Source: Clostridium sp. BJN0013
GTDB taxonomy: Bacteria; Bacillota; Clostridia; Clostridiales; Clostridiaceae
NCBI RefSeq assembly: GCF_040939125.1
Contig: NZ_CP162495.1
Location: 1,674,001 to 1,738,000, forward strand
Direction: 5' to 3'
Length of the DNA stretch: 64,000 bases
Part shown: one piece after another, positions 1 to 64,000 of the stretch
Layout of the letters: each line of letters starts with the position of its first letter
Position numbering within the stretch: the stretch's first letter is position 1
Notes under the pieces: model-generated
Told to the model about the DNA's origin: nothing
Seen by the model: only the letters and a program-made list of their open reading frames with translations
Databases searched by the model: none
Made by a program: the position numbers and the translations under genes

Positions 1-54
1 AAAATTTTCTCAAAAGTGTAAAAATAAAAACTCAAAATTATAAACTTGAGTAAG

Positions 55-390
55 TTACTTAATGCTATACAATTTATTAGCTATATTATCGGCAGAGAGC
101 TCCATACACGTATACTGCATGTCCAATCCTATTATGTATCCGATACTAGGCATATCTTCAGCTATATGTTTTACTTCATGCAAGAAAACATGGCATTGAG
201 TTTCATAATTTACATTGCCATTTAGTATGAGATGATAATTTTCACGTCTGCTTAAATAAACAAAACCTAATGTATTTGCTGGAATGCTGAAGGCTATGGT
301 GGTCTTTATATCAAATTCATTCATAACTTCATAGAAAGGAATGTCTTCGTTTAAAAGTGCCCTTAACAAAGGCTTATCCAATATGTCCAT
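55..390 (-). CDS. ImmA/IrrE-family metallopeptidase
   Basis: Likely cleaves XRE-type repressors, as ImmA does for ICEBs1 ImmR. The zinc motif HEVKH lies at about residues 71-75, followed by an E..A segment (MELSADNIA) that fits the third ligand. An in-frame ATG lies 15 bases further upstream, but GGGGGAT sits just before the second ATG, so I start there (111 aa). It is the last gene of the leftward transcript of cassette 1, after a coiled-coil gene and an XRE repressor, which suits a repressor-inactivating partner. The protein is short for the family but the motif region is complete. Confidence 0.8.
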   Translation of the reverse strand: MDILDKPLLRALLNEDIPFYEVMNEFDIKTTIAFSIPANTLGFVYLSRRENYHLILNGNVNYETQCHVFLHEVKHIAEDMPSIGYIIGLDMQYTCMELSADNIANKLYSIK

Positions 391-416
391 AATATCATCC
401 CCCATAACATTACAAT

Positions 417-788
417 TTAGTCTCTGAAATTTTTATTGGATAATTCTTTTATAAAATCGTAGGCTTTTTCACCTTTAGTTGATGTTTTAGAAATATTTTT
501 AATAGCTCTATCATGCAAAGTGTAGTTTCTTTCTATTGTTTCATTTACTTCTGCAAATTTATGATCCATTTGCTCAGATAAATTTTTGTGACCTTCAGCC
601 AGTAATTTTATATCTTTGCCTTGTTTTTCAAGCAGTACTGAATTCTTTTTAACTTCCGATTCTACAGAATTTATTCTCTCATTTACATTTTTAAATCCGT
701 TTTGCATTTCAGTATGTATGCTTTTAAGATTCTGTTGCATTTCAGAATACATTTTAGTCATAAGATCAAAAGTTTTATCTTCTTCCAC
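417..788 (-). CDS. coiled-coil protein, cassette 1
   Basis: Small, charged, heptad-rich protein (about 123 aa) of unknown function. An upstream ATG overlaps the ribosome site. GGGGGA lies 6 bases before a GTG, so I choose the GTG. The C-terminal TKGEKAYDF segment recurs in the 2024-2344 protein. It sits between the XRE repressor and the ImmA-like gene in the same leftward transcript. No enzymatic motif is visible. Confidence 0.65.
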   Translation of the reverse strand: MEEDKTFDLMTKMYSEMQQNLKSIHTEMQNGFKNVNERINSVESEVKKNSVLLEKQGKDIKLLAEGHKNLSEQMDHKFAEVNETIERNYTLHDRAIKNISKTSTKGEKAYDFIKELSNKNFRD

Positions 789-831
789 ATTACTTCCCCC
801 TTTCAATATATTTTATAGATGTGATATATGT

Positions 832-1245
832 TTATCCGTCATTTCTATCTTCTTCATCTTCAATTGCTTTTATAATTCTTATTATTTTTTTTATATCATT
901 AGGAGGCATAGCCCTAGTTTGCTTAAATAGTAGTTTTAAATCTTCTCTATCTTTTAATGAATCCCAAAACTGAGCCAATTCAGGATCGTCATTTAAAGAT
1001 TCAGTTATTTTATCGGCGGAGTCATATGAATTTTTAACATCCGTTCTTCCAAGTAAATAATCTATAGAAACGTTAAAATAATCAGCTATTTTTTTCTTTA
1101 TAGAATCACTAGGAATTCTTTTGCCTGATTCGTATTGAGACAATGTTGTATTAGCTATGTTAAGTATTTTAGCCAATTCCAATTGGCTTATAGATTTTTC
1201 TTCACGTAAAATTCGTATTCTATTTCCTAATATATTATTTTCCAT
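832..1245 (-). CDS. XRE-family repressor, cassette 1
   Basis: CI-like DNA-binding protein of 137 aa. The N-terminal HTH (about residues 8-62) includes SQLELAKILNIANTTLSQYE. The C-terminal part is acidic and helical, probably for dimerisation. It is divergent from the Cro-like gene at 1424, with TTTCnCAnnATGTGAAA-type dyads between them. It heads the leftward transcript that also carries the coiled-coil and ImmA-like genes, so it probably autoregulates and may be the ImmA-like protein's substrate (inference). Confidence 0.85.
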   Translation of the reverse strand: MENNILGNRIRILREEKSISQLELAKILNIANTTLSQYESGKRIPSDSIKKKIADYFNVSIDYLLGRTDVKNSYDSADKITESLNDDPELAQFWDSLKDREDLKLLFKQTRAMPPNDIKKIIRIIKAIEDEEDRNDG

Positions 1246-1257
1246 CTATTATTTTCC

Positions 1258-1395
1258 TTTCACAATTAGTGAATTTAAACTTATTATAGCAGATAGTTTA
1301 TTAAAATATAATATTTTTCACAAAATGAGAATAAAGCATTGACTTTCTCATAATGTGAAAGTATAATAAAGATAAAGACTTTGCTTATTGTGAAA
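1258..1395. promoter_or_regulatory. operator/promoter region of cassette 1
   Basis: The rightward promoter has -35 TTGACT at 1339-1344 and -10 TATAAT at 1362-1367, with 17-bp spacing. Dyads are TTTCACAATTAGTGAA (1258-1273), TTCACAAAATGAGAA (1317-1331) and TTTCTCATAATGTGAAA (1344-1360, inside the promoter spacer). A weaker half-like copy lies at 1381-1395. They resemble a lambda-style multi-operator switch. Confidence 0.7.
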
Positions 1396-1423
1396 CAAGG
1401 AGGTGATTGGAACGAACAATAAA

Positions 1424-1651
1424 ATGAAATTTTATAGGCAAAAAAATAATCTAACTCAAGAAGAAACAGCTAAAAAGTTAGGTATCTCAGTTAGTGCCTA
1501 TAATATGATAGAAAACGGTAATAGAGGAATATCTCTATTAAGGGCAAAGGAGTTAGAAAAAATATTTAAAGCTACAATGGATGAAATTTTTTTTAATAAT
1601 AGCTTTCACAATAAGCAAAATATACAAGAATTCCAAAAGGAGGTCGTGTGA
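1424..1651 (+). CDS. Cro-like XRE regulator, cassette 1
   Basis: Small HTH protein (75 aa from ATG 1424). A GTG at 1403 overlaps the AAGGAGGTGA ribosome site. The spacing to 1424 is long, so the start is not certain. The HTH spans LTQEETAKKLGISVSAYNMIE. The C-terminus is KEVV, encoded by AAG GAG GTC GTG, which doubles as a ribosome site for an ATG overlapping the stop. It is transcribed from the promoter at 1339-1367. Confidence 0.75.
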   Translation: MKFYRQKNNLTQEETAKKLGISVSAYNMIENGNRGISLLRAKELEKIFKATMDEIFFNNSFHNKQNIQEFQKEVV

Positions 1652-1746
1652 TGGATGCAAAGCTCCATCTACCTAGCAGATTTAAGGTAAGCTATATCCA
1701 TGATATTCTTACCAGTGGCACTTTCAATAAAAGCTACATCTTTTGA
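1651..1746 (+). pseudogene. truncated accessory ORF of cassette 1
   Basis: The ribosome site and TGATG start after Cro 1 match the start of the accessory gene of cassette 2 (GTGTGATGGATG), but identity is lost within about 10 bases. The reading frame stops after 31 codons while running antisense through the end of the 1669-1977 gene. I read this as a recombination scar that removed the accessory gene. Confidence 0.4.
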
Positions 1747-1977
1747 CAGTATATCAACATCTTTTTTTATTGATTGTATATCACCGAAAATATTAGCTAA
1801 ATCATGCTTCATATTTTCCTGTTCAGCTTTTATGACATCTACTTTATGTTCAAGAGCTTTAAGAATTTGAGTATTTTCAGATGTTTGAGATTGAAGTCCA
1901 TCAAATTTGGATTCAAGCCCGTTAAGTTGAGATTGCATTGATTCGAGGACTTTTAATATTTTTTCTTCATTGTTCAT
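1669..1977 (-). CDS. coiled-coil protein, cassette 2 distal
   Basis: 102-aa heptad-repeat protein of unknown role, with AAAGGAATGA upstream of the ATG. Its middle part (SKFDGL.SQTSENTQILKALEH) is nearly identical to the 2024-2344 protein, while both ends diverge. The two are tandem paralogues in the leftward transcript of cassette 2. No catalytic motif is seen. Confidence 0.6.
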   Translation of the reverse strand: MNNEEKILKVLESMQSQLNGLESKFDGLQSQTSENTQILKALEHKVDVIKAEQENMKHDLANIFGDIQSIKKDVDILSKDVAFIESATGKNIMDIAYLKSAR

Positions 1978-2023
1978 GGAATCATTCCTTTCGATTTATT
2001 TTAAATACCAAAATCAAATATAG

Positions 2024-2344
2024 CTAATTCTCAGATGTAGAAAACTTGTTAAAGTTTTCAAGGAAATCATAAGCTTTTTCGCCTTTAGTTACAGCAGCTT
2101 TAATTGATTTTACATCACCGGATAATTCAGCAACAGCATGGGTTAAATTATCTATTTCAGCCTTATGTACTTGGGAGCTATGTTCTAATGCTTTGAGGAT
2201 CTGAGTATTCTCTGATGTTTGAGATTTAAGACCATCAAATTTTGATTCAAGTGTACCAAATCGAGATTCAAGATTATTAAGACGTTCGTTGGTTTTATTT
2301 TGAGAATCAAGTATTTGTTGTAATAGTTTCTCGGTAGAAGGCAT
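2024..2344 (-). CDS. coiled-coil protein, cassette 2 proximal
   Basis: 106-aa predicted coiled coil directly downstream of the XRE repressor at 2367 (22-base gap, GAAAGGATATG ribosome site). It is a mosaic: the middle matches the neighbouring 1669-1977 gene, and the C-terminal TKGEKAYDF matches the 417-788 protein of cassette 1. Function unknown. Possibly a partner of the repressors. Confidence 0.6.
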   Translation of the reverse strand: MPSTEKLLQQILDSQNKTNERLNNLESRFGTLESKFDGLKSQTSENTQILKALEHSSQVHKAEIDNLTHAVAELSGDVKSIKAAVTKGEKAYDFLENFNKFSTSEN

Positions 2345-2366
2345 TTATATCATATCCTTTCAGAAT

Positions 2367-2672
2367 TTATTTTAGGGATTGTATAAATTTAGATAACAAC
2401 TCCAATTGCTCTGGACTAAGGTCACGAATAGCATCAAGTAGATTTCTTATTTCAGGAGTAATAGAAGATGAATTGAAGAAATCACTAATACTTATTCCAA
2501 AATAGTTGCATATTTTAAATAGATTATCTAAAGATGGTAATTTATTTCCGTTTTCAATTTGAGTTATGTATGAATTTGATAGACCTAAATCAAGACTTAA
2601 TTTTCTACTAGAGATATTTTTACTCAATCTTAATTCAGTTATTCTTTTAGCAACAAAAGCTACATCATTCAT
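2367..2672 (-). CDS. XRE-family repressor, cassette 2
   Basis: 101-aa HTH protein. The DNA-binding segment SSRKLSLDLGLSNSYITQIE lies at about residues 21-40. The C-terminal segment SSITPEIRNLLDAIRDLSPEQ is closely related to that of the cassette 4 repressor (ITPELKELL..AKDLTPSQLE), so these two share a dimerisation tail but differ in the recognition helix. It is divergent from Cro 2. Confidence 0.85.
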   Translation of the reverse strand: MNDVAFVAKRITELRLSKNISSRKLSLDLGLSNSYITQIENGNKLPSLDNLFKICNYFGISISDFFNSSSITPEIRNLLDAIRDLSPEQLELLSKFIQSLK

Positions 2673-2696
2673 AATATACCTGCTTTCTAATAGTTA

Positions 2697-2808
2697 GCAT
2701 ACTTAAGTTTATTTTATTAATTTTTATCCTTTTAAACAACGTAATTAATATAAATGCTAACTTTTAGTAAATATTTATATTGACATGCTAACTTAAAGTA
2801 AGTATAAT
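2697..2808. promoter_or_regulatory. operator/promoter region of cassette 2
   Basis: Consensus rightward promoter TTGACA (2780-2785), 17 bp, TATAAT (2803-2808). Three related sites are GCATACTTAAGTTTA (2697-2711), GCTAACTTTTAGTAAATA (2756-2773) and GCTAACTTAAAGTAAGTA (2787-2804). The last covers the promoter spacer. The motif differs from the other three cassettes. Confidence 0.7.
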
Positions 2809-2837
2809 GTAATTAAAGTTAGGAGGTGCATTTAAAA

Positions 2838-3056
2838 ATGAACCTAAAAAATAATATTAAAAAATATAGAGCACAAAAAAATTTATCGCAAAGAGAGCTG
2901 GCAGAAAGAGCCAAAGTAACTCCTGCCTATATAGCGTTATTAGAAACTGGGGATAGAGAAAATCCATCTACAAATATACTGTTAAGGCTATCCATGGTAT
3001 TAGAGGTATCAGTAAGCGAACTTTTGGGGCTAAACGAAGCAAAGGAGGTCGTGTGA
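2838..3056 (+). CDS. Cro-like XRE regulator, cassette 2
   Basis: 72-aa HTH protein (SQRELAERAKVTPAYIALLETG). ATG 2838 is placed 9 bases after AGGAGGTG. The upstream GTG at 2826 overlaps that site and is rejected. It ends in KEVV, the codons of which form AAGGAGGTCGTG and supply the ribosome site of the next gene, whose start overlaps the stop (TGATG). Confidence 0.8.
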   Translation: MNLKNNIKKYRAQKNLSQRELAERAKVTPAYIALLETGDRENPSTNILLRLSMVLEVSVSELLGLNEAKEVV

Positions 3057-3313
3057 TGGATGAAGAGCGACAGGTTAATGAGACTGCTCCTGAAGTATCA
3101 GTTAAAGAGCAATCAGATTATACAACTGAATACAAAATAGATAAACCAGTACGTTTAATATTAACTACTGATAAAAATTTATATGATGAAATTATTAATA
3201 AAAGTAATGGGATACCACTTCCTATGGTTTGCTCATCTACAAAGGCCGTGGGAATTTGTTTAAGTCAATCCGGTCAGGCTTTGTACTTGGTTCAAATCCC
3301 TGTGGGTAAATAG
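3056..3313 (+). CDS. unknown accessory protein, cassette 2
   Basis: 85-aa protein, not recognised. The N-terminal third is acidic and probably flexible, then a compact part (RLILTTDKNLYDEI...GQALYLVQIPVGK). Translation is coupled to Cro 2 through a TGATG overlap. The last 77 bases overlap the end of the convergent gene at 3237-3476, so the C-terminus may be chimeric. Confidence 0.5.
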   Translation: MDEERQVNETAPEVSVKEQSDYTTEYKIDKPVRLILTTDKNLYDEIINKSNGIPLPMVCSSTKAVGICLSQSGQALYLVQIPVGK

Positions 3314-3476
3314 GATCATCTGCTTTGTTCCATACAAATTGAATGAAAGTATGTACTTTAGCAAGATCCCAAGTACCATTGCATTTCCATCCAAGGGATG
3401 TGAATTTATTAAAGACTTCATCAAATTCAGATTGTTTCATACGTTCAATTGACAAATTGAATATATGCTCTTTCAT
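3237..3476 (-). CDS. unknown small protein, cassette 3
   Basis: 79-aa protein with a good AAAGGTGGTGATAATT ribosome site, directly downstream of the cassette 3 repressor. The sequence is W- and K-rich (GWKCNGTWDLAKVHTFIQFVW). Not recognised. Its last 25 codons run antisense to the accessory gene of cassette 2, marking the cassette junction. Confidence 0.5.
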   Translation of the reverse strand: MKEHIFNLSIERMKQSEFDEVFNKFTSLGWKCNGTWDLAKVHTFIQFVWNKADDPIYPQGFEPSTKPDRIDLNKFPRPL

Positions 3477-3493
3477 TAATTATCACCACCTTT

Positions 3494-3733
3494 CTAAATA
3501 TCAAAATCAATATTTTGAAAAACAGGTGATTTGAAAAACTCATACAAAGGAATTTCAACACCATAGCATATTTTTAAAATGGTTTTAAGTTGAGGATTTT
3601 TACTTTTACCATTAATTATACTATCTACCGTTGATTGTGTGAGTCCCGAAATAGATGCAAGTTTATTTACACTTATGTTTTTATTTTTGCATAGTTCAAG
3701 TATTCTTTCAGCTGTAGCTTCTGATATGTTCAA
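3494..3733 (-). CDS. XRE-family repressor, cassette 3
   Basis: 79 aa from a TTG lying about 7 bases after AGGTGGTG. Upstream in-frame GTG codons overlap the ribosome site. The HTH segment is SVNKLASISGLTQSTVDSIINGKS. It is the shortest repressor of the array, with almost no C-terminal domain. It is divergent from Cro 3 and flanked by three near-perfect 18-bp dyads. Confidence 0.8.
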   Translation of the reverse strand: MNISEATAERILELCKNKNISVNKLASISGLTQSTVDSIINGKSKNPQLKTILKICYGVEIPLYEFFKSPVFQNIDFDI

Positions 3734-3748
3734 TAATAACACCACCTG

Positions 3749-3861
3749 TTAACGAATTACCGTTAAAACAATTATATCAAAATAATAGAAAAACTTTTAA
3801 CGATAGATCGTTGACAATTTATAAAAGTAATAATATAATAATATTAACGATACATCGTTAA
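3749..3861. promoter_or_regulatory. three-operator switch region of cassette 3
   Basis: The clearest operator set in the array: TTAACGAATTACCGTTAA (3749-3766), TTAACGATAGATCGTTGA (3797-3814) and TTAACGATACATCGTTAA (3844-3861). The rightward promoter is TTGACA 3811-3816, 17 bp, TATAAT 3834-3839. Site 2 overlaps the -35 box, site 3 lies just after the -10 box, and site 1 lies beside the leftward gene start. Confidence 0.85.
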
Positions 3862-3885
3862 GAAGTAAAAAGGAGGTTCTTAATA

Positions 3886-4098
3886 ATGTTCGGCAAAAAA
3901 CTTAGACAAGTAAGAACTAAACTCAAATGGTCACAGGCATTTTTATCTAAGAAAACCGGCATACCGCAAACTACAATTAGTGATATAGAAACCGGTAAAA
4001 GTATAGCCAATGTTGAACAAGCACTAAAGCTATCCCAAGCCCTAGAAGTACCGATAAGTAAACTGCTGGAGTTAGATGAAGTAAAGGAGGTCGTGTGA
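3886..4098 (+). CDS. Cro-like XRE regulator, cassette 3
   Basis: 70-aa HTH protein (SQAFLSKKTGIPQTTISDIETGKS), with AAAAAGGAGGTT upstream of ATG. The tail ISKLLELDEVKEVV resembles Cro 4 (VSKLLELDD...KEVV). The KEVV codons again form the ribosome site of the next gene. Confidence 0.8.
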   Translation: MFGKKLRQVRTKLKWSQAFLSKKTGIPQTTISDIETGKSIANVEQALKLSQALEVPISKLLELDEVKEVV

Positions 4099-4289
4099 TG
4101 AATGCAGATATTTTAAAAAGCTTAACAGAGCAATTTAATTTATTAAAAAATCAATGTCAGGAAATAGTTTCAAGCGAAACAATCGAACCTGAGCAATATG
4201 ATTTTTTAATAAAAGCTTCTTTAGCTATGATTGATATTACTAACTGCTTGTCTGGTTATTATCAATTGAATCAAGAGTCTTACAAATAG
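4098..4289 (+). CDS. unknown accessory protein, cassette 3
   Basis: 63-aa predicted helical protein (ILKSLTEQFNLLKNQCQEIV...), translationally coupled to Cro 3 by a TGATG overlap and the AAAGGAGGTCGTG site. It bears no similarity to the accessory protein of cassette 2 despite the same position. Function unknown. Its 3' end overlaps the convergent gene at 4240. Confidence 0.5.
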   Translation: MNADILKSLTEQFNLLKNQCQEIVSSETIEPEQYDFLIKASLAMIDITNCLSGYYQLNQESYK

Positions 4290-4431
4290 ACTTAATGGCG
4301 CTAGTAACAGTATTAATATTTGCACCAAAACCCCAGGAAACTGTATTGTTGTTATTTATAGTAGTTTTAGGGTTAGAGTTAATCATAGCAATGACAACAT
4401 CCACAGCGAGTTCTTTATTGGTTTTTGACAT
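4240..4431 (-). CDS. small protein of cassette 4, separated from its repressor by IS110
   Basis: 63-aa protein starting MSKTNKELAVDVVIAMI; not recognised. Its ATG is the edge of the block shared by the two IS110 copies. Removing the element restores GGGAGGTAA, a short gap and ATG directly after the repressor at 6095, so it was the second gene of the leftward cassette 4 transcript. The element end now supplies a GAAAGGAATG ribosome site. Confidence 0.55.
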   Translation of the reverse strand: MSKTNKELAVDVVIAMINSNPKTTINNNNTVSWGFGANINTVTSAIKSICKTLDSIDNNQTSS

Positions 4432-4454
4432 AATAACATTCATTCCTTTCGCTG

Positions 4455-4731
4455 TGCTCAAGGCACAAAAATTAATGAAAGAGTGATTAAAATTACCAAT
4501 TACTGTGAATAATATAGACAAGTATACAGGTGTACTACAGAGCACGGCGGGGTGAGTGTGATTGCACTTCACTGTAATCCGTATAATAACATGTGCCGAT
4601 TACTCTTTTAAGTACAAATAAGTGTGCCCTAGGGCACGTAAGTTAATCTTTGTTTAAACAAAGACCGTTTAAAAGTATGAGTATTCAGTCAACACCTGTG
4701 TACTTTATTTTTTTATTTGTAGGTGATATAA
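4455..4731 (+). ncRNA. candidate bridge RNA region of IS110 copy A
   Basis: IS110-group elements encode a bridge RNA in the non-coding left end. This stretch contains a hairpin with stem GTAATC/GATTAC (4574-4579, 4598-4603). The loop holds ATAATAACAT (4583-4592), identical to the left target flank (4430-4439). Further stems are GTGCCC/GGGCAC at 4624-4637 and an 18-nt palindrome at 4647-4664. Exact ends and transcription are inferred, not seen. Confidence 0.5.
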
Positions 4732-6003
4732 ATGTTAAAAATCGTTTATTCTATTTGTTGCGGTATTGATGTTCACAAAAAATTTGTAGTTGCAACTGTA
4801 ACATCAACCAATGAGAATAACATCACTACCTATGCAACCAAACAATTCAGTACTTACTCAAAGAATCTTTTCCATTTAAAAGAGTGGTTATCTGAGCATA
4901 ACTGTAAAGAAGTTTGTATGGAAAGCACCGGAAAGTACTGGATACCTATCTATAACATACTTGAAGATTCCTGTAATATTACTCTGGCTAACCCAAAGTA
5001 CGTTAAAAACATTCCCGGCAAAAAAACTGATAAAAAAGATTCTCTATGGCTTGCAGACTTACATAAGCATGGATTAGTTAAAGGAAGTTTTATTCCTCCA
5101 AAGGCCATAAGAGAACTACGAGACCTTATGCGCTATCGCTTTAAACTTACAAATTTCCGTTCAAGTGAGAAAAACAGATTCCAAAATTCATTAACAGTTT
5201 CAAATATCATGATTTCAAGCGTAGTATCAGATACCTTTGGTAAATCATCATCAGCTATAATTAAATATGCCATGGAGCATCCTGATAAATTAGATATAGA
5301 CTATACTCAATTTCTACACAAGAGTATGTTATCTAAGGCTGACGAAATTAAGATTGCTATGCAAGGAAGCATCTCTAAAAATCAAACAGCAAAGATGTCT
5401 GTATGCTTGAATCATTATGATTATATTAACAATTGTATTTCTCAACTTGATACTGCCATTTCATTAATTTCAAGTGAATTTAAGTCACAAATTGAGCTTA
5501 TTGCTTCTGCCCCTGGGATAACTACACAATCTGCTACAACTATAATTTCTGAAATTGGAGTGGATATGTCAGTCTTTCCAGATGCTAAACATCTGTGTTC
5601 TTGGGCAGGTCTTACACCACAAAATAATGAAAGTGCTGGCAAAAAGAAAAGTGTTCGTATAAGCCGTGCCGGAGCTTATTTAAAGCCAATACTTATTCAG
5701 TGTGCTAATGCAGCAATAAAAAACAAGTCCTGCCCATACTTTAAATATCGTTATGAAAGTATAAAGAAAAGACGTGGGCACAAAAGAGCAATTATTGCTA
5801 TAGCAAGAATGCTTTTAACCTGTATTTATAATATGCTTTTAAAAAATGAAGCCTTTGATAATTCTATTTATGAAAAATATCTAAAAAGAGAAAACACTTC
5901 TCGACATTTTCAACCTGATATAGATAGAATTATTTTATTTCTTCAAGCTCAAGGCTTTGAAGTAACAAAAGTAAGTCAAGAGATATCACCGAAAATAAGT
6001 TGA
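4732..6003 (+). CDS. IS110-family DEDD transposase, copy A
   Basis: 423 aa, full length. The N-terminal RuvC-like DEDD domain starts GIDVHKKFVVATV (Asp near 13), with MESTGKYW and the KTDKKD motif following. The C-terminal domain has SAPGITTQSATTIISEIG and the conserved WAGLTPQNNESAGK block that carries the catalytic serine in this family. It differs from copy B by Ser versus Pro at residue 7. Not disrupted, so possibly active. Confidence 0.95.
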   Translation: MLKIVYSICCGIDVHKKFVVATVTSTNENNITTYATKQFSTYSKNLFHLKEWLSEHNCKEVCMESTGKYWIPIYNILEDSCNITLANPKYVKNIPGKKTDKKDSLWLADLHKHGLVKGSFIPPKAIRELRDLMRYRFKLTNFRSSEKNRFQNSLTVSNIMISSVVSDTFGKSSSAIIKYAMEHPDKLDIDYTQFLHKSMLSKADEIKIAMQGSISKNQTAKMSVCLNHYDYINNCISQLDTAISLISSEFKSQIELIASAPGITTQSATTIISEIGVDMSVFPDAKHLCSWAGLTPQNNESAGKKKSVRISRAGAYLKPILIQCANAAIKNKSCPYFKYRYESIKKRRGHKRAIIAIARMLLTCIYNMLLKNEAFDNSIYEKYLKRENTSRHFQPDIDRIILFLQAQGFEVTKVSQEISPKIS

Positions 6004-6094
6004 TTTTTAATTATAAATAATATAAGTCTCTTTTTTTGACCTCATTTTAATAGGTCTTTTTGTCATGTTCAAAAACACCTGAATTTCTTTCAAG

Positions 6095-6415
6095 TTACCT
6101 CCCGTCCTTGAAAGCCTTGGCAGTTATTTTAAGAGCTTCAAGTTGGGAAGGGGTTAAATCCTTAGCACTATTTAAAAGTTCCTTGAGTTCAGGGGTAATG
6201 TTTTCTAATTCAAATTGAGAATCAGAAGAAAAAAGTTCAACAAGGGTGATATTAAGGGCTGAACATATTTTCGAAAGCGTAACTATGGTAGGGGATTTCT
6301 TACCAAGTTCAATTTCGCTTATTGTGGATTGTCCAAGACCTGCTTTTTTAGCAAGTTTATCAGCACTTAGATTTTTAGATGTTCTTATATTTCTAATTTT
6401 TTCACCAATTTGCAT
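6095..6415 (-). CDS. XRE-family repressor, cassette 4
   Basis: 106-aa CI-like protein. The HTH is SADKLAKKAGLGQSTISEIE at about residues 17-36. The tail ITPELKELLNSAKDLTPSQLE is shared with the cassette 2 repressor. The stop codon coincides with the last bases of the IS110 shared block, so the gene is intact but cut off from its downstream partner at 4240-4431. Divergent from Cro 4. Confidence 0.85.
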   Translation of the reverse strand: MQIGEKIRNIRTSKNLSADKLAKKAGLGQSTISEIELGKKSPTIVTLSKICSALNITLVELFSSDSQFELENITPELKELLNSAKDLTPSQLEALKITAKAFKDGR

Positions 6416-6438
6416 TTTTTAAACCGTCCTTTTTTATA

Positions 6439-6520
6439 ATCGCTATAGCAATTATAACATATATTTTTATAATATTTTTATCGCTATAGTATTGACATTA
6501 AATCGCCAAAGCGATAAAAT
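6439..6520. promoter_or_regulatory. operator/promoter region of cassette 4
   Basis: Rightward promoter TTGACA (6492-6497), 17 bp, TAAAAT (6515-6520). Three 14-bp sites are ATCGCTATAGCAAT (6439-6452), ATCGCTATAGTATT (6480-6493) and ATCGCCAAAGCGAT (6502-6515). Site 2 touches the -35 box and site 3 fills the spacer up to the -10 box. The motif is unlike the other cassettes. Confidence 0.75.
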
Positions 6521-6542
6521 ACAATTACAGGAGGTGTTCAAG

Positions 6543-6761
6543 GTGAATAAACTTACTAAGTTGAGAGAATCAAAAGGTTGGTCTCAACAAAAGCTAGCTG
6601 ATAAATCAGGAGTATCACAAGCATATATAAGTGAACTGGAACTCGGGAGAAAAAATCCCACAGTTAAAATATTGCTAAAACTATCCCAAGCCTTAGAAGT
6701 ATCGGTAAGTAAGTTGCTGGAGTTGGATGATACAGAACCAACTCAAAAAGAAGTAGTATAG
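6543..6761 (+). CDS. Cro-like XRE regulator, cassette 4
   Basis: 72 aa from GTG 6543, placed after AGGAGGTGTTCAAG. The HTH is SQQKLADKSGVSQAYISELELG. It ends in KEVV as in the other Cro proteins, but here the codons are AAA GAA GTA GTA and no longer make a ribosome site. The next gene lies 75 bases on with its own site. Confidence 0.8.
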   Translation: MNKLTKLRESKGWSQQKLADKSGVSQAYISELELGRKNPTVKILLKLSQALEVSVSKLLELDDTEPTQKEVV

Positions 6762-6836
6762 CCAACTCACACAATAATTAAAACTGCATATAATACTGTA
6801 GCTAAGTATGCTTAAAAATACCGGGGAGGTGTTATT

Positions 6837-7016
6837 TTGCAAAAGCCAATAAACGTAAGAGTCCATTATCCAGAAGATCCTAAGCTGCTTGATGAATTGG
6901 AAACAAGGAAAGCAAGATCTTTTGTTAGGGCATTAGTGAGTGAATATGAACTACCTCCTGACCAGATAGATGAACTTATAGAAAGAATAAAGGAAAAACA
7001 AACAGTGGCTAGTTAA
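6837..7016 (+). CDS. small ribbon-helix-helix-like protein
   Basis: 59 aa from TTG 6837 after GGGGAGGTGTTATT. The sequence INVRVHYPEDPKLLDELE and SFVRALVSEYEL has the beta-strand then helix-helix pattern of RHH regulators. It fills the accessory position of cassette 4. The family call is from pattern only. Confidence 0.5.
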   Translation: MQKPINVRVHYPEDPKLLDELETRKARSFVRALVSEYELPPDQIDELIERIKEKQTVAS

Positions 7017-7200
7017 AGATTCATCTACCAGGGATAACAAACAAGTTAACTAAAGCTTAAATATCTTAATTTATATAATAAGTATATTTAAAGTAACAAC
7101 TTAAATATAACAAACTTTAAAGTAGATATAAATATGGTAAAATCTACATTTTAAAAAATATCTATCAAAGATTCTACAGCGAAGGGAGGTGACAGAAAGA

Positions 7201-7716
7201 GTGATAGGAACTGCAATAAAAGAAGCTAGGGAAGAAAGGGGGATGACACAAGAAGAATTAGGGCAACTAAGTTTTTTATCAGACAAAATGATAAGCGCTA
7301 TAGAGACAGGCAGGAGGAGACTAACAAAAGAGAATTTAAAAAACATTTGTAAAGAGCTTGATGAACCAAGGCTTTATTTTGAAGCAGCAAGTGAAGTTAC
7401 TGGTGATGTTTTTACATTACATTGGTTGGATGGTGAAGCTACTGATTTACACAGGGCTTCTGTAAAGGACAAGGTAATAGAAGAATTAGACGAAGCAATA
7501 AAAGCAATAAATTTAACAAAACTTTATAAAAAACCAATTTGTTGTAATTCAGAGGATAAAGAAATTATAGAAGAAAGCATACAGGAGACAATAGATGTTT
7601 ACATTGCAAGTGCTATTTACATAGCAATAATGTGCAAAGAATATAGTGTAAATATTAAAGGAATGTTTGATCAGCAGAAAGAAAAAATGATTACTCGCAG
7701 ATACATTAAAAGATAA
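7201..7716 (+). CDS. HTH (XRE) regulator with unknown C-terminal domain
   Basis: 171 aa from GTG 7201, 9 bases after GGGAGGTGAC. An upstream GTG at 7189 overlaps that site. The N-terminal HTH is TQEELGQLSFLSDKMISAIETGRRRL. The C-terminal 110 residues are helical and not recognised. It is the first gene on the early rightward side after the switch array and may set early gene expression (inference). Confidence 0.7.
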   Translation: MIGTAIKEAREERGMTQEELGQLSFLSDKMISAIETGRRRLTKENLKNICKELDEPRLYFEAASEVTGDVFTLHWLDGEATDLHRASVKDKVIEELDEAIKAINLTKLYKKPICCNSEDKEIIEESIQETIDVYIASAIYIAIMCKEYSVNIKGMFDQQKEKMITRRYIKR

Positions 7717-7837
7717 GAATATCCGCTACTATATAAAAATTATTTTGTAGATAAATGCAAAAACTTCTCCAATATATTCTATGCTGCAAAGTAAAAATTA
7801 TTACTATTAAAAATAAAAAACGAAAGGATGGTCTAAG

Positions 7838-8065
7838 TTGGCAAAATACAAACTACGTGAAAAAGTAAGATTTGAATTTAAGTGCCACGAAACCAGGGTA
7901 GGAACTATAAAGAAAGTTAAAAAAGGATTGTTCGGTACTAAGTATCTAATTACAGTTGCATATTCAAGTTCTTTATTAGGTACAAATTCAAATACATGCT
8001 TTTACTGGATGAAGGAAGATAAAATAATTGAGAATCTTCCACCTGGTTATAAAGGGTGGTACTAG
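7838..8065 (+). CDS. hypothetical phage early protein
   Basis: 75 aa from TTG after GAAAGGATGG. Basic, probably an SH3-like small barrel by its KV/VGTIKKVKKG pattern. Not recognised. First of a run of closely spaced small early genes. Confidence 0.5.
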   Translation: MAKYKLREKVRFEFKCHETRVGTIKKVKKGLFGTKYLITVAYSSSLLGTNSNTCFYWMKEDKIIENLPPGYKGWY

Positions 8066-8077
8066 AGGTGACACACA

Positions 8078-8278
8078 ATGAGGATAAAGGATTTGCTAAA
8101 TTCCAGACAGGAATTTGGAAACACAGCAAGAACAATTGTTAAAACGCTATGTTACCCATATGATGATGCGGATTACTACGCCGATTCTTTAGAAAGATTA
8201 CCATTAAATAAATATTCTGAGGAATTGAAGAATATGGAACGACCATGTAGGAGGAAAAGGAGGAAGGTAGATGTTTAA
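8078..8278 (+). CDS. hypothetical phage early protein
   Basis: 66 aa with GAGGTGACACAC before ATG. Very basic C-terminus (RPCRRKRRKVDV). The last 8 bases overlap the next gene, whose ribosome site AGGAGGAAGGT lies in this coding end. Function unknown. Confidence 0.5.
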   Translation: MRIKDLLNSRQEFGNTARTIVKTLCYPYDDADYYADSLERLPLNKYSEELKNMERPCRRKRRKVDV

Positions 8279-8480
8279 CCAGAGATACAGAGCTTACCTT
8301 AAAGCCACAGGTATAGACCCAAGCAAAGTAAGAGGATATCAATACATGGCGTGGCTTGAAGATATGTGGGACCAATTTGTGGAGGAGAAAGGTATCAAAA
8401 CAGATTTTAACTTAGATGGGGAATATGCTGGTGAATTTGACAATTGGATGGAGAAGAAAGTTGGGAAGGAGGCAGTATGA
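8271..8480 (+). CDS. hypothetical phage early protein
   Basis: 69-aa acidic protein (GYQYMAWLEDMWDQFVEEKG). Overlaps its upstream neighbour. Its end (KKVGKEAV, AAGGAGGCAGTATG) supplies the ribosome site for the next gene. Not recognised. Confidence 0.5.
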   Translation: MFNQRYRAYLKATGIDPSKVRGYQYMAWLEDMWDQFVEEKGIKTDFNLDGEYAGEFDNWMEKKVGKEAV

Positions 8481-8633
8481 ATGGATTTAAGTAAATTATC
8501 TACAAATGATTTAAAGAACGCTATCTGGACTTATAACAATGGTATGGTTCCAATTGGAGGGCTAGATGTAATGCGATATCGCAAGGAGCTTATTCTTAGA
8601 GGCGAAGATGGCAAAGGATATGGAGAGGAGTAG
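8481..8633 (+). CDS. hypothetical small protein
   Basis: 50 aa, MDLSKLSTNDLKNAIWTY..., preceded by AAGGAGGCAGTATGA. Tightly packed between neighbours in the early operon. Function unknown. Confidence 0.5.
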   Translation: MDLSKLSTNDLKNAIWTYNNGMVPIGGLDVMRYRKELILRGEDGKGYGEE

Positions 8634-8635
8634 TA

Positions 8636-8851
8636 ATGAAGTACTTAGATAAAAAAGGTAATGAGATATTTGTAAGTACTGGCTTAGGCAGTGAATACGG
8701 AACTTTTAGAAAAAGTAAGAATGGTGGATTGCACAGAGTGAAGTCTCCATCAATGCCAATGGTTTCATCCAGAGAAGAGGCACAGGAAAATTTAGATGCG
8801 TGGGCTAGGAAAAATGGATTGAAGGTAGCAGGAAAGCAGGTGCAGTCATGA
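8636..8851 (+). CDS. hypothetical small protein
   Basis: 71 aa with a GGAGAGGAG ribosome site lying in the end of the previous gene. Contains a SSREEAQENLDAWARKNG helix. The end overlaps the Spo0E-like gene by 4 bases (ATGA). Function unknown. Confidence 0.5.
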   Translation: MKYLDKKGNEIFVSTGLGSEYGTFRKSKNGGLHRVKSPSMPMVSSREEAQENLDAWARKNGLKVAGKQVQS

Positions 8852-9072
8852 CCATAGAAGTTGCTAGAGATAAGTTACATGAATGTATTGATTTATATGA
8901 CTTATCAGGTATTAGAACTTTAGAAGTTAGTCAGGAAATGGACGAGCTTGTAAATGCAGAAATGAGAAAAATGAAGGAGGGAAAATATGACACAGCTAGG
9001 AACTCAAGTGATGGGAATATACAGCCTTATAGCAGTTATTGCACTAGCTATATATCACACAATCAGATTTAA
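8848..9072 (+). CDS. Spo0E-like aspartyl phosphatase family protein
   Basis: 74 aa. Residues 5-40 match the Spo0E-like helical hairpin: ARDKLHECIDLYDLSG followed by LEVSQEMDELVNAEMRK, with the signature SQ(E/L)xD seen as SQEMD. Family members dephosphorylate Spo0A~P and delay sporulation. A phage copy could hold back host sporulation (inference). The C-terminal 30 residues overlap the next gene in another frame and are probably non-essential. Confidence 0.65.
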   Translation: MTIEVARDKLHECIDLYDLSGIRTLEVSQEMDELVNAEMRKMKEGKYDTARNSSDGNIQPYSSYCTSYISHNQI

Positions 9073-9151
9073 AAGAGAAGATGATGCAGAGAATCAATTA
9101 ACCATAGTTGTTTTGATACCGGTGATTATATTCTTGGCAAATGTTATTTAA
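8987..9151 (+). CDS. small membrane protein
   Basis: 54 aa, ATG after AAGGAGGGAAAAT. Two hydrophobic segments (MGIYSLIAVIALAIY and IVVLIPVIIFLANVI) flank a charged loop. Begins inside the Spo0E-like gene. Function unknown. Confidence 0.5.
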   Translation: MTQLGTQVMGIYSLIAVIALAIYHTIRFKREDDAENQLTIVVLIPVIIFLANVI

Positions 9152-9166
9152 AGAGGAGGCAAATAG

Positions 9167-9316
9167 ATGAGAGACAAAGAGTTTGTGAAGCTGCAGAAGG
9201 AAAATAAAAATCTAAAAGCACTTTTAGAAGAAAGCTTTGATTTTATAGAATTCTATAGAGAAAGAGCAAGGTACTTGGAAGGTGTGTACAAGCAGTTGGA
9301 TATTAAGAAGGATTAG
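9167..9316 (+). CDS. small coiled-coil protein
   Basis: 49 aa after AAGAGGAGGCAAATAG. Charged, helical (FVKLQKENKNLKALLEES). Its GGATTAGGAGG end provides the ribosome site for the YopX gene. Function unknown. Confidence 0.5.
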   Translation: MRDKEFVKLQKENKNLKALLEESFDFIEFYRERARYLEGVYKQLDIKKD

Positions 9317-9329
9317 GAGGTTGGAGTAG

Positions 9330-9677
9330 ATGCAAAGAAAAATTGAATTCAGATGCTGGGATAAATGGACAAAACAAATGTTACCAGTGTTAAGTATAGA
9401 TTGCAAGGAAACTTATTCTTCGGAAAGAGGAAATATCGTATTAATGCAGTACACAGGATTGAAAGACAAAAATGGTGTAGAAATTTATGAGGGCGATATA
9501 GTAACAGATGGCATAATTAATTACGTTGTTGCTTTTTATATGGGCTCATGGCGTTTAAAACGAAATATAAAGGGTGACACATGGTGGAAATCTTTATACA
9601 GATATATTACAAACTATAAGTATAAAGTTATTGGTAACATTTATGCTAACCCAGAGCTTTTAAAAGAAGGTGAGTAA
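9330..9677 (+). CDS. YopX-family protein
   Basis: 115 aa. Typical YopX features: the N-terminal IEFRCWDKWTKQML, then LMQYTGLKDKNGVEIYEGDIV, and the C-terminal YKVIGNIYANPELL. Widespread phage accessory protein of unknown function. Sits in the early operon. Confidence 0.85.
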   Translation: MQRKIEFRCWDKWTKQMLPVLSIDCKETYSSERGNIVLMQYTGLKDKNGVEIYEGDIVTDGIINYVVAFYMGSWRLKRNIKGDTWWKSLYRYITNYKYKVIGNIYANPELLKEGE

Positions 9678-9678
9678 C

Positions 9679-9903
9679 ATGGATGCACTTACAGAAGATA
9701 AGCTTGAAATGGCAGTAAGGTTGTATTTCAAAGGATATACATTAAACGAAGCCCTTGAAATAGTAAGACATGATGATGTATGCCTAGATAGTGATGGTAA
9801 GCTCTATGAACCATATACAGGGAGAACTGTATGTGAGGATGTTGGAGATGCAACTGATAAACAGATAGCACAGTTATTAAAGATAAAAAGAGAGTCCTTA
9901 TAA
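9679..9903 (+). CDS. hypothetical protein
   Basis: 74 aa from ATG 9679 after GAAGGTGAG. Contains MAVRLYFKGYTLNEALEIVRHDD, a helix pair that resembles an HTH. Not recognised. Followed by a terminator-like hairpin. Confidence 0.5.
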   Translation: MDALTEDKLEMAVRLYFKGYTLNEALEIVRHDDVCLDSDGKLYEPYTGRTVCEDVGDATDKQIAQLLKIKRESL

Positions 9904-9929
9904 AAGGACCATAAATAATAAATCGTTAA

Positions 9930-9956
9930 CCCCATTCTACCGCAGAATGGGGGAAA
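9930..9956 (+). terminator. hairpin terminator after the small early genes
   Basis: Stem CCCCATTCT / AGAATGGGG with a 5-base loop and an A-rich rather than T-rich tail on this strand. It separates the small early genes from the recombination genes. Could be a weak terminator or processing site. Confidence 0.4.
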
Positions 9957-10074
9957 AATCAAATATGGGAGAGAATGATATATGATTTCTTTATATATTA
10001 TGTAGCAGTGTGATTTATGTGAGTAGTATTTATTACTTCTATAGAAAAAAGTAAATATGTAGGAGGGGCAAAAG

Positions 10075-11019
10075 TTGTACAAGGTATTGACCAAAACTAA
10101 AGATATGACAGAAATAGAATGGCTAAAGAGCAGGCAGCAAGGGATTGGAGGCTCTGATGCAGGGGCAATCCTTGGAGTGAATAATTATAAAACGCTCTTT
10201 GATGTATATATTGATAAAACTCAAGACATAGTTGAACCAAACGAACAAAGTGAAGCTGCTTATTGGGGGATAGTGCTTGAACCTATGGTAGCAAAAAGAT
10301 TTTCAAAAGAAACTGGTAAAAAAGTAAGAAAGAGAAATGCAATACTTCAAAGTATAAAATATCCTTTTATGACTGCAAATTTAGATAGAGAAATAGTTGG
10401 AGAGAAATCATTATTGGAATGTAAAACTACAAATGCATATCTGGCTAAGGGCTGGGAAAGTGAAGAAATACCAGTAAGCTATCTGGCACAGGTTATGCAC
10501 TATCTGGCTGTTACAGGGGATGAAAAGGCATATATAGCCGTGCTTATAGGCGGACAAAAGTTTATATACAAGGAAGTCCAAAGAGACGAGGAACTTATAA
10601 ACATAATTGTGGCCAAAGAAAAAGACTTCTGGGAAAACAATGTACTTAAAAGAGTGCCGCCTAAGTTGGATGGTTCTGATGCGGCAGAAAGATATTTAAA
10701 AGAAAGATTCAAGGACTCAGTTCCGGGGACGGTTGTAAATCTAAAATCTGAATATAAGGACAAGATTAGAGATTACCTTGAACTTAAAAATACAATAAAA
10801 ACCCTTGAGCTGCAGGCAAAAGAAATTGAAAACAATATAAAACTTGAGCTAGGCGAGGCAGAGATTGGGTATGCACATAAATATGAAATTGACTGGAAGA
10901 GTATAACTGCTAATAAATTTGACAATAAAAGATTTAAGAAGGACCATCCGGAACTATTTAAGCAATATTTGAATACCAGTTCCTATAGAAAATTCAGTAT
11001 CAAGGAGGTACAAGTATAA
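10075..11019 (+). CDS. yqaJ: YqaJ-type viral recombinase (5'-3' exonuclease)
   Basis: 314 aa from TTG after AGGAGGGGCAAAAG. Lambda-exonuclease/PD-(D/E)XK fold: GIGGSDAGAILGVNNY near residue 23, Glu in YWGIVLEPMV, D in TANLDREI and the LLECKTT catalytic E-x-K. It would chew 5' ends for the RecT annealase encoded two genes downstream. A C-terminal extension follows after about residue 200. Confidence 0.9.
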   Translation: MYKVLTKTKDMTEIEWLKSRQQGIGGSDAGAILGVNNYKTLFDVYIDKTQDIVEPNEQSEAAYWGIVLEPMVAKRFSKETGKKVRKRNAILQSIKYPFMTANLDREIVGEKSLLECKTTNAYLAKGWESEEIPVSYLAQVMHYLAVTGDEKAYIAVLIGGQKFIYKEVQRDEELINIIVAKEKDFWENNVLKRVPPKLDGSDAAERYLKERFKDSVPGTVVNLKSEYKDKIRDYLELKNTIKTLELQAKEIENNIKLELGEAEIGYAHKYEIDWKSITANKFDNKRFKKDHPELFKQYLNTSSYRKFSIKEVQV

Positions 11020-11216
11020 TGGGAAATCCAGCATTTAGAACGCTTATAAATAGCTTTAATGCTCAATTGAAGACTATGAATAATGAAGATTTTAAATTAT
11101 ATGATCCAAGCGATTGTGAGTATTTTATAGATTCTATATATTATGACAGTGATAAAGATAAAATAATGTGCAAGTTTAAGGAGGATAAAGAACAATGGCA
11201 ACAACAGAGAGTTTAA
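11019..11216 (+). CDS. hypothetical protein between yqaJ and recT
   Basis: 65 aa, ATG overlaps the yqaJ stop, with AAGGAGGTACAAG before it. Its last 22 bases overlap recT, and AAGGAGGATAAAG within it is the recT ribosome site. Acidic (CEYFIDSIYYDSDKDKI). Function unknown. Confidence 0.55.
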   Translation: MGNPAFRTLINSFNAQLKTMNNEDFKLYDPSDCEYFIDSIYYDSDKDKIMCKFKEDKEQWQQQRV

Positions 11217-12046
11217 AAAAGCAGCTTATAAAAAAAGAGTCTAAACCACCAAAAGATCCTTTTAAAGCACTTGTCTATTCGGCGGGGATAAAGAAAAGGT
11301 TTGAGGATATGCTGGATAAACAGGCAAATGGATTTATAACAAGTTTACTTAATTTAAAGCAGGATAAATTAAAAGGCTGTGATGACATGACAGTCTTGGG
11401 AAGTGCCTTAAAGGCAGCTTCCTTGAAATTACCCATAGATCCTAATCTGGGCTTTGCATGGATAATACCTTTTAAAAACCATGGAAAATTAGAAGCGCAG
11501 TTTCAGATAGGATATAGGGGATTCATACAGATGGCTCAAAGGTCGGCACAATATAAAAAGCTTAGTGTAACAGAGATATATGAAGGACAATTTAAGAGCT
11601 TTAATCCACTTACAGAGGAACTGGAGCTGGATTTAGAAAACAAGCAGTCAGATGCAGTTATGGGATATGCAGCATACTTTAGGCTTCTTAATGGATTTGA
11701 AAAAATAGTGTACTGGAATAAAGAAAAGGTAACATCTCATGCGAGGAGATTCAGCAAGAGTTTTGAAAAAGGACCATGGCAGACAGATTTTGATACAATG
11801 GCCAAGAAAACAGTACTTAAAAACATGCTTTCAACATGGGGAATTCTAAGTATTGATATGCAGGAAGCAATTACAAGTGATGGTAAAATAATTAGAACTA
11901 ACGAGGACAATTATGAGGTACTTGAAGAGGAAAAAGAGTTAGATGCTACTGATGTGGAGTATACAGAAACAGAGGAAGAAGACAAGGAACAGGATGAGAA
12001 GGATTTGTATAAAGGCACACCGTTTGAAGAAGGTGCGGAAAGCTAG
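11195..12046 (+). CDS. recT: RecT-family single-strand annealing protein
   Basis: 283 aa. RecT core: ALKAASLKLPIDPNLGFAWI, QFQIGYRGFIQMAQRS and KKTVLKNMLSTWG. It binds ssDNA made by the YqaJ nuclease and anneals homologous strands. The C-terminus is strongly acidic (EEEKELDATDVEYTETEEED). Pairing with yqaJ as in skin/PBSX-type phages. Confidence 0.92.
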   Translation: MATTESLKKQLIKKESKPPKDPFKALVYSAGIKKRFEDMLDKQANGFITSLLNLKQDKLKGCDDMTVLGSALKAASLKLPIDPNLGFAWIIPFKNHGKLEAQFQIGYRGFIQMAQRSAQYKKLSVTEIYEGQFKSFNPLTEELELDLENKQSDAVMGYAAYFRLLNGFEKIVYWNKEKVTSHARRFSKSFEKGPWQTDFDTMAKKTVLKNMLSTWGILSIDMQEAITSDGKIIRTNEDNYEVLEEEKELDATDVEYTETEEEDKEQDEKDLYKGTPFEEGAES

Positions 12047-12065
12047 AATTATTTTAGAGATTACA

Positions 12066-12101
12066 AAGCAGGGCTGCCGGTACCGATCTGGCAGGCTGCT
12101 T
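12066..12101 (+). terminator. hairpin between recT and the replication gene
   Basis: Arms AAGCAG.GCTGCC and GGCAGG.CTGCTT with an 11-base loop, followed by only a few T/A bases. May attenuate or process the operon transcript. Confidence 0.35.
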
Positions 12102-12126
12102 AAAATTCCAATGCGGAGGAGAAATT

Positions 12127-13017
12127 ATGAAGGAGACGTATTACTTCTCTCATGACTATAATGCCAGAAATGATCCCAAAATACTCGCCATGAGAAGCGA
12201 GTATGGAGCAGAAGGTTATGGATGGTATTGGATGATTATTGAGATATTAAGGGAACAGCCTGAATATAAACTTGAATATAATAAATACTTGTGCATTACG
12301 TTAGCAATGCAACTGCAATGCGACAAAAATGCATTGCATGAGTATGTAGAAAAATGCATAAATGAGTATAAATTATTTGAGTCTGATGGCACCTATTTTT
12401 GGTCAAATAGTTTGCTAAGAAGGATGTCTGAAAAGGATGCTAAAAATGATGCTAAATCAGAGAAAGCAAGAAAGGCTGCTAATGCCAGATGGCACAAGGA
12501 TTCAGAGACTAAAAAAACTGATGAAAATAATACAGAAAATGATGCTAAAAAAAATGCTAGTGATGCGCCTGCAATGCATGAGCAATGCATAGCAATGCTA
12601 AAAGAAAAGAAAGGAAAGGAAAAGAAAATAAAAGATAATGTTGTTATTAAAAAAGAAAATAAAGAAAAAGAGAACTGGGTAGTAGCACTCGATTATTTCT
12701 GTCAAAAATCAGGTAAGCCAGATGCTCAATTAAGAATAAGTGAAAGGGAAGCAGCCCAAAAAGTCTGTGAAGAGGTACCGATTCTTGAAACAGTCCTTAA
12801 GGGTATAGATAAAGCGTTTGCCGATTTTAAACCAGATACCGATTCTGATAAAATCAACAGCTTTAAATACTGTGTACCTGTAATAAAAAAGCTGTATGCT
12901 GGATTGCAAAATAAAAATTCTAAGAAAAATGGAGGTGGGAAGCGTGGAAGTTCTAAACAGGATACTGACTCAGGTGAGGACTCAAGCCCATACGACTTCT
13001 CAAGATTTGGGGGGTAG
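12127..13017 (+). CDS. replication initiation protein, DUF4373/DnaD-like
   Basis: 296 aa with CGGAGGAGAAATT before ATG. The N-terminal Lin1244/Lin1753-type (DUF4373) domain is YYFSHDYNARNDPKILAMRSEYGAEGYGWYWMI (first bases only shown here in part). A lysine-rich linker follows, then a DnaD-like helical region. Neighbouring a DnaC-like loader it probably starts phage replication. Six GCAATGC repeats lie inside the gene, as phage origins often do. Confidence 0.75.
   Translation: MKETYYFSHDYNARNDPKILAMRSEYGAEGYGWYWMIIEILREQPEYKLEYNKYLCITLAMQLQCDKNALHEYVEKCINEYKLFESDGTYFWSNSLLRRMSEKDAKNDAKSEKARKAANARWHKDSETKKTDENNTENDAKKNASDAPAMHEQCIAMLKEKKGKEKKIKDNVVIKKENKEKENWVVALDYFCQKSGKPDAQLRISEREAAQKVCEEVPILETVLKGIDKAFADFKPDTDSDKINSFKYCVPVIKKLYAGLQNKNSKKNGGGKRGSSKQDTDSGEDSSPYDFSRFGG
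12304..12598 (+). repeat. GCAATGC iterons, candidate phage origin
   Basis: GCAATGC at 12304, 12315, 12571, 12582 and 12592, and its reverse complement at 12331. This makes two clusters of three, spaced 10-16 bp within each. They fall in the linker-rich coding sequence of the replication gene, where such origins often sit. Confidence 0.5.
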
Positions 13018-13753
13018 ATCTGTGTATAAATGCCCTGTATGCCAGGATACCGGATGGGCGAAAACAAAAACAGGATACAGAAGATGTAGTTGCTACGAAA
13101 AAGAACATGCCAAAATGCTTTGGAAAAGTTTTGGGGTGGACCCTGCAAAGGTGAAAACTCTGAATGATTACAAGGGCTATGATGATGTCACTAAAAAAGC
13201 TTTGTACATGGCTAAAGCCTATATACGTGACTTTGAAAGTATCATGGATACCGAAGAAAATAGCTTTGCTTTATTAGGGCAATCTGGAGCAGGGAAAAGC
13301 CATATAGCAATAGCCATAGGTGCAGCACTTTTGAACCGAAAAAATCCTGTGCAGGTTATATATATGCCTTATCTTGAAGCTATGAGAGAACTTAAGGCAA
13401 ATGTCAATGATGATGAATATTACTTGAGATTATCTGACAGGTATAAGAAAGCAAAAGTGTTGATTATAGACGATTTGTTTAAGGACAAAGTTAAAAATGG
13501 GCAGATGATTAAAGACAGGTACGGAAATAGAATAGGGCTTAGCGACGTTGATATAAAGCACATAATGCCAATTATAAATTACAGGTATTTTAATAAATTC
13601 CCAACACTGATAAGTACGGAGTGTACAATGGGGATTCTTGTAGAGCTTGATGAAGCACTGGCAAGGAGAATACTTGAACCTTGTGGAGATAACATAACGG
13701 TTTTCAAGGGTGCTGAGTACAATTATGGGATGAGGGAATTTGTTAGAAAGTGA
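12944..13753 (+). CDS. DnaC-like helicase loader (AAA+ ATPase)
   Basis: 269 aa from GTG 12944 after GGAGGTGG. An upstream ATG overlaps that site. The N-terminal zinc-binding segment is CPVCQDTGW...CSC, Walker A is LGQSGAGKS, Walker B is KVLIIDDLF and the arginine finger region is ALARRILEP. It loads the replicative helicase at the origin. The start overlaps the replication gene by 74 bases. Confidence 0.88.
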   Translation: MEVLNRILTQVRTQAHTTSQDLGGRSVYKCPVCQDTGWAKTKTGYRRCSCYEKEHAKMLWKSFGVDPAKVKTLNDYKGYDDVTKKALYMAKAYIRDFESIMDTEENSFALLGQSGAGKSHIAIAIGAALLNRKNPVQVIYMPYLEAMRELKANVNDDEYYLRLSDRYKKAKVLIIDDLFKDKVKNGQMIKDRYGNRIGLSDVDIKHIMPIINYRYFNKFPTLISTECTMGILVELDEALARRILEPCGDNITVFKGAEYNYGMREFVRK

Positions 13754-13766
13754 GGAGGAAAACCAA

Positions 13767-14018
13767 ATGAAATCAACAGGGATAGTTAGAAAAGTAGACC
13801 AGCTGGGTAGAGTAGTTCTACCGAAGGAGTTAAGAAAAAAATTGGATATGCCAGAGGGTGTACCGTTGGAAATGGTTGTAAATGGAGATGAAATTATTTT
13901 AAAAAAGTATAAGCCTGCTTGTATATTCTGTGGAGAAACAGAGGATGTTGTGAAGTGGAAAGGGAAAAAGGTGTGCCAGAGGTGCTTGGATAACCTTAAG
14001 ACAAGTAGATTGAGGTGA
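13767..14018 (+). CDS. AbrB/SpoVT-family transition-state regulator with zinc ribbon
   Basis: 83 aa from ATG 13767 after GAGGAGGAAAACC. The N-terminal AbrB swapped-hairpin is STGIVRKVDQLGRVVLPKEL. The C-terminal CIFCGE and CQRCLD form a four-cysteine zinc site. Clostridial phage proteins of this form may regulate phage or host genes. Confidence 0.85.
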   Translation: MKSTGIVRKVDQLGRVVLPKELRKKLDMPEGVPLEMVVNGDEIILKKYKPACIFCGETEDVVKWKGKKVCQRCLDNLKTSRLR

Positions 14019-14023
14019 TAAAA

Positions 14024-14348
14024 ATGGCAGTTGCATTCGAAAGGAAAAAAGAAACCCTTGACTTCGTAAGAGATAATTGGGAAATTATGCCCAAAAAAGA
14101 TATGGCGAAGAAATTAGTAATAAGGACAAATGCTTTGAATATTTCAGCAAGAATGATGATAACGTAAAAATCAATTAATTAAAAAGGCGTCAAAAAAATT
14201 TAAAATTCCAAAATCCTTAGTAGAATCCTATTATTGTGAATGGAAAAATAAGTATATGGATTGTAATATAAAAGGATATAATCATAATCCGTGGCACAAG
14301 GATAAAAATGTGATGAGAGTTAGACAAAAGCAGAGGGTGAGGGCGTGA
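14024..14348 (+). pseudogene. frameshifted small phage protein
   Basis: The first frame (ATG 14024 to TAA 14165) gives 47 aa. The +1 frame then continues from 14163 to 14348 with coherent sequence (KNQLIKKASKKFKIPKSLVE and a WK.KYMD segment) but has no start codon. I read one ancestral gene of about 108 aa broken near the A-run at 14166-14170. A programmed shift or sequencing error are alternatives. Confidence 0.5.
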
Positions 14349-14417
14349 GAAGTAAATTAATAATCATAGAGAATGTCAGACCCATAAAATTTGGTAATCA
14401 GATAGGAATGAAGATGG

Positions 14418-14819
14418 ATGAACTGGACAGAGGAACAATACCAGGAATATCTCAAAAAGAGAGGGCAGAAGGTAGAGAAACCAAAAGTAAAAAGGCAGAA
14501 ATACAGGAATAAGGGTGTATGGCATGATGGAGTATATTTCAGGAGTCAGCTGGAGATGAAGAGGTACTGCCAGTTAAAACTTTTATTCTATGCTGGGGAA
14601 ATTGCAGGATTTATATTGCAACCGGAGTTTATTATTCAGGAGGGCAAAGAAGAGAAAAGAGCTATAACTTATACTGCTGATTTTCTGGTTTTGAATAATG
14701 ATGGTACCTACAGTGTTGAAGATACCAAAGGGTATGAAAGTCAGCAGTGGAGGAGAACGTACAAGCAGTTTAAATTGAGGTATCCAGATATTGATTTGAA
14801 AGTATTGAAAGAAGTGTGA
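14418..14819 (+). CDS. DUF1064-family nuclease-like protein
   Basis: 133 aa. Core YRNKGVWHDGVYFRSQLEMKR, then PEFIIQEG, ITYTADFLV and YSVEDTKGY, which fits a PD-(D/E)XK arrangement (E, D, E-x-K-like D-T-K). This family is common among phage early genes. Start ATG 14418 has a modest AGGAATGAAG site. An overlapping GTG ORF at 14345 is doubtful. Confidence 0.8.
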   Translation: MNWTEEQYQEYLKKRGQKVEKPKVKRQKYRNKGVWHDGVYFRSQLEMKRYCQLKLLFYAGEIAGFILQPEFIIQEGKEEKRAITYTADFLVLNNDGTYSVEDTKGYESQQWRRTYKQFKLRYPDIDLKVLKEV

Positions 14820-14821
14820 GT

Positions 14822-14965
14822 ATGGATAAGTCCAAGAAAATTCAAATAGATAGACTAGAAAAGAGCTTACAATGCCTAAAAGAAAAGCTATTACCAGATA
14901 GGCCAGAACAGTACAAGGCTATGGCTTCTGGATATATAAGACAAATTGAAGAATTGAGAAGGTGA
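14822..14965 (+). CDS. small helical protein
   Basis: 47 aa, charged and helical (IQIDRLEKSLQCLKEKLLP). Starts 2 bases after the DUF1064 stop. Its end (GAGAAGGTGA) carries the next gene's ribosome site. Function unknown. Confidence 0.5.
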   Translation: MDKSKKIQIDRLEKSLQCLKEKLLPDRPEQYKAMASGYIRQIEELRR

Positions 14966-14970
14966 ACGTA

Positions 14971-15291
14971 TTGAAACTAAAACTAATGGTACTTAGGAAG
15001 CTGATAGACAGTAAAGGTAATAAAATAGACAACCGTACAATGACCTGGGAGAATTGGAAAGATAAAGTTTTAGAAGAAGCAGGAGAGTTATGCAGAGCTC
15101 TCTCTTCTGGGAATAAGAAAGACATAATGGAAGAGGTGTTGGATGTTATTCAGGTGGGCATAGGAATTTTAGCGAAGTTGTTTAGAGAGAAAGTTGATAT
15201 ACCCCAAGGGCTTCATAGGCATAATAAAAAGCTTATAGATAGGGGTTGTGAGGCTTGTGGGGAGATTAGATTTAATGTTAGCAGGAAGTAG
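14971..15291 (+). CDS. MazG-like nucleotide pyrophosphohydrolase
   Basis: 106 aa from TTG 14971 after AGAAGGTGA. The all-alpha NTP-PPase motif EEAGELCRAL...DIMEEVLDVIQVG is present (E-E-x-x-E and E-x-x-D). Could trim the nucleotide pool or lower alarmone levels. A short C-terminal CEACGE-type pair may bind metal. Confidence 0.75.
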   Translation: MKLKLMVLRKLIDSKGNKIDNRTMTWENWKDKVLEEAGELCRALSSGNKKDIMEEVLDVIQVGIGILAKLFREKVDIPQGLHRHNKKLIDRGCEACGEIRFNVSRK

Positions 15292-15300
15292 GTGGGGAAA

Positions 15301-15999
15301 ATGAAATTATTAATTGGAAAAATTAAGAATGGTTGCAGTAAAGACTTGCAGGAACTAAGAGGAATTAAGCTAGTGGGATTTACAATAGACGAGGAAGATA
15401 AGAAATTACATGGAATCCATCCTATAAATTTAGGTGATATGGAAAAATTTTATAAGTTTAGTTTTGAAGGGCTTAAAAATGATATATCAGAGGATTATGA
15501 CTACTGTATATGGTATTTGCTTGGGGAAGATTGTGAATTTGTATCCAGTATAAATCTAAATGAATTAGAAGATATAAGAGAATTTACCAAGGAAGATGAT
15601 GAACTGTATGGAAAGAATCTTGAAGAGTTTAAGAAAATACACCACTTTTATGATATGGAGCAGCGAATCAAAGATGAAGAAAAAGCTGAAAATAAAGCCA
15701 ACGAAGAGTTCCTGAAAGAAAAGAAACAGAAAATTGAGGTGCGTGTTCGTGGTGAGACTGAAACAATAGATGCTGTGATATATAAGGGTTTTGGCATACA
15801 CAATCCATTGGGCATAGAAGATAGTTCTTTTAAAACCATAACAATTTTGGAAGGCGATAATAAAGGATTAGCCATGATACTTTATTGCAAAACCTCAAAG
15901 TGTGAAACTTTAATTGATGAGATGAGAGAATCTATAGGAGATAAGGCTGTTGCAAATGAAGATAGGGTTAAGTTAGCTGAAATAGTGAAGAAATATTAG
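15301..15999 (+). CDS. hypothetical phage protein
   Basis: 232 aa from ATG 15301 after AGGTGGGG. The middle is charged and helical. The C-terminal half (IEVRVRGETETIDAVIYKGF...) looks like a compact beta-rich domain. Not recognised. Confidence 0.55.
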   Translation: MKLLIGKIKNGCSKDLQELRGIKLVGFTIDEEDKKLHGIHPINLGDMEKFYKFSFEGLKNDISEDYDYCIWYLLGEDCEFVSSINLNELEDIREFTKEDDELYGKNLEEFKKIHHFYDMEQRIKDEEKAENKANEEFLKEKKQKIEVRVRGETETIDAVIYKGFGIHNPLGIEDSSFKTITILEGDNKGLAMILYCKTSKCETLIDEMRESIGDKAVANEDRVKLAEIVKKY

Positions 16000-16178
16000 A
16001 AGTTGATACGTACTTCAAATATTATATGATGAACCCAAACACTGGGGATTTGAGCATCCCCGGCACAAGGATTTATTATTGGAAAATGAAAATTAAAATG
16101 GAGATTAAAATAATACTTTAATAAACAGTATGTCCAAAATTAGATTTATTATACAGGGAATTTGAAGAAGGTGAGTAG

Positions 16179-16352
16179 ATGGAACATTTAATAAAATTGG
16201 GTTATACGTTTATAGGAGTATGGGCTTTAATTAGCATAGTTGGGATAATAGGCTTTTATATAGTTGTTAGGAATTGCAAGAAGGAAAGTGCAAAGAGCTA
16301 TAAGGAGTTTAAAAAGGAATGGGACAGGCATGGGAGGAGGTTAGAAAGATAA
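16179..16352 (+). CDS. small single-pass membrane protein
   Basis: 57 aa after GAAGAAGGTGAG. One hydrophobic helix (GVWALISIVGIIGFYIVV), then a basic cytoplasmic tail. The stop overlaps the next start (TAATG). Function unknown. The 180 bases before it contain only a CCGGCACAAGG segment and no clear gene. Confidence 0.5.
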   Translation: MEHLIKLGYTFIGVWALISIVGIIGFYIVVRNCKKESAKSYKEFKKEWDRHGRRLER

Positions 16353-16969
16353 TGGAAGTATTGATAGCAGAACGTAAACATATAGATTTAACCAAACACT
16401 GTAAAATAAGATATGTAGAGAGAGTGAAAGGAATAACTGGTGACTTTGCTGTTCAGGAATATATGATAGCCAATGATGAACGAATAATACAGGATGTAAA
16501 TAAGATATTCACTTATTCCGATTTCCTGATAGAGGGTAAGATTGGTGAGGATAAGGTAGTCAGGAGATTTTATGTGAAGGATGATATACTCCTTGTTTTA
16601 AGTAAAGACGAGTCTGTGATTGTTACACTTATTAAAGTAGACTTTGGGTTCCCTAGGAAAACTAACAGGGGAATTGTTAAGGACCTTCTGGAGGAAATAA
16701 ATTTACTGAAGGAAGATTTAGAGGAAAGTGAAAAATCTATAACCGATTATGTGAATGCTAGAAGTTTGGAAAGGGAAAGGTATTTCGATAAAATCCAACT
16801 GCTGCAGGAAGAAATTAATTCTCTTAGCTTAACCATAAAACAAATTGATGTTGATATAGAGAAGAAGAGGGAGAGTACCAAGGTTTCAAAACTTAAAATA
16901 AAGGAATATGTGAATATGATTTGCAATTCCAGGGCTTTTAAGGATGATTTGAAACAGATGGGTAAGTGA
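16352..16969 (+). CDS. hypothetical coiled-coil protein
   Basis: 205 aa from ATG 16352. The first half has TKHCKIRYVERVKGI and a compact alpha/beta look. Residues 110-180 are a long coiled coil (EINLLKEDLEESEKSI, LQEEINSLSLTIKQID). Not recognised. Translationally coupled to the membrane protein upstream. Confidence 0.55.
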   Translation: MEVLIAERKHIDLTKHCKIRYVERVKGITGDFAVQEYMIANDERIIQDVNKIFTYSDFLIEGKIGEDKVVRRFYVKDDILLVLSKDESVIVTLIKVDFGFPRKTNRGIVKDLLEEINLLKEDLEESEKSITDYVNARSLERERYFDKIQLLQEEINSLSLTIKQIDVDIEKKRESTKVSKLKIKEYVNMICNSRAFKDDLKQMGK

Positions 16970-17018
16970 GAGATATAAGGAATAGACATAATTAAATAAG
17001 TTCATGGGAGGGAACTGT

Positions 17019-17555
17019 ATGTTGGACAAAGAAACATTTAAAAGGACAGAAGGTAAGCTGTATGGCTATTTTAGAGATTTAAAAGAAATGGAAGCTTTGG
17101 AACTGGAATGCAAAGACCTTCAAGATCAGGAAGAGAGTATTCAATGGGATATAAAGCACTGTAATGTATATGTTGTTGCAGACAGCCACATGAGCCCTAG
17201 TTTTAGTGAAAAGGTACAGACAAGCCCTACAGGAGAAAGTACAGCAGAAAAAGGAATTGTTAGAGAAATTGAAAAGCTTGAGGATGAACTTGAGTATGTT
17301 GGAAGAAAGCTCCGTAAGAATATGGCCAGAATAAGGCAGTTAAAAAGAAATACAGCTCCGTTGAAGAAAGTACTGACAGTCCCTCCACTATCAGAAGAAA
17401 TCATGCAATTCATTATTTATAAGTACAAGCTAAACAAGGGCGTCGGGTGGATAGCAACTGAAATGTATGGTGGTGTGAGAAGTACTGCCTACAGGTGGCG
17501 AGAGGACATACTGGAGGATATTGTGAAGTGGGAAAGGGTGTATAAAGTTGGATAG
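17019..17555 (+). CDS. late-gene regulator candidate with C-terminal HTH
   Basis: 178 aa from ATG 17019 after GGGAGGGAACTGT. A helical N-terminus is followed by a C-terminal sigma-region-4-like HTH (MQFIIYKYKLNKGVGWIATEM and STAYRWREDIL). The place before the terminase block matches ArpU/RinA-type late activators. The family is inferred from pattern and position. Confidence 0.55.
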   Translation: MLDKETFKRTEGKLYGYFRDLKEMEALELECKDLQDQEESIQWDIKHCNVYVVADSHMSPSFSEKVQTSPTGESTAEKGIVREIEKLEDELEYVGRKLRKNMARIRQLKRNTAPLKKVLTVPPLSEEIMQFIIYKYKLNKGVGWIATEMYGGVRSTAYRWREDILEDIVKWERVYKVG

Positions 17556-17620
17556 ACATAATGTTGACAATATATATTATAATATAATTAGCTTTTTAAT
17601 CGTGAAAGGAGAATTTTGAT

Positions 17621-18208
17621 ATGTATGATAGTGACATAAGATCATTTTTGTATAGAGATTTTTCAAAAGAACCAATGTATGTAAATGATACTAGCACTAT
17701 CGTTGTGCCTGAAATGAGCATATTAAACGGCTATGTTAGGATAGACATAGCCGTAATCAATGGTTTATTTCATGGATATGAAATAAAAAGTGATATGGAT
17801 ACCTTGCAAAGGTTGCCTAGACAATCAGAATATTATAGTAAAGTTTTTGATAGAATGGTATTAGTAACAACCAAGAAATATGTGAATGAAGTAAAGAAAA
17901 TAATACCCAAATGGTGGGGAATTAAATACTATAATGAAAATAAAGAGCTTAAAACTGTTAGAAAAGGACGTATTAATAACAAAGTAGATCCATTTTCAAG
18001 ACTAACTATTTTATGGAAGGACGAACTTATAGAACTAATTGCTAGATATACAGACAAAAAATATAAGAGCAAAACAAAACGTGCTCTTATAGATATGATT
18101 TTAAAAGAAGTTCCAAATAATGAAATAATAGATTATACAAGGACTATAATTAAACTTAGATATAATTGGAGAGCTGTTTCAATATTACAGCTATGTGGTG
18201 AGCAGTAG
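17621..18208 (+). CDS. sce7726-family protein (PD-(D/E)XK nuclease-like)
   Basis: 195 aa. RIDIAVINGLFHGYEIKSD supplies the D and E-x-K of a restriction-like nuclease fold, then RLPRQSEYYSKVFDRMVLV. Its own AT-rich promoter region (TTGACA at 17564) precedes it. The 3' end overlaps the convergent beta-family gene by 53 bp. The pair lies between early and late genes, a usual site for phage cargo. Confidence 0.75.
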   Translation: MYDSDIRSFLYRDFSKEPMYVNDTSTIVVPEMSILNGYVRIDIAVINGLFHGYEIKSDMDTLQRLPRQSEYYSKVFDRMVLVTTKKYVNEVKKIIPKWWGIKYYNENKELKTVRKGRINNKVDPFSRLTILWKDELIELIARYTDKKYKSKTKRALIDMILKEVPNNEIIDYTRTIIKLRYNWRAVSILQLCGEQ

Positions 18209-19169
18209 AAATTGTAACCCAATCTCTGCTTCTACCAGGACCTTTTTTATTAATAGATTTGGTGTATATTTGATTATCTCCATATGAAAAGTCTTTTCCG
18301 TAGAAAAAATTGGAATTAACTATTTTAGCACACATGTCAAAAACTGAAACAATATAAGTATTTTTTATCCTGTCTTTTTTACCCTTTTGTACATAATAAA
18401 AATTATCAGTTGTATATTTTATTTTTGGCAGAATGCCATATTGAAGTTTTGAAAAGTCCATTTCTGTATCTGTAAATTTATTAACACCGTAGTCAGAATA
18501 TATTAGTTTGTCCATTAAGTTTTTATATTCGGGGAGATTTAAAGCTTTATTAAATATACTAAATTCATATCTTTTATACGATTTTTCTTCACCTGCTTCT
18601 AAGGTACTTAAATTTTGGGGAAATGATGTAGATGAAATGATTATTTTGTTTATGTTATCATGATATTGTTCCAATTGGTGTAATACTTGATTTAATGCTA
18701 CGTATTTTAAAGAAGCTGATTCCATATCTTGAACAAAAATTAAATCTAATATTATATCAATTTTTAAATTTGTTTCTTTTTTAAATATGTTTTTAAAAAA
18801 TTCGGTATAGCTTAAAGAATCAAGAGGTTCAGGAATTGCTAATCTTATACATATTTCATCAAATTGGTCTTCTATAGAAGAAATGCTATTAAATAAATCA
18901 TCAATATAAAATATAGGAATTATGTGCAGTGGTTTATTTCTTGAAGTTAATTTTTTATAAAAGTTAATATCTGTTTCCTCATAATGAGAAGTATCAATAA
19001 AAGCGTGCTCTAAGCCTGTTTCTTGTATTTGACTTAGCAAACTATTTGCATCTATTGCATCTACTAATTCAATTACAGGGAAAATTTTTTCAATCTGTTC
19101 TTTGCTCAACTTTTTGATAGAATCTTTTTCACCTGGCTTCCATTTTAATATAGGAACATATTTAATCAT
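18156..19169 (-). CDS. beta-family protein (T4 beta-like)
   Basis: 337 aa with GGAGGGATAAAA before ATG. The start MIKYVPILKWKPGEKDSIKKL and the later IFPVIELVDAI segment match the phage T4 beta-protein family, whose biochemical role is unknown. Convergent with and overlapping the sce7726 gene. The two families are often neighbours (general recollection), which suggests a functional pair. Confidence 0.75.
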   Translation of the reverse strand: MIKYVPILKWKPGEKDSIKKLSKEQIEKIFPVIELVDAIDANSLLSQIQETGLEHAFIDTSHYEETDINFYKKLTSRNKPLHIIPIFYIDDLFNSISSIEDQFDEICIRLAIPEPLDSLSYTEFFKNIFKKETNLKIDIILDLIFVQDMESASLKYVALNQVLHQLEQYHDNINKIIISSTSFPQNLSTLEAGEEKSYKRYEFSIFNKALNLPEYKNLMDKLIYSDYGVNKFTDTEMDFSKLQYGILPKIKYTTDNFYYVQKGKKDRIKNTYIVSVFDMCAKIVNSNFFYGKDFSYGDNQIYTKSINKKGPGRSRDWVTISTAHHIAVILKQLSNYI

Positions 19170-19284
19170 TTTTATCCCTCCTGTTTTTAATAAATATTAT
19201 TAAACCAACTTTAAAGTATAAAATTTATTTATTTTAATAGTAGATTAAAATGTAAAATTATGCAATAGACAGCAAAAAAATCGT

Positions 19285-19339
19285 GAGACAAAAATGAGAC
19301 AGATTTGAGACAAAAATAGGACAAAGTTGGGACAAAATT
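19285..19339. repeat. five 11-bp tandem repeats (GAGACAAAAnT type)
   Basis: Units start at 19285, 19296, 19307, 19318 and 19329: GAGACAAAA, GAGACAGAT, GAGACAAAA, AGGACAAAG and GGGACAAAA, each followed by AT or TT. The spacing is exactly 11 bp, about one helical turn, so a protein would bind one face. Candidate packaging (pac/cos) or regulatory site. Confidence 0.6.
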
Positions 19340-19440
19340 CATCTAAAAGTGTTATATACTATATATAGTCGATTATGGTTAAAATGAAAAATTGCAAACT
19401 GCATTGCAATAACTCATATACAAACTCTCCCTTAAAATAA

Positions 19441-19554
19441 ACCTCTAGCCCCGAGGTTAAATGGGGCTGCCAATACGGGAAACCGTAAATAAAAATTATA
19501 CTATATATGTGTGTATATCAGAAGGTAGGCACTGTTAAATCAGTGCTTATTTTG
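19441..19554 (+). ncRNA. structured non-coding segment 1
   Basis: Hairpins: AGCCCC/GGGGCT (19447-19452, 19463-19468), ACGG-GAAA-CCGT (19475-19486) and a terminator-like GCACTG/CAGTGC (19529-19546) followed by TTATTTTG. No ORF with a ribosome site. Suggests a short RNA ending at the last hairpin. Family not recognised. Confidence 0.4.
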
Positions 19555-19619
19555 TATATTGTTTACAAATAGTTATTACATAGGACATTAATTTGTAACA
19601 AATACCGTATATAATAAAT

Positions 19620-19796
19620 ATTGTAAATGGCTTAAAATTAGTATCCCACGACATATAAATTTAAGCCAGTGTCTGTGGTTGCAGGGCACTTTAAACTTAA
19701 AATGCAACCGCCAGAAGTTCGTATACTAAATAATAGTCTCCTTTAAAAATAATGTAAGAAATAAGCACCCGTCATCTAGGGTGCTTATTTTTGTTG
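19620..19796 (+). ncRNA. structured non-coding segment 2 with strong terminator
   Basis: Stem GGTTGCA/TGCAACC (19677-19713 region) followed by CGCCAGAAG, then a strong terminator AATAAGCACCC/GGGTGCTTATT with T-run (to 19796). Like segment 1 it has structure and a terminator but no coding sequence. The remaining 19170-19896 stretch holds the repeat array and AT-rich DNA. Confidence 0.4.
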
Positions 19797-19896
19797 GAAA
19801 AAGTCAAATTATTTGAATATTGTGGATAATGTGTATAACTTGTGGATAATTTGTAGAAATAGAGCATAAAATAATAGGTTAAGGGAAGTGAGAGGT

Positions 19897-20049
19897 ATGA
19901 AGATAAGAGAAATCCTGAAAGAAAAGCTTAACCAAGATAAAAAATTAAATAAAGGTAAATCCAGGAGAGGCGAATACCTCTCCTTTTATGATGTAGAAAA
20001 ATTGATGAGGCATGAGTGCTACAGGAGGGTCAAGGGTGTTTTAAGGTAG
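19897..20049 (+). CDS. small basic protein
   Basis: 50 aa after AAGTGAGAGGT. Basic, with SRRGEYLSFYDVEKLMRHECYRRV. Clostridial phages carry similar short proteins near terminase (recollection). Function unknown. Confidence 0.45.
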   Translation: MKIREILKEKLNQDKKLNKGKSRRGEYLSFYDVEKLMRHECYRRVKGVLR

Positions 20050-20094
20050 AAATAAATATTATACATAAATATATAAAAGAGAGGTGGATATAAA

Positions 20095-20262
20095 ATGAAT
20101 TTAGAATCAATACCTACTAAAAAATTAATAAAGGAATTAAAAAGAAGAAAAGAAGCTAATATTTATGAAGTGAGTGATAATAGTCCTTATTATATATTAA
20201 TACCTAACTTGATAGATGTGATAAATAATGGTTCTGCTACTATAATTGAGATTCACAAATAA
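20095..20262 (+). CDS. small hypothetical protein
   Basis: 55 aa after GAGAGGTGGATATAAA. Mixed helix/strand pattern. Convergent with the 242-aa gene, sharing the terminator between them. Function unknown. Confidence 0.45.
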   Translation: MNLESIPTKKLIKELKRRKEANIYEVSDNSPYYILIPNLIDVINNGSATIIEIHK

Positions 20263-20273
20263 CTAGATAAGTA

Positions 20274-20302
20274 AAGCAGGACAGTACAAATGTCCTGCTT
20301 TA
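20274..20302. terminator. bidirectional terminator
   Basis: AAAGCAGGACA / TGTCCTGCTTT stem with 7-base loop between two convergent genes. The tails are T-rich rightward and A-rich on the other strand. Confidence 0.7.
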
Positions 20303-20304
20303 CT

Positions 20305-21009
20305 TTAGTAATGATATTTAATTGTAAGCAATGGATCTTGTTGCCAAAAAGCATGCAAAAATGTTCTGTTTTCAATATTATCTTGTTTAATTGCCTGAGA
20401 CGCTGAATTAGGAGCATTTTGACTCCAAGTTCCTGTAACGTTACTAGGAGCTACAGGAGGATCAAAAGGCATAGCAATTATAGCATGAATTTTGCTACCA
20501 TTTTGCATAGAGAATGAAGCCATTGGTACTAAATTTTCTAATACAAATAAACCAGTATTATCTTTATTTATTGGTTTTGTAAATGAAAATTTGATTAATT
20601 TTGTTCCAGCAGGTATATCCTGTGAAGTCGTATATTGTGATAATTCGTAAATTTTATTGACTAATTCTTGAAGTATGCTTCTATTGTCAATAGCAGGATT
20701 CTGTAAGTACTGATCAGAAGCAGCCTTATATTGTTGCTTTAATTTTTCCAATGCTCCACTATCTATACCATCAAGAGTATACTGTAATTCAGCACCATTT
20801 TCTGTTGTCATTTTCGGTGACCACAATTCATCAGATTTCGGCAATAAAAACTTTCGAGAACTTTCCAGAGGATTTTTTAATCTTATTATGGTGGTAATCC
20901 TTGCAACATCATAGGCTTGACCAAATTGACTTGTTGGAGCGATATCAATATTTACTGCTTCTGAAACTATAGGTACGCTGATAGTCGGAGAAACTGGAGT
21001 TATGGCCAT
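20305..21009 (-). CDS. unknown protein on the opposite strand (cargo)
   Basis: 234 aa from ATG 21009 after GGAGGTCTTTAT. No signal peptide or obvious membrane helix. The sequence looks beta-rich (TTIIRLKNPLESSRKFLLP, GTKLIKFSFTKPI, SKIHAIIAMPFDPP). Not recognised. Antisense to phage late transcription with its own terminator, so probably an expressed moron. Confidence 0.55.
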   Translation of the reverse strand: MAITPVSPTISVPIVSEAVNIDIAPTSQFGQAYDVARITTIIRLKNPLESSRKFLLPKSDELWSPKMTTENGAELQYTLDGIDSGALEKLKQQYKAASDQYLQNPAIDNRSILQELVNKIYELSQYTTSQDIPAGTKLIKFSFTKPINKDNTGLFVLENLVPMASFSMQNGSKIHAIIAMPFDPPVAPSNVTGTWSQNAPNSASQAIKQDNIENRTFLHAFWQQDPLLTIKYHY

Positions 21010-21212
21010 ATAAAGACCTCCTTTGTATTTCAAAATATTGTAAGTAGACTATATTTGCTTACTTTTGTAAAAATAATGTTATATTACCTCCTTTTAATAT
21101 AATATTCAACATAAAATATTGATATTCCTCTAAAATATAGAAATAATGTGGATAAATTATGAAGGATATTTGCTATTTTTGTAGAAATATTATACAAAAG
21201 GAGATGATATTA

Positions 21213-21280
21213 ATGGCAACACTAAAACTTATTAGCGTAATAATAGCTGTAATTGTAGGTACGAATCAATTATTAGAGAT
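21213..21280 (+). pseudogene. small hydrophobic peptide ORF, 3' end displaced by IS110
   Basis: ATG 21213 after AAAGGAGATGATATTA. Reads MATLKLISVIIAVIVGTNQL and then LEI before entering the element. Removing the element restores a stop that overlaps the next ATG (TTATGA). A short membrane peptide, unknown. Confidence 0.4.
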
Positions 21281-21374
21281 TAACTTGAAAGAAATTCAGG
21301 TGTTTTTGAACATGACAAAAAGACCTATTAAAATGAGGTCAAAAAAAGAGACTTATATTATTTATAATTAAAAA

Positions 21375-22646
21375 TCAACTTATTTTCGGTGATATCTCTT
21401 GACTTACTTTTGTTACTTCAAAGCCTTGAGCTTGAAGAAATAAAATAATTCTATCTATATCAGGTTGAAAATGTCGAGAAGTGTTTTCTCTTTTTAGATA
21501 TTTTTCATAAATAGAATTATCAAAGGCTTCATTTTTTAAAAGCATATTATAAATACAGGTTAAAAGCATTCTTGCTATAGCAATAATTGCTCTTTTGTGC
21601 CCACGTCTTTTCTTTATACTTTCATAACGATATTTAAAGTATGGGCAGGACTTGTTTTTTATTGCTGCATTAGCACACTGAATAAGTATTGGCTTTAAAT
21701 AAGCTCCGGCACGGCTTATACGAACACTTTTCTTTTTGCCAGCACTTTCATTATTTTGTGGTGTAAGACCTGCCCAAGAACACAGATGTTTAGCATCTGG
21801 AAAGACTGACATATCCACTCCAATTTCAGAAATTATAGTTGTAGCAGATTGTGTAGTTATCCCAGGGGCAGAAGCAATAAGCTCAATTTGTGACTTAAAT
21901 TCACTTGAAATTAATGAAATGGCAGTATCAAGTTGAGAAATACAATTGTTAATATAATCATAATGATTCAAGCATACAGACATCTTTGCTGTTTGATTTT
22001 TAGAGATGCTTCCTTGCATAGCAATCTTAATTTCGTCAGCCTTAGATAACATACTCTTGTGTAGAAATTGAGTATAGTCTATATCTAATTTATCAGGATG
22101 CTCCATGGCATATTTAATTATAGCTGATGATGATTTACCAAAGGTATCTGATACTACGCTTGAAATCATGATATTTGAAACTGTTAATGAATTTTGGAAT
22201 CTGTTTTTCTCACTTGAACGGAAATTTGTAAGTTTAAAGCGATAGCGCATAAGGTCTCGTAGTTCTCTTATGGCCTTTGGAGGAATAAAACTTCCTTTAA
22301 CTAATCCATGCTTATGTAAGTCTGCAAGCCATAGAGAATCTTTTTTATCAGTTTTTTTGCCGGGAATGTTTTTAACGTACTTTGGGTTAGCCAGAGTAAT
22401 ATTACAGGAATCTTCAAGTATGTTATAGATAGGTATCCAGTACTTTCCGGTGCTTTCCATACAAACTTCTTTACAGTTATGCTCAGATAACCACTCTTTT
22501 AAATGGAAAAGATTCTTTGAGTAAGTACTGAATTGTTTGGTTGCATAGGTAGTGATGTTATTCTCATTGGTTGATGTTACAGTTGCAACTACAAATTTTT
22601 TGTGAACATCAATACCGCAACAAATAGGATAAACGATTTTTAACAT
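21375..22646 (-). CDS. IS110-family DEDD transposase, copy B
   Basis: 423 aa, identical to copy A except Pro instead of Ser at residue 7 (base difference at 22628). All DEDD and C-terminal serine-domain motifs are intact, so it may still be active. Confidence 0.95.
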   Translation of the reverse strand: MLKIVYPICCGIDVHKKFVVATVTSTNENNITTYATKQFSTYSKNLFHLKEWLSEHNCKEVCMESTGKYWIPIYNILEDSCNITLANPKYVKNIPGKKTDKKDSLWLADLHKHGLVKGSFIPPKAIRELRDLMRYRFKLTNFRSSEKNRFQNSLTVSNIMISSVVSDTFGKSSSAIIKYAMEHPDKLDIDYTQFLHKSMLSKADEIKIAMQGSISKNQTAKMSVCLNHYDYINNCISQLDTAISLISSEFKSQIELIASAPGITTQSATTIISEIGVDMSVFPDAKHLCSWAGLTPQNNESAGKKKSVRISRAGAYLKPILIQCANAAIKNKSCPYFKYRYESIKKRRGHKRAIIAIARMLLTCIYNMLLKNEAFDNSIYEKYLKRENTSRHFQPDIDRIILFLQAQGFEVTKVSQEISPKIS

Positions 22647-22923
22647 TTATATCACCTACAAATAAAAAAATAAAGTACACAGGTGTTGACTGAATACTCA
22701 TACTTTTAAACGGTCTTTGTTTAAACAAAGATTAACTTACGTGCCCTAGGGCACACTTATTTGTACTTAAAAGAGTAATCGGCACATGTTATTATACGGA
22801 TTACAGTGAAGTGCAATCACACTCACCCCGCCGTGCTCTGTAGTACACCTGTATACTTGTCTATATTATTCACAGTAATTGGTAATTTTAATCACTCTTT
22901 CATTAATTTTTGTGCCTTGAGCA
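22647..22923 (-). ncRNA. candidate bridge RNA region of IS110 copy B
   Basis: Same sequence as 4455-4731 on the opposite strand. The guide-loop hairpin lies at 22775-22804 and the palindrome at 22714-22731. The flanking target at this second site again contains ATAATAACA at the left end, matching the loop. Confidence 0.5.
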
Positions 22924-22946
22924 CAGCGAAAGGAATGAATGTTATT

Positions 22947-23240
22947 ATGAAGATAATAAATAGAATTAATCTATCAAGAAATATGTATGGATTAGTTCAA
23001 TGTAATATATACACCTTTTTAGCTAAATATAAAAATACTAAAAATAGTAAGTTAAAAAAGTTTGTTATAATGCTAAAGTTCTTTTTTAGTTTTTGTAAGG
23101 TTACCCAGAAAAGTTTTGAAGAATTATGCAAAGATGCATACCCAATACTTTCTAAATCAAGGAATATATTTACAGATCATGCACAATTACAGTTTAAGGA
23201 ATTAGAAACTATATTTAAAATAGAGCGAAAAAATCATTGA
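22947..23240 (+). CDS. hypothetical protein
   Basis: 97 aa starting at the IS110 copy B edge (ATG 22947). The element end supplies GAAAGGAATG as ribosome site. Basic, with a hydrophobic stretch (VIMLKFFFSFC). Originally coupled to the upstream peptide by ATGA. Not recognised. Confidence 0.45.
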   Translation: MKIINRINLSRNMYGLVQCNIYTFLAKYKNTKNSKLKKFVIMLKFFFSFCKVTQKSFEELCKDAYPILSKSRNIFTDHAQLQFKELETIFKIERKNH

Positions 23241-23334
23241 TTTAATATATTAACACGTTAGGTCTTGATACTTAGATATCTTTATTGTATTAAATCCAAA
23301 ACAAAACGAATAGGCAGGTGGTGACAATGTAGAG

Positions 23335-24252
23335 ATGGCAGATAAGGAAACCGTAAGAAAAGAATATGAAACTGGAAAATATACTTTTAAGCAGTTGGCA
23401 GATAAATTTAATATAAGTCAGGGAACTATAAAAAGTTGGGCTAAAAGAGATAAAGATAATGGGCAACCATGGAAAAAGGTTGCAACCAAAACAAAAAACC
23501 AAAATAAAAAGGTTGCAACCGAAAAAGAAGTTGCAGTAGAAGAAAAAGAGCCTGTTTTTGAGGAAGTTCAAGAAGTTTTAAATAATCCTGAACTTACTGA
23601 TAAACAAAGGCTTTTTTGTGTTATATATGCTAAGAGGCAAAACGCTACTAAAGCATATCAAAAGGTGTATAAATGCACTTATGAAACAGCAATGATATGT
23701 GGTAATAGATTGTTAAGAAATGTTAAGGTAAAAGAGCAAATCAATAAACTTTTAGAGGCTGAGTTAAATAAGGAATTTCTTAAAAGAGGACTAATTCAAC
23801 AATATAAAGATATTGCCTTTTCAGATATAGGTGATTATCTTGAATTTGGAAAGAAAAAAGTACCTCAATGGACCAAAGACAAGGATGGCAAGTATATTCC
23901 TGTTATAGATCCTAACACTGGAGAACAAAAAATAAATGAATACAGCTATGTTGACTTGAAAGATAGTGTAGATTTAGATACCAGTATAATAACAGAAGTA
24001 TCAGAAGGAAAAGACGGAATTAAGTTCAAGCTTGCTGATAAGATGAAAGCTATGGAGATTTTATCTAAATTGAGTAATCTGTTATCCGATGAAGAGAAGA
24101 CAAAACTTGAATTAGAGTATAAGAAACTCCAAGGGGAAAAACTTAGGGTTGAGATTGAGAAGGTTAAAAATCCTGATAAGGATAAACAAAATGCTTTAGC
24201 TGATGCAGTGCTTAAAAAAATGAGTAAACGGAATGATACTGAAAATGGATAA
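23335..24252 (+). CDS. terminase small subunit (XtmA-like)
   Basis: 305 aa. An N-terminal HTH (TFKQLADKFNISQGTIKSWAK) is followed by a KVATK-rich linker and the terminase_2 core LTDKQRLFCVIYAKRQNATKAYQ. Recognises the packaging site and guides TerL. Overlaps terL by about 8-20 bases, as in PBSX. Confidence 0.9.
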   Translation: MADKETVRKEYETGKYTFKQLADKFNISQGTIKSWAKRDKDNGQPWKKVATKTKNQNKKVATEKEVAVEEKEPVFEEVQEVLNNPELTDKQRLFCVIYAKRQNATKAYQKVYKCTYETAMICGNRLLRNVKVKEQINKLLEAELNKEFLKRGLIQQYKDIAFSDIGDYLEFGKKKVPQWTKDKDGKYIPVIDPNTGEQKINEYSYVDLKDSVDLDTSIITEVSEGKDGIKFKLADKMKAMEILSKLSNLLSDEEKTKLELEYKKLQGEKLRVEIEKVKNPDKDKQNALADAVLKKMSKRNDTENG

Positions 24253-25657
24253 TAATTTTTGGGCAAATGTAGTTGACACCTATTATGATGATCCTATAGG
24301 CTTCTTTGAGGACATACTCAACTTTTCTCCTGATACTTGGCAGGGCAAAGCTGCAGAAAGCGTTAGGGATAATCTTAAGACAGCCATACGTTCTGGACAG
24401 GGCGTTGGGAAAAGTGCTTTAACTGCATGCTTGATGATTTGGTATATAGCTATGCATCCTTATTCACGAATAATTGCCACAGCTCCTACCAAACAACAAT
24501 TGCATGATGTACTTTGGGCAGAAATAAGTAAATGGCTCACGGGGACTATACTTGATGGGAAAATTATATGGAAGAAAACCAGAGTAGAAATGAGTGGTTA
24601 TGAAGCTGTATGGTATGCAACTGCTAAAACTGCTACAAGACCTGAAAATATGCAGGGTTATCATGAACAATATATGCTCTTTGTTGTTGATGAAGCTTCT
24701 GGTGTAGAAGATAAAATATTGGAGGCGATACTTGGTACATTAGGCCATGAAGATAATAGATTACTTCTTTTGGGCAATCCGACAAAGACGACTGGAGTAT
24801 TCCATGATGCTTTTTATAAAGATAAAATTGATTATTATACTATTAAAGTTAATGCAAGAGATGTCAAAAGGACCAATAAGAATAACATAAAATCACTTAT
24901 CAGAAAGTATGGGGAAGATTCCAATGTTGTAAGAGTGAGGGTTGATGGAGATTTTCCTAAGCAAGAGGATGATGTATTTATACCTCTTGAGTTTATAGAA
25001 CAGTCCATAATGACAGAGTATATTGAATGTGAAATACAAAGCATTGATATAGGTGTGGATGTTGCTAGATTCGGAGATGATGATACTGTAATAGCTCATA
25101 AGGTGAATAATAAAATTTTGCCATTAAAAATCAGAAGAGGACAGGATCTTATGAGAACATCAGGTGATGTTCTTTTTTCATGTACCAGTTTAAAAGAAAA
25201 GTATCCTGGATTCTTTATGCATGGAGGCAAGATAAAAGTAAAAATTGATGATACAGGTCTAGGCGGTGGAGTAACTGATAGAGTTAGGGAAGTAATAAGA
25301 GATAAGAATATCAGTTGGATAGAAGTATATCCGGTTAATATGGCTCAATCTATACACCATAAATTTTACTATGATATAACAACGTATCTCTGGAGTGTAA
25401 TAAGAGATTTAATTGATACTTCAGAAGGAAGAAAGTGTGAACTCATACTTCCAAATGATGATGATCTAGTAGGTCAGCTATCCTGCAGAAAATATATTTA
25501 TCATTCTAGTGGGAAAATAAGACTTGAATCTAAAAAAGAAATGAAAGACAGGGGATTGAAAAGTCCCGATAGGGCAGATACAGTTACACTTGCTTGTTTG
25601 CCAGTGAGAGAAAATGCTAATGAAAGAAGGAGAGGGGGTAGAGCCGGTAAAATATGA
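24245..25657 (+). CDS. terminase large subunit (XtmB-like)
   Basis: 470 aa from ATG 24245. Walker A SGQGVGKSA near residue 50, Walker B LFVVDEASG, and RNase H-like nuclease motifs DIGVDVARFGDDD and the late D near SPDRADTV. Packs DNA and cleaves concatemers. Full length, intact. Confidence 0.95.
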   Translation: MDNNFWANVVDTYYDDPIGFFEDILNFSPDTWQGKAAESVRDNLKTAIRSGQGVGKSALTACLMIWYIAMHPYSRIIATAPTKQQLHDVLWAEISKWLTGTILDGKIIWKKTRVEMSGYEAVWYATAKTATRPENMQGYHEQYMLFVVDEASGVEDKILEAILGTLGHEDNRLLLLGNPTKTTGVFHDAFYKDKIDYYTIKVNARDVKRTNKNNIKSLIRKYGEDSNVVRVRVDGDFPKQEDDVFIPLEFIEQSIMTEYIECEIQSIDIGVDVARFGDDDTVIAHKVNNKILPLKIRRGQDLMRTSGDVLFSCTSLKEKYPGFFMHGGKIKVKIDDTGLGGGVTDRVREVIRDKNISWIEVYPVNMAQSIHHKFYYDITTYLWSVIRDLIDTSEGRKCELILPNDDDLVGQLSCRKYIYHSSGKIRLESKKEMKDRGLKSPDRADTVTLACLPVRENANERRRGGRAGKI

Positions 25658-27195
25658 ATAATAGGGTGGTAGTAAAAAAAATAGTTGTAAATGATGCATT
25701 AGGGCAAAGTAGACAGATAGACAAAGATCCTTTTACAGGGCTGTATAACAATGGGGTTATAGCTCCACTCTATGATCCTGAACTTCTAATAAGACTACCA
25801 GAGCAAAGTGATATACTACAGCAGTGCATTGATGCTTATAAAACTAATATAGTAGGTTTTGGATATAGTTTTAAATATGATATTGATTATGATAAATCGG
25901 ATGAAGCAATCAAGAAAGTATTGGATTTAGAGTGGAATAAATATGACAATTTCTTTAAGTATTGTAATTTTGATGAATCCTTTGTTGAAATCATGAAGAA
26001 GGTTATTGATGATAGGGAGAAGCTTGGATGGGGAGCTATTGAAGTTATACCAGATGTATTAGGTAATCCTGCAGGATTTGAACATATACCAGGGCATACT
26101 GTAAGAATCTGCAAAAGAGAAGATACTTTGGTTGATATTGATGTAATTATAACTGATGAAGACGGAAAAGAAGTGACTATAAAGAGGAAAAAGAAGTTTA
26201 GAAAGTTCGTCCAGATAAGAGGAATCAATACCGTTTATTTCAAAGAATTTGGGGACCCACGAGATATGGATTGCAATACTGGTGAATATGGCAAGGATAT
26301 TCTAGAAGAAAGAAAAGCAACCTCGATAATGTTTTTCAATATTTACTGTCCTTATACAGAGTATGGATTACCTAGATATTTAGGAAATATATTAAATATT
26401 GAAGGCACCAGAAAGGCTCAGGAACTCAACTATAATTACTTTGATAATGGCAGACATATACCTTTAGCTGTAGTAGTTGAAAATGGTCAATTGACACAAA
26501 CATCTATAGATATGCTTAAAGATTCAAAGGGCGAGAATGCACAGCATGGGTATTTAATACTTGAAGCTGAAGGATTTAAAGATGGTGATGGATTAGTAGG
26601 GACAGAAGAAAAGGCTAACAAAGTTACTATAAGATTTGAGAAATTGGCAGAAATACTTCAAGACGATGCACTGTTTCAAGAGTATTGTAAAAATAACAGG
26701 ACTAATATACGGTCAGCTTATAGGCTGCCACCTATTTATACAGGTGAAAGTCAGGATTATAGCAGGGCTACAGCAGATACTGCAAGACAGCTTACAGAAG
26801 AACAGGTATTTCAACCTGAAAGAGAAGATTTAGGATTTAAGCTTAACAATCTTTTAAAATTAAAACTAGAAATTAAAAATGTTTCAATGATTTTTAAATC
26901 TCCGAGAATAACAGATAACGGAGAAATAGCAAGGGCTTTATATCCTTATATAACATGTGGTGCAGCAACTCCCAATATGGTTCTGGATGAAATGGGACAA
27001 CTTCTAGGAAAAGAATTTGATCAGTTTGAGGGTGATTGGGCTAATCAACCACTGCAAATAACATTAAAGCAGCTGGATTTGCAAAAACAAGCCCAACAAT
27101 TGCAAAATGCTGTTCAGAAATCAGATGAAAATAAAATACTTGAGGCTTTAAAAGATATTCAAATATCAGTAGAAGGAGCTTTAAAAGATGAGTAA
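25654..27195 (+). CDS. portal protein, PBSX family (XkdE-like)
   Basis: 513 aa. Contains LPEQSDILQQCIDAYKTNIVG, the IPGHTVRICK region and YRLPPIYTGESQDYSRATAD typical of PBSX portals. Forms the dodecameric DNA channel. The C-terminus is coiled (QLDLQKQAQQLQNAVQ). Start overlaps terL. Confidence 0.92.
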   Translation: MNNRVVVKKIVVNDALGQSRQIDKDPFTGLYNNGVIAPLYDPELLIRLPEQSDILQQCIDAYKTNIVGFGYSFKYDIDYDKSDEAIKKVLDLEWNKYDNFFKYCNFDESFVEIMKKVIDDREKLGWGAIEVIPDVLGNPAGFEHIPGHTVRICKREDTLVDIDVIITDEDGKEVTIKRKKKFRKFVQIRGINTVYFKEFGDPRDMDCNTGEYGKDILEERKATSIMFFNIYCPYTEYGLPRYLGNILNIEGTRKAQELNYNYFDNGRHIPLAVVVENGQLTQTSIDMLKDSKGENAQHGYLILEAEGFKDGDGLVGTEEKANKVTIRFEKLAEILQDDALFQEYCKNNRTNIRSAYRLPPIYTGESQDYSRATADTARQLTEEQVFQPEREDLGFKLNNLLKLKLEIKNVSMIFKSPRITDNGEIARALYPYITCGAATPNMVLDEMGQLLGKEFDQFEGDWANQPLQITLKQLDLQKQAQQLQNAVQKSDENKILEALKDIQISVEGALKDE

Positions 27196-28120
27196 GAGTG
27201 ACGTGCTATTGGCATTTTCAAATGGATTAAAAAAAGCTATAGCTAAACTTGACACTGATACAAATGATTATTTTGCAAAGGTTAATGGTAATAAAATATG
27301 GATAAAGGATGCAGAACAGTTTGCCAGAGATGTTGAAAAAGCAATGATGATTTTCTTTAATAAACAAAAAGGTAATTATATATCCAAAATAAAGAGTTCT
27401 TTGAAAGATTCTGAAGTATATGAAGATATAGAAAGGGAAATAGAATCTCTTTTGTTTTCTGGTGATAGTAGTAATGAGTATATAAATGAACTAAAAGATA
27501 AGGTTCAACCTTTAATAGAAAAATATATCAAGGAATTAAGTGAAAAATGTTTAAAGAATTTAGCTGAAACTTTTAAAGCAAAGATAAAAATTCAAGATCC
27601 TGATTGGGAATATGGAGATAAAAAGCCTTCATATTTTGATGAAAAGTTATTTAATAAAAATTCTGCAGCGTGGGTTGAAAATCATGTAATTAAATTTTCT
27701 CCAGAAGTACAAAGGACAACGCATGATGCTGTAGTAAATGCTATAAAAGAAGGATATGAAGCAGGAGAGACTATAGATGAGTTGGCCGATAGACTTGATA
27801 AATTACCTGCATTTGATAGGAACAGAGCTATAAGAGTAGCGCGAACTGAAACCATAGCAGCAAGTAATGCTGGAGAATTTGAAAGCTATAACCAGAGTGA
27901 TTTTGTAATAGGTAAACAATGGCTTTCATCTCATGACGGTAGGACAAGGCCAGACCATGCGGCAGCTAATGGGCAAAAGAAGAAATTAGATGAACCTTTT
28001 AATGTTGGTGGGTATAAGCTTATGTTTCCTGGGGACAGTTCATTAGGTGCTTCGGCGAAAGAAGTGATTCATTGCAGATGTACTATGGTACCAATATTTC
28101 AAGGTGAAAGTTTAGATTAG
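27188..28120 (+). CDS. phage head morphogenesis protein (SPP1 gp7/Mu F-like)
   Basis: 310 aa. The C-terminal domain has RIARTET-like RVARTETIAASNAGEFESY, then WLSSHDGRTRPDHAAANGQ and VIHCRCTMVPIF, the signature of this minor head family. Overlaps the portal gene. Complete. Confidence 0.9.
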   Translation: MSKSDVLLAFSNGLKKAIAKLDTDTNDYFAKVNGNKIWIKDAEQFARDVEKAMMIFFNKQKGNYISKIKSSLKDSEVYEDIEREIESLLFSGDSSNEYINELKDKVQPLIEKYIKELSEKCLKNLAETFKAKIKIQDPDWEYGDKKPSYFDEKLFNKNSAAWVENHVIKFSPEVQRTTHDAVVNAIKEGYEAGETIDELADRLDKLPAFDRNRAIRVARTETIAASNAGEFESYNQSDFVIGKQWLSSHDGRTRPDHAAANGQKKKLDEPFNVGGYKLMFPGDSSLGASAKEVIHCRCTMVPIFQGESLD

Positions 28121-28138
28121 TAGGAAGGAGGAAAATGA

Positions 28139-28363
28139 GTGGGAGTAATTATTTTTTTCTTTATATTAAGTTGTGTTGTTATAGCCATAGGACATATATT
28201 TTATTGGGGGTTTTCAAAGAAAAACTTCCAAAGGTTAACGAATAAGGTATATGATGAGGTTACAGAGGATTTACAAGCTATAGGAAGTATACTGTTTCTT
28301 ATTGGATATATGAGTTTAATAGCAAGTGTTTTGGCTTACATTATATTCTATAAAATATTTTAG
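28139..28363 (+). CDS. small membrane protein in the head cluster
   Basis: 74 aa after GGAAGGAGGAAAATGA. Two hydrophobic segments (VIIFFFILSCVVIAIGHIFY and a second near the C-terminus). Not a usual head gene. May be a late-inserted moron. Function unknown. Confidence 0.45.
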   Translation: MGVIIFFFILSCVVIAIGHIFYWGFSKKNFQRLTNKVYDEVTEDLQAIGSILFLIGYMSLIASVLAYIIFYKIF

Positions 28364-28381
28364 AAAGGTGGGAATATACTA

Positions 28382-28699
28382 GTGGATTTGTTTAAAAATT
28401 GTGATGAGAAAATAGCAATTAATCTATCTTTAAAGGATGGTGCAATGCATCCTAAGGTTATTATCGGTGATCTTGATATATCAGATAGGGTGAAAGGAGT
28501 AAAAATTGTAGGAGGAGCAGGCATAATACCATCTATAGAGTTGAAATTGATACCTGAGGAGGTAGATATAACTATGGATGAGGTGCCTATATTACAGGAA
28601 AAAAATATAAAGGATTTTTCCTTAGAAGAGATTACAAAGGAAGTAGCAATAAGAATGTGTGAACAGCTTGTAAAAGATAATAGTAAAATGAGGTGGTAA
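28382..28699 (+). CDS. hypothetical phage head-cluster protein
   Basis: 105 aa from GTG after GAAAGGTGGG. DLDISDRVKGVKIVGGAGIIP and SIELKLIPEEVDIT give a beta-rich look common in phage head operons. Not recognised. Confidence 0.55.
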   Translation: MDLFKNCDEKIAINLSLKDGAMHPKVIIGDLDISDRVKGVKIVGGAGIIPSIELKLIPEEVDITMDEVPILQEKNIKDFSLEEITKEVAIRMCEQLVKDNSKMRW

Positions 28700-29164
28700 A
28701 TGATGCCAGCTAAAAACTTCGAAGTAAAAATAGCTAAAGTAGATGAGCAAAATCATATAGTTGAAGGGGTCGTATATAGACCATCAAAAGTATTCAAGGA
28801 AGATGGCACTCCAGAGGATTATGTTGATACCCAAGGGGATTGGGCAACCGTAGAAGATGTAAAAAAGGCATGTCATACTTTGAGTAAAAAGTTGGCTTTA
28901 ACTCAGTCTATAGCTAAGGCGGGAGTTGACAAGAGCCATAATGAAAAAGGCGGCTATGGTTTTGTAGTAGAAAATTATATAGCTAAAACGGATATTCCTG
29001 ATATAAATGCTAAAGCTGATGACTGGTGTGCTGCAGTGGAAGTTACAGATGATTCGACATGGCAGCAAGTTCTAAAAGGAGATATAACAGGTTTTAGTAT
29101 TGGTGGTACTGCCGTTTATGTAAAGCCTAAAGAAGGAGGTGAAGGAAGTGCCGAGAATGACTGA
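28700..29164 (+). CDS. XkdF-like prohead serine protease
   Basis: 154 aa. Peptidase S78-type features: VVYRPSKVF...YVDTQGDWATVEDV, catalytic-His-like DKSHNEKGGYGFVVEN and Ser-like GDITGFSIGG. Matures the prohead. In PBSX one gene (xkdF) has this domain plus the region found in the next ORF. Here they are split. Confidence 0.85.
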   Translation: MMPAKNFEVKIAKVDEQNHIVEGVVYRPSKVFKEDGTPEDYVDTQGDWATVEDVKKACHTLSKKLALTQSIAKAGVDKSHNEKGGYGFVVENYIAKTDIPDINAKADDWCAAVEVTDDSTWQQVLKGDITGFSIGGTAVYVKPKEGGEGSAEND

Positions 29165-30071
29165 TATGGATATTAACTTTATATCTCTTGTAAAAAAGGG
29201 AGCTAATAAACAGAAAATACAGATTTATAAAAGTGACGATTATATGCCTGAAACCAATGATTCAAATGATGAGGTTAAGGGCTTTTTTAATGTGGTAAAA
29301 TCATTTTTTACAGGAAAAAATATAGTGCAAAAGGCTGATAAGCCAAAGCCACCGACAGATTTTGCTGGAGCTATAGCTGCACAAGACGTATCAGATAACC
29401 TCGATAATGCTAGATGGACTTTAAGGACAGTCATGTACAATATATTGGCTGATGATACTATAACAGATAAAAAAAGCCAAATAGGTACACAGATTGATTC
29501 TTTTAAAAATTATGTATTGAATCAATTGGATCAAGTTGGCATTAAAAAATGTGCAGATCAATTAAAAGGTGAGCCTATTGAAAAAGCAGGAAAAAAAATA
29601 TCCACAGCGAGGCTTGATAATATTAAAGGTGCCATAACAGCACTTCAATTAGTAGTAGATGAAGTATCTACAGAAACAGAAGGGGGAGATGGAGAAGTGA
29701 AAAAAGAGGATGTAACTGAAATAATGAAATCAGCTTTAAATGAGAGCTTGAAACCTATTACTGAAAGATTGGATAAAATTGAAAAGGAGGATTCTACTAC
29801 ATGTCCAAGTTGTAAGGCAGCAGTAAAACCAGAAGATAAGTTTTGTTCAAGCTGTGGTAAGGCGTTAAATGCAGCAGCGACATCTACTAAAAAAGAAGAT
29901 ACAGAAGATACATCTGAGATAATAAAGGCAGTTATAGAGGATGCACTAAAGCCAGTGAATGAAAGAATTGAAGCTGTTGAAAAATCAAGGGGTATATCAA
30001 AACAGGCAGAGTCCGGTAGTGATGAAATTACGGTTAAAAAAGAAAATGTATTTGCAGGATTAGATATATAA
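29139..30071 (+). CDS. XkdF/scaffold-like protein with zinc ribbon
   Basis: 310 aa, probably from ATG 29157 or GTG-type starts nearby. The N-terminus (INFISLVKKGANKQKIQIYK) resembles the XkdF start. The middle is helical, and CPSCKAAVKPEDKFCSSCGK forms a zinc ribbon. Coiled C-terminus. Position before the capsid gene suggests scaffolding. Overlaps the protease gene. Confidence 0.65.
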   Translation: MKEVPRMTDMDINFISLVKKGANKQKIQIYKSDDYMPETNDSNDEVKGFFNVVKSFFTGKNIVQKADKPKPPTDFAGAIAAQDVSDNLDNARWTLRTVMYNILADDTITDKKSQIGTQIDSFKNYVLNQLDQVGIKKCADQLKGEPIEKAGKKISTARLDNIKGAITALQLVVDEVSTETEGGDGEVKKEDVTEIMKSALNESLKPITERLDKIEKEDSTTCPSCKAAVKPEDKFCSSCGKALNAAATSTKKEDTEDTSEIIKAVIEDALKPVNERIEAVEKSRGISKQAESGSDEITVKKENVFAGLDI

Positions 30072-30243
30072 GACCAGCTAGTAAAAGTCAATAGTTAATT
30101 TAAAAAATTTATTTACTAAATTTAAGAGCAAAAAAGAGCATGGCAAACAAACCATAAAAAAATACGAACTATGGCAAATTTTTACTAAAACTAAATTGGA
30201 AATAATTTATCCAATTTGGACCATAATTAATTTGTCTAAGTGG

Positions 30244-31542
30244 TTAAGAAACTGATCTTGAAAAATTAGTAACATACATTTGGTTGTGCAGTTTTGGTTC
30301 ACGAATTTCATAAGGCTTTTGATCTCTAAGAACTGCAAATATGTACTTTACAAGTTTGTGCATAATTGCACAAAGAGCAACTTTCTTCTTCTTACCATTT
30401 AAGTTTTTATTGCGATACTGGTAAAGAACACTGTTAATTGGTTTACCAGTTTTGGATTTTCTTATTGATGCAAGAGCAGCAGCATAAAGTGCTCTTCTAC
30501 CAAAGCGTGTACCACGCTTGGACATTTTATTTTGGTCACTATTAAATTTCCCGGATTGACTAACTGAAGGGTCAATTCCAAAGAAAGCAACCATTTCTTT
30601 TGGATGCTTGAACCTTGTAGGATCGCCTATTTCACTCATTATGGTTACAGCTGTAATAAAGCCTATACCTTTGAAAGAAAGAAGCAATGCTATGTTGTTC
30701 TTAAATGAAGCAGGTGTTGAGTCATTTTTAACTGCTGATTCTATTTCATTTACTAGAGTTTCAATTTGTTCATTAATGATGTTTAAAAGCTTTATATTTA
30801 TGCCTATAGTTACTTTAAAGGAATTATTGGTTATTCCTATTTGTACAGCACTTAGTGCAGCGTTTAAAAGTTTGTTATATGTGTTTGTACACCAGTCAAT
30901 TGATTTACAAGAATTTTCCTTTAGTAAAGCAATTAAATCATCTTTTGGTGCATCAACAATTGCTTTAGGGGATGAAAATTTACTTAAAACTGCTAATGAA
31001 GTAACACCAGCTACGTCAGAAAAAACATTATGATATCCAGGAAAAAACGTTCTAAGATCAGAAGATAACTTTTTCTTGAACTGGGAACGGTTATCTATAA
31101 GGCTGTAGTAATCACGACAAAGTGATCTTACAGCAAATATTGGGATATCTAAATAATCAGACATTTTTATATTTTGAAATTTTGCTATGTTTGCAATAGT
31201 TAAGGCATCCATTTTATCATTTTTCACTTTTCTTATTCCTAAATTTTTGTTACTATTAGTAATAAGAGGATTTATAACGAAAGTTTCTAATTCGTTATTC
31301 TTTAGGAAGTGGAAAAGAGTTAAATGGTAAACACCAGTTGATTCCATGAAAAGTGATGGTTTCATGGAGAACTCTTTTTCCACTTTTCTCATTTCTTTGA
31401 GAAGATAAGAGAAACCATCAGAAGTGTGCATTATCTTGAAAGCCTTTCTATAAACTGCTCCATCAGGGGCTAGTATTGCAACCATAGAATAATCAGCAGA
31501 AACATCGATACCTACTACAGGTAAATTAAAAAATTTTGACAT
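30244..31542 (-). CDS. IS110-family DEDD transposase (second type)
   Basis: 432 aa. DEDD start GIDVSADYSMVAI, MESTGVYH and KVKNDKMDALTIA. C-terminal serine-domain block VAFFGIDPSVSQSGKFNS and RRALYAAALASIRKS. Only distantly like the copies at 4732 and 21375. No disruption is seen. Confidence 0.95.
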   Translation of the reverse strand: MSKFFNLPVVGIDVSADYSMVAILAPDGAVYRKAFKIMHTSDGFSYLLKEMRKVEKEFSMKPSLFMESTGVYHLTLFHFLKNNELETFVINPLITNSNKNLGIRKVKNDKMDALTIANIAKFQNIKMSDYLDIPIFAVRSLCRDYYSLIDNRSQFKKKLSSDLRTFFPGYHNVFSDVAGVTSLAVLSKFSSPKAIVDAPKDDLIALLKENSCKSIDWCTNTYNKLLNAALSAVQIGITNNSFKVTIGINIKLLNIINEQIETLVNEIESAVKNDSTPASFKNNIALLLSFKGIGFITAVTIMSEIGDPTRFKHPKEMVAFFGIDPSVSQSGKFNSDQNKMSKRGTRFGRRALYAAALASIRKSKTGKPINSVLYQYRNKNLNGKKKKVALCAIMHKLVKYIFAVLRDQKPYEIREPKLHNQMYVTNFSRSVS

Positions 31543-31592
31543 TGTAAATATCTCCTTTTCATATATTTTTGAAGATAGAACAGAGTATCCAT

Positions 31593-31760
31593 ACCTAACA
31601 GTGAGCTAACAACCTCGTTTGTGACACGAGTAATTCTTCCGCAAGGGAAGAAACTCAACCAGCTAAACATCTAATCTCACTGATGGAATGATACGCTTTT
31701 TCACGGGTATAGGAACTCCGAAGGAGTCCTCCCAGGAGGAATACATCTAACCTCTATTCA
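31593..31760 (-). ncRNA. candidate bridge RNA region of the third IS110
   Basis: Strongly structured non-coding stretch upstream of the transposase. A closing stem CAGTGAG (31599-31605) / CTCACTG (31676-31682) encloses hairpins CTCG/CGAG (31614-31630) and TTCTTCC-GCAA-GGAAGAA (31634-31652). Further hairpins GGA.CTCC/GGAGTCC and CCTCC/GGAGG follow. Fits a left-end bridge RNA. Guide loops not assigned. Confidence 0.5.
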
Positions 31761-31974
31761 GAAGATATTATACAATGATTTAACTATTAATCAAGTTACC
31801 CTTGTGGAAGATACACTCTTATTATTTTTAGACTTACTAAAGGATATTGCAATTTCCAGAACGGAACTTGAGATGTACGAACAATAATTAATTTATATTT
31901 ATAAATATCCGTTAGTAGAGATGATCTAATCTCTATTGATTGGTACAACTATATTATACGAGGAGGAATTTAAC

Positions 31975-32931
31975 ATGTCAGGTTTAAGTAATGAACAAAT
32001 AATAAATAAAGCAGCAGTAACAGCCGCAGGTAAAACTACAGGGATGCTGAACCCCGAACAGTCAAGGGCTTTTTTAAAAATGGTATTTGATGATAGCTCT
32101 TTTTTAGGGGAACTTTCTCATCAGACAAGAAGAGCTACAAAAGGTACTATTGAAAAACTAGGAATTGGTAGAAGACTTTTGAGACAGCAGGTAGAGGCAA
32201 CTGATACCCTCTCTGGAAAAGGTGTAGACCCAATTTTGGGTTCAGTGCCTTACAGTTGTACTGATGTAGTACTTGGTGCTGAAATATCAGAAAAATTTTT
32301 AAGAGAAAATATTGAGCAGGAAGGATTTGAAACTACTTTTATGGGAATGATAGCAACCCAGGTTAAAGTGGATATGCTTGATTTAGCTTTCAATGGAGAC
32401 ACTGCAGTAGATGTAGCTAATCCCGATCATGACTTCCTTGTAATTGATGATGGCATAGTAAAACAACTAGGGACAGGAGCACATATACTTGATGCAACTA
32501 CTATAGGAGCAGATTTTACAGATAGCATATTTACAGGTGCATTGAGGGCTTTACCATCCAAATACTTTAATAAAGAGAAATATAGATGGATTGCCAACAA
32601 TGACATGTATATAAGGTGGATTGAATATTTAAAGAAAAGAAATACAGCTGCAGGGGATATGGCTATACTTAATGGAGCTAACATAAACCCATTAAATGTT
32701 GAATGGAGGATAGTTCCAAACTTCCCTGATAACAAGATAATACTTGCAGATCCTTCAAACTTTACTATAGTAAATACCTATGATATAAACCTAAGAAAAA
32801 CTGTTGAGGGCAAGGAAGCAGTATATAGAGATATGAGATTTTATGCATTGCATCTAAATATGGACACTATAATACTTGAAAAAGATGCTGTTGTGAGTGT
32901 AAATAATATTCCGCAAATTGCAGCAGCTTAA
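31975..32931 (+). CDS. major capsid protein (XkdG-like)
   Basis: 318 aa from ATG 31975 after GAGGAGGAATTTAAC. Segments SFLGELSHQTRRATKGTIEKL and RMVPN-like VEWRIVPNFPDNKIILADPSN are typical of P2/PBSX-type capsids. Follows the IS110 insertion but the ribosome site is intact. Confidence 0.9.
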   Translation: MSGLSNEQIINKAAVTAAGKTTGMLNPEQSRAFLKMVFDDSSFLGELSHQTRRATKGTIEKLGIGRRLLRQQVEATDTLSGKGVDPILGSVPYSCTDVVLGAEISEKFLRENIEQEGFETTFMGMIATQVKVDMLDLAFNGDTAVDVANPDHDFLVIDDGIVKQLGTGAHILDATTIGADFTDSIFTGALRALPSKYFNKEKYRWIANNDMYIRWIEYLKKRNTAAGDMAILNGANINPLNVEWRIVPNFPDNKIILADPSNFTIVNTYDINLRKTVEGKEAVYRDMRFYALHLNMDTIILEKDAVVSVNNIPQIAAA

Positions 32932-32949
32932 TATTTGGAGGTGGAGAAT

Positions 32950-33168
32950 ATGATAAAAGTGGAATTAATTAAAAATTGTATTTATCATGCTCCTTCTCAC
33001 GTCTTTGATTATAGAGACAAAAATACAAAAATTCAGGAGGTAAGTAATAAATTAGGGAAAGTACTTCTTGAATCAGGATATTTCAAAGAAGTGAAAGAGG
33101 CACCTGATAATGATTCGGGAGAAAATCAGAATCCAGGAAATAATACAGAAGAAAAACCAGGGAAGTAA
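32950..33168 (+). CDS. small phage head protein
   Basis: 72 aa from ATG 32950 after TTGGAGGTGGAG. The N-terminus is IKVELIKNCIYHAPSHVFDY, and the tail is acidic and Asn/Gly-rich, likely disordered. Unknown. In the head-completion position. Confidence 0.55.
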   Translation: MIKVELIKNCIYHAPSHVFDYRDKNTKIQEVSNKLGKVLLESGYFKEVKEAPDNDSGENQNPGNNTEEKPGK

Positions 33169-33179
33169 GGTGTTCGATA

Positions 33180-33527
33180 ATGGATTATATAACCTTAGAG
33201 GAATTGAAAGATATAGTGGCAAATGATCATATGGTGTTAAAGAGTGATACAGCATTGAAACTTTTGATTGATACAGGTAAGGAAATAATCGATAACTACT
33301 GTGGCAAAGAATTTACTGAACCAATTCCATCTACAGTTAAAGTCGTCAATGCAGAAATAGTCAATGTACTTTTGAATGACAGCAGTAAAGAAAGTGAATC
33401 TAATGGTGATTATTCCTATAAGGTCAATTCCAAGGCGTATGAACAGATACTTAAAAAGTTAGATGGATTCTTCGGAAATCCAGAGCCAATTAGTAAAAGC
33501 AATTCTATAAGATGTCAGGTGATATAA
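33180..33527 (+). CDS. head-tail connector (YqbG/DUF3199-like)
   Basis: 115 aa. YITLEELKDIVANDHMVLK...DTALKLLIDTGKEIIDNY is the helical connector-like start. Place after capsid equals YqbG in skin. Assignment from position and pattern. Confidence 0.6.
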   Translation: MDYITLEELKDIVANDHMVLKSDTALKLLIDTGKEIIDNYCGKEFTEPIPSTVKVVNAEIVNVLLNDSSKESESNGDYSYKVNSKAYEQILKKLDGFFGNPEPISKSNSIRCQVI

Positions 33528-33528
33528 A

Positions 33529-33852
33529 ATGTCTTTAATGGGAATGTTTAATCGAAGTTTCACAGTTTCCAGAACTTCAACTGATACTAATCCTGTAACT
33601 CACATTGTTGAGCCCAAAGCCCAGACATTAGGTCCATATGTCTGCAAAATAGGACGAGCAAATGGAAATGTTATTCAGTCTTCTCCCCAAGCTGTATTTA
33701 CCCAATCCTTACGTCTGTACACTTTAATAAATGCCGATATAAAGACAGGTGATGTTGTTACAGTTGGCAATACTAAATATATTGTAAATAATGTATATCC
33801 TTGCAATGGACACCACATTGAAGCAGATATAACCTTTAAGCAGGAGGTGTAA
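33529..33852 (+). CDS. head closure protein (XkdH/YqbH-like)
   Basis: 107 aa. Beta-rich: VCKIGRANGNVIQSSPQA, then KTGDVVTVGNTKYIVNNVY, as in DUF3599-like head-tail adaptors. Directly follows the connector gene. Confidence 0.65.
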   Translation: MSLMGMFNRSFTVSRTSTDTNPVTHIVEPKAQTLGPYVCKIGRANGNVIQSSPQAVFTQSLRLYTLINADIKTGDVVTVGNTKYIVNNVYPCNGHHIEADITFKQEV

Positions 33853-33853
33853 T

Positions 33854-34393
33854 ATGGGTTTTGACGTAGATGGATTAGATGAATTTAAACAAGAATTGTT
33901 AAAGTTAGTCAATGAAGAATTTAAAGTAGAAAAAAAGAAAGAACTGACTAAAATAGGGTTAATGGCTGAAAGAGAAATAAAACACTTTGTTCCTGTGGAT
34001 ACAGGAAGGTTGAGAGCCTCAATAAATACACAACTTATAGATGAGAATACCGCAGAAGTGGGTACTAATGTCAAATATGCTAAATGGGTTAATGATGGTC
34101 ATATGCTAGATTCAAGATTTATACCTAAGACATCATTACAAGCAAATGGTGGAAAGGCATGGAGAAAACTAAATATAAATACTACAGTAGAAAGTAAGGT
34201 TGGTTCCACCAGCTATATAAACGAGACTATAAAATTACCAATAACTGATAGTAGGGTAAAAGGATTTAAAACCCACCCACAATATATTTTAGGAAGACAT
34301 TTCATGGAAAAAGGATTGCAAAATGCAGAACCTAAAATTATACAAGAATTAGATAACTGGTTAAACAAGCTATTTAATAAAGCAGGTGATTGA
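33854..34393 (+). CDS. HK97 gp10-family tail completion protein (XkdI-like)
   Basis: 179 aa after GGAGGTGTAAT. MAEREIKHFVPVDTGRLRASI and GTNVKYAKWVNDGH are the gp10-type signature. Joins tail to head. Longer than HK97 gp10 by an insertion before GRHFMEKGL. Confidence 0.85.
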   Translation: MGFDVDGLDEFKQELLKLVNEEFKVEKKKELTKIGLMAEREIKHFVPVDTGRLRASINTQLIDENTAEVGTNVKYAKWVNDGHMLDSRFIPKTSLQANGGKAWRKLNINTTVESKVGSTSYINETIKLPITDSRVKGFKTHPQYILGRHFMEKGLQNAEPKIIQELDNWLNKLFNKAGD

Positions 34394-34395
34394 CA

Positions 34396-34848
34396 TTGGA
34401 TGATTTAATAAGTGCTGTAGCTGCTGTTATAGCAAGTAAAAATTCTTATCCAATATATATAGATGACATAGGAGAGGACTTTAAAAGACCCTCTTTTTTT
34501 ATTTATAGGATTTCGGATTTGGATACACCAATGAATCGCTGGACTTATAACACCAATGCAATTATTCAAATAGTATATTTTAGCCCTCTTGATGATTACT
34601 ACAACATTATAAGTAAATCAGATCAGTCAGGAATTATTAATACCTTAAAGCATACTTTTATGACTGCTATGGGTATTAAGTTTGGCACTAGGTTTGCCCA
34701 TTTAGAAAAGACAAATGTGGATTACACAGGAGACAAGGATATATTCTTGCAACTAATATTTAACATAACTTATGGTACTAGACAGGAACATGAACAAGCA
34801 CAAAATGCCCAGCTTATGGGAGAAATCAATTTTAATATAAAGGAGTGA
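34396..34848 (+). CDS. tail terminator-like protein (XkdJ-like)
   Basis: About 150 aa from TTG 34396 after AGGTGATTG. PSFFIYRISDLDTPMNRWTY and FAHLEKTNVDYTGD fit the DUF6838/YqbJ-type tail terminators. In the PBSX position between XkdI and sheath. Confidence 0.65.
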   Translation: MDDLISAVAAVIASKNSYPIYIDDIGEDFKRPSFFIYRISDLDTPMNRWTYNTNAIIQIVYFSPLDDYYNIISKSDQSGIINTLKHTFMTAMGIKFGTRFAHLEKTNVDYTGDKDIFLQLIFNITYGTRQEHEQAQNAQLMGEINFNIKE

Positions 34849-34855
34849 AAAATTG

Positions 34856-35941
34856 ATGGGAGCACCAAGTATTAATATAGTATTTAAAGAGTTGGCAACA
34901 AGTACTATTGAACGTGGTGATCGGGGCATAGTAGTTTTACTTTTAAAAGATACGGTCCCATCTACCAATCCAATAGTAATGAGTGCTGTATCAGATATTC
35001 CTGATACACTTACGGATGCCAATAAAAATCAGATAACCCTAGCTTTTATGGGATATGTAAATCCACCTAAGCAGGTTATAGCTTATGTAGTGGCAACAGA
35101 TACTACAGATTATACAGAAGCACAGCACTATCTGGAGACTATTAAATGGGACTATTTTGCTTTCCCTGAAATAGCAGATGCAGATGTTACACCTTTTGCT
35201 GCATGGATTAAAGGTTTAAGAGATAATATAGATAAAAAAGTTAAGGCAATACTTCCAAATTGTCCATCTGACCATGAGGGAGTAATTAATTATGCCAATA
35301 ACAACAATAAAGAAGGGGATAAGACTTATACAGCAAAAGAGTACTGTTCCAGAGCAGCAGGGTTAATAGCAGGAACACCACTTACTATTAGCGCCACTTT
35401 TGCACCGTTAAATGAGTTGGACGATTGCGACCATTTAACTAAGGCTGAAATGGATGCTGCGGTTGATGCAGGTAAATTCATTCTAATGAATGATGGCGAA
35501 AAAGTTAAAGTTGTAAGAGCTGTAAATAGCCTGGTAACTACTACAGAGAATAAAGGCAACAAATTCAAGAAAATTAAAATAGTAGATATTATGGACCTTA
35601 TGTATGGAGATATAAAGAAAACTGTAAGTGATAAGTATATAGGTAAAGTTACTAATGACTATGACCACAAAGTTTTACTTATGAGTGCTATAAGTGTTTA
35701 TTTTGAGCAATTAGAAATATCGGGACTTTTAGCAAAAGGCTCCAGCAGTGTTTATATTGATTTAAAAGCGCAATCAGCCTATTTAAAAAGTGCTAACTAT
35801 AAAATGCCTGACGGTAGAACAGTTGATGATATGACTACGCAGGAAATCAAGGAAGCTAATACAGGAGATAAAGTATTTATAGGCGCAGGTACAACTATAT
35901 TGGATAGCATGGAAGATGTTTCTCTAAATATTGCAGTATAG
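34856..35941 (+). CDS. tail sheath protein (XkdK-like)
   Basis: 361 aa from ATG 34856 after AAGGAGTGAAAAATTG. The start GAPSINIVFKELATSTIERGDRG and the later LITTTENKG, TVSDKYIGKVTND segments match phage sheath proteins. Shows the tail is contractile. Confidence 0.92.
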   Translation: MGAPSINIVFKELATSTIERGDRGIVVLLLKDTVPSTNPIVMSAVSDIPDTLTDANKNQITLAFMGYVNPPKQVIAYVVATDTTDYTEAQHYLETIKWDYFAFPEIADADVTPFAAWIKGLRDNIDKKVKAILPNCPSDHEGVINYANNNNKEGDKTYTAKEYCSRAAGLIAGTPLTISATFAPLNELDDCDHLTKAEMDAAVDAGKFILMNDGEKVKVVRAVNSLVTTTENKGNKFKKIKIVDIMDLMYGDIKKTVSDKYIGKVTNDYDHKVLLMSAISVYFEQLEISGLLAKGSSSVYIDLKAQSAYLKSANYKMPDGRTVDDMTTQEIKEANTGDKVFIGAGTTILDSMEDVSLNIAV

Positions 35942-35953
35942 GAGGTGTAGTAT

Positions 35954-36418
35954 ATGGCAAATACGGGAAATTACAATGAAGAAAAGACAATGTATGGAAA
36001 CAATGGCAGCGTGTTTTTGGATGATTCACAAGTTGCAGAAGCTACAGCCCTTCAAGCCAAGTGTAAAGTAAATAAAGTAGAAGTGCCTATGTGTGGTACA
36101 AATTCAAAAAAATATAAGCATGTTGGTTGGGATGGCAGTGGCACCCTTACTTTAAATAAAGTTAGTTCCAGAATGATGTTGCTTATGGCTGATAATATGA
36201 AGAATGGAATTGAAACTGTATGTACTATAATTAGCAAAATAAGCGACCCGGGCAATGGTGGTACTGAAAGAGTTAAGCTGTCAGGGGTGAAGTTTGATGA
36301 ATTGACACTAGCAGACTGGGGAGCCAACAAAATGGGAACTGAATCAGTACCTTTTACTTTTGAAGATTATGAGCTACTAGACACTATTGACCCAAGTACA
36401 ATAACTTCAACAACATAA
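35954..36418 (+). CDS. tail tube protein (XkdM-like)
   Basis: 154 aa after AGGAGGTGTAGTAT. GNNGSVFLDDSQVAEATALQAK and GTNSKKYKHVGWDGSGTLTL are characteristic of the XkdM family. Follows the sheath gene as usual. Confidence 0.9.
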   Translation: MANTGNYNEEKTMYGNNGSVFLDDSQVAEATALQAKCKVNKVEVPMCGTNSKKYKHVGWDGSGTLTLNKVSSRMMLLMADNMKNGIETVCTIISKISDPGNGGTERVKLSGVKFDELTLADWGANKMGTESVPFTFEDYELLDTIDPSTITSTT

Positions 36419-36456
36419 AAGCAATCATAGAGTTAGATTTACGGTTGCTTTTTTTA
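36417..36456 (+). terminator. terminator after the tube gene
   Basis: AAAAGCAA (36417-36424) pairs with TTGCTTTT (36445-36452), followed by T-run. The loop is 20 bases. Would lower expression of downstream genes relative to sheath and tube. Confidence 0.55.
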
Positions 36457-36500
36457 TTGCTTTAAAATATAAAAAATAAAATTATTAGGAGGAATAAAAT

Positions 36501-36887
36501 ATGAGTAATAAAATAGATTTATTGTTAAAGGTAGATAAGAACAAATTAACTAGACCTGAGCAAGAGGTTGAAATAAAAAGGCTTTCTGAAATATTAGGAG
36601 AGCCTTTTACTGTTACTTGTCAAGCACTTACCGCTGACGAATTTAAAGAATTGGATGGTACCAAGACACCTAATGAAGATATGGTTATAAAAGGGGTTAT
36701 AGATCCCGATTTTACTAACCAACAAGTAATTGAATATTATGGTGCGGTTACAGCGGCAGAAGCAATAGATGCAATATTTTTACCTGGAGAAATCACTTCC
36801 TTGGTTAAAGTTATAAGCGATTTGAGTGGTTTTGGAACTGATGCAATAAAAGAAATAAAAAACTCATCAACTCAGGTGGCGAAGTAA
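36501..36887 (+). CDS. tail assembly chaperone, upstream frame (XkdN-like)
   Basis: 128 aa, zero-frame product. Resembles XkdN: EVEIKRLSEILGEPFTVTCQAL. A slippery A AAA AAC heptamer at 36857-36863, 8 codons before the stop, allows a -1 shift into the downstream ORF ending at 37069, giving a product of about 189 aa, as for lambda gpG/gpGT. Confidence 0.8.
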   Translation: MSNKIDLLLKVDKNKLTRPEQEVEIKRLSEILGEPFTVTCQALTADEFKELDGTKTPNEDMVIKGVIDPDFTNQQVIEYYGAVTAAEAIDAIFLPGEITSLVKVISDLSGFGTDAIKEIKNSSTQVAK

Positions 36888-36892
36888 CTCTT

Positions 36893-37069
36893 ATGTATGA
36901 GCTATGGAAAGCCAAGCATATTACTTTACCATCTGAGTTTTGGAATGCATCGGAGGGAGATAAGATTGTATTAAGAGCCTTTCATGATTACGAAATAGAA
37001 GAAAAGAGTGAGGAAAGGAGGCGAATGTTGAATAATAAAGTTCCTGTTTTCCCAGCAGTTATCATATAA
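36893..37069 (+). CDS. tail chaperone frameshift extension (GT-type)
   Basis: Downstream -1 frame open from 36842 to 37069. After the shift the sequence reads KKLINSGGEVTLMYELWKAK and continues with LPSEFWNASEGDKI. Probably read mainly by frameshifting from the upstream gene. The ATG at 36893 lacks a good ribosome site. Confidence 0.65.
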   Translation: MYELWKAKHITLPSEFWNASEGDKIVLRAFHDYEIEEKSEERRRMLNNKVPVFPAVII

Positions 37070-37097
37070 TCCCTCTATAAGGAATTTTGTCATAAAA

Positions 37098-37127
37098 TTG
37101 GACAAGATATATATTTTTTGTTACAAT
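37098..37127 (+). promoter_or_regulatory. promoter of the lipoprotein moron
   Basis: TTGGAC (37098-37103), 18-bp spacer, TACAAT (37122-37127), 37 bases before the lipoprotein ATG. A dedicated promoter inside the late operon. Confidence 0.5.
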
Positions 37128-37163
37128 ATTGTTGATAAAATATGAATTAAGGGGGATTAAATT

Positions 37164-37703
37164 ATGTTTAAAAAAATATCAGTTGTTATAGGAGTACTAT
37201 TCATATCGATTATTTTCGTAGGGTGCTCAAGCGAAAGTCAACCGTCGAAAGTAGGAGAAAGTAAATCAGATGTTCAAAGTACCCAAACAAAAAGCGATCA
37301 AACTCAAAACTCACAAGCAAAAACATTTAAGGTTGGCGACGTTGTGCAATTGAATGATTATAAAGTAACAGTTAATAGTGTTAGGACTTCTCAAGGGGAT
37401 GATATATTTCAACCAAAGCAAGGAAATGAATTTTTATATGTAGATTGTACTATAGAAAATATTTCAAACCAGCAACAAACTGTATCATCTGTAATGATGT
37501 TTAGAGTTGAAGACAAAGATGGGAGATCTTATGAGCAGACTATTACGACAGACGGGAATGGACAATTAGATGGAGACGTAGCACCGGGTAGGAAAATAAC
37601 TGGAGAGTACATAGTTGAAGTACCTCAGAACAAAACAGGACTTGACTTAGTATTCGATAGTTCATTAATTTCAGGTGGACAAGTAATTGTTAATTTAAAT
37701 TAA
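37164..37703 (+). CDS. DUF4352-type lipoprotein, moron in the tail operon
   Basis: 179 aa with GGGGG ribosome site. Signal peptide MFKKISVVIGVLFISIIFVG then lipobox Cys (VGC), a Ser/Gln-rich linker and a beta-sandwich of DUF4352 type (VGDVVQLNDYKVTVNSVRT). It has its own promoter upstream and terminator downstream, between the chaperone and tape measure genes. An exclusion or host-surface role is inference. Confidence 0.75.
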   Translation: MFKKISVVIGVLFISIIFVGCSSESQPSKVGESKSDVQSTQTKSDQTQNSQAKTFKVGDVVQLNDYKVTVNSVRTSQGDDIFQPKQGNEFLYVDCTIENISNQQQTVSSVMMFRVEDKDGRSYEQTITTDGNGQLDGDVAPGRKITGEYIVEVPQNKTGLDLVFDSSLISGGQVIVNLN

Positions 37704-37715
37704 TGTGTTTAAGAG

Positions 37716-37742
37716 AGAACCACTCATCTGGTTCTTTTTCTT
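37716..37742 (+). terminator. terminator after the lipoprotein gene
   Basis: AGAACCA (37716-37722) / TGGTTCT (37729-37735) with 6-base loop and TTTTTCTT. It lies just after the lipoprotein stop and before the tape-measure ribosome site. Confidence 0.75.
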
Positions 37743-37764
37743 ATGCCCACAAGGAGGTGGGAGA

Positions 37765-40700
37765 TTGGCAGAGATAAGAGCTAGAATCGTATTAGAGGAT
37801 ACTATGAGTTCTCAAATAGTTGAACCTATAGAAGCTGTTAATAAACTTACGGAAAGTGCGAAAGTGGCCAATAATGTCATTGATATGATGACAAAGAAAA
37901 ATATAAATATAGATACAACTAATGCTATTAACGAAATTAAGAGTGTTACGGAAAATATTTCATCTGCTAACAATGTTATAGACCTTATGTCTAAAAAGAA
38001 GGTAGATATAAATGTTGATAATACCATTAATAAGATTAATGAAGTAAAAAATTCAGTTAATTCTACAGCTGAAGTTATTGATATGGTATCAGGAAAAAGA
38101 ATAGACATGGATACTGCTTTAGCTAACAGTAAAATAGGTGAATTAAAAAATAACATTAAAGAAGTAGTAACACATCCATTAAATATTCCAATCAACGCCA
38201 CTAATAAGACTAAAGAAGTTATTTCTAAAGTTAAAGGTGATATGGCTAGTATAAAATCTACTTTATTATCTATTAGTGCAGTAAATAAAACAGTAGGAGT
38301 TGTATCTAAGGTTAAAAGCGAATTGCTGAGCTTAGCAAAATTACCTGTGACAATAGCCATTAAAGCTAAAGATGAAACTTCAACAGTAATATCTAAGATT
38401 AAGGATAATTTATTTAGTATAAAAACTTTAGCAGCCACAATGGCAACGAATGCGGTAGGAAAAGCTACTATAGGTGCAGCTTCTAATTTAGAGCAAGAAC
38501 AAATAGCTATGAAACATTTTATAGGTTACAATAATCAAAGTTCTAGTCAAGCAGATGTTCAGAAAATGACTGATTCGTATATTTCACAACTTAGGACAGA
38601 GGCAAATATCACCCCATTTGGAACCAGCGAAGTTATAGCAGCAGGACGTAGAGCCGTGAATATAACTTCAGGGGATACCAAAGCTGGTATGGATTTAGTA
38701 AAACTTTCTGAAAATATGGCAGCACTTAATCCAGGAAAATCCGTTATGGATGCTATGGAAGCCCTTGCAGATTTAAAAACTGGTGAAACTGAAAGAATGA
38801 AAGAATTTGGTTTTAAAATATCCCAAGACGATATTAATAAAGCAGGAGGTGTTGACAGTTATTTCAAACAACAAACAGGTTCTGAGGGTAATATAGGAAA
38901 AGTTTTTGCAGGTGGAGCAAAAGAATTAAGTAATTCTACTGCTGGAAAATGGAGTACTGTAACAGGAAACTTAGAAACCATAGGTGCAAATTTCGGCAAA
39001 GCTTTTTTGCCTGTTATAAATAAAATTCTTACACCTCTTGCAAATTTACTTGATAAAAATTCTGATAAATTTACTAAATTCGGTCAAAATGTTATAAAAA
39101 TAGGTGGCAAAATAGGAACGGCTTTAACGCCTGCTTTTAATTCTATATCTAAAATAATAAAATCTGTAGGAGAACCAGCGTTCAAATCTTTATCTAAAAT
39201 AGTTCAAACAGTGGTTTTGCCTGCTTTTAAATTTTTAGGCAATATTGCTAAAGAATATGTAATTCCGGCGATATCAGCGGTGGCTGGTGTTATAGCAAAG
39301 TATTTACCTCCTATAGCAAATTCTTTTATTAAATCCTTCAACAGTATAAAACCACATTTAGAAAAATTTTGGAATACAATAAAAGTGAATATTATTCCCA
39401 TAGTTCAAGATTTATGGGGAAAATTTAAAGAAGCTATGCCAGGAATCCAAAAAGTAGTAAGCGTAGCTTTTGATGTTATAGCGAAAGTGGTAGGAGTAGC
39501 CTTAGATGTTATAGGAAAAGTTGCACCAGTAATAAAAGGAATATATGATTTTATAGCTCCGATTTTAGGTTGGATTATAGATTTATTCAATAAAATAGCC
39601 AGTGCTATAAAAGATGTTTATGATTGGTTTAATAAATTAAGAGGTAAAAAAGAAGAGACTACAAATACATCGGCTACCGATTTATCAAAATTAGGCGTAC
39701 CAGGATTAACTTCAGCGGGAACTCTAAAATCTTCTGATAAATCATCAAGTAATTCTACGGATTTATGGAAGTATGTAACCAGGAAAAATGCTTTAGGAAC
39801 CTCTTATTTTGAAGGTGGCCTCACATATATAAATGAAAATGGAGATGAAATAGTAGATCTTCCAGCAGGTAGTAAAATACACAGCAATAGAGAATCGAAT
39901 AATATATTAAAAAATATGCAATTCCCTAATAAGGATATTACTTCTGGTATGTGGAATCATAATAAGTCTATGGCTCCCGAAGTTGCTAAATGGGGTCAGG
40001 ATATACCAGAAGGTATGGCAAAAGGAATAAGACAAAACACTAAAACCGTAACAGATGCCACTACTTTTATGGCTTCAAAAATAAGGGAATTAATTCATTT
40101 CACTTCACCAGACAAGGGGCCTCTTGCCGATTTTGATACTTATTCAGTGGATATGTTAAAGACATTCGGGAATGGGATACAAAATAATACGAAACTTGTA
40201 ACTAACCCTACAACTAATATGGCTACAGGGGTGAAAACTGTATATAAAGATTTATCTACTCAAAGCTTAACTTATGGACAACAGGTAGTTCAACAATTAG
40301 GGTTAGGAATAAAATCAAGTGAAAATAATTTGGTTGCCATAGTCCACGAATTAACTCAAAAAGTTATAAATGCTTTTACGGGACCAGATGGCTTTGACAT
40401 ACGCAGTCCTTCAAGAAAGTTATTTAGCATAGGTGCAAATGTAATACAAGGTTTTATAAATGGTTTAAGCTCCAAAGATGCTTTAGCTTTTTTTCAAAAT
40501 AAAATAAGTGGTGCGATATCCAACGTAGGTGGAAATGTATCCGGATGGTTAAGTGCCGCATTAGCTATTACAGGAACGCCAATGTCATGGCTTCCAGGAT
40601 TATTGCAATTAGTTAAAAGAGAATCCGGTGGAAACCCTTTGGCTTATAACAGTATAAGTGTTGGAGGAGAACATGCGACTGGACTTATGCAGATGCTAAA

Positions 40701-41076
40701 GAGTACATTTATGGAAAATATGTTTCCTGGACTAAGTGATATAGCGAATCCGGTTGCCAATGCCGCCAGTGCAATAAGGTATATAAAGAAAAGATATGGT
40801 AACGTAATGAACATACCCAATTTGTTCTCCGGAAACTATAAAGGCTATGCCGTAGGACTTACAAGGGTGCCAAAAGATAACTTTCCTGCGCTTTTACATG
40901 AGGATGAAAGGGTGCTGACGGCTAATGAAGCACGAAATTATGATAAAAAGAATAATGGTATTCAGGTGATAATTCAAAAGCTCGCAGATAAGCTTGTAAT
41001 AAGAGAAGATAGTGACATAGACAAGATAGCTACAGCCATAGCTAAAAAACTTACTATTGCAGAAATGAATATATAA
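37765..41076 (+). CDS. tape measure protein with lytic transglycosylase domain (XkdO-like)
   Basis: 1103 aa from TTG 37765 after AAGGAGGTGGGAGA. A long helical N-terminus is made of repeated units (ANNVIDMM / INKINEVKN). Hydrophobic segments lie in the middle. A C-terminal SLT-type domain has LLQLVKRESGGNPLAYN (catalytic Glu) and GLMQM. Sets tail length and helps DNA cross the wall. Confidence 0.92.
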   Translation: MAEIRARIVLEDTMSSQIVEPIEAVNKLTESAKVANNVIDMMTKKNINIDTTNAINEIKSVTENISSANNVIDLMSKKKVDINVDNTINKINEVKNSVNSTAEVIDMVSGKRIDMDTALANSKIGELKNNIKEVVTHPLNIPINATNKTKEVISKVKGDMASIKSTLLSISAVNKTVGVVSKVKSELLSLAKLPVTIAIKAKDETSTVISKIKDNLFSIKTLAATMATNAVGKATIGAASNLEQEQIAMKHFIGYNNQSSSQADVQKMTDSYISQLRTEANITPFGTSEVIAAGRRAVNITSGDTKAGMDLVKLSENMAALNPGKSVMDAMEALADLKTGETERMKEFGFKISQDDINKAGGVDSYFKQQTGSEGNIGKVFAGGAKELSNSTAGKWSTVTGNLETIGANFGKAFLPVINKILTPLANLLDKNSDKFTKFGQNVIKIGGKIGTALTPAFNSISKIIKSVGEPAFKSLSKIVQTVVLPAFKFLGNIAKEYVIPAISAVAGVIAKYLPPIANSFIKSFNSIKPHLEKFWNTIKVNIIPIVQDLWGKFKEAMPGIQKVVSVAFDVIAKVVGVALDVIGKVAPVIKGIYDFIAPILGWIIDLFNKIASAIKDVYDWFNKLRGKKEETTNTSATDLSKLGVPGLTSAGTLKSSDKSSSNSTDLWKYVTRKNALGTSYFEGGLTYINENGDEIVDLPAGSKIHSNRESNNILKNMQFPNKDITSGMWNHNKSMAPEVAKWGQDIPEGMAKGIRQNTKTVTDATTFMASKIRELIHFTSPDKGPLADFDTYSVDMLKTFGNGIQNNTKLVTNPTTNMATGVKTVYKDLSTQSLTYGQQVVQQLGLGIKSSENNLVAIVHELTQKVINAFTGPDGFDIRSPSRKLFSIGANVIQGFINGLSSKDALAFFQNKISGAISNVGGNVSGWLSAALAITGTPMSWLPGLLQLVKRESGGNPLAYNSISVGGEHATGLMQMLKSTFMENMFPGLSDIANPVANAASAIRYIKKRYGNVMNIPNLFSGNYKGYAVGLTRVPKDNFPALLHEDERVLTANEARNYDKKNNGIQVIIQKLADKLVIREDSDIDKIATAIAKKLTIAEMNI

Positions 41077-41089
41077 GGAGGTTTGCAAA

Positions 41090-41512
41090 ATGGATAGAAA
41101 TATGGAATTTTGGTTAAAGCAGGATGATATTCCTTCCAATTATATTCATCTCCCTGTACCTCCTGGGAATTACAATCTTAATTGGGCTAATAATAACAGC
41201 TCTTTTTTAGTTGAAGGAATGGGAGAGGTAAGTTTTCTGGGAAAGCCAAAACTAACTGAAATAACCCCTATAGAAAGCTTTTTCCCTTATAGATACAATA
41301 CTTATTGCCAATATAAAGATTTCCCTGCTCCGGCAGATTGTGTAGTAACAATTCAGAAAATGAGATTATCCGGTAAACCAGTTCGTTTTATAATTACAAA
41401 AACCTTAGTAAATATCCTCTGTTCTATTGAGTCTTTTCAATTTGGTGAAAAGGACGGGACAGGGGATATTTATTATACACTACAATTAAAAGAATACAGG
41501 GTGTTGAAATGA
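41090..41512 (+). CDS. XkdP-like baseplate protein without LysM
   Basis: 140 aa. NYIHLPVPPGNYNLNWANNN and EGMGEVSFLGKPKLTEI match the N-terminal part of XkdP. The family usually continues to a C-terminal LysM, absent here. Followed at once by the XkdQ-like hub gene. Confidence 0.75.
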   Translation: MDRNMEFWLKQDDIPSNYIHLPVPPGNYNLNWANNNSSFLVEGMGEVSFLGKPKLTEITPIESFFPYRYNTYCQYKDFPAPADCVVTIQKMRLSGKPVRFIITKTLVNILCSIESFQFGEKDGTGDIYYTLQLKEYRVLK

Positions 41513-42519
41513 TTAATTTATATTCTCTTTATAACAGCCCTAGTCAAGGGCTTATACACACAAAAATAACTAACTTCTGTAAAACCATTGTATGGAGTGG
41601 GGATAAAGATTCCATAGCAAGAAAGCTTGAAATTACTATGGCTTATGGCATATGGGATAAAAACCAGCCTAATGTACAGATAGGTCCAGGTACTTTAATC
41701 TGGATGGTAGAGGATGAAAAAGAAATTTTCAGGGGGCATGTATTTGACAGGGAGATAGATTCTGATACTCAGGAACTTAAATTTGTAGCTTTTGACTGTA
41801 TGATATACCTTACAAAGTCTAAGAGCAGCCACAACTTTACTAATATAACACCTGAAGAAATAACAAGAGTAATTTGTGGGGAAGCAGGAGTATTTTGTGG
41901 GGATATAGGGGTTACAGGACTGAAAATAGATTTATTAGCAATGGAGAAAACATTTTATGATACCGTAATGATGGCCTATACAAAGGTATGGCATTTCAAC
42001 GGTGGAAGGTATAACTTTTATCCATTTATGAATAGAGATGTCCTTGAAATAATGAACATGGGTGTACCTATCGATAATTTTGTTATAAAACCTGAACTGA
42101 ATTTAGGAAAAACAACTTATTCCGATTCCATAAGCAATATGATAAATAAGGTGAATGTATATAACAGCAAGGGTGAATATGTGGGTACTGCATGGCAGCG
42201 TGATTGGATAAAAGCCTACGGAATACTTCAAGATGTGTATTCTGCTCCTGATGATGATAAGGACCCTATTACCACAGCAACAAATATGCTGCATGGCGTA
42301 GATGAAACTGTGGCTGTAAATCTTATTGGTGATACCAGATGTACAACTGGTTGGGGGGTTAAAGTGCAAATACCCTATGTATATAATCTGATTGATACTG
42401 TAATGTGTATAGATGCCGATAGTCATACTTGGGAAGTTGGAACTGGCAAGTACACAATGGATTTAACTCTAAATTTTCAAACTAAAATGAAACTGGTGGA
42501 GGTGGATGAAGCAGCATGA
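41509..42519 (+). CDS. baseplate hub protein (XkdQ-like)
   Basis: 336 aa. Overlaps the previous gene by ATGA. CKTIVWSGDKDSIARKLEI and the AFDCMIYLTKSKSSHNF region are typical of the XkdQ/gpD-type hub. Complete. Confidence 0.9.
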   Translation: MINLYSLYNSPSQGLIHTKITNFCKTIVWSGDKDSIARKLEITMAYGIWDKNQPNVQIGPGTLIWMVEDEKEIFRGHVFDREIDSDTQELKFVAFDCMIYLTKSKSSHNFTNITPEEITRVICGEAGVFCGDIGVTGLKIDLLAMEKTFYDTVMMAYTKVWHFNGGRYNFYPFMNRDVLEIMNMGVPIDNFVIKPELNLGKTTYSDSISNMINKVNVYNSKGEYVGTAWQRDWIKAYGILQDVYSAPDDDKDPITTATNMLHGVDETVAVNLIGDTRCTTGWGVKVQIPYVYNLIDTVMCIDADSHTWEVGTGKYTMDLTLNFQTKMKLVEVDEAA

Positions 42520-42887
42520 ATATAAGGAACCCTTACAATGATATACTTTTAAAAATGAGAAGACAGGGGGCGGCTTATAATCCCCCTTCTATTGATATTG
42601 GAAAGGTAGTAACTCCTAACCCTTTGACAATCCAAATAAATGATACGCCACTTACTAAAAAAAAACTCCTGGTATCAGATTTTTTACTGAGCAGTTATAA
42701 AAGGAAGATAAAGATACCTCCCACAAGTGCTACAGGGTCTACGACAGATGGCAGCATAACATCTATAGGGATACCTGATGCAGAATTGAACTTTACAGAT
42801 GGCCTTAAAGCCGGCGATATGGTAGCCTGTCTAGCTACCTCTGATGGACAAAAATATATTGTATTATGCAAGGTGGTAAGCTTATGA
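42516..42887 (+). CDS. XkdR-like baseplate protein (DUF2577)
   Basis: 123 aa. IDIGKVVTPNPLTIQIN and LKAGDMVACLATSDGQKYIV fit the DUF2577 OB-like domain. Overlaps neighbours on both sides (ATGA). Confidence 0.85.
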   Translation: MNIRNPYNDILLKMRRQGAAYNPPSIDIGKVVTPNPLTIQINDTPLTKKKLLVSDFLLSSYKRKIKIPPTSATGSTTDGSITSIGIPDAELNFTDGLKAGDMVACLATSDGQKYIVLCKVVSL

Positions 42888-43324
42888 GTATATTACCTGC
42901 ATTGGATGTAAATATAGATGATGTGATAAATCAAAGTATTGAAGATTCTTCAAGTATACTTGCAATACCCAGAGAATATGCATGGGACTTTGAAAATAAT
43001 GATTTTCTTCTTAAAGATGGTAAATTTGTTATAGTGGAAGGAAAGGAAGCTCTTAAGGTATGGATGTGGAAGGCTCTACACACTGTAAAAATGAGATATA
43101 GTATTTACTCTGATAATTACGGTCATGATTTGGATAGTTTAATAGGCCAGGGGTTTAGCAGTGGATTAATTGAAAGTGAAGCCAGGAGGATTGTATGGGA
43201 ATGCATAAGTTTAAATCCTCATATAACAGGCATAGAAAATTTTAGCACCACATATGATGGAGACACTTTAACAATTAGCTTTACGGCTCTTACAGATCAG
43301 GGGGAGGTGGATATGGATGTATAG
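42884..43324 (+). CDS. XkdS-like baseplate wedge (DUF2634)
   Basis: 146 aa from ATG 42884 after AAGGTGGTAAG. EYAWDFENNDFLLKDGKF and KMRYSIYSDNYGHDL match DUF2634/gp25-like wedge proteins. Overlaps the baseplate J gene. Confidence 0.88.
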   Translation: MSILPALDVNIDDVINQSIEDSSSILAIPREYAWDFENNDFLLKDGKFVIVEGKEALKVWMWKALHTVKMRYSIYSDNYGHDLDSLIGQGFSSGLIESEARRIVWECISLNPHITGIENFSTTYDGDTLTISFTALTDQGEVDMDV

Positions 43325-44402
43325 TGAATCGGAAGAAACTATAAAAAGCAGAATGTTAGGGAATATATCTGACAGTGTAGATAAAACAGAAGGTTATCTT
43401 GTATATGACAGTGTAGTTGCTGCAAGCAAAGAGTTTGCAAAAGCCTCTACTGAATTAGATAGTATAGTTGACAAGTTTGATCTAAGCAAAGTTAGTGGTG
43501 ATGAATTGGAATTAAGAATAAAACAGAGGACAGGTCAAACCAAAAATCCTGCCAAATATGCAACGGGAATTTTAGATATAACAGGAACTGCAACTATAGC
43601 TGAGGGGGACTTATTTCAAACACCTAATGCAATACAGTTTAAATCACTGGAATTCAAAACTATAACTGAGAGTGGAACAATTGAAATACAAGCTGTAATA
43701 CCGGGAAGTAGTGGAAATATACCGGCCAACCAAATAACCATTATGCCTGTAGCTATAAGTGGCGTAATCAGCGTTATAAATTCTTCAGCAACTCAAGGAG
43801 GTTTTGATGCTGAAAGTGATGCCCATTTACTTGAAAGATATTATGAAAAATTACAAAATCCGGACACAGGAAGCAATATAGCTCATTTTCAAAACCTGGT
43901 TAAAGAATATCCCGGTGTTGGAGATGTTAAAGTTTATCCAACTTGGAATGGAAATAATACCGTAAAGCTTGTAATTATAGATGCAAACAAGCAAGTTCCC
44001 TCTGAAGAATTTGTAAATGCAGTACAAAATTACATGGACCCATTAGGTGAGAATTGGGGACTAGGATATAGAGAAGCACCGGCATTTTGCTATACAACAG
44101 TTGAAGGAGCTGCAGCCAAAACTATAAATGTAAGTTTTACAATTGTGAAAGACACAAATTATACGGATGAACAAAGGCTTGCCAATGTTCAGGCAAGTAT
44201 AACTGAATATTTAAAGACTTTGGCATTTGTAGATGATGCCGTAGTTTCCTATGCTAAAATTGGTGTGGCAATACTTGACAGTAAAGGAGTGCTGGACTAT
44301 TCTAATTTAACTGTAAATGGAGGAACAACAAACATTCCAATATCATTAACAAAAACTTTATGTGAAACTCCAATATTGGGGACGGTGGCAATAAATGAGT
44401 AA
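43317..44402 (+). CDS. baseplate J-family protein (XkdT-like)
   Basis: 361 aa. ELELRIKQRTGQTKNPAKYA, GFDAESDAHLLERYYEKLQ and the central ITGTATIAEGD repeat region are typical. Forms the baseplate ring around the hub. Confidence 0.93.
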   Translation: MYSESEETIKSRMLGNISDSVDKTEGYLVYDSVVAASKEFAKASTELDSIVDKFDLSKVSGDELELRIKQRTGQTKNPAKYATGILDITGTATIAEGDLFQTPNAIQFKSLEFKTITESGTIEIQAVIPGSSGNIPANQITIMPVAISGVISVINSSATQGGFDAESDAHLLERYYEKLQNPDTGSNIAHFQNLVKEYPGVGDVKVYPTWNGNNTVKLVIIDANKQVPSEEFVNAVQNYMDPLGENWGLGYREAPAFCYTTVEGAAAKTINVSFTIVKDTNYTDEQRLANVQASITEYLKTLAFVDDAVVSYAKIGVAILDSKGVLDYSNLTVNGGTTNIPISLTKTLCETPILGTVAINE

Positions 44403-44940
44403 TACTGCGTTGAAAAGTTATTTACCTCAAATGCCTGCAGATACTAAGATATTTGATGAAGTATTAAACAGCGAAGATACTGAATTTAACAATATGTACG
44501 GCAATATTGATGATATAAAGGCTCAATTAAATATAGATACTGCAACATGGGCCTTAGATATATATGAAAGAGAACTAGGTATAATTACGGATTATACAAA
44601 AGCCTTAGATTATAGAAGAAGTGTAATAAAATCCAACTCCAGAGGTACAGGAAAATTAAATGCTGCACTTATAAAACTTGTGTGTGATTCTTTTTCAAAT
44701 GGTGATGTGGAAGTTACTTTTGATGGTATTATTCATATTGCTTTTGTTAATGTTTATGGGGTACCTTCTAACATGCAGGATTTAAAAAACGCAGTTAACG
44801 AGATAAAGCCTGCTTACTTATTGTTAGATTATATTTATATCTATATGACTTGGAATGAATTTGATAATTATAATAAAACTTTCGATCAATGGGATGCATT
44901 AAACCTAACATGGGATGAATTTGAAGCTTATAAAGGATAG
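44395..44940 (+). CDS. XkdU-like baseplate protein (DUF2313)
   Basis: 181 aa. ATWALDIYERELGI and RRSVIKSNSRGTGKLNAALIK fit the YmfQ/XkdU family. Links baseplate J to the tail fibre. Overlaps its neighbour by 8 bases. Confidence 0.88.
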   Translation: MSNTALKSYLPQMPADTKIFDEVLNSEDTEFNNMYGNIDDIKAQLNIDTATWALDIYERELGIITDYTKALDYRRSVIKSNSRGTGKLNAALIKLVCDSFSNGDVEVTFDGIIHIAFVNVYGVPSNMQDLKNAVNEIKPAYLLLDYIYIYMTWNEFDNYNKTFDQWDALNLTWDEFEAYKG

Positions 44941-44955
44941 GGGAGTGAATGAAAA

Positions 44956-46866
44956 ATGCCTAGCGCTAACAAAACACCAAATATAGGATTAAACCAATGG
45001 CAGGGAAATGAGTATCCTAAGAGGCAGGATTTTGTAGATGATAATGCTGCTGTTGATTTGGAAATGGTAAAAAAGGCATCTTCTACACAAGACGGAAGAA
45101 TGTCTAAAGAGGATAAAGTAAAACTTGATGGTATAAGTGCAGGAGCCAACAAAGTGGAACAGTCTAGTACTAATGGAAACATAAAAATAAATGGAACAGA
45201 AAAAACAGTTTACACTCACCCTGGAAGTGGTACCAATCCTCATGGAACGACAAAGAGTGATGTAGGACTGGGAAATGTAACAAATGATGCTCAGGTAAAA
45301 AGAACAGAGATGGGGGCTGACAGTGGAGTAGCTACATTAGACAGTTCTGGAGTAAATGCACAGGCTCCAAAGGTTCATACACATACAAAAGCACAAATAA
45401 TTGATTTTCCAACTTCTATGCCAGCAAATGGCGGTGATGCTGATACTGCAACAAAATTAGCGACGCCTAGAACAATATCTTTGGAAGGAGATGCCACAGG
45501 AAGTACTACTTTTGATGGTTCTGTTAATAAGAGTATAACTGTGGTACTAGCAAACAGTGGGGCAACCGCAGGGACATATACTAAACTTACTATAGATGCA
45601 AAGGGTAGGGTTACTTCTGCAACAACTTTAAGTGCTTCAGATATACCTAGTTTGGATTGGAGTAAGATAACATCTGGAAAGCCTACAACATTAGCAGGAT
45701 ATGGAATAACAGATGCAGTAAGTAAATATGTTGGGGTATCAGTAGGGACAGATTTAAATACGGTTCTTACATCTGGTTTTTATAGACTACATGGTACAAC
45801 ATCTGGTTATACTAATATACCTACAGGTGCGGATATTAGTTATGGTCAATTAATTGTGTCTCGTGGTTTAAGTTCTGTATTTCAAATTATTACAGGACAC
45901 AATGATAATGAATATTACATGAGACAAGGAAGCATGGGAGAAGGCACAGATACAAATTTTGCAGATTGGCAACCTTGGAGAAGGATTTGGCATGACGGTA
46001 ATTTTAATCCTACTACTAAAGCAGATAAAACAGATACTTATACAAAAGATGAAGTTGATAATAAAATACTTTATCTAGGTACAACATCTAATTCGGGTAA
46101 TGCCTATTCGGTATCAGCGCCAGAGGGATTTACATTAAAAGATAATCAATTGTTGATAGTTAAGTTTAATGCAGCTAGTACAGGAGAAATATCCTTGAAT
46201 GTAAGCTCTACAGGAGTAAAACCAATTAAAGATTATTTTGGCAATGCTGTAACAAATGTGAGGACTAATCTACCGGCTATACTTTCATATGAAAGCAGTT
46301 CAGATTCTTTTATCTTATCGGGTAAAGGAGGTGATGGAGACGCATTAACTACAGATATAAGGCAAGGTAAAAAAGCTACTACCAGAGATGGATTTATAAC
46401 AGGTACTTTACCCGTACAAGCTACAGGATCACAAACAGTAACACCAGGGACAAGTAATATAGTAAAACCAGCAGGAATATATGATGAAGCCATAACTGTA
46501 AAAGGTGAGCCTAATTTAATAGCGCCTAATTTAGTAGCGGGAAAAAGCTATTTTGGGATACAAGGAAGTGCTGATATAGAAAGCTTAGGAGGTAAGAAAT
46601 ATGCTAGTGGAACTGGAACATTTGATAGTATAGGGCATGCTTCTATTACTACATTAAATTTTACTCCATCAACTGTTATTATGTGTATTCCTAATTATAG
46701 AGGCAATGCAGGCACTTATTGGTTAGACATTCACTCCCCTATTATATCATACGTTCCTGGTAGTGGTGAAATCAGTAAGATAATTTTTAGCACAAACGGA
46801 TTTTCCAGAAACGAGGATAATGATTTTATAAGTAATACAACTTATAATTGGTTAGCAATAGAATAG
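44956..46866 (+). CDS. tail fibre protein with pyocin-knob-like domain
   Basis: 636 aa. N-terminal QWQGNEYPKRQDFVDDNAAV attachment. Then fibre repeats (AGTYTKLTIDAKGRVTSAT, LAGYGITDA), a knob-like segment (LNTVLTSGFYRLHG...WQPWRRIWHDG) and a C-terminal receptor-like part. Likely host-range determinant. Confidence 0.88.
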   Translation: MPSANKTPNIGLNQWQGNEYPKRQDFVDDNAAVDLEMVKKASSTQDGRMSKEDKVKLDGISAGANKVEQSSTNGNIKINGTEKTVYTHPGSGTNPHGTTKSDVGLGNVTNDAQVKRTEMGADSGVATLDSSGVNAQAPKVHTHTKAQIIDFPTSMPANGGDADTATKLATPRTISLEGDATGSTTFDGSVNKSITVVLANSGATAGTYTKLTIDAKGRVTSATTLSASDIPSLDWSKITSGKPTTLAGYGITDAVSKYVGVSVGTDLNTVLTSGFYRLHGTTSGYTNIPTGADISYGQLIVSRGLSSVFQIITGHNDNEYYMRQGSMGEGTDTNFADWQPWRRIWHDGNFNPTTKADKTDTYTKDEVDNKILYLGTTSNSGNAYSVSAPEGFTLKDNQLLIVKFNAASTGEISLNVSSTGVKPIKDYFGNAVTNVRTNLPAILSYESSSDSFILSGKGGDGDALTTDIRQGKKATTRDGFITGTLPVQATGSQTVTPGTSNIVKPAGIYDEAITVKGEPNLIAPNLVAGKSYFGIQGSADIESLGGKKYASGTGTFDSIGHASITTLNFTPSTVIMCIPNYRGNAGTYWLDIHSPIISYVPGSGEISKIIFSTNGFSRNEDNDFISNTTYNWLAIE

Positions 46867-46878
46867 GAGAGTGATTAA

Positions 46879-47235
46879 ATGAATTTAGGCAGAAGAATAA
46901 TCTATGATAGCCAAACAGGAGCTATTATATTAGACACAGGAGAACAAATAGATGCTACAGAAGAAAGGCCAATCTGGAATGGAATAACATATATAGATTT
47001 AGATTATGGAGCATATTCAGATGAATTCAGCAGGGTGATAAAATATCATATAGATGTAAGCACAAAAGCAGTTGTATTTGATGAATTAAGCCCAATACCA
47101 ATAACAATGGATGGCCAAATAAAAACAATTTCACAGGCGCTTTTTATTTTCAACAAAGCCTTTACTAGTTCAAACCAAAACGCTGAATTAGTAGAGGCTA
47201 TTATAAACGCTATAAATAGTTTGAAATCAAGTTAG
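46879..47235 (+). CDS. phage tail protein (XkdW-like position)
   Basis: 118 aa after GGAGAGTGATTAA. Beta-rich N-terminus (IIYDSQTGAIILDTGEQI) and helical C-terminus. Between fibre and XkdX as XkdW is. The family is not certain. Confidence 0.6.
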   Translation: MNLGRRIIYDSQTGAIILDTGEQIDATEERPIWNGITYIDLDYGAYSDEFSRVIKYHIDVSTKAVVFDELSPIPITMDGQIKTISQALFIFNKAFTSSNQNAELVEAIINAINSLKSS

Positions 47236-47245
47236 GAGATTGAAT

Positions 47246-47383
47246 ATGTTAGGATATGATTTTTATAAAATGTTTTACACATTAGGTTATCTTACGATAG
47301 ATGATTTAAAATGGGCTGTAGCAAATGGGGATTTAACAGCAGACCAGTTCAAAGAAATTACAGGGCAAGACTATATTGCATAA
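47246..47383 (+). CDS. XkdX-family protein
   Basis: 45 aa after TTAGGAGATTGAAT. DFYKMFYTLGYLTIDDLKWAV and LTADQFKEITGQDY match the short XkdX family found after tail fibre genes. Function unknown. Confidence 0.85.
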   Translation: MLGYDFYKMFYTLGYLTIDDLKWAVANGDLTADQFKEITGQDYIA

Positions 47384-47454
47384 TAGAATATGAAGGTAAA
47401 ATAGGAGCTAGAGATAGCTTTTTTATTTTGCCTTTAAATAGGGAGATGAGAGAA

Positions 47455-47679
47455 GTGGGACAATGTGAGAAGTGCAAAAATAGGACCATATGTAAATTTA
47501 CAGATATCTTTACTGAATTACAGGATAAGTCAAAACAGATAAACCAGTTAATTGATACTAGGCATCCTTTTAAAGTAGTAGCCAGTTGTAGCTTTTATAA
47601 TCAGGATAATGTGGGTACATGCATTAATAATATAACGATGCCTGATAAAAACAATATAATTCCTACCGGTTACTATTAA
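47455..47679 (+). CDS. cysteine-rich small phage protein
   Basis: 74 aa from GTG 47455, 9 bases after GGGAG. CEKCKNRTICKF and later CSFYN.....C suggest a zinc site. Common near clostridial phage lysis genes (recollection). Function unknown. Confidence 0.55.
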   Translation: MGQCEKCKNRTICKFTDIFTELQDKSKQINQLIDTRHPFKVVASCSFYNQDNVGTCINNITMPDKNNIIPTGYY

Positions 47680-47700
47680 ATTTAATGCAACTTTAATACA

Positions 47701-47732
47701 AAGAGTTTTGGAGAAATCCAAAGCTCTTTTTT
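47701..47732 (+). terminator. terminator before the lysis genes
   Basis: AGAG.TTTTGGA pairs with TCCAAAG.CTCT, followed by TTTTTT. Separates tail genes from the holin/endolysin genes. Confidence 0.65.
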
Positions 47733-47765
47733 GGCGTTTAAGAATAACTGTAAGGGAGGTTTAAA

Positions 47766-48188
47766 GTGGAATACCTTATAAATTATTTCAAAGAATTTAC
47801 AGGAAAATTACTAGCTATAGGGTTTACAAGTTCTACACTGGGGGCATTACTTACCTGGTGCTTTGGTGGGTGGGAAATGGGGATAAAAGTATTGGTGTCC
47901 TGCATGGTTTTAGACTATATTACAGGGCTTATGTGTGGATGTAAAGAAAAACATCTGAATAGCTCCAGGGGATTTAATGGCCTTAAAAAGAAATTTACAA
48001 TACTGTTTGTTTTAATACTGGCGGTACTTTTAGACAGGCTCCTTGGGCAGTGCTGGACATTCCGTACTATGGTTATATATTTTTATGTGGCAATAGAGGG
48101 AATAAGTATATTAGAAAATTCGATTAAATTAGGTGTTCCAGTACCTAAAAAGTTGGAAAATGCACTGGAACAGTTGAAAAATAAATAG
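47766..48188 (+). CDS. phage holin (toxin secretion/lysis family)
   Basis: 140 aa from GTG after GGGAGGTTTAAA. Membrane segments near residues 15-50 and 75-95, with the family motif KVLVSCMVLDYITGL and ENSIKLGVPVPKKL. Forms the membrane hole for endolysin release. Confidence 0.9.
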   Translation: MEYLINYFKEFTGKLLAIGFTSSTLGALLTWCFGGWEMGIKVLVSCMVLDYITGLMCGCKEKHLNSSRGFNGLKKKFTILFVLILAVLLDRLLGQCWTFRTMVIYFYVAIEGISILENSIKLGVPVPKKLENALEQLKNK

Positions 48189-48200
48189 GAGGAAAAATAT

Positions 48201-49121
48201 ATGATTAAAGGAGTAGATATCAGTAACCTTAATGGTTCAATTAGTATAGACTCAATTAAAAATACCGGCCACAATTTTTTAATAGCCAAGGCCACAGAAG
48301 GAAGTACCTTTGTAGATAAATATTATAATTCTAATATCGCTAAAGCTAAAGCCCTGGGACTTATAACCGGGGCTTATCATTTTGCTAGATTTCAAGATAG
48401 GGCAAAGGCCATACAGGAAGCTAACTTTTTTAAACAGATTGCAGCAGGAGCCAAGCCAGATTTTGTAGTATTGGATTTTGAACAGCAATGCTCTGGAGAT
48501 ATGACAGAAGCATGTCTGACTTTCTTAGAAATAGTAGTCACTATAGCACCAGCACTTATTTATTGTAATCCAAGCTACATAAAAACACATCTAAATTCCA
48601 AAATAACGAAGTATCCTCTTTGGGTTGCCCATTACGAAGTAAATACTCCGTGTTTTACGCTGTGGAGTAAATATGCTATGTGGCAGTATACAGATAAAGG
48701 ACAGATACCAAGAATAAGTGGCTACCTAGACTTAAACTATATGTCTGAAGCATTCTATAACAGCTTTGGTACAAGACAACCAGTAAAACCAGACCCACTT
48801 ATAGAGCAAATTAAAGCACTGCAATATAACTTGAACATAGACTACAACGCTAAATTAGAAGTAGATGGAATAGCAGGTCCGGCTACTATGGCAGCATTAA
48901 AAGGAATCCAGGGTATCATTATTAAGGGTCATAAGTCCCATGTAGTTCTCTGGATTCAACAGAAACTTGAACAATATGAATATTTAAAGGAAAATTCTTA
49001 TACTCAAATGCTCTATGACGAACCAACTTTCCAAGCTGTAACTGAACTCCAGAAGAATTGGGAAAGGCCAACGGATGGGGTCTTGAAAATAGAAACCTGG
49101 AGTATATTTTTGAATAATTAG
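48201..49121 (+). CDS. GH25 endolysin with C-terminal binding domain
   Basis: 306 aa. GH25 muramidase: GVDISNLNG start, FLIAKATEGSTF, and the catalytic D-x-E in VVLDFEQQ. Tail of about 100 residues has a peptidoglycan-binding-like helix-rich domain (VDGIAGPATMAALKGIQG). Intact. Confidence 0.93.
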   Translation: MIKGVDISNLNGSISIDSIKNTGHNFLIAKATEGSTFVDKYYNSNIAKAKALGLITGAYHFARFQDRAKAIQEANFFKQIAAGAKPDFVVLDFEQQCSGDMTEACLTFLEIVVTIAPALIYCNPSYIKTHLNSKITKYPLWVAHYEVNTPCFTLWSKYAMWQYTDKGQIPRISGYLDLNYMSEAFYNSFGTRQPVKPDPLIEQIKALQYNLNIDYNAKLEVDGIAGPATMAALKGIQGIIIKGHKSHVVLWIQQKLEQYEYLKENSYTQMLYDEPTFQAVTELQKNWERPTDGVLKIETWSIFLNN

Positions 49122-49171
49122 GGAGCTGAAAGGCTCTCTTTTTAAATTATAAATTATGGAGGAATGTATAA

Positions 49172-49553
49172 ATGAAAGAACAAATATTAAGTATGGGAGT
49201 ACAGTTTATTATAGGAGTGTTTGGAATTATAGGAACCTTTGTATATAAAGAAGGTTGCAGATGCAATAGAGGTACAGAAACAGGCTCTTGCAGCGAAAAA
49301 AGGAGCAGATAATTACAATCGTGCTCTTAGTGTTGCGAAGGGCTTATACTATGCTTTAGAAGATGAATTTAAGGATTTAGTCAAAGCAGGAGATGCCAAG
49401 AGAGCTGAAATGGAGAAAAGGCTGCTTGAAATAATACCAGGGCTTACCCAGAATGAACTGGATGCTATAAATAAAGAGGTATGTAATAATGTCATGAAGG
49501 TAGGGGAGGGAATATTGACACCTATACATTCAGCAGCAAATGCTCATAGATAG
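49172..49553 (+). pseudogene. LLH-family phage holin, frameshifted
   Basis: The first frame (ATG 49172 to TAA 49310) gives MKEQILSMGVQFIIGVFGII and GTF, a membrane helix. The +1 frame from about 49238 continues with YIKKVADAIEVQKQALAAKK and the helical rest to 49553. The two halves together make a normal LLH holin of about 125 aa. One base is missing or extra near 49233-49240. Confidence 0.7.
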
Positions 49554-49560
49554 TAGCATT

Positions 49561-49612
49561 ATATGAATAAGCCTATTGGGAAGACCTCAATAGGCTTATT
49601 CATATATTTATT
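49561..49612 (+). terminator. strong terminator of the late operon
   Basis: Perfect 18-bp stem (49561-49578 with 49588-49605) around a 9-base loop, AT-rich tail. Serves the late operon and probably the convergent gene as well. Confidence 0.85.
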
Positions 49613-50452
49613 TTATCCCCAGAAGTTAAAGCTTCCTACAGATAATGTAGCTGTCCATGATGAGCCTCCTCGGTTAACAGTACTTGTTACAATCATTCCA
49701 AGTCCATATGCCACATCAATATCTACATAATTCATACTTACATCATAATAAAAAGTTGATCCAGTTGGATAAAAATGCTTTTCGGGTTCAGTATCATATG
49801 ATCCATTCATTAAGCCGCCATGAGTTACAGTTCGTACGTGTTTATTTCTAACTGATACACTTGAATCTAATATATTCCAACCACCTGATACAGATTTTAA
49901 TGCTCTATAAGTATGATTATTATAACCAGAATACTGAACGGTATCATAGTATATTGTGCCGTATGTTAAAACACAGTAAGAAGAAGAATCATATGAAGAA
50001 TCATATATACTTCCAATTACTTGAGGACTAATTGCAACAAGCTCATTATTGCTATTTACTTCCATTGGAACAATTATTGTTTCAGCATAGTGGTTAATTT
50101 GTTCACCTGTAGTAGTATTTTTTTCAACTTTTAGTAATTGCCTAGTTGAATAATCCTTATTAATATTTAAATTTTCTCTCGTAGAATTATTAGCTATTGA
50201 GAGAGTACTGTTAAATTCATTAGAAGGATCATTACTATTGGTTGCTACATTTGAATCATTATAAGAATCATTAATATTATTCTTTGCCCTGTAAAATAGG
50301 GTATTTATGTCTTTTATCTCACTTTTTTGATACACAGTGACTAGTTTAGCATCCTCTTTTAAAGATGTACTTTGTGCTTGTACACTTGTTGTTGAAAATG
50401 TTATGCCCAAAACTACAGATAAGGCTAGCAATTTTAAAAAGTTTTTTTTCAT
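49613..50452 (-). CDS. secreted protein of unknown function
   Basis: 279 aa with Sec signal peptide (MKKNFLKLLALSVVLGITFS then AQA-like VQAQS). The Asn/Ser-rich middle is probably flexible, and the C-terminal half is beta-rich with many Tyr. Antisense to the late operon, sharing its terminator. Possible lysogenic conversion gene. Not recognised. Confidence 0.65.
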   Translation of the reverse strand: MKKNFLKLLALSVVLGITFSTTSVQAQSTSLKEDAKLVTVYQKSEIKDINTLFYRAKNNINDSYNDSNVATNSNDPSNEFNSTLSIANNSTRENLNINKDYSTRQLLKVEKNTTTGEQINHYAETIIVPMEVNSNNELVAISPQVIGSIYDSSYDSSSYCVLTYGTIYYDTVQYSGYNNHTYRALKSVSGGWNILDSSVSVRNKHVRTVTHGGLMNGSYDTEPEKHFYPTGSTFYYDVSMNYVDIDVAYGLGMIVTSTVNRGGSSWTATLSVGSFNFWG

Positions 50453-50554
50453 AAATTTTAATCTCCTTCTTATTATTTTATTAATATTAAAAAGACTTTA
50501 TAAGGTCTTTTTTATATTTTAAATAGATGAATAGAATAAATATCATTTTTTAAA

Positions 50555-50977
50555 TTAATAATTACTTTCTTTTATAAATAATTCTGTAAGAGTATATCCA
50601 AGTAGAATTCCGAAAAATATAAATAAATAAGAATATTGAGTTGTTAATATCGCTATAAAGTTAAACGGAGTAAGTATTTTAAAATATTCTAAAATATATA
50701 ATATAAAAATAATAATTAGTATAACAGCTAATGTTATTTTAGGAATATTCCATTTAATAACTCCATGTAATTTAATTTGTCTAATAAAATTTTCAATATT
50801 TAATAGAAAACTAAAAGCTATAGACAGTAAGCTAATAGAAAATGGAACTAAAAAAACATCTAAATTATTTTTTGCAACTTGTGTTATATGATTAATGAAT
50901 GCTCCAACAATTATTAAACATATTAATTTAACAATTAAGAATACATGAGAATTTATAGATTTATTCATAAAGTGCAA
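50555..50977 (-). CDS. four-helix membrane protein
   Basis: 140 aa with four hydrophobic segments (LIVKLICLIIVGAFINHI, FLVPFSISLLSIAFSFLL, ITLAVILIIIFILYILEY, SYLFIFFGILLGYTL). AGGAGGATTG ribosome site. Function unknown. Near the right end of the prophage. Confidence 0.6.
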   Translation of the reverse strand: MHFMNKSINSHVFLIVKLICLIIVGAFINHITQVAKNNLDVFLVPFSISLLSIAFSFLLNIENFIRQIKLHGVIKWNIPKITLAVILIIIFILYILEYFKILTPFNFIAILTTQYSYLFIFFGILLGYTLTELFIKESNY

Positions 50978-51329
50978 TCCTCCTATATATTTAATATTAA
51001 CTTTTTAAATAATACATAAATTGAAAATATATTTACTAAAATCAAGTTATGAATTTAATAAAGTTTAAAATCTATTATGATTTATGCATGTGAAATGTTT
51101 TTTTAAATTAATTATGAATAAATGATATCATATAATTTGGAAAAATTTTGTTGTAATTTGTTTTAAAAAAGTTTTTTTCTCATTAATTTTTTCAAAAGAA
51201 ATCGACAAGTATCTTTCGAAAATGTCATATGAAGAGAAGATATTCTCTATTTACGGATATATCGACAAATCTGATGTTATAATGCAACTATAATAAATAA
51301 TTTGAGTTGCTTTAGCTTACAATTTATTA

Positions 51330-51561
51330 CTATGCAACAGAACAAAAGTTTAAATTCATACCACAGGTAGGAGAACAGAAGAGAAAAGAGTTTGACAAGC
51401 TTTTGCTTGAGAAGATTCCAGGAATATCTCAGGAAGAGTTGAACCATTTTAGAGAGGCTATTTGTGGAAAGATAAATTCAGAAGTTAAGGAAAATAAGTT
51501 ATTAGCTCCTGCGTTTAATCCTAATACAGATAGTGCAGATGTGGTAAATAAAACAGTGTAA
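51330..51561 (+). pseudogene. remnant of an LLH-type holin
   Basis: Open frame without start: VGEQKRKEFDKLLLEKIPGI, then SQEELNHFREAICGKI... ending at TAA 51559-51561. The pattern LLLEKIPGISQEELNHFREAI matches LLEIIPGLTQNELDAINKEV of the 49172 holin. A 5'-deleted relic near the prophage's right edge. The surrounding 50978-51645 is otherwise AT-rich non-coding; a short coding-like tail ends at about 51293. Confidence 0.6.
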
Positions 51562-51645
51562 GTTAACTCTAGCGGCCTGTTAAGACCACTATATTTTATA
51601 AAGAGTGCAATTTGAGCACTCTTTATAATTTCTTTAGTATATAAT

Positions 51646-52053
51646 TTATACTTGATGCATCATATGATGCATGAGGGACATTTCAACAATTTTACTTAAA
51701 TATTCCCTTGCTTGATTTATTGACATGCCGCAGTTTGTTAATGTCTTTAACATATCAGGATGGTGCTGCTCGAACATCATTACAATCTCTTGTACATCTA
51801 ATTTCATTTTTTCCATATCTTTTTTTGACATATCCATCATATCTGGCATTTCTTGTTTCATGCCTGATTTCTTCTCCATAGAGGGCATTGTACTTCCTTT
51901 ATTAATTTTGTTTTCTTTAAATTTTTCTTCCCCCTTGAATAAAGGTTTAGGCTCTTTGCGCATCACAGGCGGATACATAGTTCTATTGACCATCATACAG
52001 TAACAACACATTGGTGGTGTTGTTTCTAATGGTGGATACATGTATTTATACAT
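51646..52053 (-). CDS. Met/His-rich protein of unknown function
   Basis: 135 aa. Many Met (MMHHMMHQV end, DMMDMSKKDMEKM) and an N-terminal CCYCMM cluster with proline-rich start. Composition recalls spore-coat or metal-binding proteins. Not recognised. First gene of the probable chromosomal side. Confidence 0.55.
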   Translation of the reverse strand: MYKYMYPPLETTPPMCCYCMMVNRTMYPPVMRKEPKPLFKGEEKFKENKINKGSTMPSMEKKSGMKQEMPDMMDMSKKDMEKMKLDVQEIVMMFEQHHPDMLKTLTNCGMSINQAREYLSKIVEMSLMHHMMHQV

Positions 52054-52173
52054 GAAAAGCCTCCAATAAAATTTTTCTCACAATAGTATACTATTCAAAA
52101 AACTGTTATTTGGAATGTTTACGTTTCGATTTTTCTTGATACATCTCTTAACCTTAAAAGTAAATTTCTATAA

Positions 52174-52571
52174 TAAAAGCCCTGGCAGCACCAGAGCTTT
52201 TATGAATTATGGTAAAAACATATTGAGTGAGATAATAAAACATTTATAGGAGCATTAATTATTATATCCAAATTCAATAAATTCAAAACAAAAGAAAGCT
52301 TTATGCCTTGAAACCATTTACATGTCTTATAAAATCATATATCATATACTTATAAGGCTAACCCCCTTAATTAATTTTTCACAACCTAAAATAAGTTTAA
52401 TTTTTTTAAATCAACACTCCAAATAGTATGATTATCAACCAATCATACTATTTTTTTGACCGATATATACCTTAAAGGTAAATTTATTTTAAGTTTGCTA
52501 GAGATTTTCTGGTAGGGTTTATTTTTGTTTAAATATATATTCACATAAAAAGCTGACCAAAGGCCAGCTAA
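52174..52571. terminator. three hairpins in the gene-free stretch 52054-52862
   Basis: Hairpins at 52174-52205 (ATAAAAGC.CCTGG/CCAGAG.CTTTTAT), about 52421-52453 (AAATAGTATGATT/AATCATACTATTT, T-run) and 52551-52571 (AGCTG.CC/GG.CAGCT). No ORF with a ribosome site otherwise in this 800-base AT-rich stretch. Confidence 0.5.
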
Positions 52572-52862
52572 AAAATTTAAAAGGAATAACTATACTTAAA
52601 TAGTATGACCAAAATTTTCAAATTGCATATAATATATAGGAAACAATTTTAATTAAAATATAAGGTATTCTTTAAATAAAAATTTTTATAATAAAACTAA
52701 TTTAATGAGATAAGTGTTTTTGTGACATTAAGCATTATACCCAACTTTAAACATTTTATATTTATTTTTCAAAAATTCATTTAATTACCTAGAGTATTTT
52801 TTATAGAACTGCACAAACTTTAAATGTAGCATCAAAGATTACTATTTAGAGAGGTGTTTATT

Positions 52863-53057
52863 ATGACACGTAACAATAAGTTAGTAGTCCCAGAAGCCAG
52901 AAAAGCCTTGAACAGGTTTAAGGTGGAATCAGCCAAAGAGGTTGGAGTAAATTTAAAAGATGGCTACAATGGAGATCTAACTGCCAGAGAAGCTGGTTCA
53001 GTGGGTGGAAACATGGTTAAGAAAATGATTAAAGCCTATGAAGAAGACTTAAAATAA
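52863..53057 (+). CDS. small acid-soluble spore protein, alpha/beta type
   Basis: 64 aa from ATG 52863 after GAGAGGTGTTTATT. NNKLVVPEARKALNRFKVE then VGVNLKDGYNGDLTAREAGS and GGNMVKKMI are the conserved blocks. Coats spore DNA. Followed by an AAGCCTG/CAGGCTT terminator (53074-53097). Confidence 0.95.
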   Translation: MTRNNKLVVPEARKALNRFKVESAKEVGVNLKDGYNGDLTAREAGSVGGNMVKKMIKAYEEDLK

Positions 53058-53123
53058 TAAAGTAATGGGAAGCCTGTACCTTGAGGGGTGCAGGCTTTAA
53101 TTAAGACAATAGAGTTCATACTC

Positions 53124-53309
53124 TCAAATCTTCTTCCACGTATCGTAGAACCATTCCATGTTCTTTCTTCCGAATTGCTTTGCCACATCCTCTTTAACCC
53201 TTTCGTCATAGATATTTAAGTTTGGAGTATATATAGCAGCTGCCTCAAATACTTTCTCATACAGCAGATCGAAAAGCTCATCATTAAATGTGTCTAATCC
53301 TTTAAACAT
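53124..53309 (-). CDS. hypothetical small protein
   Basis: 61 aa with AAAAAGGGGGCGTGATTA before ATG. Aromatic-rich helix pattern (DELFDLLYEKVFEAAAIYTP). Not recognised. Confidence 0.5.
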   Translation of the reverse strand: MFKGLDTFNDELFDLLYEKVFEAAAIYTPNLNIYDERVKEDVAKQFGRKNMEWFYDTWKKI

Positions 53310-53541
53310 TAATCACGCCCCCTTTTTGTTTCATTATACCTAATCTAAACAATTCGTCAAAATCCCTATATTTTCTACAGTTTCTATGCAAGAACATATG
53401 GATATTTAGTGCATACATTGTATATTACAAATTGCTATTAGATTATTTATTGAAAAATCCTGATATAATAGTGAAGTAGATTAATGTTTGTTCGGTAAAC
53501 TTGGGGGCGAACTTACATCATAGTAAGGGGAAATCGATTAT

Positions 53542-53820
53542 ATGTCATTTCTTGATAACTTAAATAAGACAGTCGGGAGTGCAGCGTCAGCGGCTGCTAA
53601 AAAATCAGGGGAACTCGTCGAAATAACTAAAATCAATATGAGCATCAACAAAGAGGAAGACAATATCAATAAGGTTTATGCAAAAATCGGAAAGAAATTC
53701 TATGAAGCCAATGCGGATTCAATGGAAAATGATGAATATGCTAAGCTTTTTAAACAGATAAAAAAACATCAGCAAACAATTAATGAACTAAAGAAAAAGC
53801 TGAAGCAGATAGGAGGATAA
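53542..53820 (+). CDS. coiled-coil protein
   Basis: 92 aa after AAGGGGAAATCG. N-terminal SFLDNLNKTVGSAASAAAKK, then KVYAKIGKKFYEANAD and a C-terminal coiled coil. Widely seen in clostridia (recollection) with unknown role. Confidence 0.6.
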   Translation: MSFLDNLNKTVGSAASAAAKKSGELVEITKINMSINKEEDNINKVYAKIGKKFYEANADSMENDEYAKLFKQIKKHQQTINELKKKLKQIGG

Positions 53821-53867
53821 AGACAATGAAGTAAGGAGGGGAGTTTAATATTCCCCTCTGTTATATT

Positions 53868-54335
53868 CTATAAGACATCTTTAATTTTTTCTTTCATTTT
53901 GTCAAAAGTCTTCTTGGAGATAAAATTTTTTTTATTTATACAATTTAAATATGCATTTTCCGAAATACCTAAAATCCTAGAGGCGTGTCTTTTATCTAAG
54001 CTATTTTTATTTCTCCATAGTTCTAATATTTTACTACAATCACGCACTATAAATTCCATGTAGTCATCACAAATTATAATATTGCCAAATAGTTCATATA
54101 ACTTTATTATTATATTAGGAGATGGGTTAATATTGCAATTTTCGTAAGATATAATTGTACCTGTAGAGATATTCAAAATTTTGCCTAGTTCTTTGGCTTT
54201 TATATTCTTATTTTTTCGTATTTTTCTTAGTCTAATTCCAAATGTATCTGATTCTAAATAAGGATATATAAGTCTTAGGCAATCATTTAAGTTGAATTCA
54301 AATGATTGGGTTAGTGTCGCAATACTATAAGTCAT
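53868..54335 (-). CDS. protein with two HTH (XRE-like) segments
   Basis: 155 aa. HTH 1 in KAKELGKILNISTGTIISYE; HTH 2 in DKRHASRILGISENAYLNCI. The start overlaps the end of the truncated flavoprotein gene by 4 bases (ATGA). A plasmid or phage-like regulator, role unknown. Confidence 0.6.
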   Translation of the reverse strand: MTYSIATLTQSFEFNLNDCLRLIYPYLESDTFGIRLRKIRKNKNIKAKELGKILNISTGTIISYENCNINPSPNIIIKLYELFGNIIICDDYMEFIVRDCSKILELWRNKNSLDKRHASRILGISENAYLNCINKKNFISKKTFDKMKEKIKDVL

Positions 54336-54592
54336 GGATGATTGTGACCTGGAAAATTTATATTTTTATGCCTTGTAACACTATCTGTGATATTTATTAA
54401 ATCTCCTGCTCCAAGAGCAATGATTTCTTCAGCAGCTGTATATCTGCCATTATTTCTCATTATGCCGCCTACATTTCCAAGGCCAAGTACCATATCTGTT
54501 TTTTCGTACATGACTACATCTGCTCCTGCTTTTTTAGCAGTTAGAGCTGCTGCACATCCAGACCAGCCGGAACCAATTACTACTGCTTTCAT
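54332..54592 (-). pseudogene. truncated FAD-dependent oxidoreductase (N-terminal part)
   Basis: 86 aa. The FAD-binding Rossmann start is AVVIGSGWSGCAAALTAKKA then GADVVMYEKTD. Family members are 400 aa or more. Here the reading ends after FPGHNHP and runs into the HTH gene, so the rest is missing. Upstream neighbour is a flavin/iron-sulfur reductase with which the full enzyme would pair. Confidence 0.65.
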
Positions 54593-54603
54593 GAAAAGAC
54601 CTC

Positions 54604-55554
54604 CTATATAAATTCTTTATTTTTAAACAAATCTCTTGGATCCATTTGAATTTTGCATAACCTCTTAACTCCATTATTGGTACAGCTTGAGCATATTCCT
54701 TCACCACAGTTCATTTTAGTGTTGTTACAGCAGGAGAAATTTATAGATTTTACTGATTGAATAATTTTATAAGTTAGGGTATCAGAACCACCACAGTGAA
54801 TTATATTTATATTTTCAGCATCTATGATTTCCTTTAAGATAGATTTAAATTCTTTTGTAAGATTTCCATCTTCTAATATACTGCAATGTATGGTTTTAGA
54901 ACTATACTCTTCGAAGTACTCCCTGGCAAAGTTATTTTCAAATTGAGTATCCAAAATAGATATAATTTTGTTATTATTACAGTGTAGATTTTTCATAACG
55001 GAAATTGAAGGCGAAATACCTATTCCTCTTGCTATAATTAAAGATGTGCCATCTTTAGCATTATAAATATTTGATAATCCCATTATTCCATTTGAAAAAG
55101 GACCTCTAAGTAGTATTTTCTGATTTTTATTTAATTGAAATAGTTTTTTAGTTTTTATGCCAATTAATTTTATGGCAACTTTTAAAAAAACTTCATCTGT
55201 GTTAGCTTCCATTATTGATATGGGAACATCGTAATAATTTATACTTTCTTCACCTCTCATAAATACAAAACTTCCAGGATAAGTTAGCTCTTTTACAAGA
55301 TTTTCGGGAGCTTTTAGTGTAAATATACATACATCATCCTGAAGTATTTCTTTTTTTAATATATATGAGATATAAGTTCCTCTTAATTTTTTTACTTTAT
55401 TTCCATTTGACATACATTGTTCATATATACATATACCATGCCAATTTTTACATTGACAGAATTTTTCACCAGAAAGTTGGGAACAGGACACGCAGTCAAG
55501 AGTTTCTGCAAGATGACATGGACAATAAATACTCCCAGCGTCAATACAATACAT
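54604..55554 (-). CDS. PyrK/sulfide dehydrogenase-like FAD/NAD(P) reductase subunit
   Basis: 316 aa. Cys-rich N-terminus (CPCHLAETLDCVSCSQL...CQCKNW), a ferredoxin-reductase-like FAD segment, IIARGIGISPSISVM for NAD(P) and a C-terminal [2Fe-2S] segment (CGEGICSSC...LC). Passes electrons to a partner flavoprotein, whose gene downstream is truncated. Confidence 0.75.
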   Translation of the reverse strand: MYCIDAGSIYCPCHLAETLDCVSCSQLSGEKFCQCKNWHGICIYEQCMSNGNKVKKLRGTYISYILKKEILQDDVCIFTLKAPENLVKELTYPGSFVFMRGEESINYYDVPISIMEANTDEVFLKVAIKLIGIKTKKLFQLNKNQKILLRGPFSNGIMGLSNIYNAKDGTSLIIARGIGISPSISVMKNLHCNNNKIISILDTQFENNFAREYFEEYSSKTIHCSILEDGNLTKEFKSILKEIIDAENINIIHCGGSDTLTYKIIQSVKSINFSCCNNTKMNCGEGICSSCTNNGVKRLCKIQMDPRDLFKNKEFI

Positions 55555-55687
55555 GCAAATAACCTCCGTCTATTATTTATTGTAAGTTTTTATTTTTGAT
55601 AAAATATTTATCCGAAAGCTGCAATTAGCTAATACCCCAGTCTCTCGAAAATGGAGGATAAGCAATGCTGCGCTCCTGGATAAGTTC

Positions 55688-55743
55688 TTCTAAGATTTAG
55701 ATGAAGAGTATTCCCTATAGCAAATTCCATCTGAATCTAAGAA
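55688..55743. repeat. imperfect inverted repeat in the gap 55555-55982
   Basis: Arms TTCTAAGATTTAGATG (55688-55703) and CATCTGAATCTAAGAA (55728-55743), 14 of 16 pairs. It is preceded by a GC-richer segment (CCCCAGTCTCTCG...GGAGCGC-like) unlike the AT-rich surroundings. May be a small mobile repeat or structured RNA. The rest of the gap holds nothing I can identify. Confidence 0.4.
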
Positions 55744-55982
55744 TCACTTGATTATAAATATGTGTATAATATCAGATTATTTTTCTATATAATGTTTTGT
55801 TACTTTAAAATATATAACAGTAGAAATTATTTAATCTATCTATGTATGAACTTGCAGTGCAATTTATTTTGTGCCATTTAATGAATTAATCGTATGTAAA
55901 AAATAAACACCAGTAATAAAACTGGTGTTTATTTCTGTATTATATAAATTAAGTAAGTTATATGAAGTAAGTGTTCTAAATA

Positions 55983-56333
55983 TTAATACCAATCATCGTG
56001 ACCACTATATGGCAGCATTATAGGCATGATAAATGCCATTGGCATATGATGCATTTTAGGTCTGCGTCTACGCCTTCTTCTACGTCTGCGCCTTCTTCTG
56101 CGTTTTCTGGGATCTTTTCGTCTATACCCAGGATAGTATAAAGAGTCCTCATCATCTTCAAGTTCATCATCATAAGGATCTTCGTCTATACACTCATCGT
56201 CCATTAATCGAGTATAAGGCATGGAACAGTAAGGACAATACATAGGGGATTCGAAATCGTAGGAATTTTCAAAGTCATAGGAGTCCTCAACCTTTTCGTT
56301 ACTGATATTGTCATTAGCATCATTAATGCTCAT
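55983..56333 (-). CDS. protein with acidic region, CxxC and 16-arginine tract
   Basis: 116 aa from ATG 56333 after GGAGGTACTTC. CPYCSMPY, then an Asp/Glu-rich segment, then 16 Arg in a row, then a Met/His-rich tail (KMHHMPMAFIMPIMLP). Composition suggests a spore-coat or nucleic-acid-associated protein. Not recognised. Confidence 0.55.
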   Translation of the reverse strand: MSINDANDNISNEKVEDSYDFENSYDFESPMYCPYCSMPYTRLMDDECIDEDPYDDELEDDEDSLYYPGYRRKDPRKRRRRRRRRRRRRRRPKMHHMPMAFIMPIMLPYSGHDDWY

Positions 56334-56461
56334 GAAGTACCTCCGCAAATTTATTTACAATGTTATACTATGAATAAAATAGAATATTTGTGAATGAATA
56401 ATAAAATATATTTATGAACAGTATTCCTTATCTAAAAGAACATATTTAGATTTATTATTTT

Positions 56462-56640
56462 TCATTTTAGTTCCATATCATTTATTATTTTTCTAATTGT
56501 CTTCCTGTATACATTTAACATTCCGGCAATTTGTGTCTTGTTATATCCTTTTTCAAATAAGGTGGTAAAATTATAGAACTTAAACTTAAAAATTTTATTT
56601 GCACTTTTTGATAAAATTTTAACATTATAATTGCAATAAG
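56462..56640 (-). pseudogene. HTH-protein remnant
   Basis: Open reading without a start: TTLFEKGYNKTQIAGMLNVY then RKTIRKIINDMELK and stop, a resolvase/transposase-type HTH. It lies in the 340-base gap between two genes. The remainder of the gap is AT-rich with no other feature. Confidence 0.4.
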
Positions 56641-56689
56641 TTGATAAACGTAGTAAAATAAAATTATTAGATAAGAGGAGGCATATAAA

Positions 56690-56971
56690 ATGGATAAATT
56701 AGATCAAATATTACAGATATTCAATACTATAAAAGAAGGAGAACCATATTTATATGGCAATTATAAGGAATTTGGGATAAATATAAAAGTATATATAGGA
56801 TTTGATAAGTATAAGAATAGTTTTTGTCAAATCGTAAAAGAAAATGGGGCTATTAGAAATACAAGGGATATTCAAATTAATCAAGTATTCTTTTATTTAA
56901 AAAATATATTTGATGAAATAGATGGAGTTGAAAAAAGTAATTGGCAAAAAAATTTTAAAGAGGAATATTAA
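56690..56971 (+). CDS. hypothetical protein
   Basis: 93 aa after AGAGGAGGCATATAAA. LQIFNTIKEGEPYLYGNYKE start, small alpha/beta look. Not recognised. Ends just before a 38-bp palindrome. Confidence 0.5.
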   Translation: MDKLDQILQIFNTIKEGEPYLYGNYKEFGINIKVYIGFDKYKNSFCQIVKENGAIRNTRDIQINQVFFYLKNIFDEIDGVEKSNWQKNFKEEY

Positions 56972-56980
56972 GTTAAAAAT

Positions 56981-57018
56981 ATAGGGTAGTTAGTTAAATA
57001 TTTAACTAACTACCCTAT
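56981..57018. terminator. 38-bp perfect palindrome
   Basis: Arms of 19 bases, ATAGGGTAGTTAGTTAAAT and its complement, with no loop, followed by AATAATTTT. A terminator for the preceding gene, though unusually perfect. Confidence 0.6.
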
Positions 57019-57148
57019 AATAATTTTAAGAGGATAGATCAAAATAAGTGGCTAATTTGAGAGTTTTCTCAATTTATCTTGTGTATACAGATGTCATTAT
57101 CAATGATGATGATACATATTTATCCTGTTTAAACTTGATAATAATCGA

Positions 57149-57745
57149 ATGATCGTTTATTATTTAAATATGAGATGTAAAGATGAAAATAAAAAAGAAA
57201 ATATTTTTACTGCAACGATACAACTTATTAATGAAATTGGTTTTTCTGAGATATCTATGTCTAAGATCGCTAAAAGGGCTGGTGTATCGTCTTCAACTAT
57301 TTATGTATACTTTAAAAATAAAAATGACATGATTAATAAATTGTATCTGACAGTCAAACAAAAGATGAGCTGCGAAATATTTTATGGCATTGATGCATCT
57401 ACTACGGTAAAAGCAGGATTTGAGTTGGTGTTTAGAAACTATCTCAAGTTTCTTTTGAACTGTAAGGACTATTTTCTCTTCATAGAACAGTTTGCAAACT
57501 CACCATTGATTCAAAGTTTAAGCCGTGAAGAGGGTTTAAACTTATTTTTACCAATGTATCAGTTATTTGAAAGGGGAAAAAGTGAAAATATTTTAAAAAA
57601 AGTAGATACAGATTTATTGATTATTTATGCTTATACTCCTATCAATCAGGTAGCAAAAGCTTGTTTAAATGGGGAATTTAAATTAAATGAGGAGAAAATC
57701 AAGAAAATAATTCAAATGAGTTGGGATGCTATAAGACTACACTAG
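57149..57745 (+). CDS. TetR/AcrR-family regulator
   Basis: 198 aa (or 191 from ATG 57170). N-terminal HTH: ENIFTATIQLINEIGFSEIS, then MSKIAKRAGVSSSTIYVYFK. The C-terminal ligand domain is helical. Probably controls the aldo/keto reductase gene 90 bases downstream; AATCGAATGATCGTTTATT upstream may be its operator. Confidence 0.88.
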   Translation: MIVYYLNMRCKDENKKENIFTATIQLINEIGFSEISMSKIAKRAGVSSSTIYVYFKNKNDMINKLYLTVKQKMSCEIFYGIDASTTVKAGFELVFRNYLKFLLNCKDYFLFIEQFANSPLIQSLSREEGLNLFLPMYQLFERGKSENILKKVDTDLLIIYAYTPINQVAKACLNGEFKLNEEKIKKIIQMSWDAIRLH

Positions 57746-57834
57746 TTAGTAACTTAAGCTATGTTATAATAAAATAAAAATCTGGTAAAAAATTCAACAA
57801 CACAAACTACAAAATATTTTTGGGAGGAATTATA

Positions 57835-58974
57835 ATGTTATACAGAAAATTTGGTAGGACAAATGAAATGGTTTCAATTTTGGGATTTGGATGTATGAGG
57901 CTTCCAATCCTTCCAGGAAGGGATTTATCTAAGATTGATGAAAAAAAAGCTATGGAGCTAGTTCGTTATTCAATCGATAAGGGAGTAAACTATATAGACA
58001 CTGCATACCCTTATCATGGAACTGGTATGAGTAAAGGCGGGAAAAGTGAACCATTTGTAGCAAAAGCGCTAAAAAATGGTTACAGGAAGAAAGTTAAATT
58101 GGCTACTAAACTACCTAGTTGGTTGATAAAAACAAGAAATGATATGGATAAATACTTGAACGAACAATTGGAACGCCTTGAAACAGATTATATAGATTTT
58201 TATTTAGTACATTCACTTAATCACAGAGATTGGGATAGGTTAAAAGAAAATGGTATTGATGAATTTTTAGATTCCGCTATAAAAGACGGCAGAATAAAAT
58301 ATGCTGGATTTTCATTCCATGACAAACTGGATCTCTTTAAAGAAATAGTTGATTACTATGATTGGTCATTTTGTCAGATACAATACAACTACCTGGATGA
58401 GAATTTTCAGGCTGGAACAGAAGGATTAAAATATGCGGCTGGAAAGGGATTAGGAGTTACAATTATGGAGCCTCTTAGAGGAGGCAAACTTGTTAATAAT
58501 CTTCCCGAGAAAGCTAAAACCACTTTCAGTGAAGCAACTATAAAAAGAACCCCATCAGAGTGGGGATTAAGATGGGTATGGAATCATCCAGAAGTATCAG
58601 TTGTTCTCAGCGGTATGAATTCCATAGATCAGGTCATAGAAAATATAAAAATAGCTAATGAGGCAAAAGAAAATTCGTTGACAGAAAAAGAATTAAAAAT
58701 AATTGATGAAGTTAAAAATATTATTAAGGGAAAAGTGAAAGTTAATTGTACGGCCTGTGGATACTGTATGCCATGTCCTTCAGGTGTAAATATTCCTGGA
58801 TGTTTCAGTTCTTATAATAATCATAGTATGTTTGAAAAAGATGAAACTTATGGATTTATTCCACCTGATCAAAAGGCATCAAATTGTGTGGAATGTGGTA
58901 AATGTGAAACTCATTGTCCACAAAATATTCCAATTCGTGAAAAATTAAAAAAAGTTAGATTATTATTTGAATAA
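57835..58974 (+). CDS. aldo/keto reductase with C-terminal 4Fe-4S domain
   Basis: 379 aa from ATG 57835 after TTGGGAGGAATTATA. AKR barrel: FGRTNEMVSILGFGCMRLP, NYIDTAYPYHG (catalytic D and Y), VHSLNHRDW. C-terminal CTACGYCMPCPSGVNIP and CVECGKCETHCP bind an iron-sulfur cluster. Oxidoreductase of unknown substrate. Confidence 0.92.
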   Translation: MLYRKFGRTNEMVSILGFGCMRLPILPGRDLSKIDEKKAMELVRYSIDKGVNYIDTAYPYHGTGMSKGGKSEPFVAKALKNGYRKKVKLATKLPSWLIKTRNDMDKYLNEQLERLETDYIDFYLVHSLNHRDWDRLKENGIDEFLDSAIKDGRIKYAGFSFHDKLDLFKEIVDYYDWSFCQIQYNYLDENFQAGTEGLKYAAGKGLGVTIMEPLRGGKLVNNLPEKAKTTFSEATIKRTPSEWGLRWVWNHPEVSVVLSGMNSIDQVIENIKIANEAKENSLTEKELKIIDEVKNIIKGKVKVNCTACGYCMPCPSGVNIPGCFSSYNNHSMFEKDETYGFIPPDQKASNCVECGKCETHCPQNIPIREKLKKVRLLFE

Positions 58975-59095
58975 AATTTAATAATATTCACTTGATAAAG
59001 GCTTAAAGGTTGAGATGGAGAAAAGCATTCTTTACGAGCAAACCCCACCTGGACCTAAAAATCACTTGATAAAAAATGCATTGGAGAGTATAGAA

Positions 59096-60316
59096 ATGAA
59101 AGTATTATATTATGATTGTTTCTGCGGAATAAGCGGAGATATGAATTTAGGAGCATTAATTGATTTAGGTGTAGACAAAGAATATTTAATAAAAGAACTT
59201 TCAAAACTCAATTTGGATTCTGAATATGAAATAGTAATTAAAAAAAATATTAAAAAGGGTATAACAGGAACTAAGGTTGATGTAATTCTAAAAGAACAAC
59301 ACAGCCATAAGCATGAGAATTATCATTACCATGATGAACATAGTCACCATAGAAATTTGAAAGACATTAAAAATATAATAAGTACAAGTGATTTAAGTAA
59401 ACAAGTTAAAAAGTTAAGTCTAGATATATTCATGAGAATAGCACAGGCAGAGGCTGAAGTACATGGAACATCTATATATGAAGTTCATTTTCATGAAGTT
59501 GGTGCTGTAGATTCTATTATAGATATCGTAGGAGCGGCAGTAGCATTAGATTATTTGGATGTTGATAAGATTATGGCTTCACCTGTCCAAGTGGGAGGCG
59601 GATTTGTAAGGTGTGCCCATGGTCTTATACCTGTTCCTGCACCAGCAACTGTTAATATATTAAAAAATATACCAATTAAGTCTGGCATAGTATCCTTTGA
59701 GACTACTACCCCTACAGGAGCGGCAATTTTAGCAGAGAATGTTACAGAGTTTTCCGATAAAATAGAATTCTTAGTAGAAAAAATAGGATATGGAATAGGA
59801 AATAGAGATTTAGAAATTCCTAATGTGCTAAGAGTCTATTTAGGTAAAGAAAAAAAACATGAGGAAATAGAAAAACAATATGTATTGGAAACCAATATAG
59901 ATGATATGAATCCAGAATTCTACAGTTATGTTGAAGAAAGGCTTTTTGACAGAGGAGCCTTAGATGTGTTTAAAACCCCTATTATTATGAAAAAAGGAAG
60001 GCCTGCCATAAAGCTAAGCATACTGGTGGATGAAAAAAATGAAAAAGGTGTAATGGAGGTAATTTTTAAAGAAACTACTTCCATTGGCATTAGAAAATTT
60101 GAAGCTGAAAAAATAATGCTTCATAGAGACTTTTTAAAAGTCAAAACTCAATATGGATATATAAATGTAAAAAACTCATATTATCAAGGTGAGTTAATTA
60201 AGTATAAAGCAGAATATGAAGATTGTAAAGCCATAGCGGAACAAAACAATATACCTATCAGAAAAGTTTATAGGGAAGTTCAGAAAGTAATAGAAGAGAA
60301 TGATATATATTCATAA
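59096..60316 (+). CDS. larC: LarC, nickel-pincer cofactor cyclometallase
   Basis: 406 aa from ATG 59096 after GGAGAG (an upstream in-frame ATG at 59015 is possible). KVLYYDCFCGISGDMNLGAL start, VHFHEVGAVDSIIDIVGAA, TTTPTGAAIL and a His-rich loop (HSHKHENYHYHDEHSHH). Inserts nickel into the pincer nucleotide. A single ORF, where some species need a frameshift. Confidence 0.93.
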   Translation: MKVLYYDCFCGISGDMNLGALIDLGVDKEYLIKELSKLNLDSEYEIVIKKNIKKGITGTKVDVILKEQHSHKHENYHYHDEHSHHRNLKDIKNIISTSDLSKQVKKLSLDIFMRIAQAEAEVHGTSIYEVHFHEVGAVDSIIDIVGAAVALDYLDVDKIMASPVQVGGGFVRCAHGLIPVPAPATVNILKNIPIKSGIVSFETTTPTGAAILAENVTEFSDKIEFLVEKIGYGIGNRDLEIPNVLRVYLGKEKKHEEIEKQYVLETNIDDMNPEFYSYVEERLFDRGALDVFKTPIIMKKGRPAIKLSILVDEKNEKGVMEVIFKETTSIGIRKFEAEKIMLHRDFLKVKTQYGYINVKNSYYQGELIKYKAEYEDCKAIAEQNNIPIRKVYREVQKVIEENDIYS

Positions 60317-60334
60317 GGTACTAGGAGGAATACA

Positions 60335-61081
60335 ATGAATAAGGATGATATAAGAAAATTACTTGAATCTGTAAAAACTAATGAAATTGAAATAGAAGAA
60401 GCTGTAAAAAAATTTGAAGATTTGCCTTTTAAGGATTTGGATTTTGCTAAAATTGACAATCATAGAGAAATAAGAATGGGATACCCTGAAGTAATATATT
60501 GTGCAGGAAAAACAGTAGAACAAGTAAAAAATATCATTCAATTTATGATTACAAAAGACAATAATATATTAGCCACTCGAGCTAATGAGGAGATTTATAA
60601 TTCAGTAAAGGAAATATGTCCAGATGCCAAATATAATCATCTTGGTAGAACAATTACTATTAGAAAAAAAGAAGAAAGTCTGACAAATAGCTATATTGCC
60701 ATAGTTTCAGCAGGAACATCTGATTTGCCAGTAGTAGAAGAAGCAGCAGAAACAGCAATGATATTTGGAAATAGAATAGAAAAGATTACAGATGTAGGAG
60801 TTGCTGGTATCCACAGAGTATTTGCAAAATTAGATATTATAAGAGGAGCAAAGGTTATTATAGTTATTGCCGGAATGGAAGGGGCACTTGCAAGTGTTGT
60901 GGGAGGCCTCGTAGATAAACCAATTATAGCAGTTCCTACAAGTGTTGGTTATGGAGCAAACTTTGGAGGTCTTTCAGCACTTTTATCTATGCTAAATAGT
61001 TGCGCAAGCGGCGTTAGTGTAGTAAATATAGATAATGGATTCGGTGCAGCATATAATGCCAGCATTATTAATAAGCTATAA
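60335..61081 (+). CDS. larB: LarB, pyridinium-3,5-biscarboxylic acid synthase
   Basis: 248 aa after TAGGAGGAATACA. Carboxylase/hydrolase of NaAD in the nickel-pincer pathway. [16 protein letters not shown] and the PurE-like [25 protein letters not shown] and [15 protein letters not shown]. 19 bases after larC, same operon. Confidence 0.93.
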
Positions 61082-61110
61082 GTTAAAGTAGTTAGGGGAG
61101 GCCCATTTAT

Positions 61111-61938
61111 ATGGTACTTAATGAAAAATTACAATTACTTAAAGATATAATTAAAGAAAAAGGTAGTGCAGCTGTAGCATTTTCAGGTGGAGTAGACAGC
61201 ACATTTCTTGTAAAAATAGCACATGAGGTATTAGGAGCTAAATTGGTAGCAGTGACAGCAACCTCATCCACTTATCCTGAAAGAGAATTGAAAGAGGCAA
61301 TTAATTATGCCAAAGATATAGGAGTGAAGCATGTTATAATTTCTTCTGAAGAACTTGAAATTGAGGGCTTTGCAAACAACTCCATAAATAGATGTTATTA
61401 TTGTAAAAAAGAACTTTTTACAATAATAAAAGAAGTTGCTTTGGCTAATGGAGTAGAATATATTTTCGATGGTTCTAATTTGGATGATATGAACGATTTT
61501 AGACCAGGAATGCAAGCAGCAACAGAACTAGAAGTGATAAGTCCACTTAAACAAGCAGGTTTAACTAAAGATGATATTAGACAATTGTCAAAAAAATTTG
61601 GACTTCCAACTTGGGATAAGCCATCTTTTGCATGTCTATCCTCTAGATTTCCTTATGGAAATAAGATAACCTTATCTAAACTAAAGATGGTAGAAGAAGC
61701 TGAACAATTTCTCATTGATATGGGAATAAGACAAGTTAGAGTAAGATATCATGAACAAATAGCTAGAATTGAGGTTTCACCTGAAGAAAGAGAAAAATTT
61801 TTTAGTATTGAATTTATGGATAAAGTAGGTAATAAATTCAAGGATATAGGATTTACATATGTTACTTTAGATATATTAGGTTATAGAACTGGAAGCATGA
61901 ATGAGGTTTTAACAAAAGAAGATAAATCAATGGAGTGA
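61111..61938 (+). CDS. larE: LarE, ATP-dependent sulfur-transfer enzyme
   Basis: 275 aa. PP-loop AFSGGVDSTFLVK, then AVTATSSTYPERELKEA, RCYYCKKELF and the KPSFACLSSRFPYG segment. Converts the carboxylates to thiocarboxylates. Cys of CLSSR is the likely sulfur donor site or cluster ligand. Completes larCBE; larA is not in the window. Confidence 0.93.
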   Translation: MVLNEKLQLLKDIIKEKGSAAVAFSGGVDSTFLVKIAHEVLGAKLVAVTATSSTYPERELKEAINYAKDIGVKHVIISSEELEIEGFANNSINRCYYCKKELFTIIKEVALANGVEYIFDGSNLDDMNDFRPGMQAATELEVISPLKQAGLTKDDIRQLSKKFGLPTWDKPSFACLSSRFPYGNKITLSKLKMVEEAEQFLIDMGIRQVRVRYHEQIARIEVSPEEREKFFSIEFMDKVGNKFKDIGFTYVTLDILGYRTGSMNEVLTKEDKSME

Positions 61939-62032
61939 CGGAACTGTAAATTGTTGTGAAGTATTTTATGTTTCAAAATCGTTATATATAGTATAAGACT
62001 AAAAAATTATAACGATAGGAGATGAAATTCTT

Positions 62033-62689
62033 ATGTTTATTACAGCTATCAAGATGTTAGTTTATGATTATCTATGCCTAATATTTTTTTGTATTATATT
62101 TCAAATAATTATGGTTAAAAAAGAACATAAAAATGGACATAAGTATAATTTGAAGCATTTTGTATGGATTTATATTTTTTACATATACTTAATGCTTGTA
62201 TTTATTTGCACAGGTACTGGAAATATTTGTGAGTTTACAAGATATATTAGAGTACATGAAACAATTACCGTATTAACTAGATTTAATTTAGTACCCTTTA
62301 ATTCTACTTCTGGAGGAATTATAACACATGTAGCAAACATCATAATGTTCATGCCTCTTGGTTTTCTTTTACCGTTTATCTGGAGACAATTTAAATCATC
62401 CTGGAAAGTGGTATGTACAGGATTATTATTTTCATTGGCAATTGAATTAAGTCAACTTCTCAATATGAGAGCTACTGATATGGGTGATCTAATAATGAAT
62501 ACCATTGGAGCATTTTGTGGCTGGTTACTTTTCTATTTGTTTGAAAAACTATTTAAAAATAAAAATGAAAAACCAATTGATAGCTTAAATATAACAAAAC
62601 TGTCTTTTTTGGCTCGCCACGAAGCTTGCTTTTATCTTATTCTTTCATTTACAGGTGTATTTTTACTTTATAATCCACTTTTATTCTAA
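62033..62689 (+). CDS. VanZ-family membrane protein
   Basis: 218 aa. Five or so hydrophobic segments, with FNLVPFNS, NIIMFMPLGFLLPF and ELSQLLNMRATDMGDLIMNT typical of VanZ-like proteins. Function outside teicoplanin resistance is unknown. Confidence 0.88.
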   Translation: MFITAIKMLVYDYLCLIFFCIIFQIIMVKKEHKNGHKYNLKHFVWIYIFYIYLMLVFICTGTGNICEFTRYIRVHETITVLTRFNLVPFNSTSGGIITHVANIIMFMPLGFLLPFIWRQFKSSWKVVCTGLLFSLAIELSQLLNMRATDMGDLIMNTIGAFCGWLLFYLFEKLFKNKNEKPIDSLNITKLSFLARHEACFYLILSFTGVFLLYNPLLF

Positions 62690-62778
62690 CCTGTGAATAT
62701 AATAACATATTTTTTATTTTTCAACATTCTAATATATCAATGTATAACAGCAAATTTAGAAGGTGGTGTAATTTGTAA

Positions 62779-63147
62779 GTGTATGAGGAAGATTATATAA
62801 AAAGATTGATAACGTCAATTGGACAAATGTTAGTTGCTATTGCTGCAGGACGAGATGCTGTAAAAAACAATATTAAATTAGACAATAATAATGTAGTTAT
62901 TTCAGAAGATGGATTATTAGAAATCATGATTAGGAAAGATATACATGATGGTAAAATTAATGAAGCTGAGAATAAGATAATTGAAGCAATAAAATCATGT
63001 AAATCAAAACGAAGCTGTGAAATAGCGTTATTCTTTTATGAGGAAATCAATAAATGGGATGAAAATAAACTTAGTAAGTGTAATTTTTCAAGGCAAAGAA
63101 TAATAGAAGGATTAAAAACTGTGAGAAAATTATATGGACAAATATAA
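62779..63147 (+). CDS. DUF6483-like protein
   Basis: 122 aa from GTG. MYEEDYIKRLITSIGQMLVA recalls DUF6483. Helical, otherwise no motifs. A hairpin (ACATAATATT../ATATTATGT) follows at about 63229-63283. Confidence 0.5.
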   Translation: MYEEDYIKRLITSIGQMLVAIAAGRDAVKNNIKLDNNNVVISEDGLLEIMIRKDIHDGKINEAENKIIEAIKSCKSKRSCEIALFFYEEINKWDENKLSKCNFSRQRIIEGLKTVRKLYGQI

Positions 63148-63421
63148 GAGTAGCATTTGTATATAATTAATTATTATTCATAATTATTTAAAGAATCAAA
63201 AACTGCTGTCAGCCCTTATAAAATTTAAAACATAATATTCATGCACCAAACATTAATATATTTATGCATAAATATTATGTTTTAAAATACTCTAAGTCTG
63301 CATTCTTTAATTTAGAATTTTTTATATTTATTTAAATTATAAATTACAGAAGCCTATAATAAATAATTGAATTATATAAAATGTTATATTATACGTAAAA
63401 TGGAATATTTGCAAATGAAGA

Positions 63422-64000
63422 TTAAATATATTTTAAAGCATTTTCAATGTCTTCAATTATATCTTCAATATCTTCTATTCCCACAGATAAACGGAGCAAA
63501 TCCTCATAAACTCCCATCTGTTGTTTCTCTTCATCGGTATTATTAGCACATATGGTGGAAGAAGGGTGAATTATTATGGATTTAGTATCACCTATATTTG
63601 TGAGGTTCAAAATAAGATTTAAATTATCTACAAATTTAAAGGCTTTTTCCTTGCTTCCAAGCCTGAAAGTCAAAATACCTCCACTCCCATTTGGATAATA
63701 TTTTTTTGCTAAATTATAGTATTTTGAAGTTTCAAGGCCCGGATAATTTACATCAGTTATGTTATCATTTTTCATTAAATATTTAGCTACAATTAAAGCA
63801 TTTTTGCAGTGTTCCTTCATTCTGAGAGAAAGAGTTTCTATTCCTGTAAGATTAAAAAAAGCATTAAAAGGGGAGAGGGCAGGACCTATATCCCTTTCTA
63901 TGGTATCTTTTAGCTTAGCCGTAAAAGCCATTTTCCCATATTTTTTAGTATAGGGTCTAAAATTTTCATATTTTGAATTTATATATTTGTCACTGCCGCC
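63422..64000 (-). CDS. O-acetylhomoserine sulfhydrylase-type PLP enzyme, partial
   Basis: C-terminal 193 residues visible; the gene runs off the right edge. Cys/Met metabolism PLP family: IGPALSPFNAFFNLTGIETL, SLRMKEHCKNAL, VNYPGLETSKYYNLAKKYYP, GGILTFRLG and SIIIHPSSTICANNTDEEK. Makes homocysteine from O-acetylhomoserine and sulfide. The PLP lysine is beyond the window. Confidence 0.88.
   Translation of the reverse strand, partial: GGSDKYINSKYENFRPYTKKYGKMAFTAKLKDTIERDIGPALSPFNAFFNLTGIETLSLRMKEHCKNALIVAKYLMKNDNITDVNYPGLETSKYYNLAKKYYPNGSGGILTFRLGSKEKAFKFVDNLNLILNLTNIGDTKSIIIHPSSTICANNTDEEKQQMGVYEDLLRLSVGIEDIEDIIEDIENALKYI

Follow-up and report, generated by a model that had tools for sequence, protein, structure and literature searches.

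In lambda-type immunity switches, divergent repressor and cro genes share three operators grouped around a strong promoter that points rightward. The array described here is built in the same way, but four such switches follow one another, each with operators of its own, and no self-cleavage domain was found in its repressors (CI1–CI4). In ICEBs1-type systems, an XRE repressor (ImmR) is found with an adjacent metalloprotease (ImmA). In cassette 1 of the array, the XRE repressor likewise shares its operon with a small HExxH protein, except that a coiled-coil gene lies in between and that the putative ImmA-like protein has no Pfam match.

Multipartite immunity, with more than one immunity locus per phage, is known from P22 (immC and immI), P1, P7 and N15 (PMC6550527). 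As outlined in that source, the additional locus of P22 acts on the main repressor and those of the other phages form multilayered circuits, whereas the units found here are adjacent and look autonomous. Second loci of the P22/P1/N15 type carry an antirepressor under its own repressor, and no antirepressor match was obtained for the cassette genes of the window in Pfam and PHROG searches. Shared with multipartite immunity is the presence of more than one immunity locus per phage; the relatives include Arc-like pairs (L051 and L011, the latter with a T5orf172 protein behind the pair) and, in L132, a cro gene followed by an AntA/KilAC antirepressor. Immunity regions of Gifsy prophages are described as moving between co-resident prophages, with one region per phage and antirepressors acting in trans (PMC3121763), unlike the window, where no antirepressor was identified. 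A literature search, in which subscription journals were thinly covered, returned no description of stacked autonomous CI/Cro switches or of tandem arrays of them.

Organization of the array

The window comprises the whole stretch of 64,000 nt, and its positions 55–7016 form, on sequence grounds, a tandem row of four self-contained switches of the CI/Cro type within a Clostridiaceae prophage of myovirus type. The four tandem divergent repressor/Cro pairs of the XRE type proposed in the earlier note were confirmed at this place, and all eight regulators scored above the Pfam HTH_3 cut-off (30 to 67 bits; cut-off 23 bits). All eight regulators were intact, as were the cro promoter and the operator set of every switch.

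In switch 1, CI1 (832–1245, minus strand; HTH_3 59 bits) is a hybrid by sequence comparison, with an HTH part of the L056 type and a tail of the L010 type. It is followed by an ORF for a coiled-coil protein (cc1; 417–806, minus; Pfam and PHROG searches) and by the ORF of the ImmA-like small protein (55–405, minus), the last gene of this operon within the window, in which a HEVKH motif was found by reading; this protein showed no Pfam match (E ≤ 0.01) and a weak PHROG match (E 0.0017). Predicted operators of the TTTCACA type were located by motif search at 1258, 1316 and 1344 (1258–1360), next to the cro1 promoter (TTGACT-17-TATAAT; 1339–1367, plus; 11/12) and CRO1 (1403–1651, plus; HTH_3 55.9 bits), the start codon of which is uncertain. 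Comparison with L012 suggests that the accessory gene downstream of cro1 is truncated, and only its first codons appear to remain.

Switch 2 contains CI2 (2367–2672, minus; HTH_3 56.4 bits), a short repressor with a conserved tail, trailed by the ORFs of two coiled-coil proteins, cc2b (2024–2344, minus) and cc2a (1669–1977, minus). Its predicted ATGCTAACTT-type operators (motif search) lie at 2684, 2754 and 2785 (2684–2801), its cro2 promoter (TTGACA-17-TATAAT) at 2780–2808 (plus; 12/12), and CRO2 (2838–3056, plus; HTH_3 52.8 bits) ends in a C-terminal, RBS-coding KEVV tail. The accessory ORF acc2 (3053–3313, plus) showed no family match in Pfam and PHROG searches, and the same was found for the small trailing ORF sm3 (3237–3476, minus) and the accessory ORF acc3 (4095–4289, plus) of switch 3. 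Here the repressor CI3 (3494–3745, minus; HTH_26 39.6 bits, HTH_3 30 bits) lacks a long tail, and CRO3 (3886–4098, plus; HTH_3 58 bits) is preceded by the cro3 promoter (TTGACA-17-TATAAT; 3811–3839, plus; 12/12) and by TTAACGAT-type operators predicted by motif search at 3749, 3797 and 3844 (3749–3861).

In switch 4, an IS110 element (4429–6097, plus; transposase 4732–6003, Pfam; ends placed to about ±4 nt from other genome copies) was found inserted between CI4 (6095–6415, minus; HTH_3 58.7 bits), again a short repressor with a conserved tail, and the trailing ORF sm4 (4240–4431, minus; weak PHROG matches, E 0.009). Predicted TAATCGCTATAG-type operators at 6437, 6478 and 6500 (6437–6517; motif search) and the cro4 promoter (TTGACA-17-TAAAAT; 6492–6520, plus; 11/12) precede CRO4 (6543–6761, plus; HTH_3 67 bits) and acc4 (6837–7016, plus), an accessory gene with 88% identity to the one that follows the inner cro of L053. 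The earlier note assigned a trailing and an accessory gene to every cassette; to be corrected in this are the apparently reduced accessory gene of cro1 and the separation of CI4 from its trailing gene by the IS110 element, which the note does not mention. Likewise, convergent junctions overlapping by tens of bases were found at two of the three positions (77 and 50 nt), and the first junction is a gap of 17 nt. No intrinsic terminator was detected in a search of these junctions; in a separate terminator scan, a weak terminator-like site was seen at 3388–3400, just past acc2.

The leftmost leftward operon extends upstream of the window up to an HSDR_N protein, beyond which a C-terminal repressor fragment and a serine integrase were named by reading and by blastp among these loci. 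The outermost switch is on the integrase side, and the innermost adjoins the early genes. Another prophage (that of L011) lies directly upstream, so tandem prophages do occur here. The right border is X5 (7189–7716, plus; Pfam HTH_3, phrog_1124 transcriptional regulator), an XRE regulator that heads the early genes and that only switch 4 adjoins. In lambda-type switches the cro promoter feeds the early lytic operon, and the innermost cro promoter may drive X5, as no terminator was found between the cro gene of switch 4 and X5 in the terminator search; however, inverted repeats are present upstream of X5, which may have its own promoter. With X5 as a probe, no match was obtained among 50,697 phage records, and four weak loci were detected in genome contigs and three in viral contigs.

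Sigma-70 promoter-like sites were not in excess in positions 1–8000 (46, compared to a shuffle mean of 41.9). The only four sites in this region scoring 11 or 12 of 12 were the four cro promoters, all with a 17-nt spacer, a length that the score slightly favours; the repressor promoters were weaker (8–10 of 12). Each switch contained three copies of its own operator motif, several of which overlap the cro promoter as in lambda; the 17-nt spacer of switches 1, 2 and 4 is filled by one of the sites. The support for the three-copy motifs depended on motif length: at one length their score was reached by 1, 4, 0 and 0 of 300 dinucleotide shuffles (switches 1–4), and at the other length tried by 194, 102, 70 and 87 of 300. 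The four cassettes have different operators, as stated in the earlier note, and each operator set was confined to its own switch in the 76 kb scanned, without cross-sites or further sites at own-site score for CI1–CI4. The nearest matches outside the switches were two switch 4-like sites (17.3, compared to 18.4 for the weakest own site), which sit inside both copies of the IS110 transposase. Control through a LexA-like box (GAAC-N4-GTTC) was also considered and rejected, with 10 matches in the window (at most one mismatch) against 12.15 expected.

No self-cleaving S24 domain was detected in CI1–CI4 (83–137 aa), which matched HTH-type models only (Pfam, E ≤ 0.01); many known phage repressors likewise have no such domain. 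The tail common to CI2 and CI4, taken in the earlier note for a dimerisation tail that would make mixed dimers possible, was modelled, with low confidence, as two helices (one AlphaFold model; mean pLDDT 74.5, tail 52–64). Among the best 60 of 67 matching sequences of solved structures most cover the HTH part only, and those among the matches listed that reach past profile position 79 into the tail are 9sf2, 3ivp, 8bny, 8v32, 5jub and 9iaq. In the comparison of repressor tails, the L135 repressor was reduced to its last 110 residues.

Relatives and mosaic origin

Two or more tandem switches were present in 13 of the 14 family loci with this repressor type (window counted), with one switch broken or unclear in three of the 13. 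At least four switches were found in three of the 14 loci (the window and two other prophages), and the number across relatives ranged from one to four. The assumption that phages normally carry one switch does not fit this phage group, in which two is the commonest number (9/14 loci). These counts refer to at least 14 loci, as the best 25 candidates per genome were scored, and other XRE-bearing loci (e.g., L013, L015, L017, L018, L054, L058, L060 and L061) fall outside the classification. The switch table holds 32 switches from 15 loci, including near copies (L049.2 and window switch 2, L050.2 and window switch 3, L051.1 and L053.1) and leaving out the second switches of L012 and L055 and the first of L065, which have no clear intact region. 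In the inner switch of L055, the cro promoter and half of cro are gone, and the second repressor of L012 is split across two frames, showing that such switches can decay.

Switches 2 and 3 were shown to match the inner switches of L049 and L050, respectively, two separate prophages in the genome G004, with 94 and 89% DNA identity and 97% (CI2) and 93% (CI3) repressor identity, and their operators differed at 0–1 positions per site. Among 13 genomes of the genus, paired switch 2 sites were restricted to the window and L049 (the other nine matches were solitary); for switch 3, pairs were likewise limited to the window and L050 (one further, solitary match). Genus-wide, the switch 1 operator gave matches at background rate, and the switch 4 pattern (at most two mismatches) recovered one of the three window sites, one L011 site and solitary sites in G011, G003, G005 and G006. 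In the phage collection, CI2 matched six unannotated records, all below 60% identity.

The suggestion of a cassette-collecting site has good support, as pieces of the array match different prophages and relatives carry two, three or four switches. The array is a mosaic in which most partner changes fall in repressor tails and at the 3′ ends of cro genes, and it was probably put together by homologous exchange at these conserved parts. An integron-like cassette array, which would have a common recombination site at every cassette boundary, was compared: the pattern AAGGAGGTNGTRTRATGRANG was found at three of the four cro ends of the window and at six places in 13 genomes, and the partner changes are spread over homologous gene parts. 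The pattern corresponds to the RBS and start of the accessory gene; in viral contigs this RBS motif was found in 13 stretches, five with arrays (L099, L100, L105, L106 and L111) and eight without.

Two co-resident prophages in G011 have a 1334-nt outer cassette in common (99.3%) and different inner switches, which would fit an inner switch that determines lytic specificity. The same prophages also have a 6.8-kb block in common (99.9%), so the common outer cassette may reflect recombination after co-residence.

Analysis of dN/dS covered switches 2 and 3, since switch 4 has no close relative. The values were 0.058 for CI2, 0.117 for CRO2 (58 codons), 0.060 and 0.104 for CI3 (compared to L050 and L055, respectively) and 0.134 for CRO3, and 12 synonymous and four nonsynonymous CI3 changes were assigned to the window branch. 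This shows purifying selection on switches 2 and 3, which may stem from an earlier role as main switch of other phages.

Possible functions of the stacked switches

The explanation to which we give about an even chance is stacked superinfection immunity, in which the two end switches work for the phage itself and those in between repress related phages in trans as they enter. Each repressor would keep its own cro promoter off in the lysogen. From their positions at the integrase side and beside the early genes, the outermost and innermost switches probably run the lysogeny and lysis of the phage itself. For the interior switches no other target is predicted in the prophage, so that their useful output is probably exerted in trans. 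Related phages that use switch 2 or 3 have near-identical operators, to which CI2 and CI3 would be expected to bind, thereby blocking these phages. The outcome would be one prophage immune to several phage types, and immunity to several phages, as raised in the earlier note, is a sound prediction from the operator matches.

Layered control of one prophage, in which the array would act as a multi-input or delayed lysis decision, appears rather unlikely. Transcription from each cro gene would run against the next repressor gene, so that convergent arms would couple neighbours and switch flipping would spread along the array toward the early genes. The junctions (+17, −77 and −50 nt) with no intrinsic terminator found there, the strong cro and weaker repressor promoters and the common repressor tails, which allow one common inducer, agree with this, as does the action of Gifsy antirepressors, described in PMC3121763, on repressors with different operators. 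However, the operators are private to each switch, relatives vary from one to four switches, and the weak terminator-like site (3388–3400) lies beyond acc2. Recombination at conserved tails might also occasionally add a switch, with only the outer and inner ones mattering and the interior ones decaying as neutral leftovers. The broken inner switches of L012 and L055, the repressor fragment upstream of the array, the IS in cassette 4 and the apparently truncated gene after cro1 would fit such decay, which we nevertheless regard as improbable given the intact regulators, cro promoters and operator sets, the low dN/dS in switches 2 and 3 and the arrays of at least four switches in two other prophages.

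Several tandem degenerate prophages, each leaving its immunity end, are highly improbable: tandem prophages occur here, with that of L011 directly upstream, but no integrase or structural genes lie between the switches, and this reading, which the earlier note had named as its refuting case, is contradicted by 12 further prophages that share the compact arrangement (in three of them one switch is broken or unclear). A defence or toxin-antitoxin island, with the XRE proteins as antitoxins, was rejected as having next to no probability. XRE pairs do occur with small partner genes, CRO1 had, as one of 13 families, a weak match to a PHROG annotated as plasmid antitoxin with HTH domain (E 6.7e-5), and PADLOC gave weak matches for the coiled-coil proteins (best E 7.3e-6) and the HSDR_N protein (E 1.2e-4); however, these matches are weak only, the small genes matched no toxin family (Pfam, PHROG), and the layout is divergent with three operators per pair.

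Stacked superinfection immunity may also have an evolutionary side, which we put forward tentatively and with some doubt: a new innermost switch would let the phage escape the repressors of related lysogens, and the old switch, now interior, would still exclude those relatives. If this ratchet is true, immunity would be one-way and the array a record of earlier specificities, and a single inducer would, through the common repressor tails, be able to release several switches at once. The array is also a source of sets of repressor/operator pairs that are laid out alike and have, by sequence, no cross-sites. Together with its relatives, it makes up a natural series in which one phage immunity locus occurs with one, two, three or four switches, and this series and the near-identical operators in other sequenced prophages make the gain and retention of immunity specificities testable.

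Prophage and array organization

The genome of Clostridium sp. BJN0013 is 4.10 Mb in one contig, of which the window covers bases 1,674,001–1,738,000. The prophage seems to extend from ~3.73 kb upstream of the window to ~54.33 kb within it. At the left edge, a serine integrase lies directly against part of an oxidoreductase-like gene, and another part of such a gene was found at the right edge (~54.33 kb), the oxidoreductase being assigned by reading the sequence. Nine of ten large prophage proteins scanned matched PHROGs (replication, terminase, portal, four head proteins, tail sheath or tape measure, endolysin), and the protein at 22806–23240 had no PHROG match. Because a tail sheath is present, the prophage was regarded as myovirus-type. 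A second related prophage (stretches L011 and L009) lies in tandem immediately upstream (G000, ~1,630,900–1,670,000).

The array (55–7016) is located between the integrase and the early genes. The upstream end and cassette 1 are organized as integrase, repressor fragment, HSDR_N protein, ImmA-like protein, the coiled-coil gene cc1 and CI1/CRO1, followed by cassette 2 (coiled-coil genes cc2a and cc2b, CI2/CRO2, accessory gene acc2), cassette 3 (small gene sm3, CI3/CRO3, acc3), cassette 4 (sm4, IS110, CI4/CRO4, acc4) and the XRE regulator X5. The HSDR_N-domain protein (L009 10893–11963; window −1107 to −37) lies within or beside the outer repressor operon and shows 92–93% identity in the related prophages L010 and L049. 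Inverted repeats upstream of X5 (7057–7166; e.g., TATATTTAA...TTAAATATA) are possibly its own operator.

The IS110 element of the array was inserted at the border between the sm4 start and the CI4 stop. The two copies in the window, 4429–6097 and 21375–22646 (−), showed 99.9% identity across 1669 bases, and 12 more matches to the IS left end (99–100%) were found in the genome outside the window. Besides, a second IS110-type transposase (432 aa) is present upstream of the prophage (L009 1745–3043), and a leftward ORF of equal length lies among the prophage head genes (30244–31542).

Switch integrity and recurrence in relatives

All eight regulators exceeded the HTH_3 cut-off. The top four sigma-70 matches of the first 8 kb were the promoters of the four cro genes, all with a 17-nt spacer, which in switches 1, 2, and 4 is occupied by an operator. 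The leftward promoters scored lower (best 8–10 of 12), which fits the expected weak repressor promoter opposite a strong cro promoter. Three sites per switch were predicted with its own motif; with the site itself masked, the mean best match of each operator set was 13.7–15.7 of 17–18 in its own region compared to 10.0–12.0 in the other three, and no fourth site at own-site scores was found across the 76 kb scanned. The junction search detected no intrinsic terminators at the junctions, and a separate scan gave eight weak terminator-like sites in 1–8000 (shuffle mean 3.1), including 3388–3400, just past acc2, and 4637–4624, by the IS left end and facing sm4. Judged from these features, the four switches look intact.

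A search of 194 family genomes with a profile of short repressors (A1; E ≤ 1e-18) gave matches at 20 places in eight genomes, corresponding to 14 prophage loci. The earlier note had proposed a search of related clostridial prophages for one- to four-cassette versions, and such versions were found across these loci: four switches in the window and in L051 (one a ribbon-helix-helix pair), at least four in L132 (contig end), three in L011 (one a ribbon-helix-helix pair), two each in L012, L049, L050, L052, L053, L055, L065, L133, and L134, and one in L135. Setting aside broken or unclear switches (L012, second repressor divided between two frames; L055, second switch without promoter and half of cro; L065, genes of the first pair separated by ~640 nt), 10 of the 14 loci contained at least two clear switches. 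An outer-type (integrase-side) switch alone was seen in L010, L056, L059, L062, L094, and L095. Among 32 switches scored, the cro promoter scored 11 or 12 of 12 in 21 (against 1.9% of shuffled regions) and had a 17-nt spacer in 28; the three-copy motif beat all 40 shuffles in 21, and at most one shuffle reached its score in 26. This motif was unconvincing in the first switches of L049, L050, L051, L053, L133, and L056.

The ribbon-helix-helix (Arc-like) divergent pairs lie within XRE-pair arrays (L011 10232–11326; L051 10146–10632); that of L051 has a palindrome inside the promoter spacer, and its right-hand gene has the KEVV end, as cro genes do. The operator of the third L011 switch is similar to that of window switch 4, departing from the switch 4 consensus at two positions. 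In L132, from another genus, an AntA/KilAC antirepressor gene (8778–9596) follows the second cro of the four-switch array.

Mosaic origin

The partner in DNA similarity was shown to vary along the array: 1–1078 was similar to L010 (84%), 1049–1652 to L056 (85%), 1634–2001 to L012 (87%), 2025–2415 to L011 (87%), 2263–3016 to L049 (94%), 3492–4080 to L050 (89%), and 6725–7055 to L053 (95%). CI1 is a hybrid of an L056-type HTH half and an L010-type tail. Within L132, switches 3 and 4 are alike over 132 nt in the 3′ part of the repressor (95%) and over a 253-column block of cro (88%), on either side of an unlike core of ~300 nt. These comparisons show that partners change mostly at cro 3′ ends and in repressor tails, and that the HTH/operator/HTH core is the unit of exchange. 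Pairwise comparison of 15 inner repressors (105 pairs) gave a mean identity of 0.56 for the tail vs. 0.42 for the HTH, and the tail had the higher value in 89 pairs.

The metagenome contig L098 (IMG/VR 3300029823_000310) was identical to window 1–2139, including the first junction, which argues against an assembly artefact at this junction, though not at the others. L098 carries the tyrosine integrase of L010; thus, the integrase module differs too.

Selection and possible function

dN/dS was 0.058 for CI2, 0.117 for CRO2, 0.060 for CI3, and 0.134 for CRO3; in cassette 1 it was 0.151 for CRO1 and 0.241 and 0.317 for CI1, the CI1 comparisons spanning its hybrid border. Changes in CI3 were 12 synonymous and 4 nonsynonymous on the window branch, 6 and 1 on the L050 branch, and 12 and 10 on L055/root, with 3 further changes ambiguous. 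At the level of sequence, the switches were shown to be separately addressed and intact, with low dN/dS.

No description of stacked CI/Cro switches was found in the literature searched. The literature describes bipartite and tripartite immunity in P22, P1, P7, and N15, as well as asymmetric immunity among Cluster A mycobacteriophages, which carry single, related repressors (PMC6550527). Gifsy antirepressors are described as targeting repressors whose operators differ (PMC3121763).

Stacked superinfection immunity is our first choice, with about an even chance of being correct, and is preferred because no other target of the interior switches was predicted within the prophage. Coupled layered control by the switches is a doubtful alternative, and their being neutral leftovers appears improbable. 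Against stacked immunity, inner switches are broken in two relatives, and L055 no longer has its inner cro promoter, meaning that either the early genes do not require this promoter or the prophage is defective. Selection on the switches may also have preceded their interior placement, a further point against it. Two prophages of genome G011 have a common outer cassette (1334 nt, 99.3%) and different inner cassettes, which is consistent with the inner switch setting lytic specificity. Since they have another 6.8 kb in common elsewhere (99.9%), the common cassette may result from recombination after co-residence, as described for the Gifsy-1 and Gifsy-2 prophages in Salmonella LT2 (PMC3121763).

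Among 13 genus genomes, the paired switch 2 and 3 operators were confined to the window and two separate G004 prophages (L049 and L050), with 0–1 positions differing per site. CI2 and CI3 of the window prophage are predicted to repress the two G004 phages with matching operators.
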